From Antedon mediterranea (taxonomy: Eukaryota; Echinodermata; Crinoidea; Comatulida; Antedonidae): a DNA stretch of 64,000 nucleotides. The first letter of the stretch is position 1. Each line of letters begins with the position of its first letter. The DNA lies in the NCBI RefSeq assembly GCF_964355755.1, contig NC_092674.1:29128001-29192000 (forward strand). Reading direction: 5' to 3'. Positions 1 to 64,000 of the stretch are shown here, in pieces. The translations under genes and the position numbers were made by a program. Under the pieces are notes generated by a model. It searched no databases and was not told the origin of the DNA. It saw only the letters and a program-made list of their open reading frames with translations.

Positions 1-73
1 AAACATGATGAAATAACTATATGTATGTAAATTACAGTATACTTAGAATTCTTTGTGTTAAATTGATTTTTAG

Positions 74-2873
74 AATCTCTTACTGCGGTACTTTTTAGAA
101 AAATCTGCTGACAAAGTTGAAACCCGTGTCGGCGAACCAGAAGCACGTAAGTTTGTCTGGACAGATAGAAAGTTGATTAAATGAAAGAGGTAAACAAGTA
201 ACACCAAGGTTTTTACTTGTTGCCATAAAGTTTACTTGTGAATGCTGCAATTAATGAACAGCGGGTTACTTTGGAAAATACGCCTACAATAATCAATATA
301 AACCACATTACGTCGCCTACAGATGTTTTCATACGCCATCCAAAGAAAAGATATTACGCACCACTAAGTTTGGTTAAAATAACTCTAAAATATCAAAAAT
401 AATTCAACGCAATCAATAAATCTATCAATTATCATCTTTAAAATATGAATATGAACATTTATTAACACAGCACATACCGATAATCCCGTAACAGTTTTAA
501 AGTGCGATTTCTGGGCACCGTGAGGTGAACACATTATTCAACATTTCTTTTTAAAAATACAATTGTAATCGTTCTATCGTTCTTCCATGTTTAAACGTGC
601 ATTATTTTAAGTTGCAAGGTTGAACACAATGAGACCCCCCCCCCCCCCCCCCACAACACGCAATGTACCAGTTCTTTCAAACTTTCCAAATGATTTTCTG
701 ATAGAAGCCAATAATGGCGGCGATGGTGGTGAAGACAACAACGGCATTTACCAAAAGAAAACCCTGTCGTCTGCAATAGCCAATTCAGAAGTTGAAAACC
801 AGGACTTTATGGACGCAATGTTATACGTACATAATCACTACAGAAATCTACATTGTAACACCGATGTACGTACCAATTTATTCAGTACACACACAGAGTA
901 AACGAAGGAATGTGTTGTTTTTTTTCGAAAGCTTGGCTCTTACATTACATTTTTAATACCTATTATTACTTATTATATTGTTTTATACACAGGCATTGGA
1001 ACATCTGCAAACATTGTCTGATCATGCACAGACAGTTGCGGACGACAATGCGGAAGCGGGAGAATTAGAACACTCGACGACATCCTACGGCGAAAACCTG
1101 TATCGCGTACAAACTCATGTTTATTATGGCGAATTCAACCAAGGAATTCTAGGTATAACATTTATTTATTACAATTGACACAACAATTGTTATTGACCAG
1201 GGCAGAGTTTATTATGGGCAAAGCCCAACACAGAAGTGGTTATATCACTAAATCCTAATTTTGACGCGACGAACGATTTCAGTGTGTGAAGATCAAGTCG
1301 ATTTTCAACTTCTTCAAAGCGGTGATTTCGAAGCTCGCTTTGATTTGGCGCTTGTCGCTTCGTGTTCAAATGTCAGTATTTTAATAACAACCGAAATGTA
1401 TGAAAAATATTTCTGAGAAATGTTGATGATTATGATGATGATTGGATCTCCTCATAATTCAAATATACACTAATGTCGCCATATTATGCCTAATTATTAT
1501 TATTTTTTTTTTAAGCTTTGAACGCTGCGAAAGCTTGGTATGGCGAGCAAACAAATTATAATTACAACAATCCCGGATCTAGTGAAGGAGCAATAGGTAA
1601 TTAACCGCTATTTATTAATATAATGCGAATTTTTGTTTTAATTTCAAACTTACCACCATTGCCTACATGGGAATTTGTGCTTACGTAGAATTATAAAAAA
1701 AGGTTCCGTTTTCCGTTATTGTATTGCGGCTTCCGTCGTTGCGTTGCGGCTTCCAACTTTGCGTTGAGATTTCCGTGTTTGCGTTGCGGCTTCGTCTTTG
1801 CGTTGCGTCTTGGCATTGCGGCTTCCGTCTTTGCATTGCGGCTTCGTCTTTGCGTTGCGTCTTCCGTCTTTGCATTGCGGCTTCCGTCTTTGCATTGCGG
1901 CTTCCGTCGTTGCGTTGCGGCTTCTTACTTTGCGTTGCGTTTTCCGTCTTTGCATTGCGGCTTCGTCTTTGCATTGCGGCTTCCGTCTTTGCATTGCGGC
2001 TTCGTCTTTCCGTTGCGTCTTCCGTCTTTGCATTGCGGCTTCCGTCTTTGGGTTGCGTCTTCAATCTTTTCATTACTGTTTTTGTCCTGTTTCCGGTTCC
2101 CGTGTTGTCCTGTTTTTTTTTTCATTTTCTATGGGCTGCCTTATACAAGCTTTGCTTTTTAGGAATGTTGCCCCTCTTATTTTAATAATTTTTACTGTTA
2201 ATTTTTATTTTCTATGAAAGACAAGAGAAATAAATGTTACTTTGATTGATTGATTGATTGATTGATTGCGGCTTCGTCTTTGCATTGCGGCTTCCGTCTT
2301 TGGGTTGCGTCTCCGTCTTTGCATTGCGGCTTCGTCTTTGCGTTGCGGCTTCCGTCTTTGCATTGCGGCCTCCGTCTTTGCATTGCGGCTTCCGTCTTTG
2401 CGTTGATCTTCGTTTTTGCGTTGCGTCTTCCGTCTTTGCGTTGCGGCTTCCATCTTTGCGTTGCGTCTTCCGACTTTGCATTGCGGCTTTCTCTTTGCGT
2501 TACGGCTTCCGTCTTTGCATTGCGGCTTCCGTCTTTGCGTTGCGTCTCCGTCTTTGCATTGCGGCTTCGTCTTTGCGTTACGTCTTCCGTCTTTGCGTTG
2601 CGGCTTCCGTCTTTGCGTTGCATCCTATTGGGAAACCAAGTCCAGTTCAAGTACCGTATTTTAAAAAGTCGTAAATACTTCAATTGATTATCATTAGGAC
2701 ATTTTACACAAGTGGTATGGAAAACTACAGATCAGCTGGGATGTGCTTACAACAAAGTGGATGGAGAAAACGGCTATTACACCGTATACGTCACTTGTAA
2801 TTATAGTCCTACTGGTAATGTATACGGTGAAAATGGAACGAACGTGGACTACCGGAAACCAGGGGTTGTGTAA
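74..2873 (+). CDS. CAP1: CAP-domain (GAPR-1/CRISP-like) protein, 5' end outside window
   Basis: Exons proposed from splice sites and phase: 74-146, 612-865, 993-1152, 1516-1596, 2698-2873 (stop TAA). The first matches the N-terminal helical exon of CAP3 and CAP4; the signal-peptide exon should lie left of the window. The second carries a poly-C tract coding for a Pro run, then an Asn/Gly/Asp/Glu-rich linker and the start of the CAP domain (HNHYR). Later exons give LEHS, YGEN, WYGEQ and the CAP1 signature GHFTQVVW, then the CAP2 signature CNYSPTGN. The four tetrad residues of GAPR-1-type domains (His of LEHS, Glu of GEN, Glu of WYGE, His of GHF) are all present. CAP proteins are usually secreted and bind sterols, lipids or metal; the role here is unknown. 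Exon 612 has a weak acceptor and could start elsewhere. The CAP exons are secure, the first two less so. Confidence 0.75.
1705..2630. repeat. Minisatellite of about 18-20 bp in last CAP1 intron, in two blocks
   Basis: Dozens of variants of CTTCCGTCTTTGCATTGCGG and the shorter TTCGTCTTTGCGTTGCG fill 1705-2070 and 2265-2630. The two blocks are separated by an unrelated insertion at about 2075-2270. The array is open in several frames on both strands, so it yields low-complexity ORFs that are not genes. It lies wholly between CAP1 exons 1516-1596 and 2698-2873. Confidence 0.9.
2075..2270 (+). mobile_element. Probable non-LTR retrotransposon 3' tail inside the minisatellite
   Basis: This non-repeat segment ends in AAATAAATGTTACTTTGATT followed by tandem ATTG units. 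An AATAAA-like signal followed by a short simple-repeat tail is typical of the 3' end of CR1/L2-type LINEs. It interrupts the minisatellite, so it either inserted into the array or was present before the repeat spread on both sides. No coding part is visible and there is no clear target-site duplication. Confidence 0.45.
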
Positions 2874-3164
2874 GACGAACTCAGTGAGAATTAAATTACA
2901 GGTGTTTGTAATAATGAATTATTTATTTTTATTTATTTTTTAAAACATATTTAGGCAGGATAACATAATTCAGAAAAGAAAAGATCACAAAATTTCTGTT
3001 TTTCAATATGGTCCTGCAATGAAACAACTTTAAGAAAAATACACAAGAAAAATTAGATCATTATAGAAAGTTTCTTAAGGGTATAATTTACTATACTGTA
3101 TACTGTAATCCATAATAATAATAATAATAATATAATACATTTCGGCGTAAATACAGACATTGAT

Positions 3165-3262
3165 TGATCTAGTCGCGTTGGTGGTGGCGGTGATGATGGG
3201 GGCGGAGTTGTCGCGCGGAGATGATGATGACGGCGGAGTTGTCGCGCGGTGATGACATATGA
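3165..3262. repeat. Short GC-rich tandem repeat downstream of CAP1
   Basis: GC-rich sequence in AT-rich surroundings. The phrase GCGGAGTTGTCGCGCGG occurs twice about 36 bp apart, each time followed by GATGATGA-type triplets. No ORF of note spans it. Most of 2874-4040 otherwise shows no gene or recognisable repeat. Confidence 0.6.
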
Positions 3263-4045
3263 TGGAAATGGTGGTGGCGGGTGCGAAGAGGAAGCATAAT
3301 TATATTAGATATATTATTTATTCACTCAGTAAAGAAATGTATTGGTTGGTTGTTTATAATAATGTACCACTGGTGACTAAACACAGTCAAACATTTGCGC
3401 TTTAATTATTAACACAAACAATTTGAGGACCCATTTTCAGTAATACAATTTATTGTTATAATGTGTTTATGTATCTAACAGTGTACCCACACTCACAGTA
3501 AAAAATATGCGCTTTAAATGGGGACCGAACATGATTTCAAGAATGCTTTTAATTATTGCAATCCTTTTCGTATCTAATATTAGTAGACTTATAGGTATAC
3601 GTACCCAATTGTTTACTTATCAGTAGTGTTACGTATGTACCAAATAAGGTATGATGACTGAAGTTGCTATGATGTCATCTACGACTTAGAAAACCCAAAT
3701 ACTGTGTTTATACACTGGTTTATTACGGAAGGGAATGGAAGACAGACTAGAATGTCCCATTCATCTTCAATCAACCCGTTTAAATAAAAGTATATTCTAC
3801 CTATTAAAATTGTAATGTTTATAAATTTGTGTTGTATGTTCTTACATTATGATGTTGTACTCGAGCTGGTTAAAATTATTGTACAGTGTATACCACGATT
3901 GGAAAACACCCTTATTCGGGGCAAATAGTTGAACCTAAATTGACATAACTAATAATCTAACTCAAATTAATTAGTAAACAGGGTTACATTATAATAGACG
4001 ATGTTGGTTCTTGTAACATACCGTATATGAAAATGTTCTGACGTA

Positions 4046-4147
4046 GCATCACTTTTTTTATAGGTGACATATCGCTACCATAATTGAACATATCACTACC
4101 ATCATCACACTTTTTGTCAAACTAGTTTGATAGTGTAGACAGAGCTT
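4046..4147. mobile_element. MITE family M1, partial copy
   Basis: Contains the right half of the M1 element: ATATCACTACCAT, then CACACTTTTTGTCAAACTAG and the terminal TTTGATAGTGTAGACAGAGC. M1 copies in this window carry terminal inverted repeats reading TCTGTCTACACTATCAAAC. The left end of this copy is eroded. Confidence 0.7.
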
Positions 4148-4509
4148 AAGTGAAACAAAATAAACGAAAATGAACTGTTACAGTTACAAACATTGTAATA
4201 ACATTTAACATTCCTCGATACTCGATTTGGTGGCGATTCAAAGGAGTTATAATTATTAATGGACCTGGTGGAAAAAGGCCAGGTGGCAACAGACCTGACA
4301 TAACTTAATTTTATATTTATTTTTATTGACCTAATAAATATTAGCATAATAGCTTGATTAACATAATTATTCATTCTTGTTTATTTAAATTTATATTAAA
4401 TTATTTAAATCGTAAAAGTATTTATTAAAAAAATTATAATTTAGATAAATACTTTAAGCTCAGATCGTCAATAAAAATACATATATTGTATACCTCAAAG
4501 ATATTTTAT

Positions 4510-4617
4510 TAGCAACTGTAATATATAACAGTATATTTTTATAAATTACAATTATTCGCGCGCAGCACAGAAGAACGATCGGTTGTTGAAATCGCAGATT
4601 TTTATTTATTTCATCAG
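4510..4617 (+). promoter_or_regulatory. Candidate CAP2 promoter and non-coding first exon
   Basis: A block including CTGTAATATATAACAGTAT and then GCACAGAAGAACGATCGGT ends in TCATCAG followed by GTATGT, a good 5' splice site at 4618. An almost identical block precedes the CAP pseudogene at 9679-9773. In both places the first downstream signal-peptide exon starts with an acceptor a few bases before its ATG. The simplest reading is a TATA-like element (ATATATAA near 4518) plus a short 5'UTR exon spliced to 5331. The start of transcription is not fixed by sequence alone. Confidence 0.5.
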
Positions 4618-5333
4618 GTATGTTAAATTACAGTACTTCTACTAACATAATGGTTAATGGAATGTAACCACAATTGCCTCTCTTGAAGTCTGTGTGCACT
4701 CTATGTTTGTTATATTCAATTTTAAAATTATTATGGCCTGCTATGTTTATATATAGGCCTATATACATTTTATGGCTGTTTTACTTTATCGTTTTGATTT
4801 ATCTTTTAACTTATTTTAATTGGCATCTCCATTTATATTCCAGCTACTGATACCCACAGCATTGTCATTGTTCAGTAATGTGCATTTATATGTAATATCT
4901 TTTAATTTGTAAGGGGTTAAACTCGACATTTATAGAAGCTATTTGTCATAGGCCTACTTAAGGCGTTTGTTACATTCGACTAATAAGCAGACGTAACGTT
5001 AATTTCCATGTGATTCAATGGGAACTGTTTGAGTTTACATGGCCACGAAGTTATCGAGTATAAATATATTCTACGTTGCCCTTTGAAAGTATTCCATCAA
5101 TCACGAAAAAATATACGACCTATATAAAGCTGGAGACTAGGAAATTAGAAAGAAAAACAACAAGCTGAGGGTAACATATACCGTGACGGCAAATGACGAT
5201 AATGATACAGAAGATGATAATAATTATACATAATTAATATCATTTTAAAAATGACCTTCCATGACATTCCTGTATGGTATGCTTATTTACATAATGACAC
5301 ATGTGATCAGTACACTTCTTTTTTTTTTAGACA

Positions 5334-7884
5334 ATGGCTCAACGAGTTTGCATTGCGTTAGTATTGCTGTTTGTAACGTTTGCCGCTGCAACGCAAGACG
5401 GTTTGTAAATCATTTTATAATCAGTAAATTTAAAGTTACAAAGTATTAGTATTATAAAGTAAAAGTGTATAGTTGGGGCGCCAGAAATGATTGAGTTCTA
5501 ACCACAGATTTGTAGTCTTCCTGTTTCTTCCATTTTATGTAGAGTATAACCCGTATGTCCATCTTTTTCATTTGATTTGTGAATATAATATTTATATCTG
5601 AAACTATTTATAAACTGCCAAAAAATGCTCCCAACCTTTTTATAACCGTTGGTTTGTGTGTCTTTGGTCTACTATCAACTTCTCAGTAATTCCCCGGTGA
5701 AGTCTCCATTCTGACTTAATCGAATGTGATAAGTAAATGATCTGTGGAGATAGATAGATTTTTTACTTTCGTAAGTGTATAAATTACTACCGTATACAAT
5801 CCCTCAAGTTTACATAACTGGTTTTAGTTCTTAATATAGTTACATCCATATTTCAAGGCGATCGTTAACTCTGATGAAAACTAACTGAGAGCTATTACCC
5901 ATTGTATTTGTTGCACTTGCATCATCTTGTGTAATTAAGTCTAGATGTCTGCATTTTCAAAAAGTGACAAATAATAGATGGCCAAGTTTAAAAGCTATTC
6001 TTCCTATATGTAGAATTGAACACCAAAATGAAATCCGATGGTTCATTCGTTTATTCAATATTCAATAAATTTTCAAAAAATTTTCTCCACACACATATTA
6101 AAAATACATAAAATAATAATTATATGACACGTAGGATAATAAGCAATAACAAACATAGTATGTGTGGAAGAAAACCTATATACCTTTAAATCAAATCATT
6201 ATTTATTTACTGTTTGATTCTTATCATTTTTTTTATAATTTCTGCTTGATCAAGAGGTTGAGGAGGACGACGGTGACAACGAAAATGTAAATAAATTTAT
6301 GGAGACAATGTTAGAGAAACATAACGAGTACAGAAGTAGACATGGCGTCGATGTACGTACAGTCCAAATATAGATTCATATTTATGAAACTCCGAATTAG
6401 TATAAGGCATTTCTCATTTTTAATAAAGAGGGGAGAAAACAAAGAAAGAAATAATGTTATGATAGTACTAGAAACTTGCCCCAAGTCTGTATTATTGTCT
6501 TTTATGTTAGTCCACCCATGAAAGCTTTAGATTTTATGTTCATATACCATAATTATTGTGAACTCAAGTATTATACGTATGAAACGCCATATGTGCCAAA
6601 ATAATTTTCTTTCTACTAAATTATTAATTCTAAACACAGCCTAGAATTTATGTTTTAACCTACGGTATATGTTCTAAAAGTGGAATTCCAATTTTTAAGA
6701 TATTACAAGAAACATAGGCCTATAATGATCGCCGCGTGGCATTAGAAGAAATGAATGAATACAAAATTAAATATTTTTTAGTGTGAAAGTAATCCTTTTA
6801 TATATTTATCAAACTTTCGGTTAAAAAGAGGAAATATGGAATATGAAGTGGATTTGATTAAAAATTGAGTTGAGTTGTTAAAAAATTGAATTGTAATGAT
6901 AAAAAAACATTAGAAAATAACAAAAACGTGATTATAATAAAAATAATTTGAACATTAGTGATGACATGACTATGATGATATTAATGTGAATAAAAGTGGT
7001 GTTTAGAAAAAAAATAAGAAAAAAAAACCTTTTTATGATCATATTACGTTTTATACACAGCCATTGACATATTCAGAAACGATGGCTGAAAATGCGAAAA
7101 GAGTTGCCGAACGTAGCGCGGAATCGGGAAAGTTGGAATACTCAGATTGGGAGACTAGAATGGGCAACGGTGAAAATCAATTTAAAATAGGAACTTCTGA
7201 GAGCGTCACCAACCCAGAGATTGCAGGTAGGCATAACCGTATTTTTTGTTGGATAAGATGCTACATATTGGGAGTACGTCTTTTAATTAGGCATTCTATG
7301 GAACAATATGTAGGCCTATATAACATTAATTTAATTTTGTTTTTAAGCTTCGGATGCTGTGAACTCTTGGTATGGCGAGATTGAATATTATGATTTTAAA
7401 AAACCCGGATTTCGACTAAAAACAGGTAAATTAGTTGCTATATTTGGTAGGTGATGGTTTGGAATAAAAGAAACGCGGAGAAAAGAAAAAACGTTCCTCC
7501 ATGATTATAACACCACTAGCATCCTTCATTCTCAAATTAAGTTCGTTATCAATTTGACACTTAACGCATGTCAACATTATATAATGACGTAATTATTTGA
7601 ATATGATTTTAGGACATGTTACGCAAGTGTTATGGAAAGAGACAACTGAGGTGGGTTGTGGTTACGCACGAACGCGATCCAGCGTATTGTTCGAAACCTA
7701 CGTGACTTGCCACTACAGTCCGGCTGGAAACGTGATACGTACATTTGCAGAAAACGTTCTGCCTGTGACTACGACGACCGAGCAGCCTGCGACCGAGCAG
7801 CCTGCGACCGAGCAGCCTTTGACCGAGCAGCCTGCGAACGAGCAGCCTGAGATCACGACAATCGAATCACTGTATACTACTTAA
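5334..7884 (+). CDS. CAP2: secreted CAP-domain protein with TEQPA-repeat tail
   Basis: Five coding exons in consistent phase: 5334-5400, 6255-6352, 7061-7226, 7348-7425, 7613-7884; 226 aa. The ATG lies 3 bases after a TTTTTTTTAG acceptor, so a 5'UTR exon is expected upstream (see 4510-4617). Residues 1-20 are a clear signal peptide (MAQRVCIALVLLFVTFAAAT), followed by an acidic stretch and the CAP domain: HNEYRSRHG, NGEN, WYGE, GHVTQVLW, CHYSPAGN, AENVLP. The tail is Thr/Glu/Gln/Pro-rich with five near-copies of a TEQPA unit, like a short mucin-type stalk. The first tetrad His, expected in LxHS, is Tyr here (LEYSD). This exon lineage lacks the helical exon of CAP3 and CAP4. A secreted role is likely; the ligand is unknown. 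Confidence 0.88.
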
Positions 7885-8349
7885 ACAGTGTAGAATATTT
7901 GTAACGATGTGCATAGGCATTAATTAATTAATTTATGTTATAATAATGACTATAATGCACTATTTTTTCAGCGTATAATTAAACCTCGTCATATATAATT
8001 ATTCATTATTTTAAGTTAAATGTTTATTTTGAATTCAATTGAATCATCAGTTTCCTGGGATGTTACGAGCGCTCGTTGCCAAATAACAATTTGTATTATG
8101 AGTGTGGTCTAATGGTGCGGTAGCCTGTAGGCCTATTTACCATTACCAGCTGAAGCTGTCGGTGATTATGAGATAATGTTTTAAACCTGTACAACACTCG
8201 GAATCAACCCAAAATATCTATAAAATATTCTACAGAGCCTGAAAGAAAATTTATGGTTTTTAACTAGAAGTTCATAACCTTAATTCGTTAAATTAACTGA
8301 TATAATTAGGTGTATAATTTACAAAATAATCCCTTAATTTACATAAAAT

Positions 8350-8770
8350 TGGTTTGACTCGGAGCATACGTCCGTATGAAAATGTCCTGTAGCATCATTT
8401 CTTTAATGATGTGACATGTTTCTCGGCTCAGTAAAGCTTGGTTCCCACTAGAACGTAACGCAAGGACGTAAACGCAACGGAAGCGTTTTAAAGCGTGGTT
8501 CCCACTAGCGACGCAACATAAGGACGTAACGCAACGCAAGTTAATTGACCAATCACAAGCGATGGCTTATTCGCTTGTCATTGCTAACTGTCTATAACTT
8601 CGCTTGTCATTGGTTAAAACGCTTGCGTTGCGTTTACGTCCTTGCGTTACGTTCTAGTGGGAACCAAGCTTTACTGAGCCGAGAAACATGTCACATAGTT
8701 AAAGAAATGATGCTACAGGACATTTTCATACGGACGTATGCTCCGTCGCTAGTGGGAACCACTCTTAAGC
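8350..8770. mobile_element. MITE family M2, long foldback copy
   Basis: An approximately 420-bp inverted repeat. The left arm from GGAGCATACGTCCGTATG through GTAAAGCTTGGTTCCCACTAG and AACGTAACGCAAGGACGTAA is repeated inverted on the right. The middle holds the usual M2 core with TTGACCAATCACAAGCGATG and its inverse. A second M2 end (AAAGCGTGGTTCCCACTAGC) is nested inside, so two copies may be interleaved. No coding capacity. Confidence 0.8.
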
Positions 8771-9595
8771 TCTAAGGTAATCTAGTAACTTCCGTCTAGT
8801 ACAATATGGCTTATAATATGAAAGATCGGTCAACATGACAAGAATGTGCACAATAGTGCCAAATATAATAATATGGTTCTCTAATGTTAATTTATTTATG
8901 GCAATGAAATAAAGGAAACAAACATGATAGGTATTGTCCATCTTTCATGTTTTCTGATTGCAAATGTTCATTTCTTTTGTAATCAACGACATTTTTTATC
9001 AAAGCAATTAAACAAAATTGGCCTTTTATTACTTCATAATGGCATATACCACAATAACAATAATATCATGTATTTTTCTTAACACCGGCAAACTGAGTGT
9101 ATTAACTTAACTTTGTTAAAAACCATTAATTAGTGAAATAAATTAAACGACAATTAATAATATTAATACTTTTTTCTTCACAGAAGTTAGAGTTAACAAA
9201 TATTGTTTTTAAACAATAAATCAATACCTTTATGCCCTGATTAAAATAATTTAATAAATTAAAATAACAAGTATAAATATGTTATTCAAGCTTTTATACT
9301 AATATTTAATCGAGGTAAAAAAAGTATACAATTATGTACGTGAAAAAAATGTTTAGCTGTGGTTACGTAATTGAATGTAAATTAATCAAGTATGTTAATC
9401 AAGTTATACTAAGAGATAATTGGTTAATAAAAACAAGTACTGTATACAATATATACCTGAAAAACATTTTAACTCCGATTTAATAATTTAATATAAATTG
9501 AAATAACAAGAATGGATATGTTTTATTGGGTCAATAAAAAGGTATACAATTCAAAACTCAGATTTAAATATTTTATTTATTCTAGAATATTAGTA

Positions 9596-9670
9596 AAGCT
9601 CTGTTTAGACTATCACACATTATGTGACAAAAAAGATGTGATGTTCCCATATATGGAAACGATGACGTCA
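9596..9670. mobile_element. MITE family M1, partial left half
   Basis: Starts AAGCTCTGTTTAGACTATCA and continues with the M1 interior (TATGTGACAAAAAAGATGTGATG, CCATATATGG). The right half is missing and the sequence passes directly into the duplicated promoter / 5'UTR block of the CAP pseudogene. Confidence 0.65.
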
Positions 9671-9678
9671 ACTGTAAT

Positions 9679-9773
9679 ATATAACAGTATCGTTTATCAA
9701 ATTACAATTATTCACGCACAGCACAGAAGAACGATCGGTGTTTGAAATCGCAGATTTTCATTTATTCTATCAG
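9679..9773 (+). promoter_or_regulatory. Second copy of the CAP2 promoter / non-coding exon block
   Basis: Nearly the same sequence as 4510-4617: CTGTAATATATAACAGTAT, ATTACAATTATTCACGCAC, GCACAGAAGAACGATCGGT and TATCAG followed by GTATGT at 9774. It heads the degenerate CAP copy at 10493-11052, showing that the duplication carried the upstream exon with it. Confidence 0.5.
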
Positions 9774-9914
9774 GTATGTTAACTTACAGCAGTACCTCAT
9801 AACATAATGGCTAATTGCTTCTTTTGGGGGTTGTGTGTATGTTGGCCTAATTTAGAAATTAATTTTATGCCTGTGATGTTTATAATATGTATTTATATAT
9901 ATATATATATATAT

Positions 9915-10191
9915 AAATTTAAGAGTGACATTAACTCTCATGAAAGCCAATATTTGGGCAGTTACCTTTGCGGCAAATCTTGCAAAACTTGTTTATGGGT
10001 TGATTCTACTGAAAACGTACTGTTTGCCACTAATAATATCAGTATATGAGATAAATGACGTTTTTGGTCAGACAATTAATTGATTGTCTTATCCGAAAAA
10101 TGCGGCCAGTTTCATCAATTACCAATTAACAAGTTTTGCAAGATTTGCCCAAATATTGGCTGTCATGAGAGTTAATTTCACTCTTAAATTT
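9915..10191. mobile_element. Foldback element flanked by TA repeats
   Basis: The left arm (TTTAAGAGTGACATTAACTC, then CCAATATTTGGGCA and AAATCTTGCAAAACTTGTT) recurs inverted at about 10128-10191, with a unique centre. Runs of TA dinucleotides flank both ends. It carries no ORF of note and looks like a non-autonomous inverted-repeat transposon lying between the duplicated upstream exon and the CAP pseudogene exons. Confidence 0.65.
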
Positions 10192-10208
10192 GGATGTATG
10201 TATATATA

Positions 10209-10320
10209 AGAAAAAGTCGGCCAAACCGAGATTCTAACTCCCGAACCTTCTGCTTGTATATATAATATATACAAGCAGAAGGTTCGGGGGTTAGAATCTC
10301 GATTTGGCCGACTTTTTTCT
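10209..10320. repeat. Near-perfect 50-bp-arm hairpin ending in T-run
   Basis: The arm AAGTCGGCCAAACCGAGATT continuing to CTTCTGCTTGTATATA is mirrored almost base for base by TATATACAAGCAGAAGGTTC on to GGCCGACTTTTTT. The right arm contains GGGTTAGAATCTC, close to a Pol III B box, and ends in a T-run. It could be a foldback of a tRNA-like sequence, or simply a young palindrome. Confidence 0.8.
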
Positions 10321-10492
10321 CATTCTCATAGATTTCCTCATCTTTATCGTGTCAAATAATGAATTAATACATTTTCAGTATATCGGATTAGAATTTGTTC
10401 TAGTATATGTTAGGTAATATCTTTTAATGTGTAAGGAGTTAAACTCGAAAATAGAAATCTACGATATTTTTAATCTTCCATTTCTTTTTTAG

Positions 10493-11052
10493 ACAATGGC
10501 TCGACGAGTTTTTTTTTAGTATTGCTGTTTTTAACGTTTGCCACTGCAATGCAAAACGGGTTTGTAAATCATTTTTTAATAAAACATTTATGATACAATG
10601 ATTATTTTATCACATATCAAAATAATAGTATAATAAAGTAAAAATATATATAGTTGGGGAGCCAGAAAAGTACCTTACTATACATTAAGTGAAATAAGGA
10701 GGCAAAGAGTATTACTAGTATAGATATGCTGCCTCCTCTCATAGGTTTTATGTGCGAGTCATAATTATGTTCGTTTGAAATCTACAATATTTTTAATCTT
10801 CCATTTCTTTTTTAGACAATGGCTTGACGAGTTTTTATTTCTTTAGTACTGTATTGCTGTTTTTAACGTTTGCCGCTACAACGCAAGACGGTTTGTAAAT
10901 CATTTTTTAATAAAATATTCATGTTACAATGTGGCTTCAACAAAACAACAGAAAGTAACGGGTATATCTACGTTTACGCGGAGTGTAACTATAGTCCTGC
11001 TGCTGGTATAGACGAAACTGAATATAAAGACAACGTTGCTAAACAATACTAA
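10493..11052 (+). pseudogene. Broken CAP gene copy (two dead signal exons plus C-terminal CAP exon)
   Basis: Two relatives of the CAP2 signal-peptide exon occur at 10493-10559 and 10816-10890, each after the same TTTCTTTTTTAG acceptor context. The first reads MARRVFF then stop; the second reads MA then stop. The roughly 323-bp spacing shows a local tandem duplication. At 10921-11052 an ORF carries the end of a CAP domain (CGF, GYIYVYAECNYSPAAG), but the GHFTQVVW part and the middle exons are missing. No intact coding path exists. Parent is most likely CAP2, given the shared upstream exon. Confidence 0.75.
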
Positions 11053-11375
11053 TGGTTGGTGGGTAACTATGAATCCAGTGTAGATCAAAGATGAACATAA
11101 CAGGTGAACATTAAATATATGCAAATTAATCACTGTGCGTCCTCACAACAAAAGACCGCACGTCACAACATAATGCATGAAATAACTGCTTGAAAGGTTT
11201 ATAGAAAAATAATAATAAGGTCACAAGTTAAGTACACTGGATAACAGAACGATTGTTCTTGATTATCACCTTGTCAGTGAACAAAAACAATATTTAGATT
11301 CAGAGAAATCCATTTGTGGATTGGCGTTCATTGGTGGTATCATACATTCTTGTTTTTCTGAGACAATTTTCAAAC

Positions 11376-14163
11376 ATGTATAAGTGTTTAGCTTTTGCCC
11401 TGCTGTCGTTAATTATTATTGGTGCGCAAGGCAACAATAATGAGATAGATTTGGAGGTAAGAAAGTAAATGTTTCCCAAAAACTTTGTTTATCGTTGTAC
11501 CGAAAGTCCATGAGTAGGGTGCACCCGTCTGGAATATAGGTGGGCCGGCCATGAGTAGGATACATCCACTCTGAATATAGGTAGACCAGGGGTGTTGCCC
11601 CAGTTGCCCGGGCAACTCCCTTAATTTCATATTAAATGTTTTTTTCTGCTACTAAATTAAAATTTGGATCCCATTTCATCATATTATATAATTATTAACC
11701 ATTAACGTTATAGAAGTCCAGTGTTGAAAAAAGACTATATGTAAATTGACAGACTGCAGCGTAAAATTAAACAGCAGTCAACAATACCATGCGGTCAGCG
11801 TTTTTGTTGTCTGTTGACTGTTTGGATTACTCGTGTGCGTGAGAAGGTACGAAATGCCACTACACACTGTGTTCGTGGTAAACCCCGTCATATGGGTGTT
11901 GATTATTTCTCCATAAGACGTCATCTCAATGAGCAGGTCGGAATATAATAGGTCGCGGCGTGTGCGAGGGTGCAGCAAAGAAGGATCTCAACCGATCTCT
12001 TTTGTTCTTGATTGTCTTGCTGGCCTATGTAATGACATGTTTACATGACTATCTAATTATTTTTTCTTTTTTTAGAAACTGTTACTGCGGTACCTTTTAG
12101 CCGAATCTGCTGACAAAGTTGAGACCCGTGTGGACAAACCAGAAGCAGGTAGTTTGTCTGGACAGATAGAAAGTTTATTAAATGAAAGAGGTAAACAAGT
12201 AACACCAAGGTTTCACTTTTTATTGTGAAGCTTTTTAAAGGTCGAAACTCAATGTTAAATCTACGGAGTTATTACTATATTGTTAAATCAAGGCGTCGTT
12301 AGTTATCCTTGGTTAATCAATAACTATAGCCTTATACAATAGCAAACCAAGTATAAAGATGATATTGGTGTTCGATGGTTGAGTGCAGATAGAAAGTTTG
12401 TTAACTGAAAGAGGTAAACAAGTAAAACCAAGGTTTTTATTGTGAAGTTTTTTAAAGGTCGGAACTCAATGTTTAATCTATGGAGTTTAATACTCTATAT
12501 TGTTAAATCAAGGCGTTTTTAGTTATCATTGGTTAATTAATAAATAGCCTTATACAATAGTACGGTAATCATTATAGAAACAAAGTATAAAGATATATTG
12601 TTGCTGGGTGGTTGGATGCATTTGGTAGGCCTAACTACAAGATCTTTTGCTTCACCTTTCAACGGATGATCAAATGAGTATTCATTAATTGTTTTAATTT
12701 GTATAATTTTTTTTTATTACTGGGTAATCAAGATGTTTTAGACAAGGAGTTTACGGAGGCAGTTTTAAATGAGCATAACAAACACAGAAATCGACATGGC
12801 GTTGGTGTACGTACAGTCTTTAGTTTATATTAAGTTCAGATTCTCAAAACACCGATTGGCATTTCTCATTAATTATCTAAATTGGGTTTGTGATCATATT
12901 ACGTTTTATACACAGCCATTGAAATACTCAGAAACGATGGCTGAAAATGCGAAAAGGGCTGCCGAATACAATGCGAGATTGGGAAGGTTGCAACACTCAG
13001 ATAAGGAGACTAGAATGGGCAACGGTGAAAATCTATTTATGAAAGCAACTGCTGATAAAGTATTCAACCCAGAGACTGCAGGTAGGCATACTGTATTTTT
13101 GTTGGATGGATGCTACATACATACACATTGGGAGTACGTCTTTGAAAGATGTATTGTCCCCCTGAAAAAAATATTATTAACAAATTTCTGTTGAATATGC
13201 CATTTTAATATGTCACATAATAGTTATCCACTTTGACCAACAATTTGTTCAAAACAAAATTATTTACCTGAAAAAACTGCAATTTAAAGCAAAAAATAGT
13301 CAAATTGGCTGCCATTTAACCATTTATGTTGTCATTTGAGTGAAAGTGAAAACATTATTTTTTTAGGATTTTTTTTTCGGAAGTGATTAACTTGATTAAA
13401 ACCATAAAATACCCTATTCAAATTCTGATTTAATTAATCTTCATTTCTCATGATTTTGAAGGACAATTCATCTTTAATTAAGCCTTCTATGAAATAATTA
13501 TGTATATGACAATTAATTATAATTATAATTAATTAATTTTGTTTTTAAGCTTCGGATGCTGTGAACGCTTGGTATGGCGCGAGTAAAACGTATAATTTTA
13601 ACTATTCCGGATTTCAATCAGGAACAGGTAATTATTCGCTATATTTGTCTTGAAGTTGATGGTTTCGAAACGTGGAAGTAAATAGGTCATGCTTGGTTCT
13701 CTCACTAGCGACGCAACGTAACGCAATCTACGCAACGTAAGAAAATGCCCTTCCAATCATTGTGTTTGCCCCCGCCTGCGTGAAACAAACGATGTTTGTA
13801 GCACTATTGTGTCGTCGGTTCCCATTACGCAACACAGCACTTTGCGTCGATACGTCGCTGCGTTGCGTTGTAGTGGCAACCACCCTTTAGATCGTGGTTA
13901 CTTTATATTTCAATCACAATTCAATTCGACTGTCAATTCAAGTTCATTTTTTGTACATCATTATATAATGACTTAATTATTTCAATATGATTTTAGGACA
14001 TTTTACACAAGTGGTGTGGAAGGCTACAACTGAGCTGGGTTGTGGTTACATGGAGAAGGAACTCCACGGAATGTACAGCATCTTCGTGGTTTGCCATTAC
14101 AGTCCGGCTGGAAACATGATGGGTCAAGTTGCAGAAAACGTTCTACCTCCACAAAAAAACTAG
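11376..14163 (+). CDS. CAP3: secreted CAP-domain protein
   Basis: Six coding exons with matching phases: 11376-11456, 12076-12190, 12733-12806, 12916-13081, 13550-13627, 13997-14163; 226 aa. Residues 1-19 form a signal peptide (MYKCLAFALLSLIIIGAQG). Exon 2 encodes a Leu/Glu-rich segment (LLRYLL, ETRVDKPEAG, SGQIESLLNERG) shared with CAP1 and CAP4, possibly a propeptide or helical arm. The CAP domain follows: HNKHRNRHG, LQHSD, NGEN, GHFTQVVW, CHYSPAGN and the GAPR-1-like ending AENVLPPQK. The tetrad Glu expected in WYxE is Ala here (WYGA). An AATAAA lies 361 bases after the stop. CAP2 is the closest relative within the middle exon (both read SETMAENAKR). Confidence 0.9.
12165..12600. repeat. 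Direct duplication of exon 2 end plus intron in CAP3
   Basis: About 200 bp beginning with CAGATAGAAAGTTTATTAAA, GAAAGAGGTAAACAAG (end of exon 2 and its splice donor) and running into the intron (AAGGCGTCGTTAGTTATC) is repeated from about 12385 with mismatches. The second copy includes a duplicate donor-like GAGGTAAAC but has no acceptor before it, so it is probably not used. Confidence 0.75.
13148..13485. mobile_element. MITE family M3 copy
   Basis: Starts AAAGATGTATTGTCCCCCTG and ends TGAAGGACAATTCATCTTTAA, so terminal inverted repeats are recognisable although the right one is eroded. The interior (TTATTTACCTGAAAAAA, TTTAACCATTTAT, AGTGATTAACTTGATTAAAA) recurs at 22846-23010 and 31334-31616. 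It lies in a CAP3 intron. Confidence 0.7.
13688..13890. mobile_element. MITE family M2 copy in last CAP3 intron
   Basis: Starts GCTTGGTTCTCTCACTAGCG followed by ACGCAACGTAACGCAA, and ends GTTGCGTTGTAGTGGCAACC. The interior differs from other M2 copies, keeping CCAATCATTG but not the full core. Non-coding. Confidence 0.65.
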
Positions 14164-14187
14164 TGACTACGACGACCAAAGAAGGCA

Positions 14188-14336
14188 ATCTAAAGCTCTG
14201 TCAAACTATCAACTACTTTGACAAAAAAAGTGTGATGTGCCCAAATATGGTAGTGATATGACATCATCATGTCCATATATGGGCACATCACATATTTTGT
14301 TGTCACATAAAGTTTGATAGTGTAGACAGAGTTTAA
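14188..14336. mobile_element. MITE family M1 copy in CAP3 3'UTR
   Basis: Runs from AAAGCTCTGTCAAACTATCA to TTTGATAGTGTAGACAGAGT with the shared interior CCATATATGGGCACATCACA. It begins about 25 bases after the CAP3 stop codon and lies before the AATAAA at 14524, so it is probably transcribed as part of the mRNA, where it could fold into a long hairpin. Confidence 0.75.
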
Positions 14337-14523
14337 CAACTTGCTACGACGAAACCAGTTGTGTCACGTGTTTACATCAATACTTAGAAATCTGTAGAAT
14401 ATTTTATTTGATATGTGCAGATACCTAGGTGTAAGAAAGGGATTAATTCTTAACAATTAAATTATGTAATATATGATAATTATAATTATTTAATGAGTTC
14501 TATACCGTTCGGATATGACATTC

Positions 14524-14529
14524 AATAAA
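14524..14529 (+). promoter_or_regulatory. Poly(A) signal candidate, CAP3
   Basis: AATAAA in the context TTCAATAAAGGTACG, 361 bases downstream of the CAP3 stop, followed by T/G-rich sequence. Beyond it, 14530-15590 shows no gene or obvious repeat. Confidence 0.5.
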
Positions 14530-15596
14530 GGTACGCAACTGTAATTTTTCTAAAACGTTTTTAGCTTTTTTCCTCTTTTATTGAAAATGATGTGCGGCTA
14601 GTTTTATTTCAGTATCTTCGCATGTTTACAACGCACAGTCAAATTTTTTCCCCGTCGTTCATTAAACTGTAGACGGAACATTAAAATTATGTGACGGATA
14701 TGACACAAAACTGCGGGACAAACTTTTTCCAATCAAAAACTTTAAAGTTTGAAATTAAATGTATGTAGAGATGTATTTCGGAGAATATAATCGCATGAAA
14801 TCATGGTTAACTAACTTTTTGCAATATTTTCGATAACAAAGGTCCTGTTATCAAATATATACAGCGATCATAAAATTGAAGATGTACGATCGGGACATGG
14901 GGTTTTAGGGGGTTGCCTGAAACATTTTTATAAAAATTAACAATATCAATGTTATTATCTTTGGTTTATGTAATTAATTATATGAACAATAATGATGATT
15001 ATGATATAAGTCAAGAATTTTTATTTTTTATTGATGAATTTTCAGTCTCTATCCCACCAAAGTATCGGGACACGATGTCTTACTGAAGAATGACTCCTAA
15101 TTTAAACCTTATCATTATGTCATTATTATTCTTTCGGACAGAAAACAATAATTATAACTTAAATATTAATAAATAAATCTTTAAATCATAAGAACCACAG
15201 TTATTATACGGGTATTTTGTGTATATATTTACAAGCCTTTGTACAAAATGAAAATTGAAGAATATTTGTAACTTGCTTATTGGTGCGTTGTGTTTTTTAT
15301 GCTTTTTGTTGTTCTAGTTGTTTTTGTAGATTCTACCACTTTTTCAATGTGTGTTTTATACTTCAAAATATAATTATGATTAAATATAATAATATACTTT
15401 ATAACTAACTTTATATTATGTCTAATTTTTGTAATTCTTTTCGTATTTAAGTTAAAGTCATGTTGGCTACTTGATATTTTCTAAACTACTTTTAATAAAT
15501 AATTGCTCATTCCCAAACCCAATACAATTGAAGTTCCGTGTTTGGTGTAACCATTTGGGAGTTGACGTTCATTGTTATCACACTTGTTTTTCAAAC

Positions 15597-18500
15597 ATGT
15601 ATAGGCCTACATTTTTTGCCTTTGTCCTCGTTTCGACAATCCTTGCTGTAGCAAAAAGCGACAACAATGAGGTGGAATTCGAGGTAAGAAATTAATAACT
15701 TTCACTATAATTTTTAATATTTAGACCACTGTAGGCCTATTATATGGCAGACGTCGTTGTCTTATTCGTTATTCTGCATTGATTAAAAATGAAGTTAATA
15801 CTGTATATATTTATTATTATTATGTAACATAAGAAAAAAAAAACCAAAAAAAAAACCTGTTTTCGATAGGATCCAAAAAATAGATAATATATGTCTTAAG
15901 ATTCACTTGAAACGTTTTCTTTCGTTAGTACTTATTAAGGACTCGTCTGGAAGAAGCTTTACAAACATTTATATTAATAACATTATTATTATTAATATTT
16001 TTTTTAATGATAATATTATTAACAAAGAGCCATTAAAGAGATGAATAACAAAATTGGTTTCCAAAGGACTACGCCCCGCACATTTTTAAAAACAAAAAAG
16101 GGAACTATATCTATATTGGAAGTATATCAATGATGTACCTCTAGCATAATTAGCTGGTATTTAATTGATTGTTAGGAACGGTTACTGCGGTACCTTTTAA
16201 CCGAATCTGGTGATAAAGTTGAGACCCGTGTCGACGAACCAGAAGCACGTAGTTTGTCTGGACAGATTGAAAGTATGTTAAATGAAAGAGGTAAAGTAAC
16301 ATAGAGGTTTAGCTATTTTACCTTATGCAGTTCGAATTAAGAGCCTACTTTATGAAATAGTCGTCGTTTTTATAGAAACCAAGTATGGTAATAAATAGCT
16401 AGGCCTACTTATAAATCCCTTATAATATGTACAGTAGTTTGCCTACTCGAACGTTAAGTACTTTTAATTAATGTACAATGTCGCCAGAACAGGGCAAAAA
16501 TCTGATCAAGAAAACATGGTGTATTACAAAGGTCTATTTAGTATTGTTTTCTTTGCAGGTAAAGTGTCTTGTCGTAAGAGCTTACCAAAGGAAAAAATCT
16601 GTGATTTTGTTGGCGATTGTCCTGATTGGAAAGACGAGAAAAACTGTGACAACAAATACAGAAAGAAAGGTTTGAAATCATAACCATTCCTAATCGTGGC
16701 CTGAGATCTCACTCTGGGTCGGGCAATCATTAGGCTAGGACGTGTTCTGGGAACGTGCAATTCCTGTATTCACTCTGTCTATTCTTCCCATATTGTATAA
16801 ACCAATTATAGGTTTTTAGACCTACTGTGAATTAAAGGTTGGAGCTTAGCCTACGTCACGGACATAAAAGTGCATTTAATAACGTAATTGTAGTCACGCA
16901 TGAATTATGTATAATAAAATACACTGAAAATAAACACCTTGTGAGATATAGAAACATTATACACCGTTGCATAACTGTTTCCTTTCTATGCCATTGTTAT
17001 TTACATTTCTAGGGGGTTGTGAAGCGTTAATTTTTTTGAAAGATTGTGATTATTGTGACGGGTTTACTGATTGTGCTGATAACAGCGATGAAAAAGGTTG
17101 TCCAGGTATGTTGTTTATTTTGCCAGAAGCCCCAGCGGGTATTGGGGACAAGTCAGATTTGATTCATAAAAGGTTGTATGTATGTTTTGTATTTACGTTG
17201 GATATTTTGTGCTTTTTGTGCTAAAACGCTGTACGGATTTCAAATAGCTACGGTGGGGTAATCATTTCAGTAAAGCTTTCAATCATCAAATCATGTTTAC
17301 CAATCTAAAGATCTGTCTACATTATCAAACTTTATGTGACAAAAAATGTGACGTGTCCATATATGGACATGATGATGTCATACCACTATACCATATCTGA
17401 GCATGCATCACACATTTTGTTGGTCAAACTAGTTTGATAGCATAAACAGAGCTTTATTTTCATATTAAATCAAATTTAATATTGCGTTTATGGCGAATAA
17501 AGTAAAGTTAGGTGTTCAAGTTTATCCAAAAAGAAAAGAGTAATAAGTACGGTTTAGAATAATTTACCCTACAACCATCCAGACGATGCATCGTCTGGAA
17601 AAATCAAATTAATATATTGGAAATTAAACAAATACAATGTTAACATGTAGATTTTACACCTGCAGTATTAACTGTTAGTGTTATCTTGTAGTTGGTACTC
17701 CAACGTGTCTTGAAGTCATCCCCGACAAATGGGTCTGTGACGGCTGGAGACATTGCTATGATTGGAGTGATGAAATGCACTGTGAGGAGACAGGTAGGTT
17801 TGGTGGTTAGCCGGAACAAAGGCACATATGCTATTTGTCAAGTTGGAGACAAAAGGGGAGGGCTTCAAAAATGAGTTGTTTTCCGATAGTTTATTTAGGG
17901 TCGTAGATAGGCCCAATAATTACGCGGTACATTCAACAGCGTTACCGGCGTACTTAAAGATTTTTAAAAATAATAACACTTTTAAGCGAGACGGGTATTT
18001 CTGACTTTTATCTGGATACTGATATATTGTGTTCTGGACATTTAGTGAATATATGAAATTAGAATGATGATCTCGTGCACAACCCATGCGTACGGGCCTG
18101 GTTAAGTCCATAATGTTTAGTTATAGATGTTATTGATGGTTTATAATTTTACTGTTAATCAAAAAGGGGGAAATAATGACGATGATCAAGGCGGCAACAA
18201 TGAAGACGACAACAATGAAGACGGCAACAATCCAGAAACCAATAACAACGACGGTGATGAGGAAAATGGCAACGAAATTGACCAAGTCTCATGCTTCAAT
18301 CCATCTGAAGGAAGAACTGGAAATGATGACGAAAGAGATTTTATGCAACAAGTTTTAGACGCGCATAACTACTACAGATGTTTGCATGGCGTCGGTGTAC
18401 GTAGTAATCTATACTCTATTATCTTAAAATAACTTTCTATTGAAAGGGTGGAAGAAGAATTATAAAATTTTCTTAATTTTACTAATTTGAATAATTGGAT

Positions 18501-19389
18501 TTTTTTGTCGTATTGCAGCCCTTGTATTCTTCATCAGAGTTGAGTGATCATGCGCAGGAAGTTGCCGAAAGTAATGCGTATTACGGACTGTTGCTACACA
18601 GCTCAGATACAGACTTCGGCGAGAATTTATGGTACAAAGCAAACACTGATGGTTCATTCAACGAAAACAGCATTACAGGTTAGCAGTTTTAATTGATACG
18701 TATTTTGGAAATGTAACCATTAGCTGTCGTTGCTGATGATGGTAAACGCTTATGATACAAAATTATGGAATTCATTAAGCATTTCATTTAAATCTCTTTC
18801 TAATCTTTCTTCTTTCAAATATAACCTAAAGAAGTTTCTGGTTGCGGCTTATGGTAATTAAATCTTCTCAATTAAAGTTTGTCTCCAAATTTATTTTGCC
18901 CTCATTCTGCACACTTTTTGTTTTACTATTGTAATTTTTATTTTTTTCAATGCTAATGCTAATTAATGTGTGTGCAGAGAAACAATAAAAACAAACAAAT
19001 AAACTAGCAAGTGTAGCCGCTAAATATTCTGTTAACTTTTTAAGGTTTGGAAGTTGTTAAAGCTTGGTATGACGAGATCAACGTTTACGATTTCAACAAT
19101 CCCGGATTTAATGGACCAACAGGTAAGTAAACGTTTTATTGATAGACTGCTTCATTATCATGCTCGTGTCTGCTACAATTGTATGTATTTCAAAATGTCA
19201 TTATTTCATTTTATCATTATTTCATCAGGACATTTTACACAAGTGGTCTGGAAGAATACAGAGCAACTGGGTTGTGGCTACAGCAGTAAGACAGAATACG
19301 GATATACCTACGTGTACGTGGCTTGCAACTACAGTCCTGCTGGAAACGTCTTGGGTGAATTTGCAGAAAACGTTCTGCGAGAAATGTAG
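15597..19389 (+). CDS. CAP4: secreted protein with three LDLa modules and a CAP domain
   Basis: Nine coding exons, all phases consistent: 15597-15683, 16176-16290, 16559-16669, 17013-17105, 17692-17793, 18167-18396, 18519-18678, 19045-19122, 19229-19389; 378 aa. Signal peptide at residues 1-21, then the helical exon shared with CAP3. Exons 3-5 each encode one Cys-rich LDL-receptor class A-like unit; acidic Ca2+-site motifs are visible as DFVGDCPDWKDEKNC, DCADNSDEKGC and CYDWSDEMHC. Exon 6 gives a low-complexity acidic Asn/Asp/Glu/Gly linker and then HNYYR. CAP motifs follow: LLHSS, FGEN, WYDE, GHFTQVVW, CNYSPAGN, AENVL. All four tetrad residues are kept. LDLa modules usually bind lipoprotein or basic ligands with Ca2+, so this is probably an extracellular binding protein. 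The exon 6 acceptor (AAAAAG before GGGG) is weak but is the one that keeps the frame. Confidence 0.9.
17304..17456. mobile_element. MITE family M1 copy in a CAP4 intron
   Basis: From AAAGATCTGTCTACATTATC to GATAGCATAAACAGAGCTTT with the interior ATATATGGACATGATGATGT. Terminal repeats are slightly diverged. It lies between LDLa exons 2 and 3. Confidence 0.75.
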
Positions 19390-19906
19390 TTTGCAGGAAT
19401 CGTTCTGTAAAACCTTTTGTAAAACATATTTTATTTCTTTTATTGTATTTCATCATCACCCTACAGTGACCAAACGTCACCATTAACAGGGTTGAAAGTC
19501 ATAAAATATAGCCTAATATAATATATACAAGCAAAAATCAACAGATTTTCAGTATACCTAATGTAGGTAGTGGATATATAATATTGTACTAGTTGAGCTA
19601 CGTTTATACAATTATAAAGTAGCGGTTGTACCGAATATGATGCGTTTCTTATGTAGGCCTGTATATGCAGTTAGGAAATGAACTATTAGGCCTATAGGCC
19701 TAATCATAAAATACATTTCAAGATATTTCAATAACTATATTAACTAGTATTAATATTCAGTGTATCACCAGGTGGAATGTCTATATATGCCTTTAAATTT
19801 ATTACTGTATTATATTATTATAATGATAATTATTACAACATTTTTCGTTCTCAGAAAGTGTTTTGTTTTGTTCATTGTTAAATTACTGTAATGTTCAATG
19901 AAAGTC

Positions 19907-19912
19907 AATAAA
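19907..19912 (+). promoter_or_regulatory. Poly(A) signal candidate, CAP4
   Basis: AATAAA in the context AAGTCAATAAATGAAATTG, about 520 bases after the CAP4 stop. It is the first canonical hexamer followed by a plausible T-rich stretch. Confidence 0.4.
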
Positions 19913-20269
19913 TGAAATTGAATATAAGAAATATAAGATTAGTTAAACTTTCGCATGTCCTTTAATTGTTTACTTTATGCATTGAAACCCAACCAGTGAT
20001 AGGCCTACCTGCAGAATTATTTATTTTTATTATTTAGTTAAGTTTGGGTTTATTTATTTATTTATTTTCAATCTTTCTACATAGCAAAAAAACAAACATA
20101 GTATAACAGGGGAGTAGCGGAAAAGAAAGTATAAAATTGTCATATGCTCTGTAAAGGGAGAATTTTGGAACAATGGTTTGCTTGTTCTATCTTTTTATAA
20201 TATGATTACTTTTGAAATTATAAATATTTTTTGTTACATTTCATTATACTGTATCTCCAAACTGTACAG

Positions 20270-20429
20270 TAGTGAAAGAGAGACTTCCAGCTGCTACGCG
20301 CCCCCCTTTTCGACAAAATTATTGGCGGCGCACTTCCTGTGGGTGGCGCGATAACTCGAAAATTGTCATGTTTTTTGACGATCGACGATGTTTTTAATTT
20401 TAATATCATCAACAATTTATGTGTAAAAG
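20270..20429 (+). promoter_or_regulatory. Candidate CEP135 promoter and first exon
   Basis: A GC-rich island in AT-rich DNA with ATTGGCGGCGC (CCAAT/E2F-like) and CACTTCCTG (ETS-like), about 1 kb before the CEP135 start codon. A donor-like AAAAGTAAGG at 20426-20435 could join a short 5'UTR exon to the acceptor TTTACAG at 21343-21349. E2F and ETS sites are common for centrosome and cell-cycle genes; assignment here is inference. Confidence 0.35.
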
Positions 20430-20499
20430 TAAGGTATTTTTAAGATCAATAAGTATAACAAACCTTTAGATAATTTCCACAGTATTTTAATCTAGAATT

Positions 20500-21280
20500 T
20501 GGTAATTCTAGGCCTAGTTGTCGTGCCGTGTTTGAGTAAACCAAGGCCGGAAATGAAACGTGTTATGAAAATGGAAGGCTAGGCCTAGACCTAATAAAGA
20601 CTTATTTCCTATGTGAAGGCTACACGAGTACCGTTTGTGTTGCGGATAGAGTGACTGTTGTCACAGCGAAGTACTAATACTAGGCCTAGCACAAATGGCC
20701 ATAAGTTGTCAACCAAACCAAAGCTTATGAGGTTTCATAATTCTTATATTATGCCTATCCTTGATCTAACCTCTAGGCCTAGATAGAGGCCTAGAAATAA
20801 TAATAGGCATATAGCTAGAGAGGCCCTTCCTTGGCCTTACCTTTTAGTTAGGACTAGGCCTATAAATAAATAATATGTATTCAAATCAAATGCAAACATT
20901 CTAATCATTCATTTAATTAATTACCTACAGGCTACTATCTACACTACTGCTAGGTACCTAGGCCTAATAAATAAAGTAATAGGCCGCCTAGTAAACAATT
21001 CTAATTAAATTTAATTAAATTGATTATCCATAATGCTTACTATACTAGCCTAAGCATGCAGACAGAGATGATCAGGCCTCATTCATAATTAGACGATCAA
21101 GACTACATTTTAAGGCCTCACTTATTTAGGTTGCTTATTTACATACCTAGGTGTTTACTTTTTTATTTGGTTTTGTATTTTATTTATGGGCCTGATCGTG
21201 CATAGTCCTGCTTATTGATTACCCTGCTCATGCTACAGTATCACTATCACTTTTATCAGCTTGAAGTTTGAATAGGCCTA
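20500..21280. repeat. Cluster of TAGGCCTA palindromes upstream of CEP135
   Basis: About ten copies of TAGGCCTA or AGGCCTAG occur within roughly 800 bp (for example near 20510, 20580, 20683, 20775, 20790, 20857, 20960 and 21275). The same octamer is scattered through the window at lower density. No gene lies in this stretch. Confidence 0.6.
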
Positions 21281-21363
21281 GTAGAAAGTTTCTACACCTG
21301 AAATACATGTAAATCCAAATGTGAATAAAAAATTAATATTTGTTTACAGCTTAACCAATAATT

Positions 21364-24300
21364 ATGAGCACTGCGACGGAACGCAAGTTTACAAACTTGC
21401 GAAAGCGGCTGGACCAACTCGGCTATAGACAAGCTTTGGGAATAGAAACACTTCCGTTGGTTGAAAAGCTTTTTAATGACCTGATACACACAACTGAGAG
21501 TCTAAAGAAATCTAAACTACAGGTAACTATAGCTGTAATATTACAATTCAATTTATTGTTTTTGAACATTCATATAACTTATAAATAATTTTAGCTCTGT
21601 CTACACTATTAAAGATTATGTCACAAAAAATGTGATGTGCTCATGGACATGATGTCATATCACTACCTTATTTGAGCATATCACTACCATATTTGGGCAC
21701 ATCACACTTTTTTGTCAAACTAGTTCAATAGTGTAGACAAAGCTTTATAATATTGATATGACCTAGGTTCACAGGGTATAAAATTAGGTGATTTTAAACA
21801 GAAAAAAAAATATCACCATATTAACTATAATAAAGGCTATCCCATACTCATACCTCTTCATTTTTGCTGAACATAAACTTGGTATAATAAGAGGCCTATT
21901 TGAAACTGTTGAAAATATGCTTGAAAGAAATTTGTCATAGATTCTTGGTTAAAATGTATAAAGTTGCATGTTATCTGGGTATTATTACATGCTGGACATG
22001 TGTAATCCATAATTGATGATGTTATGGTCCACCTGTTCTGTCAACTGGAATAAATGTGATTATGTTAATTAGATACTATACCCATGATGTCACATTATTC
22101 CCTTGTAGAGGGCAGTATACTATTTTCCATACTTTAGAATTCAATTCAATTCAAGGAACATTTATTCACGTCCAAAAGACGTGAATAATTACTACAGTAG
22201 TATTTTGTTTTCAATTTTTTCTAAAACTCTGTCTACACAAAAAAATTGATATGGACATGATGATGTCATATCACTACCATATTTGGGCACATCACACTGT
22301 TTTTGTCAAACTATTTTGATAGTGTAGACAGAGCCTAAAGCTATAAAATATATAAATTAGAGTATAGTGAATTTCAAAGTTGTTTTTAGAGTTCAACTTT
22401 GTATACTTAATGTTTTAAAAAAGGGTTAAAGTTTTTTTTTTATTAAAAATAATCATATTCTTGCAGGCTAGCCAAGTAATCCACGAGAAAGGCACATGGG
22501 AAGAACAGATCGAGCCTTACCGGAGTGACAATGCGAAGCTAGTCAAAGAAAACAACGACCTGCATCTCCAGCTAATCAAAGTCCGGGAGGATCTAGACTC
22601 CACCAGCAAGAGCCTAAAGTCATCAATTCGCAAACTTGAGCATGAAAACGCAGATCTGCGCTTCCTCAATACTCAATACGTTCATAAAGTGCGCACCGTT
22701 GAGAAAGAGTCAAAGCAGAAGTCTGACAGAATCGCACAGTTGCAGGAGAAAAACTTCAAAGCGGTTGTTCAAACACCAGGTAAATATTTGTTAAAAACTA
22801 TAATTACTAATAATTAATATTCAAATATAATATTCATAATTATATTAAAGATATATTGTCCTGAAAACATTATTTATTCACTTCGAAAGTGAAAGTGGTT
22901 GAATTTAACCATTTATTTTGTCTTTTTATAAATGAAAACATTGTTTTTTAAAGTTTTATGCAAGTGATTAACTTTATTAAAACTTTGAAATCATATGGCC
23001 TATTCAAGGTCTTTTCATGTTTTTACCAGTATAATTAGTCAACAAATGTTATTTTTTACATCTGTTTTTTTTTGTTAAATTGCAATTAAACATTTTTTAT
23101 TTTTATAATTGATTCATTTGTTTTCATGAAAACTTTTTCTTTGACTACAGGTGGAAGAAAAAAAAACATCCCATTTAGACGACAGCGAATGGACATTGAT
23201 TCTACAGTACTGCCTTCACACGATACACGTACCCCCTCTGTTCCTGCTGTACTTGATCCGTATGTTGCTGATCTTTTACAAGTTGCAGATGCTAAAATTG
23301 AGGATCTGCAAAGGGAGGTGGAACAATTACGGGAATTGAATGAATCATATGAAAAGGCAATTCGTAGTTTGCGAAAACAGGTGTGTTTTTGTGGTTTCTT
23401 TTTATTATTTATCATTTTTTGAATAGCAAACACGAAATGTACAGATCAATGCAAAATAATTAACTATATATTTTTTTTATTTGATAATATAACTTTATAA
23501 AAAATGACCGTGGAGGAAATATATAGATATTGCCTCCATATTCTAACATAATATAAAATGTTTATAAAAACATTAAAAAATAATTAAATTGATAAATAAA
23601 AATTCTAGTTTTCCTGACCGCATAATAATAGTATTATCACATTATATCTTGCAAATTCATAAATGCACAATAAATAATAAAACACTTCAGTTGAGTAATA
23701 TATTTATTACATTTATTCATACTTAGTATCATTTCATTTGGGAAACCACCTCACAAAAGGTAAAAAGCTTAAATACTACATTTTAATTATAGGTATTTTT
23801 ACAGGTCCTTAATTACCCTAGTAGATTCAGAAGAGAAAAAAATCTACCTAGATTAGCAATGTGGTCTGGATTAATACCGTAAAAATAATTTATGTATTTC
23901 ATATTAACATACAAATGTAAATAATTATCATTTTGAAGATATGATTACATTTAGACACCCCTATACTGATAATGGATTATCCTAGCGATGGTTGCCAAGT
24001 ACGCTACATGTGGATCGGATTACCTTTTATAGGCAATGACCTTTGATACTTTAGAATTCCTTTAAAGCTATTGGTTGACAGAGAAGTGTTACTTGTTTGT
24101 GATTGGTTAATAATTTGCATACAAACACTCCATTGATAAAGTAATCAATTATCTATCTATTTGAATGAAGTCCCACAATCAGTTTATGATAGGCTGAGTT
24201 TTTTGAAATGTTAATGAACTTGCTACCTCCAGTTAGCTTTTGAAATTGTTTAGTCTAACTAAATATTGTGGTATTTGAATACCTTTGTGGATAGCTTACT

Positions 24301-27300
24301 TTGTGAATGCTAGGCCGCTGGGGATAACTAGCTTACTGGCTTACCTTGGATCTTCCTATGTACCTGATCTTTTTAGTGCATTTATTTATATCAACATTTA
24401 TTGTGTAATGTACACTCTGGATAAACTATATTAAAATGAACCGAGGAATATATAGTAAAGGTAGACGTTCCAGATCTAAAACTGGGGTAAGTTATTAATA
24501 TTATTCATAGGATTTATGTTGTCTATATATAGGGCTGTGTGTGAATATTAAAAAACACAAATATAAAGGTTAATTAGGGAGACCTCATTTAATAGCAAAT
24601 ACCTGACTCTACTGTATGTTACAATCTCTTGGATAGAAGATACTTCACAACAATCTCTTACTGTACACCCCTCCCCCCAAATTGATCCACAAAAAAAAAT
24701 AAAATTACTTTACTGCTAGGGCAAATAAAAATCTATTAAACTGGATACCATTTTTTTATAATCAAACTCAAATAGCTGTCTGCCTGTAGTAAATAAATTA
24801 ATCAAATCATTTCATATGCTACAGTATAGTTATGAATGATAGCACATTTTACAACACTGTACAGTAGTGGATTTAATGACAACACTGACTATTCCAAAGG
24901 TCAATTATTGTTTTATTATGAACCCTTAACAGTAGAGTTTGTACTTGAGTAAACTCCTTAATTCTATTTGAATAGCATTCACTCTTCTTAGTCATTTTAT
25001 AATATACTGATCAAGTATTCTCATTCTGTATTTAATCAGTGGCTTTGAATCACAGAAAGGGGTTTCCTCATTAGGCCCAGCTAGCCCTTCCCAGCTCCCA
25101 CCTAAATTTTCTAAAATTATAATGCAAAATATAGGAAATTTTTTAGGTTAAGTTGAGCTTCGGCTATATCTTGGCTACCTTTTGTATTGAAATTGTTTTT
25201 GTTTGATACAATTAAGAAGAAGTAAAGTAATACCAACTTCATATCACCATTTTTAGGCCTTGGCCTCCTATTTAAAAAACCAGACCCGTCTCTGGCTTCA
25301 GTGTTAAAAAATACATTTCCCCATTAATAGGTGTATCCCCTGAATAGGTGTATCCCCTGAATAGGTGTATCCCCTGAATAGGTGTGTCCCCTGAATAGGT
25401 GTGTCCCCTGAATAGGTGTGTCCCCTGAATAGGTGTGTCCCCTGAATAGGTGTGTCCCCTGAATAGGTGTGTCCCCTGAATAGGTGTGTCCCCTGAATAG
25501 GTGTGTCCCCTGAATAGGTGTGTCCCCTGAATAGGTGTGTCCCCTGAATAGGTGTCTCACTTAAATAGGTGTGTCCCCTGAATAGGTGTCTCACTTAAAT
25601 AGGTGTGTCTCTTCGAATAGAGGTGTACCAAGAGAGTGTTCTACTGTATAACAGTATAATAGTTTATACTGTACCTTAAACCTTTACTAACACCCTTAAA
25701 ATAGGTCAAGTGGTAAATGTGAATTGGCCACATTTTTCTAGAATGACTTAAACACAATGGTACTCATTATTACCAGATACTATTGCTCATGTTCCCTATT
25801 GTTGTGTATGCTAAGTGTGAATATAATTGAAAGCATTGTTTTGTATCCTAATTGTACTTTGAATGGTGTCTAGTTACCCTGGGTCTGCTGGGCTGGTTTC
25901 TAACTTGAATAATAAGAGGATTTAAATGATTTATGAACAGGATCACTGAAGTGTGAGAAAGTAGATGACGAGTCAGTCATAATTGATTTGATAACTTTCT
26001 AAAGACAGCTGATGAAAATAAATATCATATGACATTATTATTCAATATCATGTTTTTTGTAAAAAATATAGTGCAATAATAATTCAGGCAGTACAGGTCA
26101 TTCATTAATAAATGGTATATTTACAAGAATCATCAGTAAAACTATGGATAGTCCTATAAATTAGAAACTGAATTGTGATACATTTTTACATGGATCATAA
26201 TTTACAACAATGTATTAACTAGGTCACAAGATAAACAAAAACATTGTCCCTGTATTCATAAGTAAAAAAGTTAAAGATAACATTAAGAAAGTCGAAAAGA
26301 AACCAACTATTATAAGTCAACAATGTGTTGTATATAAATTTAAATGTGACTTGTGTGATGCAAGTTATGTTGGATATACATGCCGACACCTCCACCAACA
26401 CATTGTTGAACATAGTAGATGTTTAATAGGACAGCATTTAAAGGATCACAACGTGATTGTATTAAAAAAGTTTGAAAAAACTGACAATAAAACAGGGAAA
26501 AAACCCAATTCAAATAGATGACAGGCAAATTCAAGTTGATAGACCTGTAGACCGGTCATACAATTGGAATGTATTTTCTTTCTTTCTTTCTTTATTCAAT
26601 TTTTCACACTTCAAAAAAAATACAAGTTATATCTACTGTTACTGTACAGTATATACCAGTAACCATATTCACCAATCACACTAAAGTAAGATATTTCTCT
26701 TCTTAATATTAGGTATTTCACTTAACTCAATACAAAAAACATGCATACAAAAAGTACACTGCGAAGGCCAACAAATCATAAAATGCTTTATGGACATTAA
26801 TTAATCAATTTACCAACTTTATTACCTCTATGGCATTTGTAGTATATTTATTAATTGGTATATACTTCTCCATTTATGGCATAATAATATTGTAATTAAT
26901 AGTAATTAAACAATATTTTTTAATAATGTGAAATTTTTTCATTATTCTACGCAGTTCAACTGTACTTTTGTATTGCCTTAGGCTTTTTATATTAAAAACA
27001 AAAAACTTCTTTTTTATTTTAAAATAATATCGTTTCATAGAATTGTTTTGTTTAATTATGACTAAAAATTACCATTACTGCAGCTGCTCACTACTGTACA
27101 TTGTTGCTATCACCTTATTTGATGGTATTATTAATATTAATTGAAATTTAGACACTTTTCAATATACTGTTACTACTATAACAGTATCTGTACTTTGCAT
27201 TGCTTATAATAGGCTCCAGTCTTTATATTATAATTAACCTTATTTTATTTTAAAATATATTAAAACATTTGTTTTTGTATAAAATAAACTAAAATAGTAG

Positions 27301-30300
27301 TAGCTATGTAATTCAATGCACACTTGAATTTGTACTGTAGTACATCACAATATAAAACATAACATTATTGTTATGCATTTATTTATGGATTTTGTTTCAA
27401 TCTATGGTCGTTCAATTGTTTGATTAATGGCATCATATTTCTCGTTGTACAAACTGGTTGTACAAACTTCTAATGGAAACTTTTCTATTACCAATAGGCA
27501 AATCAATATCACTATTTAATACTTAATAATTCAGGGTTCTCGCCCCGGTGGGCGTCGATGGTCGGCCCCGTCCACCACTCGGAATTTCCTACCACCACTT
27601 TCATGGAGCCGACCACCACTGTATTTACACATGTAGATCGTAGCTATTATTAATTTTGCACACCTTGTTACCGCACAAAAAGAAAATCGTAGGGTTTTTT
27701 ACGAATTTCTTTTTTTCCCGACCTCATTATGAAATACGTGGGCTGGCGGAGTAGTCGCCTTTTTTTGTGGGGGGGGGGGGGGGTTGTCGGGTCGCCGACC
27801 ACTACTCATGACATGCTGGTGAGAACCCTGATCAGTGATAATAATAATATACAGTAATATTAATTCATACTTTATTGTGAATGTGAATAGTTTACTGTGC
27901 AATAATGATTATAATGTATTGTATTCTTTGAAAATGAAACATACAGTATAAATGTACAGTAGATGCTGGAGACCTACTTCAATTTCATATTATTTCTCTT
28001 TAAATACTAATGGGGAGGAGAAATGAAAGCATAACTTATACAGTAAGGAATAGGCTCCTCAAAACCAAAAATATGAAATATAAATAATATTACAAAAAAA
28101 ACATTTGCAAAGGTACTGTGTGTAAAAACGAACGTAGTAAGCAAATTCCATTTATTAATACAAGGCTGTTAGTTATTTATGAATTAACACATTACTTACA
28201 GTCTCATATCTAATATATAATTTATGGTTTATGCTTTAGAGTGACTATATGTTTAGTACAGTTGTTCTTTTCTAAATTTATTTTTCTTTGTTCTAATAGT
28301 AATACTGTGCAACATCTTTGAAATCTGATATACTGTATATATTATATTCTTAATAATAATTACTGTATATTCTTTTTCTATTTTATTTACTATTTTATAG
28401 GTTGATACTCGTGATCAGGAGATAGGTCGGCTTGGGCGGCAGCTTGAGGGCGGGAGGCCGTATGATGTCGTTTCCATGGAAGCAAAAAACAAAGGAAATG
28501 ACCGATTGGTGTCTCATCTGAACATTCAGGTAAAATATCTTTTTTTAGAGTTATTGTTGAATGTACTACTAGCAATGGTACTTTGTTTTATAATAAATCG
28601 TAAATTACCTTTGAAATTAATCATTCATTTATGAACTTCCAGAGAAAAAACTGTTTAAATTAAATTCTGCAAACAAATATTTGTCTGGTAGGCCCTATTC
28701 TTACTGTATCTGCCCACCACAGGTATAAACATTTTTTTTTTAGACTGTATAAACATTTTTTTATTTTTGTTATATTCCAGATTGACTACCTGCAAGAGGC
28801 GAACCGTGATCTGGAGAAGCGTTTGAAAGAGGCTCTTCTCAACAGAGAAGATGCTGTCACCACAGTTGATGAACTGGGTCTTAAGAACCAGGAACTGGTT
28901 GCAGAACTGCAAGACATTGATCGTCTAACCAAACGACTGCAAACTGACAAAGATGTGGCAATTGCGGCAGCCGATCAAGATGTCTCCGAGGCTAAGGTTG
29001 AACTGAGGCACACGATACATGAGTTAGAATCAGTGGAGTTGGAAATGAACCAGATGAGACAGGTATGATGTACAGTATACTCTTGAAGTTTAAACTTGGC
29101 TGTAAGAAAGGACTTTTATTCAGCTTCTAAAGTAGTACTTTAGTAGTTGGACCATTAAAACATATTTTAAATACAACAGTTGTGGAAAACCATGCGTATT
29201 AGTCCAGGCCTGACAGTGTTTGAGAGTTGACTATTATAGAATCCAATTTAATAAATAATTTTTTAGGAGCGGAAAAATATTTTGGCTGATGTCGAGCAGT
29301 TGACGAGGGAGCAGCAAATCAAAGATGCAGAGTTGAACGACCTCAGAGAGATGATGCACAAAGTACAAGAAGACAAGAGGAAGCTTAGCGATCGAGTCAA
29401 CAAACTCACATCAAATGGTGAGGTCAAAGTTTAATTTTTGTTGTGTCATAAGATGTTTTGGCCTACTCTGACTTTGTACTGTGAACTCAGTGCATTGAGA
29501 ACACCTTGAGGGGAACTTACTTTAATCATACTCTGACTTTGTACTGTGAACTCAGTGCATTGAGAACATCTTGAGCGGAACTTACTTTAATCAGTTGTTA
29601 TATGTTGTATATGTTGTATATGTTATTATTGAATTATCTTAAGAAAAATTAAGTATTGTTCATTGTTTTTCATTCATATTATACAGAACATTTCCTAACC
29701 TAAAGTGATTAGTGGAATTTCCTTTACATGACATAGTTCTATGTTTTATCTATCTGCATTAATTGACTTTGCATGAGTGTTGTGGTAAACAAAACCCATT
29801 GTCAATGGAAAATGAATGGCCAAGTTAATTACAAGTACATCACAATATGATCGTTGGTCCATTATATTAGTTTAGTCGTTATGATTCCTACAACAATAAC
29901 AAACCTCAGCGAAGCACGTTATTGTTTATTGGATTATTAAAGAGCATGTCGTTACAATCGTATGTCCCATGTCTTTATATTGTTGCACTTGTAAAAATGT
30001 ATATTAAATAATAATAGCAGCGCCACAAACCAATCTACCTTGAATGTAAAACCGTAACAAAATAAATATTTACTAAAATATGTACCATCCAACCAAAAGT
30101 AAACGCATTAAAAAACATTCAACCAAAATAAACAAAGATAAAGAGCATAAAGAAGGCATAACAACTAATTAATACACATTGTAATGTTTGAATAGTGGTT
30201 TGTTTCAAATATAATTGTTTTGTTGGTTTGTCCTATTTCCTTTGTGTGTAAAAAGCAACAATATCGCCGTAGTTTTGCTCAGTACAAATAGTACAGTAGT

Positions 30301-33300
30301 TACTTTAAATACACTTTTTTCTCGCACTGTCCCTTTAACCATTCTTCATTATTGATCTGTATTATTTGTTTAGTTAAATTAAGTTTTGAAAAATAATTTT
30401 CTTTAGCAATTATCACGCACATGAATTAAAATACAGGCACGTATATTACATTAAATTTACAATGCATTGTTGTCTTTTGTCTCCTTCACCGGAGCATACA
30501 TTGTCATCTTTTGTCTTCTTCACCGGCGCATGTAAAATGTTTATTGATCTCAGTTTATTTAAATTACTTGAAATCAGGCTAGAAGTACCTACTGCTTTTT
30601 TTCACACAGATACCTTTTGTTATTTTACAATCGTTGATTGTTCAAAGTCTGCCTAAAAATAGCAAGAAAACCAGAGCAATATCTGACTTTACTATAGTAA
30701 TAACTGCTTAATTTGTGATTAGAATTTTTGTGTATCAACATGTATTCACCATCGTTGTGTTCTTCCTTAGAACGAGAGCTCGTCCTGGAATTGGAGCGTC
30801 TTAGAACAAAAGGCAGCAAAGGACGGCGCGATAAATCGCCGACGAAGATGGATAGTTATATTAAAACGATTGAAGAAGAAAGAGATTACTTGAAAGGTGA
30901 AGTGGACATCTTGAATAAACTTATGAAGAACAAGTCTGTGTTATCAAGCCCTAGTAACAGCCCGCTGCGTAGTAGGTCAAGTAGCCCGTCAAAATCTGCT
31001 GCCCTAAAGGTAATTTTTAAATTTTACTAGTTGGTGAGAATGGTGGAATTGATTAGCATAAATTTACCATACAATTCGTAACTCTACTTGATAATAATGA
31101 TTTATAATTAAATTTATATAATAAGAATATTTTTTTGTTTGTGTTACAGTCGTCACATCTAGAGACAACCATCAAAGTACTTGAAGACGAGAGAGATTTT
31201 TACAAAAAAGAGTATGAGATTATGAAATCCATCAGAACTAAGAGTGGAAGTCCAAGCAAAATACGAACACCGCCAGTTAGAGAAAAGGTATGAAAATTAT
31301 TTATAAAGAAAAAAAACATTTTTTTGTTAAATATTGAAAGATATATTGTCTCCCTGAAAGTTTTTGTTTCTTCGTTGAATATGTCATTTTAAGGTCGCAA
31401 AATAGACCAAAAACTGGATGGGAAAAAAAATTATTTACCTGAAAAAATGTAATTTAACCATTTATTTTGACTTTTTATATGTGAAATGGTTATTTTTTTT
31501 GTTTTTTTTTCTATAGAAGTGAATAACTTTATTAAAACTGCAAAATGGCCTATTAAAAGTCTGATTTTATTAATCTTCATTTTTTATGTTTTGGGAGACA
31601 ATACATCTTTAAAGTGTTTGTATTTATTTGTGAACATTTTTTTACAGAATAATTTTGATGAAACTGAGATATTTAGGTTGAGAAGAGAACGAGACGAACT
31701 GCAAACAGTTCTGGATAAATTTGAAAGACATCTTGCCGAGGTAAGTAAATATTTGTAATACGACCTACCTGTAAATAATTTAGTGGCTTTTTTTCCCATT
31801 ATGTACCCCTTTTTTTAATGCAACATCAACATCATCACATCAGTAAGGCCCCTATTATTGGTGTTCCCTTAATTTCTGGTTTCTTTAGTTTGAAACATAA
31901 TATATTGCCCCACTAAAAGTGTCCCCTAAATAGAGGTGTTTACTAAATAGGGGTGTCTCAAAGGAGGGGTTCTTGTGGTGTAAATATTATCATCTTTACA
32001 AAGACTACAAAGACTACAAACACTGTTATAATAAATAATAACACTGTTAATTTATGCTTTGTTATTTTTCCATTTTTACTTAAATAGATTCAGAGTAATG
32101 TCAAAGTGTTAACAGCTGACAGAGACAAAACTAAACTGCTCTATGAACAGGTATGATTTATTAATAAACAATAATAATGATAAATAAAATTATCTCAATA
32201 TTTCCTTCACCCTTCTTCTTCCCTCAGAGTATTTCCTGCACCCTTCTTCTTCCCTCAGAGTATTTCCTGCACCCTTCTTCTTCCCTCAGTATTTCCTGCA
32301 CCCTTCTTCTTCCCTCAGAGTATTTCCTGCACCCTTCTTCTTCCCTCAGAGTATTTCCTGCACCCTTCTTCTTCCCTCAGAGTATTTCCTGCACCCTTCT
32401 TCTTCCCTCAGAGTATTTCCTGCACCCTTCTTCTTCCCTCAGAGTATTTCCTGCACCCTTCTTCTTCCCTAAAAGTATTTCCTGCACCCTTCTTCTTCCC
32501 TCAGTATTTCCTGCACCCTTCTTCTTCCCTAAGAGTATTTCCTGCACCCTTCTTCTTCCCTCAGAGTATTTCCTTCACCCTTCTTCTTCCCTCAGAGTAT
32601 TTCCTGCACCCTTCTTCTTCCCTCAGAGTATTTCCTGCACCCTTCTTCTTCCCTAAGAGTATTTCCTGCACCCTTCTTCTTCCCTCAGAGTATTTCCTTC
32701 ACCCTTCTTCTTCCCTCAGAGTATTTCCTTCACCCTTCTTCTTCCCTCAGAGTATTTCCTGCACCCTTCTTCTTCCCTCAGAGTATTTCCTGCACCCTTC
32801 TTCTTCCCTAAGAGTATTTCCTGCACCCATCTTCTTCCCTCAGAGTACTTCCTGCACCCTTCTTCTTCCCTCAGAGTATTCCCTGCACCCTTCTTCTTCC
32901 CTCAGAGTATTTCCTTCACCCTTCTTCTTCCCTCAGAGTATTTCCTTCACCCTTCTTCTTCCCTCAGAGTATTTCCTGCACCCTTCTTCTTCCCTCAGAG
33001 TATTTCCTTCACCCTTCTTCTTCCCTCAGAGTATTTCCTTCACCCTTCTTCTTCCCTCAGAGTATTTCCTGCACCCTTCTTCTTCCCTCAGAGTATTTCC
33101 TTCACCCTTCTTCTTCCCTCAGAGTATTTCCTTCACCCTTCTTCTTCCCTCAGAGTATTTCCTGCACCCTTCTTCTTCCCTCAGAGTATTTCTTCCCTCA
33201 GAGTATTTCCTGCACCCTTCTTCTTCCCTCAGAGTATTCCCTGCACCCTTCTTCTTCCCTCAGAGTATTCCCTGCACCCTTCTTCTTCCCTCAGAGTATT

Positions 33301-36300
33301 TCCTGCACCCTTCTTCTTCCCTCACAGTATTTCCTTCACCCTTCTTCTTCCCTCAGAGTATTTCCTGCACCCTTCTTCTTCCCTCAGAGTATTCCCTGCA
33401 CCCTTCTTCTTCCCTCAGAGTATTCTCTGCACCCTTCTTCTTCCCTCAGAGTATTTCCTTCACCCTTCTTCTTCCCTCAGAGTATTTCCTGCACCCTTCT
33501 TCTTCCCTCAGAGTATTCCCTGCACCCTTCTTCTTCCCTCACAGTATTCCCTGCACCCTTCTTCTTCCCTCAGAGTATTTCCTGCACCCTTCTTCTTCCC
33601 TCACAGTATTTCCTTCACCCTTCTTCTTCCCTCAGAGTATTTCCTGCACCCTTCTTCTTCCCTCAGAGTATTCCCTGCACCCTTCTTCTTCCCTCACAGT
33701 ATTCCCTGCACCCTTCTTCTTCCCTCAGAGTAGTTCCTGCACCCTTCTTCTTCCCTCACAGTATTTCCTGCACCCTTCTTCTTCCCTCAGAGTATTTCCT
33801 GCACCCTTCTTCTTCCCTCAGAGTATTTCCTGCACCCTTCTTCTTCCCTCAGAGTATTTCCTGCACCCTTCTTCTTCCCTCACAGTATTTCCTGCACCCT
33901 TCTTCTTCCCTCAGAGTATTTCCTGCACCCTTCTTCTTCCCTCAGAGTATTCCCTGCACCCTTCTTCTTCCCTCAGAGTATTTCCTGCACCCTTCTTCTT
34001 CCCTCAGAGTATTCCCTGCACCCTTCTTCTTCCCTCAGAGTATTTCCTGCACCCTTCTTCTTCCCTCAGAGTATTTCCTGCACCCTTCTTCTTCCCTCAG
34101 AGTATTTCCTGCACCCTTCTTCTTCCCTCAGAGTATTTCCTGCACCCTTCTTCTTCCCTCAGAGTATTTCCTGCACCCTTCTTCTTCCCTCAGAGTATTT
34201 CCTGCACCCTTCTTCTTCCCTCAGAGTATTTCCTGCACCCTTCTTCTTCCCTCAGAGTATTTCCTGCACCCTTCTTCTTCCCTCAGAGTATTTCCTGCAC
34301 CCTTCTTCTTCCCTCAGAGTATTTCCTGCACCCTTCTTCTTCCCTCAGAGTATTTCCTGCACCCTTCTTCTTCCCTCAGAGTATTTCCTGCACCCTTCTT
34401 CTTCCCTCAGAGTATTCTCCGCACCCTTCTTCTTCCCTCAGAGTATTTCCTGCACCCTTCTTCTTCCCTCAGAGTATTTCCTGCACCCTTCTTCTTCCCT
34501 CAGAGTATTTCCTGCACCCTTCTTCTTCCCTCAGAGTATTTCCTGCACCCTTCTTCTTCCCTCAGAGTATTTCCTGCACCCTTCTTCTTCCCTCAGAGTA
34601 TTTCCTGCACCCTTCTTCTTCCCTCAGAGTATTTCCTGCACCCTTCTTCTTCCCTCAGAGTATTTCCTGCACCCTTCTTTCTCCGTCAGTTATTTTTCTG
34701 CACCTTTCCTCTCTCAAAGTCACAATGAAAGCACAGTTTCTATTTGAAGACTCTATTTTATGCTACATACACGTTTTTAAATCGTATCAAATAATAATTT
34801 ATTTATTTTCAGGCAAATGATGAGTTACAAAGATTGAGAATAGAGTTGGTGAAGTCACCTAAAGCATCGAGGTCGTCTATTGCAGCACAGTCCATTTTAA
34901 AACGTGTAGAAATTGAAAGAGATACAGCAATATCTGATTCAAGAAGAATGACGACTGAGAGGGATAGTCTGCGGGAAAGGTTAAAGGTCAGTCAACTTGC
35001 ACAGTACAGAATGTTGTTTCTTGTTTTGTTTTTTTCTGTGATTGCAGAATCTAGTATTCTTTATTGAATGATTTCACTGTGCAAAATATGAAATTTTAAA
35101 GTAGTCAACAATTTTGCCAATTATTGAGCATGCCCAAATGTTTGTCATGCTCTATTGCTTCTATCTTTGCTCTGTCTACACTATAAAAACTTTATGTGAC
35201 AAAAAAATGTGATATGGACATGATAGTAGGGCGGCCAATGTGTGCTTTTTCATCATGGGGGGCATTTTCTGTTAATAGCAGGCAACCATGTGGAATATAT
35301 CCCTTATGGGATGACAAAAAAGATAGGGGTGGATGCCGCTCTCAAATTTCAGGTCAAAGGTCATTTTCAAGGTTATAAGGTCAAATATGGTAAAATAGAG
35401 GTTTAAGCTGTTTTCAACAACATATAAGCTAATTAAAAGAAATGTAACCATTATTGGATCATTATTGACATATTGCTGCAGATGGTGAAGTTCATCAATT
35501 TTTCAACTTACAAGTTTAAAGGTCATTTTCAAGGTCATAAGAAAAAATAGAGCACAGACCTGTTAATTATCGGTATTAATAATTGAAATAAATATAATTT
35601 TCATGATAGCCTTTGGCTGATGGTTATAGTGTGGTGTCAAAAAGACCAGAATTGTACTGGGAAGATTTTAAACTTTTTGAGTCACTCCTGGAAGGTGTTC
35701 AAGGAATGGAGAGGATGAGTCCTAGAGTATCAAAATAACCGAAATTGGAGGCCCACTGGAATGTCTTAAATTTCATTTAAAAACGGTCACAGAGGATTTG
35801 TGGGTTGGGAGTAATGGGCGGCATGGGCACATGCCAATATTCAAAATTTGTCTGGGATGGAAGGAGGTAACGCTCTGAGGTGGGTATTTCTTCAAGCACT
35901 GATATATAATGCCTACTGGCCATCTGGGTAACGGCAAACGATTGAATCACAACCACATATGCATGCTTTCTGTAACAACTTCATCTGGCTCTTTAGTTTA
36001 CATACACATGTAACAAGTTCCAAACTGACAACTGGGTTAGGGGCTTCCAAACGACCCGATTCATTTAGGCCACATACTGATCTCTGCCTGATAGTTGGCT
36101 CGTATGTTTAGGTTCTATGATATCTGTATTCACCATAGGTGAGTTTTTTTAATTTTAAGTGTTTCCCGAAGTAGAAATACAGGTACTTAAATATTTATTG
36201 AGTGAAGTGAAATACTTAATATTTAAGGGAAATATATATCACTAGGGTTAATGGTATATGGTCACTGAGTCTAGATGGAGGTAGCACCAAAGAGTAGTCT

Positions 36301-39300
36301 GTTATTATACAGTTATCTGCTCAAGAGTACCATATATATTTGGCAATACTAAACTTTAGTGTACACTGTACGTGGAAAGTCTTAATCTTAATCAATTCCA
36401 TTTACAAGGAGTGGATGCGTTACAAATGATTTCCAGTATGACCTCTTCCCATAACCAGCAAATAATGACGTGCTGCAACCTGTAATGGCATGGAAGCTGG
36501 TTAGATTATTCTTAATAGGTTTTCAACCACTTTATTGTTCACTATACCAGACATCGTCCATACTTTTGAAGGCTACTGTTACAAAGTGCATATCATTATT
36601 AACATCAACTTTCATGTATAATTGCAAGCTCTTTGTTATTGACATAAAGAATGTCTAAAAACTGTGTGATATTTGTTCACCTCCAAACCGATGAGTGTGG
36701 CCCAAAACACATACGGAAGTACAGATTAGTACATTGGGACTATCCTTTCAATCGTGTCACTGCTTTTATCCACCCCTTTCCAATGTAATGATCAAATACA
36801 ACAAAATGACGAAATATCTAGGTAACTTGCATAAATACTTGCATAGTCACCAAATGTTTACAGCCATGTTTACTGCATCCTATAGTGCATGGCCATCATG
36901 TTTTTATTGTAAGTTTTCTTCTGGAACATCTGTGGATATTTCAACGCCATCCATCAAGATATGTGAAGTCATATTTGGTTAAAGATATTAAAATTGGGCT
37001 ATGATCATACTCCAATGGTTGATCAGCAGATTTTAAGTCAGTTTTTATGTACTTTATCGAAACAGTTGCCTTATAGAAATCCGCAAAGGTTTAGAGCGAT
37101 GCTTTCTCAGTGGCTCATGAAGTTCTAAGTTCTACTGTTTTTTTTTCTTTCATTAAGTTGTTATTTTGAATATAAGATCTTCCTTATCATCTGTCAGTTC
37201 GAAAGAATATTGTGTATTATGTGTGATTCGTGATCAGTCTGACCATGTCATGCAGAACCTATCAATGAATTACAGCGTTTCTTGTTATACCAATGATTCT
37301 ATTTTGAATTGATCAATCATCCACTCAGTGTTTAGAATATTGGTTCTGATAGTTTAGATAGGTAAATTTGTTTACCCTTTTAACCTCATTTCTACAACGA
37401 ATCCAATCGGTTTTTAAATGTGTTGGTGGTTTCAGAAATGACGACTTTGGTTGGCAAACTATTAAAATATATAATTACTAATTGTGAAAAAATGGATCTT
37501 CTATCAGTCCTTTGTGAAATTTAGGTTTAAAAAGTCTAAGCTGATGTCCTCGTGTATTTCTGCTTAGATTGCATCTTATTTGAAGGAAGTCTTCCTTGGC
37601 TACACCCTCGAAATCTTTTGAAAATTTTCAATCAAGTCACCATGAATTCGTCTGTCATACAGGGTTGTTAGGCCAAGAAACTTTAAACGATCTTCATATA
37701 AATAAGAATGGATAGCTGGAATTTGATTTGTCGCATGACGTTGTCCTCTTCAAGTGCGTTTACTTTTTGGGAGAAATGGATTTCATACCTGGACACAGTA
37801 CGTAACGTAATGTTTGTAAATAACATTAAAACCGTCTTTATCCATGTGTATAAAGGACTTCTTAATTACTTAAGGAGTTTATATTTGTTATCACCGTCAG
37901 CCATGATAGCATAGATGCGAAGGCCTCAAGAAGAAGTCCCCATTTACCACTCCTTCCAACCTCGATAAAGTTCAATAGTTAGAGTTTTTGAAAACAAAGA
38001 CTCGATACCCAGGTTTTTCTTTCGAGATTTCTTGAAACAACAAACTTCAATAAAAACTTGTATCATTGAAATAATGAAAAAAATGTTTAAATAATTACAT
38101 TATAGGGGGTCTCTGACCCAAACAAAAACATCTCGACATTAGGTAATATAGGGGGGTCTCTGTTTTCTAAATTTTTCTAAAAACAAATAAATATTATTAC
38201 ATTATTATAGGTAATATTAATAATTTTTCTAAAAACAAATTTCTAAATATTACTGTATTACATTATTATAGGTAATATTAATATTATAGTAAAAGACCAA
38301 TCTTTTGGCACATATGGCGTTTCATACTAATAACACTTGACCTATTTTTTCCGACAAAAATCAAAACGATGACTGGTGGACAACATGAAAAGGACAAATT
38401 TACAAAAGACTGGGAAAAGCCTATTAAAAAACTGTGTGTACTTTACAGAAATATGTGAAAACAACATTTTGAGAAAATGACATTTTTATATTTAATTTCT
38501 TATGTTTTTATGTGTAAAATTAAATGTTTATCTCATAATTACTATAATATGAAGCATCAGTTGATCTTCAGATATACCTTTTTGGATAGATCTGATGATG
38601 TAGATGATTTTCCGTGAATAAAAAAAAATCCTATATTTTGACCTTGTTTGACCTCTTGACCACATAAACTGACCTTAAAACCCAAAACTGAAGATGGTAT
38701 CCACCCCTATCGTTTTTGTCACCCCACAAAGGATACATTCAACATGGTTGCCTGCTATTAACAAAAAATGCCTCCCAAACTTTTTATAGAGGACTTTTGT
38801 GTATTTGGCCTCTCTACTATGATTTTACATTTATTGATTAATTACTTGTTTTAGATTGCAATTGATGGTAATGTCAGTGAGAAAGCCAGATATGAGCAGA
38901 AAATAGAAGATTTAGAAATAGCCTATCAAAAGGTTTGTATATATTTGTATTAATTATATTATTTGTTGTTTTAGTTAATAATAATAATAATAAAATAATG
39001 TTTACATCAATGTTTTGTTTTGACTTCAATCTAATTAACTCCAAGAGTTTTAATATATTTGCCATGCTTCTTATTGTATCTGTTTTTGTATATATATTTT
39101 GTTTATTATAGTATTGTGTATATAAAGAGTTTTTTTTTATATGATATATTTTTGTATGTACAATGATTACGAAATAAAGACTAAATGAAAATTAGGTTGG
39201 GCTAAAGCAAAGAGTAAAGTTTCTTTTCTTGTTTGAATTAAAAGGTTTCCATAGTGTCCACTTTTAGTGCGTTCTTATTTTATAAATTAACTTTCTTAAC

Positions 39301-42300
39301 TTAAATTTAACTTATTTCAGGCGGATCAGGACAGGACGTCCTTACAAACTCGTGTAAACTCAATGAGGAATATGATCAACACATTAGAAGACCAAGTTAA
39401 AGCTCAGTCACTGAGAATGGAAGAAACAAACGACGAGGCATCTCAACAACGAGCGACAGCAACACAAATGAGGTATAAACAGGTTTTATAGTGGTTTAAG
39501 TTAAGCTGGGTAGAATGAGGCATATAGAGGTTTTATTAGGCTTAAGTTAAACTGAGTAGAATATATCTAGAGATTTTATAACATATTTCAATTAAGCTTG
39601 GTAGAATGCATAATGTTTTTGTAAATTGTATTTTATATTTTTGTATTTTGCCAGTTTTCAAATCACATTTCTGTGAATAAAGTATATATGACTATGACTA
39701 TGACTAATCAAGAAATAGTATTTGACTTAAAGTTAGCTGGTTTGAAGAGGTTTTATAGCTTCAAATCAATTATATTGTAATATTTATTTCATTAAAAGTA
39801 ATACAAAAATGCAATGATTTATAGAAGCCGAATGTTGTCTTAAAGATAACATATTATGCATATATAAAACACACTTGGTTTAAGTTTGATATTAAAACAC
39901 AGCAAGATTATGGTGGTTACATACTGGAGGTGATGACAAAGAACGGATACATGAGTGGTAATTAATTTACCAACTGAATTCAAAACACATCTGATCCATA
40001 ACCATAATGTTTAAAGTATGTACTTTTAGTATAATGGTAACTACTCACATTGGGTGCATTTCAGATTAGTAGCAGAGCATGCAGAACAAACAGTAGGAGA
40101 TCATCAACGTAAACTTGTACAGAAACATGGAGAATTGAATGAAGCCCTTACTGTAAGAAATAGACTAGAAGAAAGAGTTAGTAAGTAAAAATACTTGAAA
40201 CACTCAATAATACAAGTAATTGTGGAAATAAACCCTAAAGCTCTGTCTACACTATCAAACTAGTGTGATGTACCCAAATATGGTAGTGATATACCCAAAT
40301 ATGGTCACATCACATTTTTTTGTCACATAAAGTTTGATAGTGTGGACAGAGCTTAAGCTTTTGTGCAACAAAACACCTCATTAGCATAGATTATGTATTT
40401 TATATGAACACATTGTTTTGAATTACAGATGATTTGAACAAAAACAATGCAATGCTAAGAGATGAGATTAACACATTGAGAATGACCATTGGCAAGGTAG
40501 ATCGTGACAAGGACAGTTTACAGATGACCGTTGATGAAAAGACGGAGAAGGTGGTCAGTTTTGAACGAGAGGTAGATGAAAAAAACAAGTTTCTCAGTGA
40601 GCTTAAAATGACTATTGGAGATTTAGAGGCAAGGCTAGAGTAAGTGTTGACGGCATTTTCATTTATGCCAACTGCATCATCACCATCAATATTAGCGACC
40701 TCATCAGAAACCGACTTCATCTACATTATCACTTTACATATTTACGATTAAAGGCAACCTCTTATATAAAGATGCTCTCCAGTCTTGTTTATTTTTAATT
40801 CGATTATTTGTAATTTTACTTTTGAAAGATTCTGAAATAAAAGATGGCTCCTTTTTTTTATTTTACAGTAAATTAAATGATGATTTATCGAGTCGTGATC
40901 GTGAAGTTCGAAGTTTACGACGGCAGTTGGATGGAACAAAAGACGAGTTGTCAAACATTAACCATGGGCGTGATGAAGCTGTTGGTGATAATCGACGTTT
41001 GCAAGATGATCTGTCCACAATGACCAGAGAAAACCAGGTATGTTTGTCAGAGATTGATGGTCTGTCTACCTTGCAATCTAAAGTCCTGTGTTCCATTCTT
41101 GCACTGGTGCTGTACCAGAGGTCATCATCAAAGAAGTGCTTTCTAATGAAACTTAATGTTACTCTGGACCTTTATTAAATTAGTAAATTACTGCATTATT
41201 GGTTTGAAGTGTATTTCCGAGTAATCGTATATATCCTCTGGTACAATCCCACCCCATTAGAACACAAAATTGGGCTTACTTTGGGGGTGGGACTAAACAC
41301 GGGAAAACCCTGGTTCAGGACAAAAATGATTGGTAAGCATTTCTTGTAAAAACTCATCTGAACTGGATAGAGAGAGGCCTACATTCAGACCAATACTAGG
41401 ACTATACCGAGGGATATGCCTGTAAAATCAGACATAAAGTAAGAGATGGGATTAGACCTGAGGATACACAAATGAACCTTACCATGTCTGTTTTTTTAAA
41501 TTTTAGGCAATAAATGTAGAACTAGAGGAAGCTATCAATGAAAGGGAGTCTGTAAAAGCACAAATACAAGATTACATATCAGAGGTGTCAAGGATGGAAG
41601 ACTTATTAGCAGCCAAGGTAGGACTTTAAAAGAAAGAGACATATTAATTCAATCATCAGTGGATGACTTCCATTTATTGTCATTTGCATATAACATATAC
41701 ATAGGAATTATGTTCGCACCTTTCAATATCTCTCTAGCCATTCGGATATTTTAGGAAGTTTTTTAGACTAATTTCACAACAAGGTTATCATAAATTCAGT
41801 AATTAGAGGGTGCCCATGCCTTTGACAGGAGACGGCTAGTGTTAATATGCAGATAAAGCATTTGCTACCAACAAAATTATCTTATATCTGAAAATTAATG
41901 TATAAAAAAGAAAATGATTCAATTTGTTATTTAGGAGCGTGAGAATGCAGAACTTCTAAACAACTATCGTGCAGTATCCACAGAAGCTCATCATTGGGAA
42001 AGCGAGGCAGCGCAGCAAGCTGACGAAACTACCAATGCTAAAGTAGAGTTGCTAACGAAACAAACGGAATTACAGAGGGTTGCTGACAGGATACACATGT
42101 TAGAATTAGAATTACAAGAGGTATGTAAAATTATGTTATAATAATGTTGATTGTAGAATAGAAATATTAACATATGGCTGAGCGGTTAAGGCATGGGCGA
42201 TGTGTATTGTACCTAAAGAGCCAACAATATCGGCATGGGTTCGAGGCCGACTCGCTCTTAGATCTGGTGGTTAAACAAGTATTCTCAGATAAGGACTATA

Positions 42301-44493
42301 AACTGTAGGTCCAGTGTACACAGTTATAACTCGTGTGTAACTCAGTTCATCATTCGAGACAAGTAAAGGGTTACCAAGGCGAACTGGTTCACAAAATAGC
42401 CCTGTATCAGGGGGATTACTGATAGGACAGTGATTAATTTACTATTGGTAATCCCTGGCCACATGTGCCTATAGACATACAATTTTAAAAAATAAATATA
42501 TATGCAGTTGTGTAACAATGATCCTACCATACACATTTTTCTTACAGCAACAGAAAACGCAACAAGCCTATGAAATCCAAGTATCAAACCTGACTAAGTC
42601 ATTGACAAACATGGAAGATGAGCTGAGACAACTACAAGAGGAGAAACAAGCCGTTCTACAGGATCTATCAGCTGTCAGAGAACTCTGCATGAAACTAGAC
42701 ACAACCAAGGAATCTCTTTCAAGACAATTAACTGCCACTAATATACAAAAAGAACAAGTAGGTGTTCCCACACACTCTTTTTACTAAGGAGATAATTAGC
42801 TCTTATCTAACCTTTTGACCTCACCGGTGTGAAATTGTGAATAATGAAGATAGAAATCAATTGAAAGAGCCCCAAAAGAATAAATTAACAAGAAAAAGCT
42901 ATAGTTTAAGCAACAAAGATATGTAGACAGAAATATTTTACTATAGAAATAAAATACTTCAATAATAATTTGCAGATTGAAAGTGCCTTAGAAGATGCAA
43001 AGAAGGAAGCTGATCTTCTGCGCAACCAGATCATGACGGAGAAGTCATCTTCCAGAAACCTAGAAGGCTTATTGCAAGCAAACAGAGAGAAGGAGTTTCA
43101 ACACCAACTGGAGAGCCAAGAACAAAGATCAGAGCTGCAAATACTAAAAGATCGACTGGCATTATCTGATAGTAAAATGTAAGAGTCAATCATATCAAAG
43201 ATATTTCCCTACAACTATTTATATTAAAATAAATAAATTTACTACTTTGAAGTAGCTTTGAGCCGGGGAGTTAATTGTTCAAACGTTTTGCTCTACTCTG
43301 ATGTAATTTGTACTTTATACCAAGTACATTTCAGAAGACTTTTTGGTGGACTCAAACTTTCAAATCACTAGCCTGCTGTTTATACCAAGCTTATGTGCAT
43401 GGCTAGGGTTAAATTCGTGCCCAAGTAAACAACTATAGATACGTATGATACCGAGTGGTTGGTTTGCCTGGCCATCCATACACATCACAACTTCCCCATT
43501 CTTATCGTCCTGCCTCGCTTCCAGTAGTCTCGAACACCGTTCACTTCAAGCGCCTCCGACTTGTCACGTCTTGTGAGTGAGTCCTTCCCTTTTCCTCACA
43601 CACTCAACACCCCTTTCCAAAATACCACGCATCACCACGCTCCATTCTGATTCGTCCACTTGATCAGCAGTGACTTGATTCATTTGCATGTGACAGACAC
43701 CTGACTCTCGTCACACATAACAATAACACTAAATTATTACTTTATTTACTATACTAGTATTGTACTTATTAAACCAATTAATTTACCTAATTAGGACACT
43801 AATTTATATCTTTCTTTTAAGTCATTTCATTACTGTATTGTTATTCCTTAGCCAAAGCCAATCCAGAGAGATCCAGAATCTGAGATCACGAACAACTCAA
43901 ATGGAATCTGAAAGTGAGAGGTTTAAGAGACAGTTGACAAGTGAAAGATTTGAAAAGTGAGTGAGTCATTAATTTTTATTTCTTACAAAACTTAATCCAA
44001 AACGTAAACAAATACAAGGCACACCAATGAACGTATGTTGAAAATTATAATAATAATACCTTTTTTGACAAACACTTTTGGATCGGTGGCAACACACTTA
44101 ATAGAGAGTGGTGCAGTCAACTTTAACTGCATACAAATTAAAACATTATAAACCAAACAAACTTAAAAAATCTAAACTTTAACAGTGATAAAACATAATA
44201 AAATACAATATTGTATTGTAATATCAATTGTATTCGTCAACAGAGAAAGAATTGTGCAAGAACTACGTCGTAGTACTTTATCACCAAGCCCAGGCTCTAG
44301 GCCAGGGGATCATAGTTCAACAAGACGTTCCATGTCACCAGAAAGAAGTGGGTTATTCTCACCAGTCTCAAACTCTATCTCATCTCCAACACAAATGAGA
44401 TCTCCGACACGAACACGCTCCCCCACTCGATCAAGATCACCCAGCCGATTAAAATCTCCTACATATTCGCGGACATCTGACTGGAGTAAGTGA
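21364..44493 (+). CDS. CEP135: CEP135 centrosomal / centriole coiled-coil protein
   Basis: Twenty-two coding exons, every junction in phase: 21364-21522, 22467-22779, 23151-23380, 28401-28529, 28781-29062, 29267-29417, 30771-31009, 31150-31287, 31648-31740, 32088-32150, 34813-34986, 38855-38932, 39321-39472, 40065-40180, 40429-40639, 40869-41037, 41507-41617, 41935-42120, 42548-42757, 42976-43178, 43852-43956, 44244-44493; about 1,253 aa (human about 1,140). The N-terminus ([31 protein letters not shown]) matches the CEP135 microtubule-binding start, and [19 protein letters not shown] and the [10 protein letters not shown]-type C-terminal motif (here [10 protein letters not shown]) also fit. 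The rest is continuous coiled coil. CEP135 links the centriole cartwheel (SAS-6) to the outer wall and is needed for centriole assembly. Ser/Pro-rich insertions with SPxK/R sites occur in exons 7-8 and at the C-terminus. The last codon context TGGAGTAAGTGA also contains a GTAAGT donor, so an alternative end is possible. Confidence 0.95.
21592..21750. mobile_element. MITE family M1 copy, CEP135 intron 1
   Basis: TTAGCTCTGTCTACACTATT at the left and ATAGTGTAGACAAAGCTTTA at the right, with the interior ATGGACATGATGTCATATCA and CATATTTGGGCACATCACAC. Nearly complete. Confidence 0.8.
22221..22342. mobile_element. MITE family M1 copy, CEP135 intron 1 (second)
   Basis: CTAAAACTCTGTCTACAC at the left and GATAGTGTAGACAGAGCCTA at the right, with a deletion of the left interior. 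It is the second M1 copy in the same intron. Confidence 0.75.
22846..23010. mobile_element. MITE family M3, partial copy in CEP135 intron 2
   Basis: AAAGATATATTGTCCTGAAA followed by AATTTAACCATTTATTTTGTC and AAGTGATTAACTTTATTAAAAC matches the M3 interior seen at 13148 and 31334. The right terminal repeat is missing. Confidence 0.6.
25327..25615. repeat. 17-bp minisatellite in CEP135 intron 3
   Basis: About 16-17 tandem copies of TAGGTGTGTCCCCTGAA. The first three read TAGGTGTATCCCCTGAA and the last ones are degenerate (TCACTTAAA). The unit is not a multiple of 3 but has no stop in one minus frame, hence a spurious ORF. A related non-tandem sequence lies at about 31910-31970. Confidence 0.95.
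26222..26519 (+). mobile_element. Penelope-like element relic (GIY-YIG endonuclease)
   Basis: An open frame of about 95 codons without a proper start reads [14 protein letters not shown], then [20 protein letters not shown] and [10 protein letters not shown], with GQHLKDHN. The spacing VVY...YVGYT...R and the paired Cys (CDLC) are those of the GIY-YIG endonuclease at the C-terminus of Penelope-like retroelements. The reverse-transcriptase part is not found upstream, so it is a 5'-truncated copy sitting in CEP135 intron 3. Confidence 0.75.
27532..27830. mobile_element. hAT-like (Charlie-type) MITE with poly-G tract
   Basis: Perfect terminal inverted repeats CAGGGTTCTC ... GAGAACCCTG enclose 299 bp. 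The subterminal regions are also inverted relatives (GGTCGGCCCC against GGGTCGCCGACC). CAGNGGTTCTC-type ends are typical of the hAT-Charlie group. A run of about 16 G lies at 27769-27784. I could not recognise a clean 8-bp target duplication. Confidence 0.7.
29462..29594. repeat. Tandem duplication of about 66 bp in CEP135 intron 6
   Basis: ACTCTGACTTTGTACTGTGA through GGAACTTACTTTAATCA occurs twice back to back with two mismatches. A short (TATATGTTG)-type repeat follows at about 29598. The rest of the intron to 30770 shows no gene. Confidence 0.85.
31334..31616. mobile_element. MITE family M3 copy, CEP135 intron 8
   Basis: Left end AAAGATATATTGTCTCCCTG and right end GGGAGACAATACATCTTTAA are clear terminal inverted repeats. 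It is the best-preserved M3 copy in the window and ends only about 30 bases before the acceptor of exon 31648-31740. Confidence 0.8.
32195..34695 (+). repeat. 31-bp minisatellite, about 80 copies, in CEP135 intron 10
   Basis: Tandem units made of AGTATTTCCTGCACC followed by CTTCTTCTTCCCTCAG. Variants differ by G/T (CTGCACC or CTTCACC), TTTCC or TTCCC, and CAGAG or CACAG or TAAGAG. The middle part (about 32540-33780) is more mixed, while about 34020-34660 is very uniform, which suggests recent expansion at the right end. Each unit has a pyrimidine tract and CAG, so it resembles a 3' splice site. It spans almost the whole intron between 32150 and the real acceptor at 34812. Confidence 0.97.
35168..35226. 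mobile_element. MITE family M1, left fragment
   Basis: TTGCTCTGTCTACACTATAA, then TTATGTGACAAAAAAATGTG and ATATGGACATGAT. It stops exactly where the large terminal-inverted-repeat element begins, and the missing half is not seen on the other side. Confidence 0.65.
35227..38819. mobile_element. 3.6-kb element with long terminal inverted repeats, CEP135 intron 11
   Basis: Left end AGTAGGGCGGCCAATGTGTG and right end CTCTCTACT pair as imperfect inverted repeats. Homology continues inward: GTTAATAGCAGGCAACCATG on the left against CATGGTTGCCTGCTATTAAC on the right, and GATAGGGGTGGATGCC against GGTATCCACCCCTATC. ATGAT follows the right end and a matching bases-long ATGAT precedes the left, suggesting a 5-bp target duplication. 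No long transposase ORF is left; the interior carries LINE-like remains on the minus strand and AT-rich duplications near 38100-38290. Most likely a decayed DNA transposon or composite. Confidence 0.6.
37360..37745 (-). pseudogene. LINE reverse-transcriptase C-terminal relic
   Basis: Read on the minus strand with frameshifts and stops, the segment gives [29 protein letters not shown] and, after a shift, [12 protein letters not shown] with LPTKVV and FKNRLD. This is the conserved tail after the reverse transcriptase of jockey/CR1-like non-LTR elements (RL..L.L.TL..RR.RGDLI). It is clearly dead. Weaker coding remains may reach to about 36470. Confidence 0.6.
40237..40356. mobile_element. MITE family M1 copy, CEP135 intron 14
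   Basis: AAGCTCTGTCTACACTATCA at the left and TTTGATAGTGTGGACAGAGC at the right, with the interior ACCCAAATATGGTAGTGATA. Compact version with a shortened centre. Confidence 0.85.
42172..42480 (+). mobile_element. tRNA-derived SINE (tRNA-Leu-like head), CEP135 intron 18
   Basis: ATGGCTGAGCGGTTAAGGC at 42174-42192 is a good Pol III A box with the flank of a class II (Leu/Ser) tRNA, and GGGTTCGAGGCCG at 42238-42250 is a B box. The tRNA-like part is followed by an unrelated body of about 230 bp (GTAAAGGGTTACCAAGGCGA, TATCAGGGGGATTACTG), as in SINEs. It lacks paired acceptor stems, so it is not a working tRNA gene. Confidence 0.65.
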
Positions 44494-44576
44494 AATATTC
44501 AACATTTTTTGTAAAATGTGCTGTAAAAAAATAATTGCATGAGGTACACCACTGTCACTGACCCATCATCAGATAA

Positions 44577-45040
44577 TTGCATGAGGTACTGATATGGTGA
44601 GTTAGAACTGCTGCCACTGACTTGTCTATATACAATTGCATGATGTACTGGTATGGTGAGTTAGCACTGCTGCCACTGACCTGTCTATATACAATTGCAT
44701 GAGGTACTGGTATGGTGAGTTGGCACTGCTGCCACTGACCTGTCTATATACAATTGCATGAGGTACTGGTATGGTGAGTTGGCACTGCTGCCACTGACCT
44801 GTCTATATACAAATGCATGAGGTCCTGGTATGGTGAGTTGGCACTGCTGCCACTGACCTGTCTATATACAATTGCATGAGGTACTGGTATGGTGAGTTAG
44901 CACTGCTGCCACTGACCTGTCTATATACAATTGCATGAGGTACTGGTATGGTGAGTTGGCACTGCTGCCACTGACCTGTCTATATACAAATGCATGAGGT
45001 CCTGGTATGGTCAGTTACCATTGATGCCACTGACTGGTCA
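44577..45040 (+). repeat. 58-59-bp minisatellite just after CEP135 stop codon
   Basis: About eight copies of a unit starting TTGCATGAGGTACTGGTATG and containing GTGAGTTAGCACTGCTGCC and CTGTCTATATACAA. A partial copy lies at 44536. The units differ by few bases, some alternating between TTGCATGAGGTACT and ATGCATGAGGTCCT, so a two-unit block was also duplicated. It lies either in the CEP135 3'UTR or in a terminal intron. Confidence 0.93.
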
Positions 45041-46680
45041 TCCATACATCCATCCAGTACTTATTTGTTTTTTATTTTATTGTTTGATATACTGTATGAC
45101 CACCCGTTTGTAAAGCAATATTGTTTGACCTTCCAAAAGAGATGTCCCAATTAAAACATCACAATTTCATACAATTATTTCACACATTATTTTAATAATA
45201 TTTCTTCTGCATGCTTTTATTGTTATTGTTTGTTTTCCTTGGCCTTAGGATGACTGTGAAGATTTCTTGTATTTCTTATTTTTAAGTAAGTTTATTTTGA
45301 ATATTTTATCTATTTAAGCATGTTTATTTTTTCATTGTGTCATTTTATAAATATAAGTTGTCTTCAAATAACTGTAATCTTTTGTTTTTTGTGATTTTGT
45401 TTATCTAATTCCCTTAAAGTTAATGCTCAGACATCAACACCAGAATATGTATGTAAAGTCCAGAGTTTTGCTAAGGAGATCTTAAAGTTGTGTATTTTCC
45501 ATTGATTTCTAAAAGGTTAATTACTCATCACTGGTTTCAAATTCTTTTTTTCAGCTGTACGGAATGTTGTCAGTACCAAACCCTTGAAAGCAAGCCTTTT
45601 AAAATATACAGCAAGGTCACGGTTCAAGAATGTTTCAACAAAACAATTTACATGACGATATATAGTACTGTGCAATTGAACAAGAAACAACATTTTTTGT
45701 TTTAGTGTGATTAGACCTTTATTGGAATATTTCACTAAATGTTATCGTTTATCAACAAATGTTACCTTTTCAAAAGGGATGTATAGTTTTGTTTTAAAGT
45801 AGCGAATGTTTTAGAGTATCCAAGTAAAAACAATATTATTTATATTTCTTCTAAATATTTTTTTATATTGAATTCTATCAGAATGTATATTTGTTTGTTT
45901 TTTTTAATAGTAAATAGTTTTGCGGTTTGAATGTCTTAATGATGGTGCTACATAAATTATGAATGTTTACTGCTACAGTTTAAGCATTATGGCTGCGGCC
46001 CCACCTTCTTAAGACAATACTTATGTTGCTAATATTTAATACATACAAGCTCCTTTGGTGGCGAAGTGCACTCTAGAAATCAGATTATTATACATAAATT
46101 TCTTTCATATATCTAATGTTGGATTTTACTACTACTAAAGGGTATAAGTTATAATTGAAGTTCGCAAAATATGTCACATGAGTGTAACCTTGTTATCTGA
46201 TTGGATAATAATTGCATAGGTAAAGTTCTGTTGGATGTTTTTATTTTACATTCAACATTTTGAAGATCGTGTGCGGTGCAAGGCGGTTGCATGTTTGTAT
46301 GTATAGTATACATCATCTATAAAGCTCTACTCTGCTGGCCAATTTGGGCTGCCATAATACAGGGCCTAGCTATCAACAATGTTTTATATTCCTTTAATGA
46401 GGATAATATTCTTTAAAAAGATGAACTGGTTTAATAGACCTGCCCATCTTCCGACTTAAAACTATTTTCCATTTCATGAACTTTTTTTTACTTTGGATGT
46501 TAAAATGAGCTAATCATGACGTCCAATTAATCTACCTTCAATTGTATTAATATTAATAGGTATATTTTAAGATATTGTTTGTGCTGTAATATAGTGTTGT
46601 TTGTTTTGTTTTTTTATTAAAGTGTTTATAAGGTATTACTTTTTATCCAGATTTAAAATTAAATTATTTTTAAAAGGCAT
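45041..46680 (+). other. Probable CEP135 3' untranslated / downstream region
   Basis: No coding region is recognised. If the GTAAGT at 44486 is used, the acceptor-like GGCCTTAG at about 45250 would give a short alternative ending that stops after a few codons. Several T-rich stretches and an ATTAAA at about 46616 could serve 3' end formation. I cannot fix the true transcript end. Confidence 0.3.
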
Positions 46681-46689
46681 ATTTTAGGC

Positions 46690-49385
46690 ATTTTCAGAAA
46701 ATAGCAAAATTTCGACCCTTTTATTTTTTGACATAACTAGTTACTGTGGCTCTATAATATGTTTATAACACAATATATGCGCATATATGGCAATATTATC
46801 GCATAATTATTGAATTTTAAAAAGTAGATATTTTTATTCATTTTTCGAAAAAATCCATGTACTATAGTACAGGGAAATTTTCGAAAAATGACCAAATTTC
46901 GACCCCTTTATTTTTTGCCATAACTAGTTACTATGGCTCTATAATATGTTTATAACACAATATATGGCAATATTATCGCATAATTGAATTTTAAAAAGTG
47001 GATATTTCGGTCATTTTTCTGGAAAAAAAAACCATGCACAATTGACATGCGCAGAACGCATTATTTGACTCTGTGCATGTTTATTATGCTATAGTAACCA
47101 TTTATGTGAAAAAATAAAAGGGTCGAAAATCGGCCATTTTTGAAAATTTTCCTGTACTATAGTACAGGGAATTTTTCCAAAAAATGGCCAATTTCCGACC
47201 ATTTTATTTTTCGATAAAACTGGTTACTATAGCACAATTGACATGCGCAGAACGCATTATTCGACTCTGCCCATGTTTATTATGCTATTGTAACCATTTA
47301 TGTCAAAAGTGGTTACTATAACACAATTGACATGTGCAGAACGCATTATTCGACTCTGCGCATGTTTATTATGCTATAGTAACCATTTATGTCAAAAGTG
47401 GTTACTATAGCACAATTGACATGCGCAGAACCCATTATTCGACTCTGCGCATGTTTATTATGCTATAGTAACCATTTATGTCAAAAGTGGTTATTATAGC
47501 ACAATTGACATGCGCATTCGACTCTGCGCATGTTTATTATGCTATAGTAACCATTTATGTCAAAAAATAAAGGGTCGAAAATCGGCCATTTTTAAAAATT
47601 TCCCTGTACTATAGTACAGGGATGATTTTTTCAAAAAAATGGCCAATTTTCGACCTTTTTATTTTTCGATAAAACTGGTTACTATAGCACAATTGACATG
47701 CGCAGAACCCATTATTCGACTCTGCGCATGTTTATTATGCTATAGTAACCATTTATGTCAAAGTGGTTACTATAGCACAATTGACATGCGCAGAACCAGT
47801 TATTTGACTCTGCGCATGTTTATTATGCTATAGTAACCATTTATGTCAAAAGTGGTTATTATAGCACAATTGACATGCGCAGAACCCATTATTCGACTCT
47901 GCGCATGTTTATTATGCTATAGTAACCATTTATGTCAAAAAATAAAAGGGTCGAAAATCGGCCATTTTTTAAAATTTCCCTGTACTATAGTACAGGGATG
48001 ATTTTTTCAAAAAAATGGCCAATTTTCGACCTTTTTATTTTTCGATAAAACTGGTTACTATAGCACAATTGACATGCGCAGAACCCATTATTCGACTCTG
48101 CGCATGTTTATTATGCTATAGTAATCATTTATGTCAAAAAATAAAAGGGTCGAAAATCGGCCATTTTTGAAAATTTCCCTGTACTATAGTACAGGAATTT
48201 TTTCAACAAAATTGCCAATTTTCAACCTTTTTATTTTTCGATAAAACTGGTTACTATAGCACAATTGACATGCGCAGAACCCATTATTCGACTCTGCGCA
48301 TGTTTATTATGCTATAGTAACCATTTATGTCAAAGTGGTTACTATAGCACAATTGACATGCGCAGAACCAGTTATTTGACTCTGCGCATGTTTATTATGC
48401 TATAGTAACCATTTATGTCAAAAGTGGTTATTATAGCACAATTGACATGCGCAGAACCCATTATTCGACTCTGCGCATGTTTATTATGCTATAGTAACCA
48501 TTTATGTCAAAAAATAAAAGGGTCGAAAATCGGCCATTTTTAAAAATTTCCCTGTACTAAAGTACAGGGATGATTTTTTCAAAAAAATGGCCAATTTTCG
48601 ACCTTTTTATTTTTCGATTAAACTGGTTACTATAGCACAATTGACATGCGCAGAACCAGTTATTCAACTCTGCGCATGTTTATTATGCTATAGTAACCAT
48701 TTATGTCAAAGTGGTTACTATAGCACAATTGACATGCGCAGAACCAGTTATTCGACTCTGCGCATGTTTATTATGCTAAGTAACCATTTATGTCAAAGTG
48801 GTTACTATAGCACAATTGACATGCGCAGAACCCATTATTCGACTCTGCGCATGTTTATTATGCTATAGTAACCATTTATGTCAAAAGTGGTTACTATAGC
48901 ACAATTGACATGCGCAGAACCAGTTATTCGACTCTGCGCATGTTTATTATGCTAAGTAACCATTTATGTCAAAGTGGTTACTATAGCACAATTGACATGC
49001 GCAGAACCCATTATTCGACTCTGCGCATGTTTATTATGCTATAGTAACCATTTATGTCAAAAGTGGTTACTATAGCACAATTGACATGCGCAGAACCGAT
49101 TATTCGACTCTGCGCATGTTTATTATGCTATAGTAACCATTTATGTCAAAAAATAAAAGGGTCGAAAATCGGCCATTTTTGAAAATTTCCCTGTACTATA
49201 GTACAGGGAAATTTTCGAAAAATGCCAAAAATTTCGACCCCTTTATTTTTTGCCATAACTAGTTACTATGGCTCTATAATATGTTTATAACACAATATAT
49301 GCGCATATATGGCAATATTATCGCATAATTAAACAATTTTTAAAAAGTGGATATTTTGGCCATTTTTCGACCCTTTTATTTGTAA
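46690..49385. repeat. Palindromic satellite-like block between CEP135 and SLC6-A
   Basis: About 18 units of roughly 88 bp, each itself an imperfect palindrome: GGTTACTATAGCACAATTG and ACATGCGCAGAA on one side, TCTGCGCATG and TGCTATAGTAACC on the other. Groups of one to four units are separated by spacers containing CCCTGTACTATAGTACAGGG (a 20-bp palindrome) and AAAAGGGTCGAAAATCGGCC with its inverse. The block is bounded by direct repeats (about 46700-47000 and 49205-49385) with ATAACTAGTTACT, GGCTCTATAATATGTTTATA and TATGGCAATATTATCGCATA. Looks like a foldback element whose core amplified in tandem. Confidence 0.9.
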
Positions 49386-49460
49386 CCAATAATAATAATA
49401 TTATTTTTATTATTATTATTTAATATTATTACAGATTATTTAGGCCTACGTTTGATACCC

Positions 49461-52400
49461 TTAAACCACTGAATTGTCCGTTTTTTTGTTTAAATAGCGG
49501 AGATCTTTAATAGTAGATGTAAGCTCGGTAAAGTACTTGGAATCAAATGGACGATAGCCAGCCCGTATGCGATCTTCATCCTTCGCCGGTCCCCAATCAT
49601 AAGCAGGTCTCGAAGCCATCAGGATACGCTGACAAAATCAAAATTAAAGAATATTAGAGATAGAGATTTACAGTAAGAATTAAGGTGCAAGATTAGGCCT
49701 ATTCCCCTTTTTTCGATCTTAGTAGTATCCTGTCGCAAGTGATTTGACCAATTATGACGTTATCCATCACCGTTGCTTATGATTGGTCAACTCACTTACT
49801 TACGCTTACGTCATTGCGTTGCTTGGTGGAAAAAATACCGGTACTTGTGCAAGATGTATTATATGCAAATATAAAAAAAAACAAAAAAACTTACCTCACA
49901 CAAACTGTTTCCCTTTTGCTTTGAAGCAATGATTAGACCAACAATGGGTATGAGAGCTACCGACACAAAAGCCAAAAACCATCCCAAAACCTCGGCCCAT
50001 AGAGGGAATGTATAGTCACCATAAACGGCAGGCGCGTAGAACACAAAACTCATTATCAGGATAAACTGGAAAGAGACAGAAAAAGAAAGAATTGCATTGT
50101 TTTAATTCACTAATTCCACTCTGAATCTACATTTTTTCTCAGGTTAGTTTTTATACTAGGACATACACTCTGCATTCTGCTGCATTACGGTTTCGAAGAA
50201 ATTAGTCGTTAGGAAGCTTTCGAATTGCGATGATCTAGGGCTCACGATCTACGCATCTCCTCTAACCAGTTTTTAGGTTCACAGTCGTCGAAAGTTAAAA
50301 CGTTTTCGAATGCATCAACATTTGTGTAGTAATGCTGATAGTATGATATATGTGTTAAAAATCTAAATAACATTAGAGGATACAAAGAAAGAAAATTACG
50401 GGGAAAAGGGGTAAAAGATAAAAGAAAAACAAAAAAATTTGTGTAGGCTACATACTGACTAAATTAGAATACTCAAAATAATCGAGGAGAAATAGATTAC
50501 CATTGTAAAAGTTGGTGTAATGACCTTCCAACATATCCGTAAGAATAATGATGGTTTGTGTCCAACCATAGAAGCAACATCCTTTGAGAAATTGTTTATG
50601 CCTAGAAAAGGGACAACATTAGTCAAAACGGTGATCAATACAATCATTTCTCCTTTTGTTCTAAGAAAATCTGTCTGTTCATCGTTACAGAGAATGTCAT
50701 CTAGGAAAACTGCAATGACAGAATTTATTATTTGAATCATCCAGGTTCCATAACTAGATGGAGATCCTGAGATGATCTGATTCCGGTGTTTTTTGTTTGT
50801 GTCTCTTGAAACAAAAAAACTAGCATGTCAAATATTTCAGTTTTTATGTTTTAACTGCAATATTTTATGATTTTATTTTTTTTAAATTATACATTATTGT
50901 CAGATAGAGGTACAGCAAAAACAATGTGTATGATACGAGTTAAACAAGCGTGTACACTGCAGTAACTGCAGTAGAATATTTAATACGTGGTTACTAACAG
51001 CAGCAATAACATAACATGTAATGTTTAAAACTCTTACCATAAACATAACCGATAACATAGCATTCGAAGACACCAAGAAACATAGGTGTAACACCGGCTG
51101 AGTACCAGTCAAACAGGGTCATTAGGTACACTCCACCCTAGAATGTATCAACACAAAAAATGATTTTCCTTATTCATTTATTTAACATACAAACATATAC
51201 AAAAATAGATAGCAAATGGCAGTGAAAACAAATGCATAACAGTTTATCTTCTTTAATTCATTTTACTGTCCAATTGTGATATAAGTGGTGTATCACATTC
51301 ATACTGCGGCAATCACATTAAATAAACTAAATTAAACAGCCTACGATTGATGATCTACTAGAATAAAATAGAGTTGCAATAGTATAATATAGCCTTTATA
51401 TTTACATCAGTGACAAACGGTATTCCTAGAATGAACCCCGTTAAACAAGATAAAAAGGTGAATTTGTTTTTGTGTTTGATGAAACCTGGATAGTGATAAT
51501 CCACTTCGTCAACTATCGCCGTGATAAAAGTCTCAAAAGTCACAAACTGAAAGTAAATAATATATATATTTTTTACCGCCAAACAAAAGAAATACCCTTT
51601 GTATCGATTATATTGTTTCTGTCTAAAATTGCTGCAGACAGTGTCTTTTTTAATAGTTTAATTAGGTAAAAGTTGGTGTCAGTTTGAGGTAATGTTACGG
51701 CTAAAACGTGGTTCCCACTAGCGACGCAACGCAAGGACGTAACGCAACGTAAGTGAATTGACCAATCACAAGCGATGGCTTATTCGCTTGTGATTGCTAG
51801 CTGTCTATTATTGGTTAAAACGCTTGCGTTGCGTTTACGTCCTTGCGTTACGTTTGAGTGGGAACCAAGCTTTACCTGACTATCAAGACCGAGAATAAAC
51901 AGCATAAAGAAAAATAGAAAAGCCCAAACTTGTGGAAACGGCATTAACGCAATAGCTTCCGGATAGACGATAAAAGCTAGACCAGGTCCTAAAAAACAAT
52001 ATCGGTAATTACGTTAGATATAAGATAACTTTATTTCATCCCAAAACAAGTGAAAATAATGGTGCTTGTCTCATACAAAGAAAAAACACAAACGGAAAAA
52101 AATAAACCATTTTATCCAAAATATAGGGTATATCAATAGCAAGGGTATTAATTGTAAAATGATATTGTTTATTTTACATTTGCCAGGTAGCTTTATGTGA
52201 AAACATGACTTACCAGACGACACAACTTCGCCGACCTCCACTCCCGCGTCTTGTGCCATAAAACCAAGAACAGAAAATATTACAAACCCTGAAAAGAGAC
52301 TCGTGAAGCACCCGCAGGCTACAATACATACTCCAGTCCTGAACAAGAAAAACCATGTAATCAGTACTAACTTTTCCACTTGTGACAACTCGGATATTTC

Positions 52401-54109
52401 ATCGCCGATTTATTCATTATAACCATTAACGGATAATTCATTCAAAGTTAACATTGTAAATAAAAGGTACTGACTTCATAAAATCTTTGTTGAAGTCGTT
52501 GTAGCTGGCTAGTGTTAGCATTCCACCCCATGCCGCAGCAAACGAATAGAACACTTGATTAGCAGCGGCGCGCCATACCTGAAAAATAGTGAGCAGGGAG
52601 TTTAACAACATGAATAAGAAAGTTTTGTACATTTTGTAGATAACTAGTATTAGTTAGATGGTGTATTGACTACTTACCGTTAAATCAAGAACTTTTGAAA
52701 AGTTTGGTTTGATAAAGTACATGATTCCATCGATAGCACCAGGAAGAGTGACACCACGCACAAAGAGAACGGTCAGCAAGACAAATGGAAACGTTGCAGT
52801 AAAATAGACAACCTTTAAAAATAAAAACACAATTTTTATTCAAATTATAACATCTTGCGATGTTGCAAATTCTTGAATATCGATTTTTTAATGCAGGCCC
52901 TACCTTATAAAATAAATATCATTCGCCTCCTCGACGTATACTTACTTTTCCAGATGAATTAACACCACGTATAATGCAAAGATAAACAAGAACCCACGCA
53001 ATAGCCAGGCACAGTAGCAGTTCTAAATTTAAGCTACCAATTTCGTGGAGTCCATCACTTATCCTCAAAACCTTGTTTCTGAAAACAAAAATGACAATGT
53101 TCCTAGCAAACACAGACAGATCCGGCAAGTATACAAAGATAAGTAAAGTACTGTAGTTTTGTAGCCTATATTTCCGGAGTCCTAAAATCTTATTTGAATT
53201 TACTACATAATTTTTCAAATGCATACTCGAAAAATTCTTCACTTGGACTGATAACTTTTGTCGTCAATGTCGTCGTCATTGGCGTAGTCAGATGTGACGT
53301 CACATTGGAGATGTTGAGGCTGCTTCCAGATCGTCTGCAGAGGTTCGTATTCCACTCATTTTCACATCCAATCCAGGGCAGGGTTTTTGACATTGACCAG
53401 TACATGTAGTAGATTGTCCAGGTTATTATAAGAATATAGTAGATGGAACAAAGAAAGCAAATAAGGGTTACCGCATAACCAATTCCTGCAAGAGATTGCA
53501 AAAGTTGCCAAGGATAATAATTATAAGAAAAGTAGATGAAACAAAAAGCAAATAAGGGGCATATTAAAGTTTGATCGTCTTCTAACAACCTCACGACTGT
53601 GTATTTGTGGATAACGCCCCGTTTTCCCATCCACTACTAATACACACACAAGACGCACCTTGGCCAATTTTAATTATTTTTTTCCTGCAGATTATACTTG
53701 ATTAAACGATGCGTTTTCAGAACAAAATTTACCTTTAAAAAGCGGGCTTATCTTCCAGGCAGATATAATTCCAAGACTTGTGAACTGTCCGAGAGAAAGT
53801 TCCATCTGGACCAATGGCAAGCCAGCAAAAATCACCACGGTGATGTAGGGGATCAGGAAAGCTCCTAAAGATACAAGTTATGATCGGTCTAAGAATGTGA
53901 GAAATGAAACAACAGAAAAACAATAACTATCTATTTATTTTTTTCCGATTATAGTATTTTTGAAGAAAATAATACCACTCACCTCCTCCATTGATGTAAC
54001 AGAGGTAAGGAAATCTCCACACATTTCCTAGGCCAATGAAAAAACCAAGAGCTGATAAGAAAAAGTCAAACCTCCCCGTCCAGGATTGCCGTTCGGCATC
54101 TTTTGCCAT
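49461..54109 (-). CDS. SLC6-A: Na+/Cl--dependent transporter, glycine-transporter type
   Basis: Thirteen coding exons on the minus strand: 53983-54109, 53733-53864, 53227-53485, 52946-53078, 52678-52812, 52475-52578, 52214-52338, 51876-51988, 51406-51546, 51038-51137, 50501-50601, 49895-50065, 49461-49628; 602 aa, a normal SLC6 length. Twelve membrane segments are expected. TM1 reads [20 protein letters not shown]2 has the Cys pair ([11 protein letters not shown]) and N-glycosylation sites (NIS, NVT). TM4-5 reads [15 protein letters not shown] and [10 protein letters not shown]6 reads [10 protein letters not shown], close to GlyT2; TM8 reads ILGLDSQF. The C-terminus has [10 protein letters not shown], like the DWGPAL of glycine transporters. 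Such carriers couple substrate to Na+ and Cl- at the plasma membrane. TM7 has Gly where Asn normally binds Na+ (CGCFTS). Substrate (glycine or another small amino acid) is inferred. Confidence 0.93.
51697..51875. mobile_element. MITE family M2 copy touching SLC6-A exon 8 donor
   Basis: From CTAAAACGTGGTTCCCACTA to AGTGGGAACCAAGCTTTA, with paired GACGTAACGCAACG / CGTTGCGTTTACGTCC arms and the core TTGACCAATCACAAGCGATG. The right end supplies the first bases of intron 8 of SLC6-A: read on the minus strand the intron starts GTAAAGCTTGGTTCCCACT. Confidence 0.85.
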
Positions 54110-54448
54110 GTTTTCTAGATTGGCCTAAAAAATAATTTGGTTTTATGCATGTGATAACAAATTATAAAAATCACGTCATACTGTACGTTAAAAGGATCGG
54201 TATTCAATCACCTGGTAACGTCATAGAATCGGTTTTTCCATGACGTCCCTATCTATTTAGGCCTATTTTATGTCATCGTGATTGTTAACCATTGTGCATT
54301 TTGAAAACCCTTAATATTATCTTAAGTGATTTATTATTTATTTTTATTTTATTTTATTTTATGTCTTTAGGCTATCGTTGTATATTGCACATTGTACAAA
54401 TACGTGGTAAAGCATAATCCTATTCTAAATAATACGAAGGAAACTCAC

Positions 54449-54545
54449 CGTATGCTAAACGTATGTTGTTATTTAAAAAATCAGTGAGTGAATGAATATC
54501 TGATAAAGAACCGACGATTCAGCTGGTTGGGCTTTTCCGTAGCCC
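54449..54545 (-). promoter_or_regulatory. Candidate SLC6-A non-coding first exon and promoter
   Basis: The ATG exon has an acceptor at 54125 (minus-strand TTTTTTAG then GCCAATCTAG), so an upstream exon is needed. On the minus strand GCATACG followed by GTGAGT at 54448 is a strong donor. A CCAAT motif (AACCAATGG) lies just upstream at about 54546-54556 and could belong to the promoter. The exon start is not determined. Confidence 0.4.
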
Positions 54546-55260
54546 CATTGGTTACTTATGTCACATGGACTTTAATATTGTGACGTCAAAGTAAAACGTA
54601 AACGTCAAATACGTAAATGTCAACTAATAAACGCGTTTTCAAATGAAAAGAAACAACGTATATTATGGGTACCGTATATAGTATAAATATATACGTCTAA
54701 ACAGTTTAAATAATTATTTCAGAGAGTTTTCCTAAATATTGAATAATCTAGTGTTCTCTTCATTAATAGTCACCAGCACTACAGCCAAGAGTGGCGTATT
54801 GACAAATGCATAAATATTATTGTGTAGGTAAGATTCGAGATGAGACGTTGTTTTCAGCAAGATTAGATTGCCTTTTTTTAAAGAGTATAGTTTTGCGCAA
54901 AGCTATCTGGGAACAGGTCTCTCTCTCTCTTCACTAACGACACACCCTTTCCAATACGCAGCTGCAGGAACCAGGATTTAGATGACCATATGGGGAAAAC
55001 ATTCGATCTATGACGTAAAACATTTGTATGAGCCGTAATCCATTTATTTTACTCAATTTCTTATGCATATAATAATGAAATAAAGTTTATATATAGATTT
55101 TACTTATAGTATTAAGCCTACTATACATGGAAAGGATACATATTCTAAAATACACTAAATATATTTTTGATTTTACAACGTTCTATAGAACATGTTGGTG
55201 CCCGATAATACTAGGCCTATATTAATATCCAATATTTGTATAATTATTGATACATAATTA

Positions 55261-58200
55261 TTAAAGTTTTGTATCCTCGAATACAGCTATATATTCTTTT
55301 CTATTGATTATTGAAACATCTTGTATAAATAGAGAATCTAGGGGTGAATAACCGGCAAACACACGGTCTCCATCTTTCGCTGGACCCCAGTCATCTGCAG
55401 GTCTGGACGCCATTACAATACGCTGAAAAATAAAAGAAAGAAACCCATAATTACCTATTGTTTTAGCTCAAGAGTGACATTGATACCATATTATATTTGC
55501 TTTACAAGGGAAGAGTAACGCTTCATCATCAGGGAAGAGTGACGCTTTAACAGACAAGAGTGACGCTTTACCAGAAAAGAATGACGCTTCACCAGAAAAG
55601 AATGAGGCTTCACCGGAAAAGAATGACGCTTCACCGGGAAAGAGTGACGCCTCACCAGGAAAGAGTGACGCTTCACCATGGAAGAGTGACGCTACACCAT
55701 GGAAGAGTGACGCTACACCAGGTAAGAGTGACTCTTCACCAGGAAAGAGTGACTCTGTTCTTGCTTGCTATACGATTGATGAAATAAATAAATATATCAT
55801 AGGCCTACCTCCCAAACATTAGTCCCTCTCTGTTCCGATGTAACGTACACGCAGAATGCTAGAATGACAAATACAGGCGCAATGCCTGTAAACCATCCAA
55901 ACACTTCAGACCAAAGTGGAAACTTATAGTCGCCATAAACCGCAGGCGAGTAGAATACAAAGCTCAGAACTAATATCAACTGGAAAGAATGAATTTGAAT
56001 AATATAGAATGGATTATTATTAGGCCGTTAACTTTTAACTGTAGGCCTATGTACCTAAGTTTAAACTAAAAAATAGCTCGAGGAACAAACCCATGTTCGT
56101 AATATCGAAGATTAAAACTTTTTTAAGTTCATGACGTCTTATTTCAACATTATTTTATCAACGAAATGAATGAAATTATATATGTCACACATTTTTTTTT
56201 CATTCTTTTCCTCATTCCAATTAAAACGGAAGAAAATCATTGCATTTGCGTTTTTTAATTTGTAATCTAAAATAATACGAAATAATTTGTGAAAATATTT
56301 AAAAATAATCGATAAATACCAAAGTTATATTAGGAGTTATGAATTTCCAGCAGAATTGTAGTGGTCTCCACGGCATGTAACCAACCATAGACTCAATATC
56401 TTTTACAAAACGATCGATTCCTAAAAACATACAAATAAGGAAGTGCAGTTAATGTCGGTTTTCAACTTATACGCATGCGTATTCCATGTTTACATCTTCC
56501 CAATCCCTACCTGTGACGAATTTTTCACTTCAGCGAAGTTTCTACCTTTTCGCTTGTGATTGGTCAACTCACAAGAACGTAAGCGTGACACAAGTAGTTT
56601 GACCAATCACAAGGCAATGGATTATTCGAACTCTCGCTTTCGTGGCGCTTACGTCATTGCGTTGCGTCCTATGAAACCGAGATTAAGCTTGGTTCCCACT
56701 AGAACGTAACGCAAGGACGTAAACGACATAGGCCTAGACAGTTAGCAATCACAAAAGCGAGAGTTCGAATAAGCCATCGCTTGTGATTGGTCAATTCACT
56801 TGCGTTGCGTTACGTCCTTGTGTTGCGTCGCTAGTTGGGGACCACGCTTTTTAAGTGGTTACTTACCGTAAACCCAGCAGATTACATAAGATTCAAAAAC
56901 ACCGATAAATAGTGGAGTGACGCCGGACGAATACCAATCAAGCAGAGTCATTAGATATACGCCGCCCTGGTAAAAAAAAAGGGGATGAGATGAATGTATA
57001 CATGTTTTTGAAAGACTGAGTCGCGATAAAAGCCTACTCATTACCCACTAGGATGCAACACAAGTAATTTGACCAATCACATGCGATTGATTATTCAAGC
57101 TGTCGCTTGTCATCGGTCAACACGATTTTGTGCCGTACTTGCGTTGCTTCCTAGTGCTTGGCTCTCACTTCGACGCAGTAGGCATAACGCAAGTGAGTTG
57201 ACCAATCACAAGCGACAGTTTGGGTAGTCCATCGCGTCGTGATTGGTCAAATAACTTGCTATGTAGCGACGTCATCCTTGCGTTGGGTCCAGGTGAGTAC
57301 AAGCATGATTAGCGACTAGTGGTGTTAATTAACTATATTCCAAAACATCAACAATACTCGGTACACTCTCTTCCTGTGTACTCATTGGTCACATTCCTAT
57401 TATTTTAAAAAGTAATAATAAATAAAGATTACCTCCATAACAAATGGAATTCCAAGAAGAAATGCGAGTATACAATATATAAATGTGATTGTGTGTTTGT
57501 ATTTCGTCAACCCAGCCTCGTCCACGACTGCTGTGATTATGGATTCGATTCCTACAAACTAAGAACAGACCTAATTTTAATTTCAACCATTACAATAGTA
57601 CGATACCGGTATATGTTTTAAATACTATCGCCCACAGACAGAGATGTATCGTATTAAATGTTATTTTTAAGTGACTAAGTTCAATTGAATTGATAATACT
57701 GCGTTATCTTACCTGTGTGTCGAGACCTAAAATAAAAAGCATAAAGAAAAATAGAAATGACCAGAGTTGAGGAAGTGGCATCATTGCGACAGCCTCGGGG
57801 TAAGCAATGAACGCTAGTCCGGGTCCTAGACAAAATAAGATAAATATTTTAATATATCATATCAACAGTGCTCAACAATGTTAACGCTATTTTTCCATTT
57901 GAAAAATATTGTATCATAGGCCTATAGGTAAATTATGTAATAATACCACAACTACTGGAATGTATCGCTATGTGTTATCGTATGTTACAAAGGCGTCTCA
58001 TGTGATAGATATGTGACACTTTATAACAGAACTTTCCTTTTGATGCTGGAAAAATCGGCTATTAAGAAGCACGTCTGTGATTTTGAAAATAACGTTTCAT
58101 CTGCCTACTACCTTCTTTACTCCATTTACTGAGTATTTTTCTTTTTCTTCTTTGTACATATGTTGACAATGATTTCTACCAAATAATGAATGCCATTTTT

Positions 58201-60529
58201 AGAATCTGTGGAATTCATTTCGAGAATGCGTTAGTAAAATTGTATCTCCGTCAGTAAAATGGTGTCTTACCAGATTCTACCACGTCGCTTACTTCCATGC
58301 CGGCATCATGAGCCATAAATCCAAGAATAGAAAAAATTACAAAACCCGCAAAAAAACTTGTAATACAACCAGTAACAACAACCTTGATACCACTCCTTTA
58401 AAACAAAATGAATACAAATTATAAGTATAGTAGGCCTACAATTATATTGTTAAAAAGAAAATAGAATGATTATTTTATTATTATACCTTAGTACGTCTGT
58501 ATTAAAGTCGTTGTAACTTGCTAATGTTAGCATTCCACCCCAGGCAACACCGTAAGAATAGAAAACTTGATTTGCAGCGGCGCGCCATACCTGTAAACAT
58601 GATAGAAAAACAATATTATAAACAGATTAGGAGCATGACATTAAGGATAATGAAGACAAGGAACATAGAAGAATAACACACATGAAAGACCTGAAGGCGA
58701 AAGATATTTTCTTACAAGTTGTTAGACGAATTGACGTTTTGTTGTTAAAAATCAAATAGCAAAATTTTAGTGTTCGACTAGATGGTTGTATAACTATATA
58801 TACATTACTGTTCTTACCGATAAGTTAAGAAGTTTTTCAAAATCAGGTTTGATGAAATAAAAGATTCCATCTAGAGCTCCAGGAAGTGTAACTCCGCGGA
58901 TGAAGAGGACAAACAACACAACAAATGGAAACGTTGCAGTAAAGTATACAACCTTTAAAAGAAAACAGAATTTTAAAAGACATAACATTAACAATAAACT
59001 ACATGACGTTTAAAGTTTAATTTCATTTACCTTTCCTGATGAATGTATTCCTCTTGATATACATATGTAGATAACAGCCCAAGAGATGAAGTAACATAAA
59101 AGGAGCCCAGGACGAACACTACCCATCTCGTGCAGACCACCAGTTGCGCCTAACACTTTACGTCTGAAATGTTTATTTTCAAATTTAGCTTAATTGAACA
59201 ATATTGTGCAATAAGTATGTATTTGTATACTTTTATTAGAAGGCACACTGCAAGAAATGCAGACAAGCAATGTAGAACCATATACTCTTTAAAATTGGTT
59301 CACATTTGAAAGTAACCAAACAGCAAGCAATTTGACCAATCACAACGCGATGGATCATTCGAATTGTCAGTTGTGATTGGTCAACTAAATTGCATGATAC
59401 TCTAGGTGGTCTATGGCATCAAGTTTAAATATTAGTAATTTTATTTAATGTTAAATACGAAAAAAAAATTAAAATATATATTTATGAATATATACGTGAA
59501 GTATTCTTCGCTTGGTCTGAACACTTTTGGCGCCAATGTCGTAAATGAGGTCATAGCTGTCTGGTTGGTGACATTAGCATGCGACACTTCTCCAAATGAT
59601 ACACACAGTTCTGTATTCCATTCGTTATCACACCCGATCCATGGAAGCTCCTTTGACAACGACGCATACATGTAGTAGACGGTCCAAGCAACAACAAGAT
59701 TGTAGTAGAGAGAAGACAGAAAACAGGGGAACACAATCGCATATCCAACTCCTACGATTAAAAATGATTATACTGGTAAGAATCTAGCAAGGTTTCAAGA
59801 AAAGATTAGCTTTCAGAAGTCTACACTACAGTAGTGAAGTTAGGTTTGCGCGGTACACCATCTATTTCCAAAAAGAGATAAAGTGGTTTAGTCCTGGTTT
59901 AGAATGTCTCGATGTTTTCCATCTTCTGGAATCCATATTTGTAACAAACATTAACAGTTTTATTAACAATTAGCATACCTTTGAATAGGGGGCTTATTTT
60001 CTTCCACGCCGTTATAGGTCCTAAACTGGCAAATTGTCCAAAAGCAAATTCTAGTTGAAGCAAAGGCAAACCACAGAAAAGCAACATGGTAAGGTACGGA
60101 ATTAGAAAAGCGCCTGTTAAAATAAAATACAATTATTTTTATAATTGTCAATCACCTGTTTTAAAAGTCTTTATAACATAAAGTTTAGACCCATCGTAAC
60201 TTGAGCAAACTCCAAATTTTATAAGAAAAGTTTTCAACAAGTTTGCTAAGAGTGTGGACTAGGTTGATACACATCGGCAAACTGGCATGGTAAGTGTTTA
60301 GAAGTTAAGCAGTGCACCTTCAAAATAAACTAGTTTGCTGGGGTCTGGGAATTTTTTTTGTAGAGGTCTACATAAAGAAAACATTTTAACATTACATACC
60401 ACCTCCATTGATGTAGCAAAGGTACGGAAATCGCCAAACATTTCCTAGCCCAATGGTATATCCGACGGCAGAAAGAAAGAAGTCAAGCCTGCCTTTCCAA
60501 GACTGACGTTCGCCGCTGGGTTGAGTCAT
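55261..60529 (-). CDS. SLC6-B: Na+/Cl--dependent transporter, glycine-transporter type
   Basis: Thirteen coding exons on the minus strand: 60400-60529, 59979-60113, 59496-59751, 59031-59163, 58818-58952, 58487-58590, 58271-58395, 57713-57825, 57433-57558, 56867-56966, 56320-56420, 55809-55979, 55261-55422; 596 aa. Exon boundaries and phases equal those of SLC6-A. Landmarks: [20 protein letters not shown] in TM1, [15 protein letters not shown] in EL2, [13 protein letters not shown] and [13 protein letters not shown]6 [10 protein letters not shown] (GlyT1-like), TM8 [10 protein letters not shown]-terminal [10 protein letters not shown]. Sites NVT and NQT in EL2 can be glycosylated. As in SLC6-A, TM7 has Gly instead of the Na1/Cl- Asn (TGCITS). 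Likely a plasma-membrane symporter made by tandem duplication with its neighbours; substrate inferred only. Confidence 0.93.
55500..55760. repeat. 21-bp minisatellite in last SLC6-B intron
   Basis: About 12 copies of a unit like AAGAGTGACGCTTCACCAGGA, with variants GAATGACGC and GCTACACCATGG. The 21-bp period keeps frames open on both strands and gives spurious Lys/His/Ser/Leu-rich or Arg/Thr/Leu-rich ORFs. It lies between coding exons 55261-55422 and 55809-55979. Confidence 0.93.
56540..56692. mobile_element. Degenerate M2-like element in SLC6-B
   Basis: Contains TTGTGATTGGTCAACTCAC and TTGACCAATCACAAGGCAATG with TACGTCATTGCGTTGCG near the right end. The outer GGTTCCCACTAG ends are not preserved. 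It abuts a better M2 copy immediately to the right. Confidence 0.55.
56693..56853. mobile_element. MITE family M2 copy, SLC6-B intron 10
   Basis: From AAGCTTGGTTCCCACTAGAA and CGTAACGCAAGGACGTAAAC to TTGCGTTACGTCCTTGTG, GCTAGTTGGGGACCACGCTT. The core keeps TTGTGATTGGTCAATTCAC. It ends about 13 bases from the donor of exon 56867-56966. Confidence 0.85.
57035..57305. mobile_element. Degenerate M2-like copies, SLC6-B intron 9
   Basis: At least two worn copies: TTTGACCAATCACATGCGAT with CATCGGTCAAC, then TGAGTTGACCAATCACAAGC with GTGATTGGTCAAATAAC. Terminal motifs are eroded (CTTGGCTCTCACTTCGACGC). Non-coding. Confidence 0.55.
59322..59412. mobile_element. Short M2-like core, SLC6-B intron 3
   Basis: Palindromic core AATTTGACCAATCACAACGC and TTGTGATTGGTCAACTAAAT only; the GGTTCCCACTAG ends are lost. 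Probably an old M2 relative. Confidence 0.45.
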
Positions 60530-60843
60530 AGTTATTTACTTAAAACATGCAATAAAACAAAACAAAATTAAAACGAGATAACTTTTACTAATTTATTCAC
60601 ATTTTAAGCTTAGAGTTTGTGAATTTGTTTTTTTCTTCTTTTTGATATGGATGAAATATTTCTGAAATAAAAGAAATTGAATTGAATTGAATTGAAACTA
60701 AAAACTACCAGACATGGCTTTCTTGCCGCCAGCCCATGGTTGTGGAATCGTTTGTCCGATTAAAATGCAGTTCAACGACTATAAAAAGGTGATAGTTAGG
60801 CCTATATATATCTACAGTTAATATTTCTACAATACACACTTAC

Positions 60844-61093
60844 CTAAAGAAGATGCCGTTTAATGCTGAATTAGATGGTATATCAAGCACCTTGTTGTTG
60901 ATAGTACTACAACCGACTACACAGAAGCAACAGCGCAGGTTAAACGAATAGTATGTAAATAAGCTTGAAAACCAGACTCATGCGGGGGACGAGGTTCGTA
61001 ACAACTTAAGATAACAGAACGCGCGATTGCACATTTATGTCGTTCGGTCTCCGACTTAGTTTAACCATGGTCCGGAGGTATAAATACTTCCGG
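60844..61093 (-). promoter_or_regulatory. Candidate SLC6-B promoter and non-coding first exon
   Basis: On the minus strand CATCTTCTTTAG followed by GTAAGT (donor at 60843) could end a 5'UTR exon that joins the acceptor at 60539, nine bases before the ATG. About 230 bases upstream, 61072-61093 is a near-perfect palindrome with CCGGAAGT at one end, TATTTATA in the middle and CTCCGG at the other. This combines an ETS-like site with a TATA-like box and could set the start. Confidence 0.4.
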
Positions 61094-61105
61094 ATGGGTA
61101 TGTGT

Positions 61106-61168
61106 TCAACCAGGGAAAAGTGAAATTACAATATAAATAAATAAATAATTTCACTTTTCCCTGGTTCA
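61106..61168. repeat. Perfect hairpin upstream of SLC6-B
   Basis: AACCAGGGAAAAGTGAAATT and AATTTCACTTTTCCCTGGTT are exact inverted repeats around an AT-rich loop of about 20 bases with AAAT repeats. It sits just beyond the candidate TATA/ETS palindrome and could form a cruciform or be a small MITE. Confidence 0.85.
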
Positions 61169-61512
61169 AACAAGAAACAATATTTGTGTACTACACTGCT
61201 TACATATTAGCAATATCATTTTTCAATATTGTATAGACAAACTTTATGTCGTAATTGTAGAAAACTTATTATAATTATGAAAATTGTCTTAATAAGAATC
61301 CAGTAACAAAGAATGAAATATGAGAAACTAAAAATGTATCTTTACTGTGTATTTATTAAATAAATTCCCATCAAATCAACAAGTAAAACAAAAGTTAAAC
61401 TAATTTTGCAAACTAGCCCTTATCTATAAATAGTCATTACTAATTAATAATTAAAATATATTAATTATATTTTTTTTCAATATAACCATTTATCAATGTA
61501 CTAATTACAGAT

Positions 61513-61677
61513 TTCGGCTTGGTTTCCATATTACCAACGCAACGACGTACGCGCAACTCAAGTGAGTTGACCAATCACAAGCTTGCGCAGTTCGGATAGA
61601 GCATCCATCGCGTTGGGATTGGTCTAGTGCATTTTACGTCCTTCCATTGGTTGAGTGGGAAACCAAGATTTAGCCTA
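61513..61677. mobile_element. MITE family M2 copy upstream of SLC6-B
   Basis: CGGCTTGGTTTCCATATTAC with AACGCAACGACGTACGCGCA on the left and TTTTACGTCCTTCCATTGG, GTGGGAAACCAAGATTTAG on the right. The core has TTGACCAATCACAAGC. A divergent but full-length copy. The stretch 61680-62850 to its right shows no gene. Confidence 0.65.
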
Positions 61678-62851
61678 TAAATATTTACCAAAAGTGAAAA
61701 CCTTTTCCATATAAAAAAGATAATTAACGTTTGCGATATATGTACATTATTTGCTTTGGTCAACTTTATAAAATTATATTATGGCCTAAAGAATATATAG
61801 AATGATTAGCCTACCAACTTTGCAACAATGGAAGACTATCAATAATCATTTACATTATGTAAGATAAAGGTTTGATTAATTATAATAACTCAATTCGTGT
61901 AACTAAAAAACAGGCACAGTACTGTATAGACGGAGAACTTTGTGTATACGATTGATACAGTACAACAAAGCTTCTTTTCTCTTTTTATTTTCACATTCAA
62001 CTCACCAATTACTACAGGATGGTATGAACTCATTTCATCGTGCATTTGAGACTTAAGACTTAATGAGTTACAATTATGGCACTAGGTCACGATTGAACCA
62101 GAAAACGAAACCACATCTCCACTACGAGTTCCAGCCAACCACAACCCATACAATAATTCAACACGTTCGTTCATTTATAACTGCAGAGTGCATCTTGTTT
62201 TTCATGACGTCATGACTTATATTATTTTGACGAATTTTCACCAATAATAATAATAATATCCTGGATTTTTTTATTTTTTTTATACTATAAATACAATTTA
62301 GCCAAGTTTCAAGTTTATTGTTTCACCTCTAAGCGCTGAACATCATAACCCTAGTCATTTTGTGGATCAAACATGTATGGAAACATACTCCCATAATGCA
62401 GCTAGTAATCAGTGCAAAGTTGTGTCTTGATCTAACCGGGTTCCCAATGATACTCAAGAAGTAAAGGTGGATAGAAACATCAATTGCCCTGATATATAAA
62501 ACCACTTATTGTACCACAATAATTATCATCATAATATTGGGTACATTTAACTTCTGTTTAACATACTTTCTTTTTATTGCAAGACAAAACAAACAGAAAA
62601 CTTTAATAATTCAGGGACACAAAGTCAACTAAATCTATTAGTATTTTTGTTACATAATAAATATGATACAATTTTCAAGGTTAGCATCCAATATTCTATC
62701 TGGATGAATTAATTAAACACCATGAAAGAAAAATGATGAGAAGAAGCTTTTATAAAATAAGAGGAACCAGCAATTACTATAAAATATATGACTATCCATA
62801 TAAAGACAAGATGATGATAAACTGTACATATTTTGTAATTCATTTTCAAAT

Positions 62852-63765
62852 TTACACTTTGCTGTCTGTTGTTAATACAGGTGTGTATACAGGTGAACTA
62901 TATGAGTTAACCTCTGGTACAAAGTCTGGGTTTAGTGGGGGGTAACCAGCACGCACACGGTCTTCATCCTTGGCAGGACCCCAGTCATGTGCAGGTTTCG
63001 ATGCCATTACAACACGCTAAAAATAAAACCATTTTTTAGTAAAAAAATAGTTTGATAGAGCATATAGTCAATTCCTAGAGGTCTGCTTTAGAGGTCACAT
63101 GATTTCTTAAAGCTTGTTTCCCACTTGGCTGTAATGCAATGTTGGTAAACTCACTTACATTGCGCCTATGTTATTGTGTCCTGTCAAAGTTTGTATCAAT
63201 TAGCTTATGAATGTGTAATCTATGGTTGTGTTTAGACGTATTTACCTCATGAATATTCATGAACCAAGAGATTGCACACTAGTCATTTTGTAAAATGACA
63301 AGGGAACTTATATCCACCAGCTTAGAGGGCTAGGCAATGTAAAGCTCTGTCTACACTATCAGATGTGATGTGCCCATATATGGACATGATGATGTCATAT
63401 CCCACCATATTTGGGCACTTTTTTGTCAAACTGGTTTGATAGTGTAGACCAAACCTAATGCTGTGTACTGTACTGTATGTGATGCATTGTTTTTAGTGTG
63501 TAGATGAGATATTGAGATGGTTGGCTTTCAGTTTGTTGTGAAAATTTAACAAAATATTAGGCAAGCAAGTATTAAGAAACAAGTGTTATTTTACCTCCCA
63601 GAAACTGTTTCCTTTTTGTTGATATGCAACTATGACGCCAACAACTGGGATGACAGCTACCGATACCAAAGCCAAGAACCATCCAAGGCCCTCAGCCCAT
63701 GGAGGGAATGTATAGTCTCCATATACAGCAGGCGAGTAGAACACAAAGCTTAAGATTAAAATACC
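62852..63765 (-). CDS. SLC6-C: third SLC6 transporter, last two exons only
   Basis: Two exons on the minus strand, 63595-63765 and 62852-63016 (stop TAA), equal in position and phase to the last two of SLC6-A and SLC6-B. The first (171 bp, the same length in all three) encodes the last membrane segment region with [20 protein letters not shown] and GLGWFLALVSVAVIPVV. The second has [17 protein letters not shown] and a short variable tail. The remaining exons lie right of the window. It is closer to SLC6-A here (KGNSFWE against KGNSLCE). Function as for its neighbours; whether it is intact cannot be told. Confidence 0.88.
63341..63460. mobile_element. MITE family M1 copy, SLC6-C intron
   Basis: AAAGCTCTGTCTACACTATC at the left and TTTGATAGTGTAGACCAAAC at the right, with CATATATGGACATGATGATG inside. 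The left arm lacks the usual TTATGTGACAAAAAA part. Confidence 0.8.
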
Positions 63766-64000
63766 CTGAAAGAAATAATATATATATATATATAAACTTT
63801 ATTTATTCATGAGACTGATGTACAGTACAACTCGTTCAATCAACATTGATTCAGTTCATGATATTACAAAATAATCCAACACCATATAAATATGAAAAAA
63901 TGAAAGAAAACATATTGAAATTGAAAAGAAAAATTACAGCAGAATCCAAAACGAAACAGTGCACAGCAATTCACTTAATATTGGAGGACTGCTTGACAGA

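Follow-up and report, generated by a model that had tools for sequence, protein, structure and literature searches.

Can the splicing machinery reach the true acceptor of an intron when some 80 tandem copies of a sequence that resembles a 3′ splice site lie in front of it, and does such an array need a special cause? This question is raised by an intron of CEP135 in the crinoid Antedon mediterranea, which lies in the window that we analysed (64,000 nucleotides; positions given without a contig name refer to it). The gene is identified by its N-terminal exons, which match the CEP135 structure 7bji (E = 3.5e-33). We conclude that the array is very probably an ordinary minisatellite, locally expanded, neutral and confined to a single intronic locus. 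The features of the intron are listed below; slashes in sequences mark splice borders.

32088 to 32150, plus strand: CEP135 coding exon upstream of the array, 63 nt, phase 0-0, an open frame of 21 residues with AG/GT borders and the donor CAG/GTATGA
32151 to 34812, plus strand: CEP135 intron of 2,662 nt, 94% of it array (about 150 nt without the array)
32199 to 34712, plus strand: 31-bp tandem array of 81 units or part units, consensus TATTTCCTGCACCCTTCTTCTTCCCTCAGAG (Tandem Repeats Finder and decomposition)
33790 to 34660, plus strand: nearly homogeneous right third of the array (string of unit types, pure consensus runs of 12 and 7)
34661 to 34712, plus strand: degenerate terminal units of the array (sequence and decomposition)
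34793 to 34812, plus strand: true acceptor AATAATTTATTTATTTTCAG, 13.7 bits by the own-genome matrix
34813 to 34986, plus strand: CEP135 coding exon downstream of the array, 174 nt, phase 0-0, an open frame with AG/GT borders

The initial annotation had placed the array between coding exons at 32088 to 32150 and 34813 to 34986. Both exons are right, and the intron between them begins with GT and ends with AG. Both are also frame-preserving, and 100 nt separate the end of the array from the downstream acceptor. Further along the gene (39321 to 40640), the CEP135 exon that starts at 39321 could not be joined in frame to the exon near 40429; a small exon may sit between them.

Tandem Repeats Finder reports the 31-bp array with 96% matches, and decomposition gives 77 units of 31 bp, two of 29 bp and one 17-bp partial unit, with a degenerate right end. 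The array holds 80 candidate acceptor AGs, 66 of which read exactly CACCCTTCTTCTTCCCTCAG/AGT. The original description of about 80 tandem 31-bp units, each with a pyrimidine tract and an AG (mostly CAG), is borne out, and so is the near uniformity of the right end: units 61 to 70 are consensus units without exception, and the two longest pure runs comprise 12 and 7 units. This suggests that the right third was recently homogenised or expanded. In the middle of the array the variants are mixed, and some short-range periodicity shows up at a lag of five units; together with the uniform right third, this is the pattern expected from stepwise local duplication.

Is the unit found anywhere else? 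The exact 16-mer CTTCTTCTTCCCTCAG occurs 68 times, always inside the array, and was not found elsewhere in the 354-Mb assembly, where matches in assembly gaps could be missed. A 28-mer of the unit, allowed up to three mismatches, is found at 77 places, all of them in the array, with no dispersed relatives in the same 354-Mb assembly. Many head-to-tail copies of a unit in the range of about 10 to 100 bp, present at a single locus, identify a minisatellite and not a dispersed element. There is no Rfam match between 31000 and 36000, and the array RNA folds no better than shuffled sequences (z = 1.4), that is, it is not unusually structured. Within the unit, the AG varies freely, with 10 of 77 units altered at unit positions 27 or 29. 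The pyrimidine core has one variant among about ten (scan statistic, p = 0.06 to 0.15, post hoc), and this low variation may be read as a weak, post hoc hint of constraint.

Minisatellites are common around the array. Another CEP135 intron (about 23380 to 28401) holds a 17-bp array (AATAGGTGTGTCCCCTG, approximately 17 copies) at 25326 to 25609, with low acceptor-like scores. A GC-richer, degenerate 20-bp minisatellite (TTCCGTCTTTGCATTGCGGC) with higher-order periods of 78 to 158 bp lies at 1703 to 2621. At 47216 to 49151, a tandem unit of 88 to 89 bp contains long inverted repeats (TGGTTACTATAGCA ... TGCTATAGTAACCA) and shows a higher-order period of 376 bp; this array looks like tandemised palindromic elements.

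Are the units good acceptors? The initial annotation had counted about 80 good acceptors that match the metazoan consensus. This verdict depends on the model, since a mammalian-type matrix rates the unit as strong, and a matrix of the genome's own acceptors rates it as mediocre. The mammalian-type matrix is an approximate one, drawn up from general knowledge, and gives C almost the weight of T; by it, the unit scores 12.4 and the true acceptor 9.2. Only one of 709 other intronic AGs reaches the unit score by this approximate matrix; the comparison loci used for background scores are biased to genic DNA and one repeated myosin family. To this extent the claim holds, but it is weak by the own-genome matrix. 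The latter was built from 37 introns (16 from CEP135 and 21 from CCT chaperonin and myosin genes) and leaves out the acceptor of the array-bearing intron itself. The CCT and myosin introns were located by profile matches and reading-frame continuity, and the look of the acceptor was not used beyond the AG. By this matrix, which is coarse at only 37 introns, the unit scores 4.8 bits versus 13.7 bits for the true acceptor. It stands at the 30th percentile of genuine acceptors, and 8.5% of the other intronic AGs in CEP135 score as high or higher.

Base composition points the same way. Genuine acceptors in this genome are U-rich: at positions -20 to -5 they have 59% T and 12% C, versus 38% T and 12% C further upstream in the intron, a strong enrichment of T (p about 1E-14) with none of C (p = 0.93). 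The 16-nt tract of the unit contains nine Cs, while the 37 genuine tracts contain 0 to 6 (median 2). The triplet TTT is found in 78% of the genuine tracts and is missing from the unit. By the signals that this genome uses, the units are predicted to be mediocre acceptors. This does not deny binding of U2AF, and human U2AF65 binds cytidine-containing tracts (PMC3629564).

How does this load of decoys compare with that of other introns? At the 25th-percentile threshold, the decoy density is 28.6/kb in the array versus 4.5/kb in the other CEP135 introns, about six-fold. The 5-kb intron at 23380 to 28401 alone holds 23 AGs of such quality, some of them far stronger (up to 11.8 bits), and single decoys in other CEP135 introns reach 12.9 bits. 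The load of the array differs in degree, not in kind. The branch-point motif yUnAy is missing within the AG-exclusion zone in 67 of the 80 units. Genuine introns, however, carry the motif no more often (81%) than shuffles do (82%), and it is missing at the true acceptor of the array-bearing intron as well; we therefore set this test aside. The AG-exclusion zone itself (27 to 29 nt in the units) lies within the genuine range of 15 to 60 nt or more and is not discriminating.

A separate observation concerns myosin. On contig C3, myosin-head exons (profile positions 342 to 408 and 563 to 629) occur in more than 20 copies along approximately 5.5 Mb (C3:19614624-25122537), and several of them have a common 49-bp minisatellite nearby. 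We read them as a myosin gene, or a fragment of one, that was amplified specifically in this lineage.

On the donor side, the donor-like GTs of nearly all units score at most 0.29 bits, whereas genuine donors have a minimum of 3.1 bits and a median of 8.9 bits. A single array GT scores above the weakest genuine donor:

32475 to 32476, plus strand: donor-like GT in the context AAA/GTATTT, 3.9 bits

Because the donor-like sites are so poor, cassette exons within the array are unlikely, and the rare cryptic exons proposed in the initial annotation find no convincing donors. Nor is the consensus unit a ratchet point, i.e., a recursive splice site in which AG is directly followed by a usable GT: in CAG/AGTATTT an A separates the AG from the GT, and the donor score is 0.29 bits. 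The unit has no stop codons in any of the three sense frames, and an open frame of 878 codons runs from 32184 to 34820. One might read this frame as a sign that the array is itself translated, or that it supplies rare cryptic exons after all. We consider either highly improbable. As a coding signal the frame is explained by the stop-free unit, and it enters the next exon out of frame. The upstream exon, when joined to any in-array CAG without a further donor, runs into a premature stop in every case, and the poor donors speak against the cryptic exons as well.

Could the array nevertheless act on splicing? A side effect through binding of PTB or U2AF is possible. In OGT intron 4, decoy exons promote intron retention, and blocking the decoy 5′ site restores splicing (PMC12017769). 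The CEP135 intron likewise holds 3′ splice-site-like sequences, probably unused, and its array might serve as a reservoir of decoy 3′ splice sites, binding U2AF and slowing or reducing splicing of the intron, so that CEP135 output falls. The approximately 80 pyrimidine-tract AGs, six-fold denser than in other CEP135 introns, would fit such a role, as would the strong score of the unit by the approximate mammalian-type matrix. The binding of C-containing tracts by human U2AF65 (PMC3629564) is in its favor as well. However, the own-genome score of 4.8 bits is a mediocre one, and known decoy exons carry both sites (PMC12017769), whereas the array has many short copies in place of one exon-sized decoy and no credible 5′ splice site downstream of its acceptors (approximately 0.3 bits or less, with the one exception at 3.9 bits). 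A decoy role of this kind is therefore quite unlikely. Antisense Alu elements provide another comparison, as their cryptic 3′ splice sites are held down by hnRNP C (PMC3629564). Here too, repeat-borne tracts could attract U2AF65; unlike the Alus, the CEP135 array is tandem and locus-specific, its tracts are interrupted by C and have no continuous U runs, and no transposable element is involved.

Bulk binding of a PTB-like protein is the strongest functional alternative, though still a quite unlikely one. The motif used for PTBP1 is YUCUYY/YYUCUY, and PNCTR, a PTBP1-binding repeat RNA, has 2,178 such motifs (PMC6224606). The CEP135 array is similarly dense in tandem motifs of this type (322 overlapping, 83 non-overlapping), the non-overlapping ones amounting to 33/kb versus 3.4/kb in other CEP135 introns, a ten-fold difference. 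Unlike PNCTR, it lies within a pre-mRNA intron and has approximately 320 overlapping motifs compared with 2,178. A protein bound in this way might repress the 174-nt or the 63-nt flanking exon, with array length tuning the degree of skipping. It would suit this proposal that the array stops 100 nt short of the downstream acceptor, that the flanking exons are frame-preserving, that the array RNA is not unusually structured and that the genome encodes a PTB-type RRM_8 domain fragment. The motif enrichment, however, is a direct result of repeating one CUUCUUCUUC stretch: the motif is present once per seed unit and has been multiplied by the expansion itself. A length-tunable rheostat can also be imagined, in which longer alleles would bind more PTB or U2AF, so that the intron would more often be retained or the 174-nt exon skipped; we regard this, too, as quite improbable.

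Does an acceptor-like array need a special cause at all? The genome has tandem arrays with TTTCAG or CCTCAG in their units at many places. TTTCAG triplets number 1,615 versus 2,875 for the reversed control pattern, and CCTCAG triplets 730 (the CEP135 array contributing to this number) versus 323; a single array can enter these counts with many overlapping matches. When random 31-mers from the window are tandemised, approximately 21% score as well as the unit on one strand or the other. Given the similar arrays elsewhere and this share of random 31-mers, no special cause is needed. On contig C1, a 22-bp tandem array on the minus strand (C1:38261601-38262112, unit TTTCAGTCTCCCATTATTTTCA) has an acceptor-like site of 9.1 bits by the own-genome matrix, higher than in the CEP135 array. 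Another array on C1, of 31-bp units (C1:18250612-18250741, unit TTTCAGGTATGGAATGCCAATTGACATGTTG), has an AG directly followed by GTATGG, with a donor score of 8.6 bits and an acceptor score of 3.8 bits; if intronic, it would be a tandem array of ratchet-like AG/GT sites.

The ordinary minisatellite accounts best for what we observe. Like known intronic minisatellites (VNTRs), the CEP135 array sits in a single intron, has near-identical head-to-tail units of 31 bp and changes in homogeneity along its length; unlike them, it repeats a unit that happens to look like a 3′ splice site in the sense direction, and its length is taken from one assembly. In its favor we count the anatomy, the homogeneity gradient, the lack of another copy, the score gap, the C-rich tract, the poor donors, the varying AG, the similar arrays elsewhere, the share of random 31-mers that score as well and the many minisatellites nearby. 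Counted against it are the mammalian-type score, the binding of C-containing tracts by U2AF65, the enrichment of PTB-type motifs and the hint of constraint in the core. Most likely, a pyrimidine-rich stretch of about 30 bp was duplicated inside a short CEP135 intron (approximately 150 nt without the array) and then expanded to some 80 copies through unequal exchange or replication slippage, the right third being homogenised last, and the outcome is neutral. Since the transcript has the sequence of the pyrimidine-rich strand, and CTCAG closes the unit, each copy resembles a 3′ splice site. Most likely, the spliceosome passes over the copies for three reasons: their tracts are rich in C, where the acceptors of this genome are rich in U; the real acceptor is much stronger; and the copies have no usable donor behind them.

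These results carry a caution: splice sites should be judged by the organism's own consensus, as a unit that looks strong to a mammalian-type matrix is mediocre against the U-rich acceptors of this crinoid. If the rheostat proposal were true, the array would offer a natural titration series for the number of decoy acceptors that the spliceosome can ignore. If the array is neutral, it is a further example of introns tolerating arrays of splice-site-like sequence.
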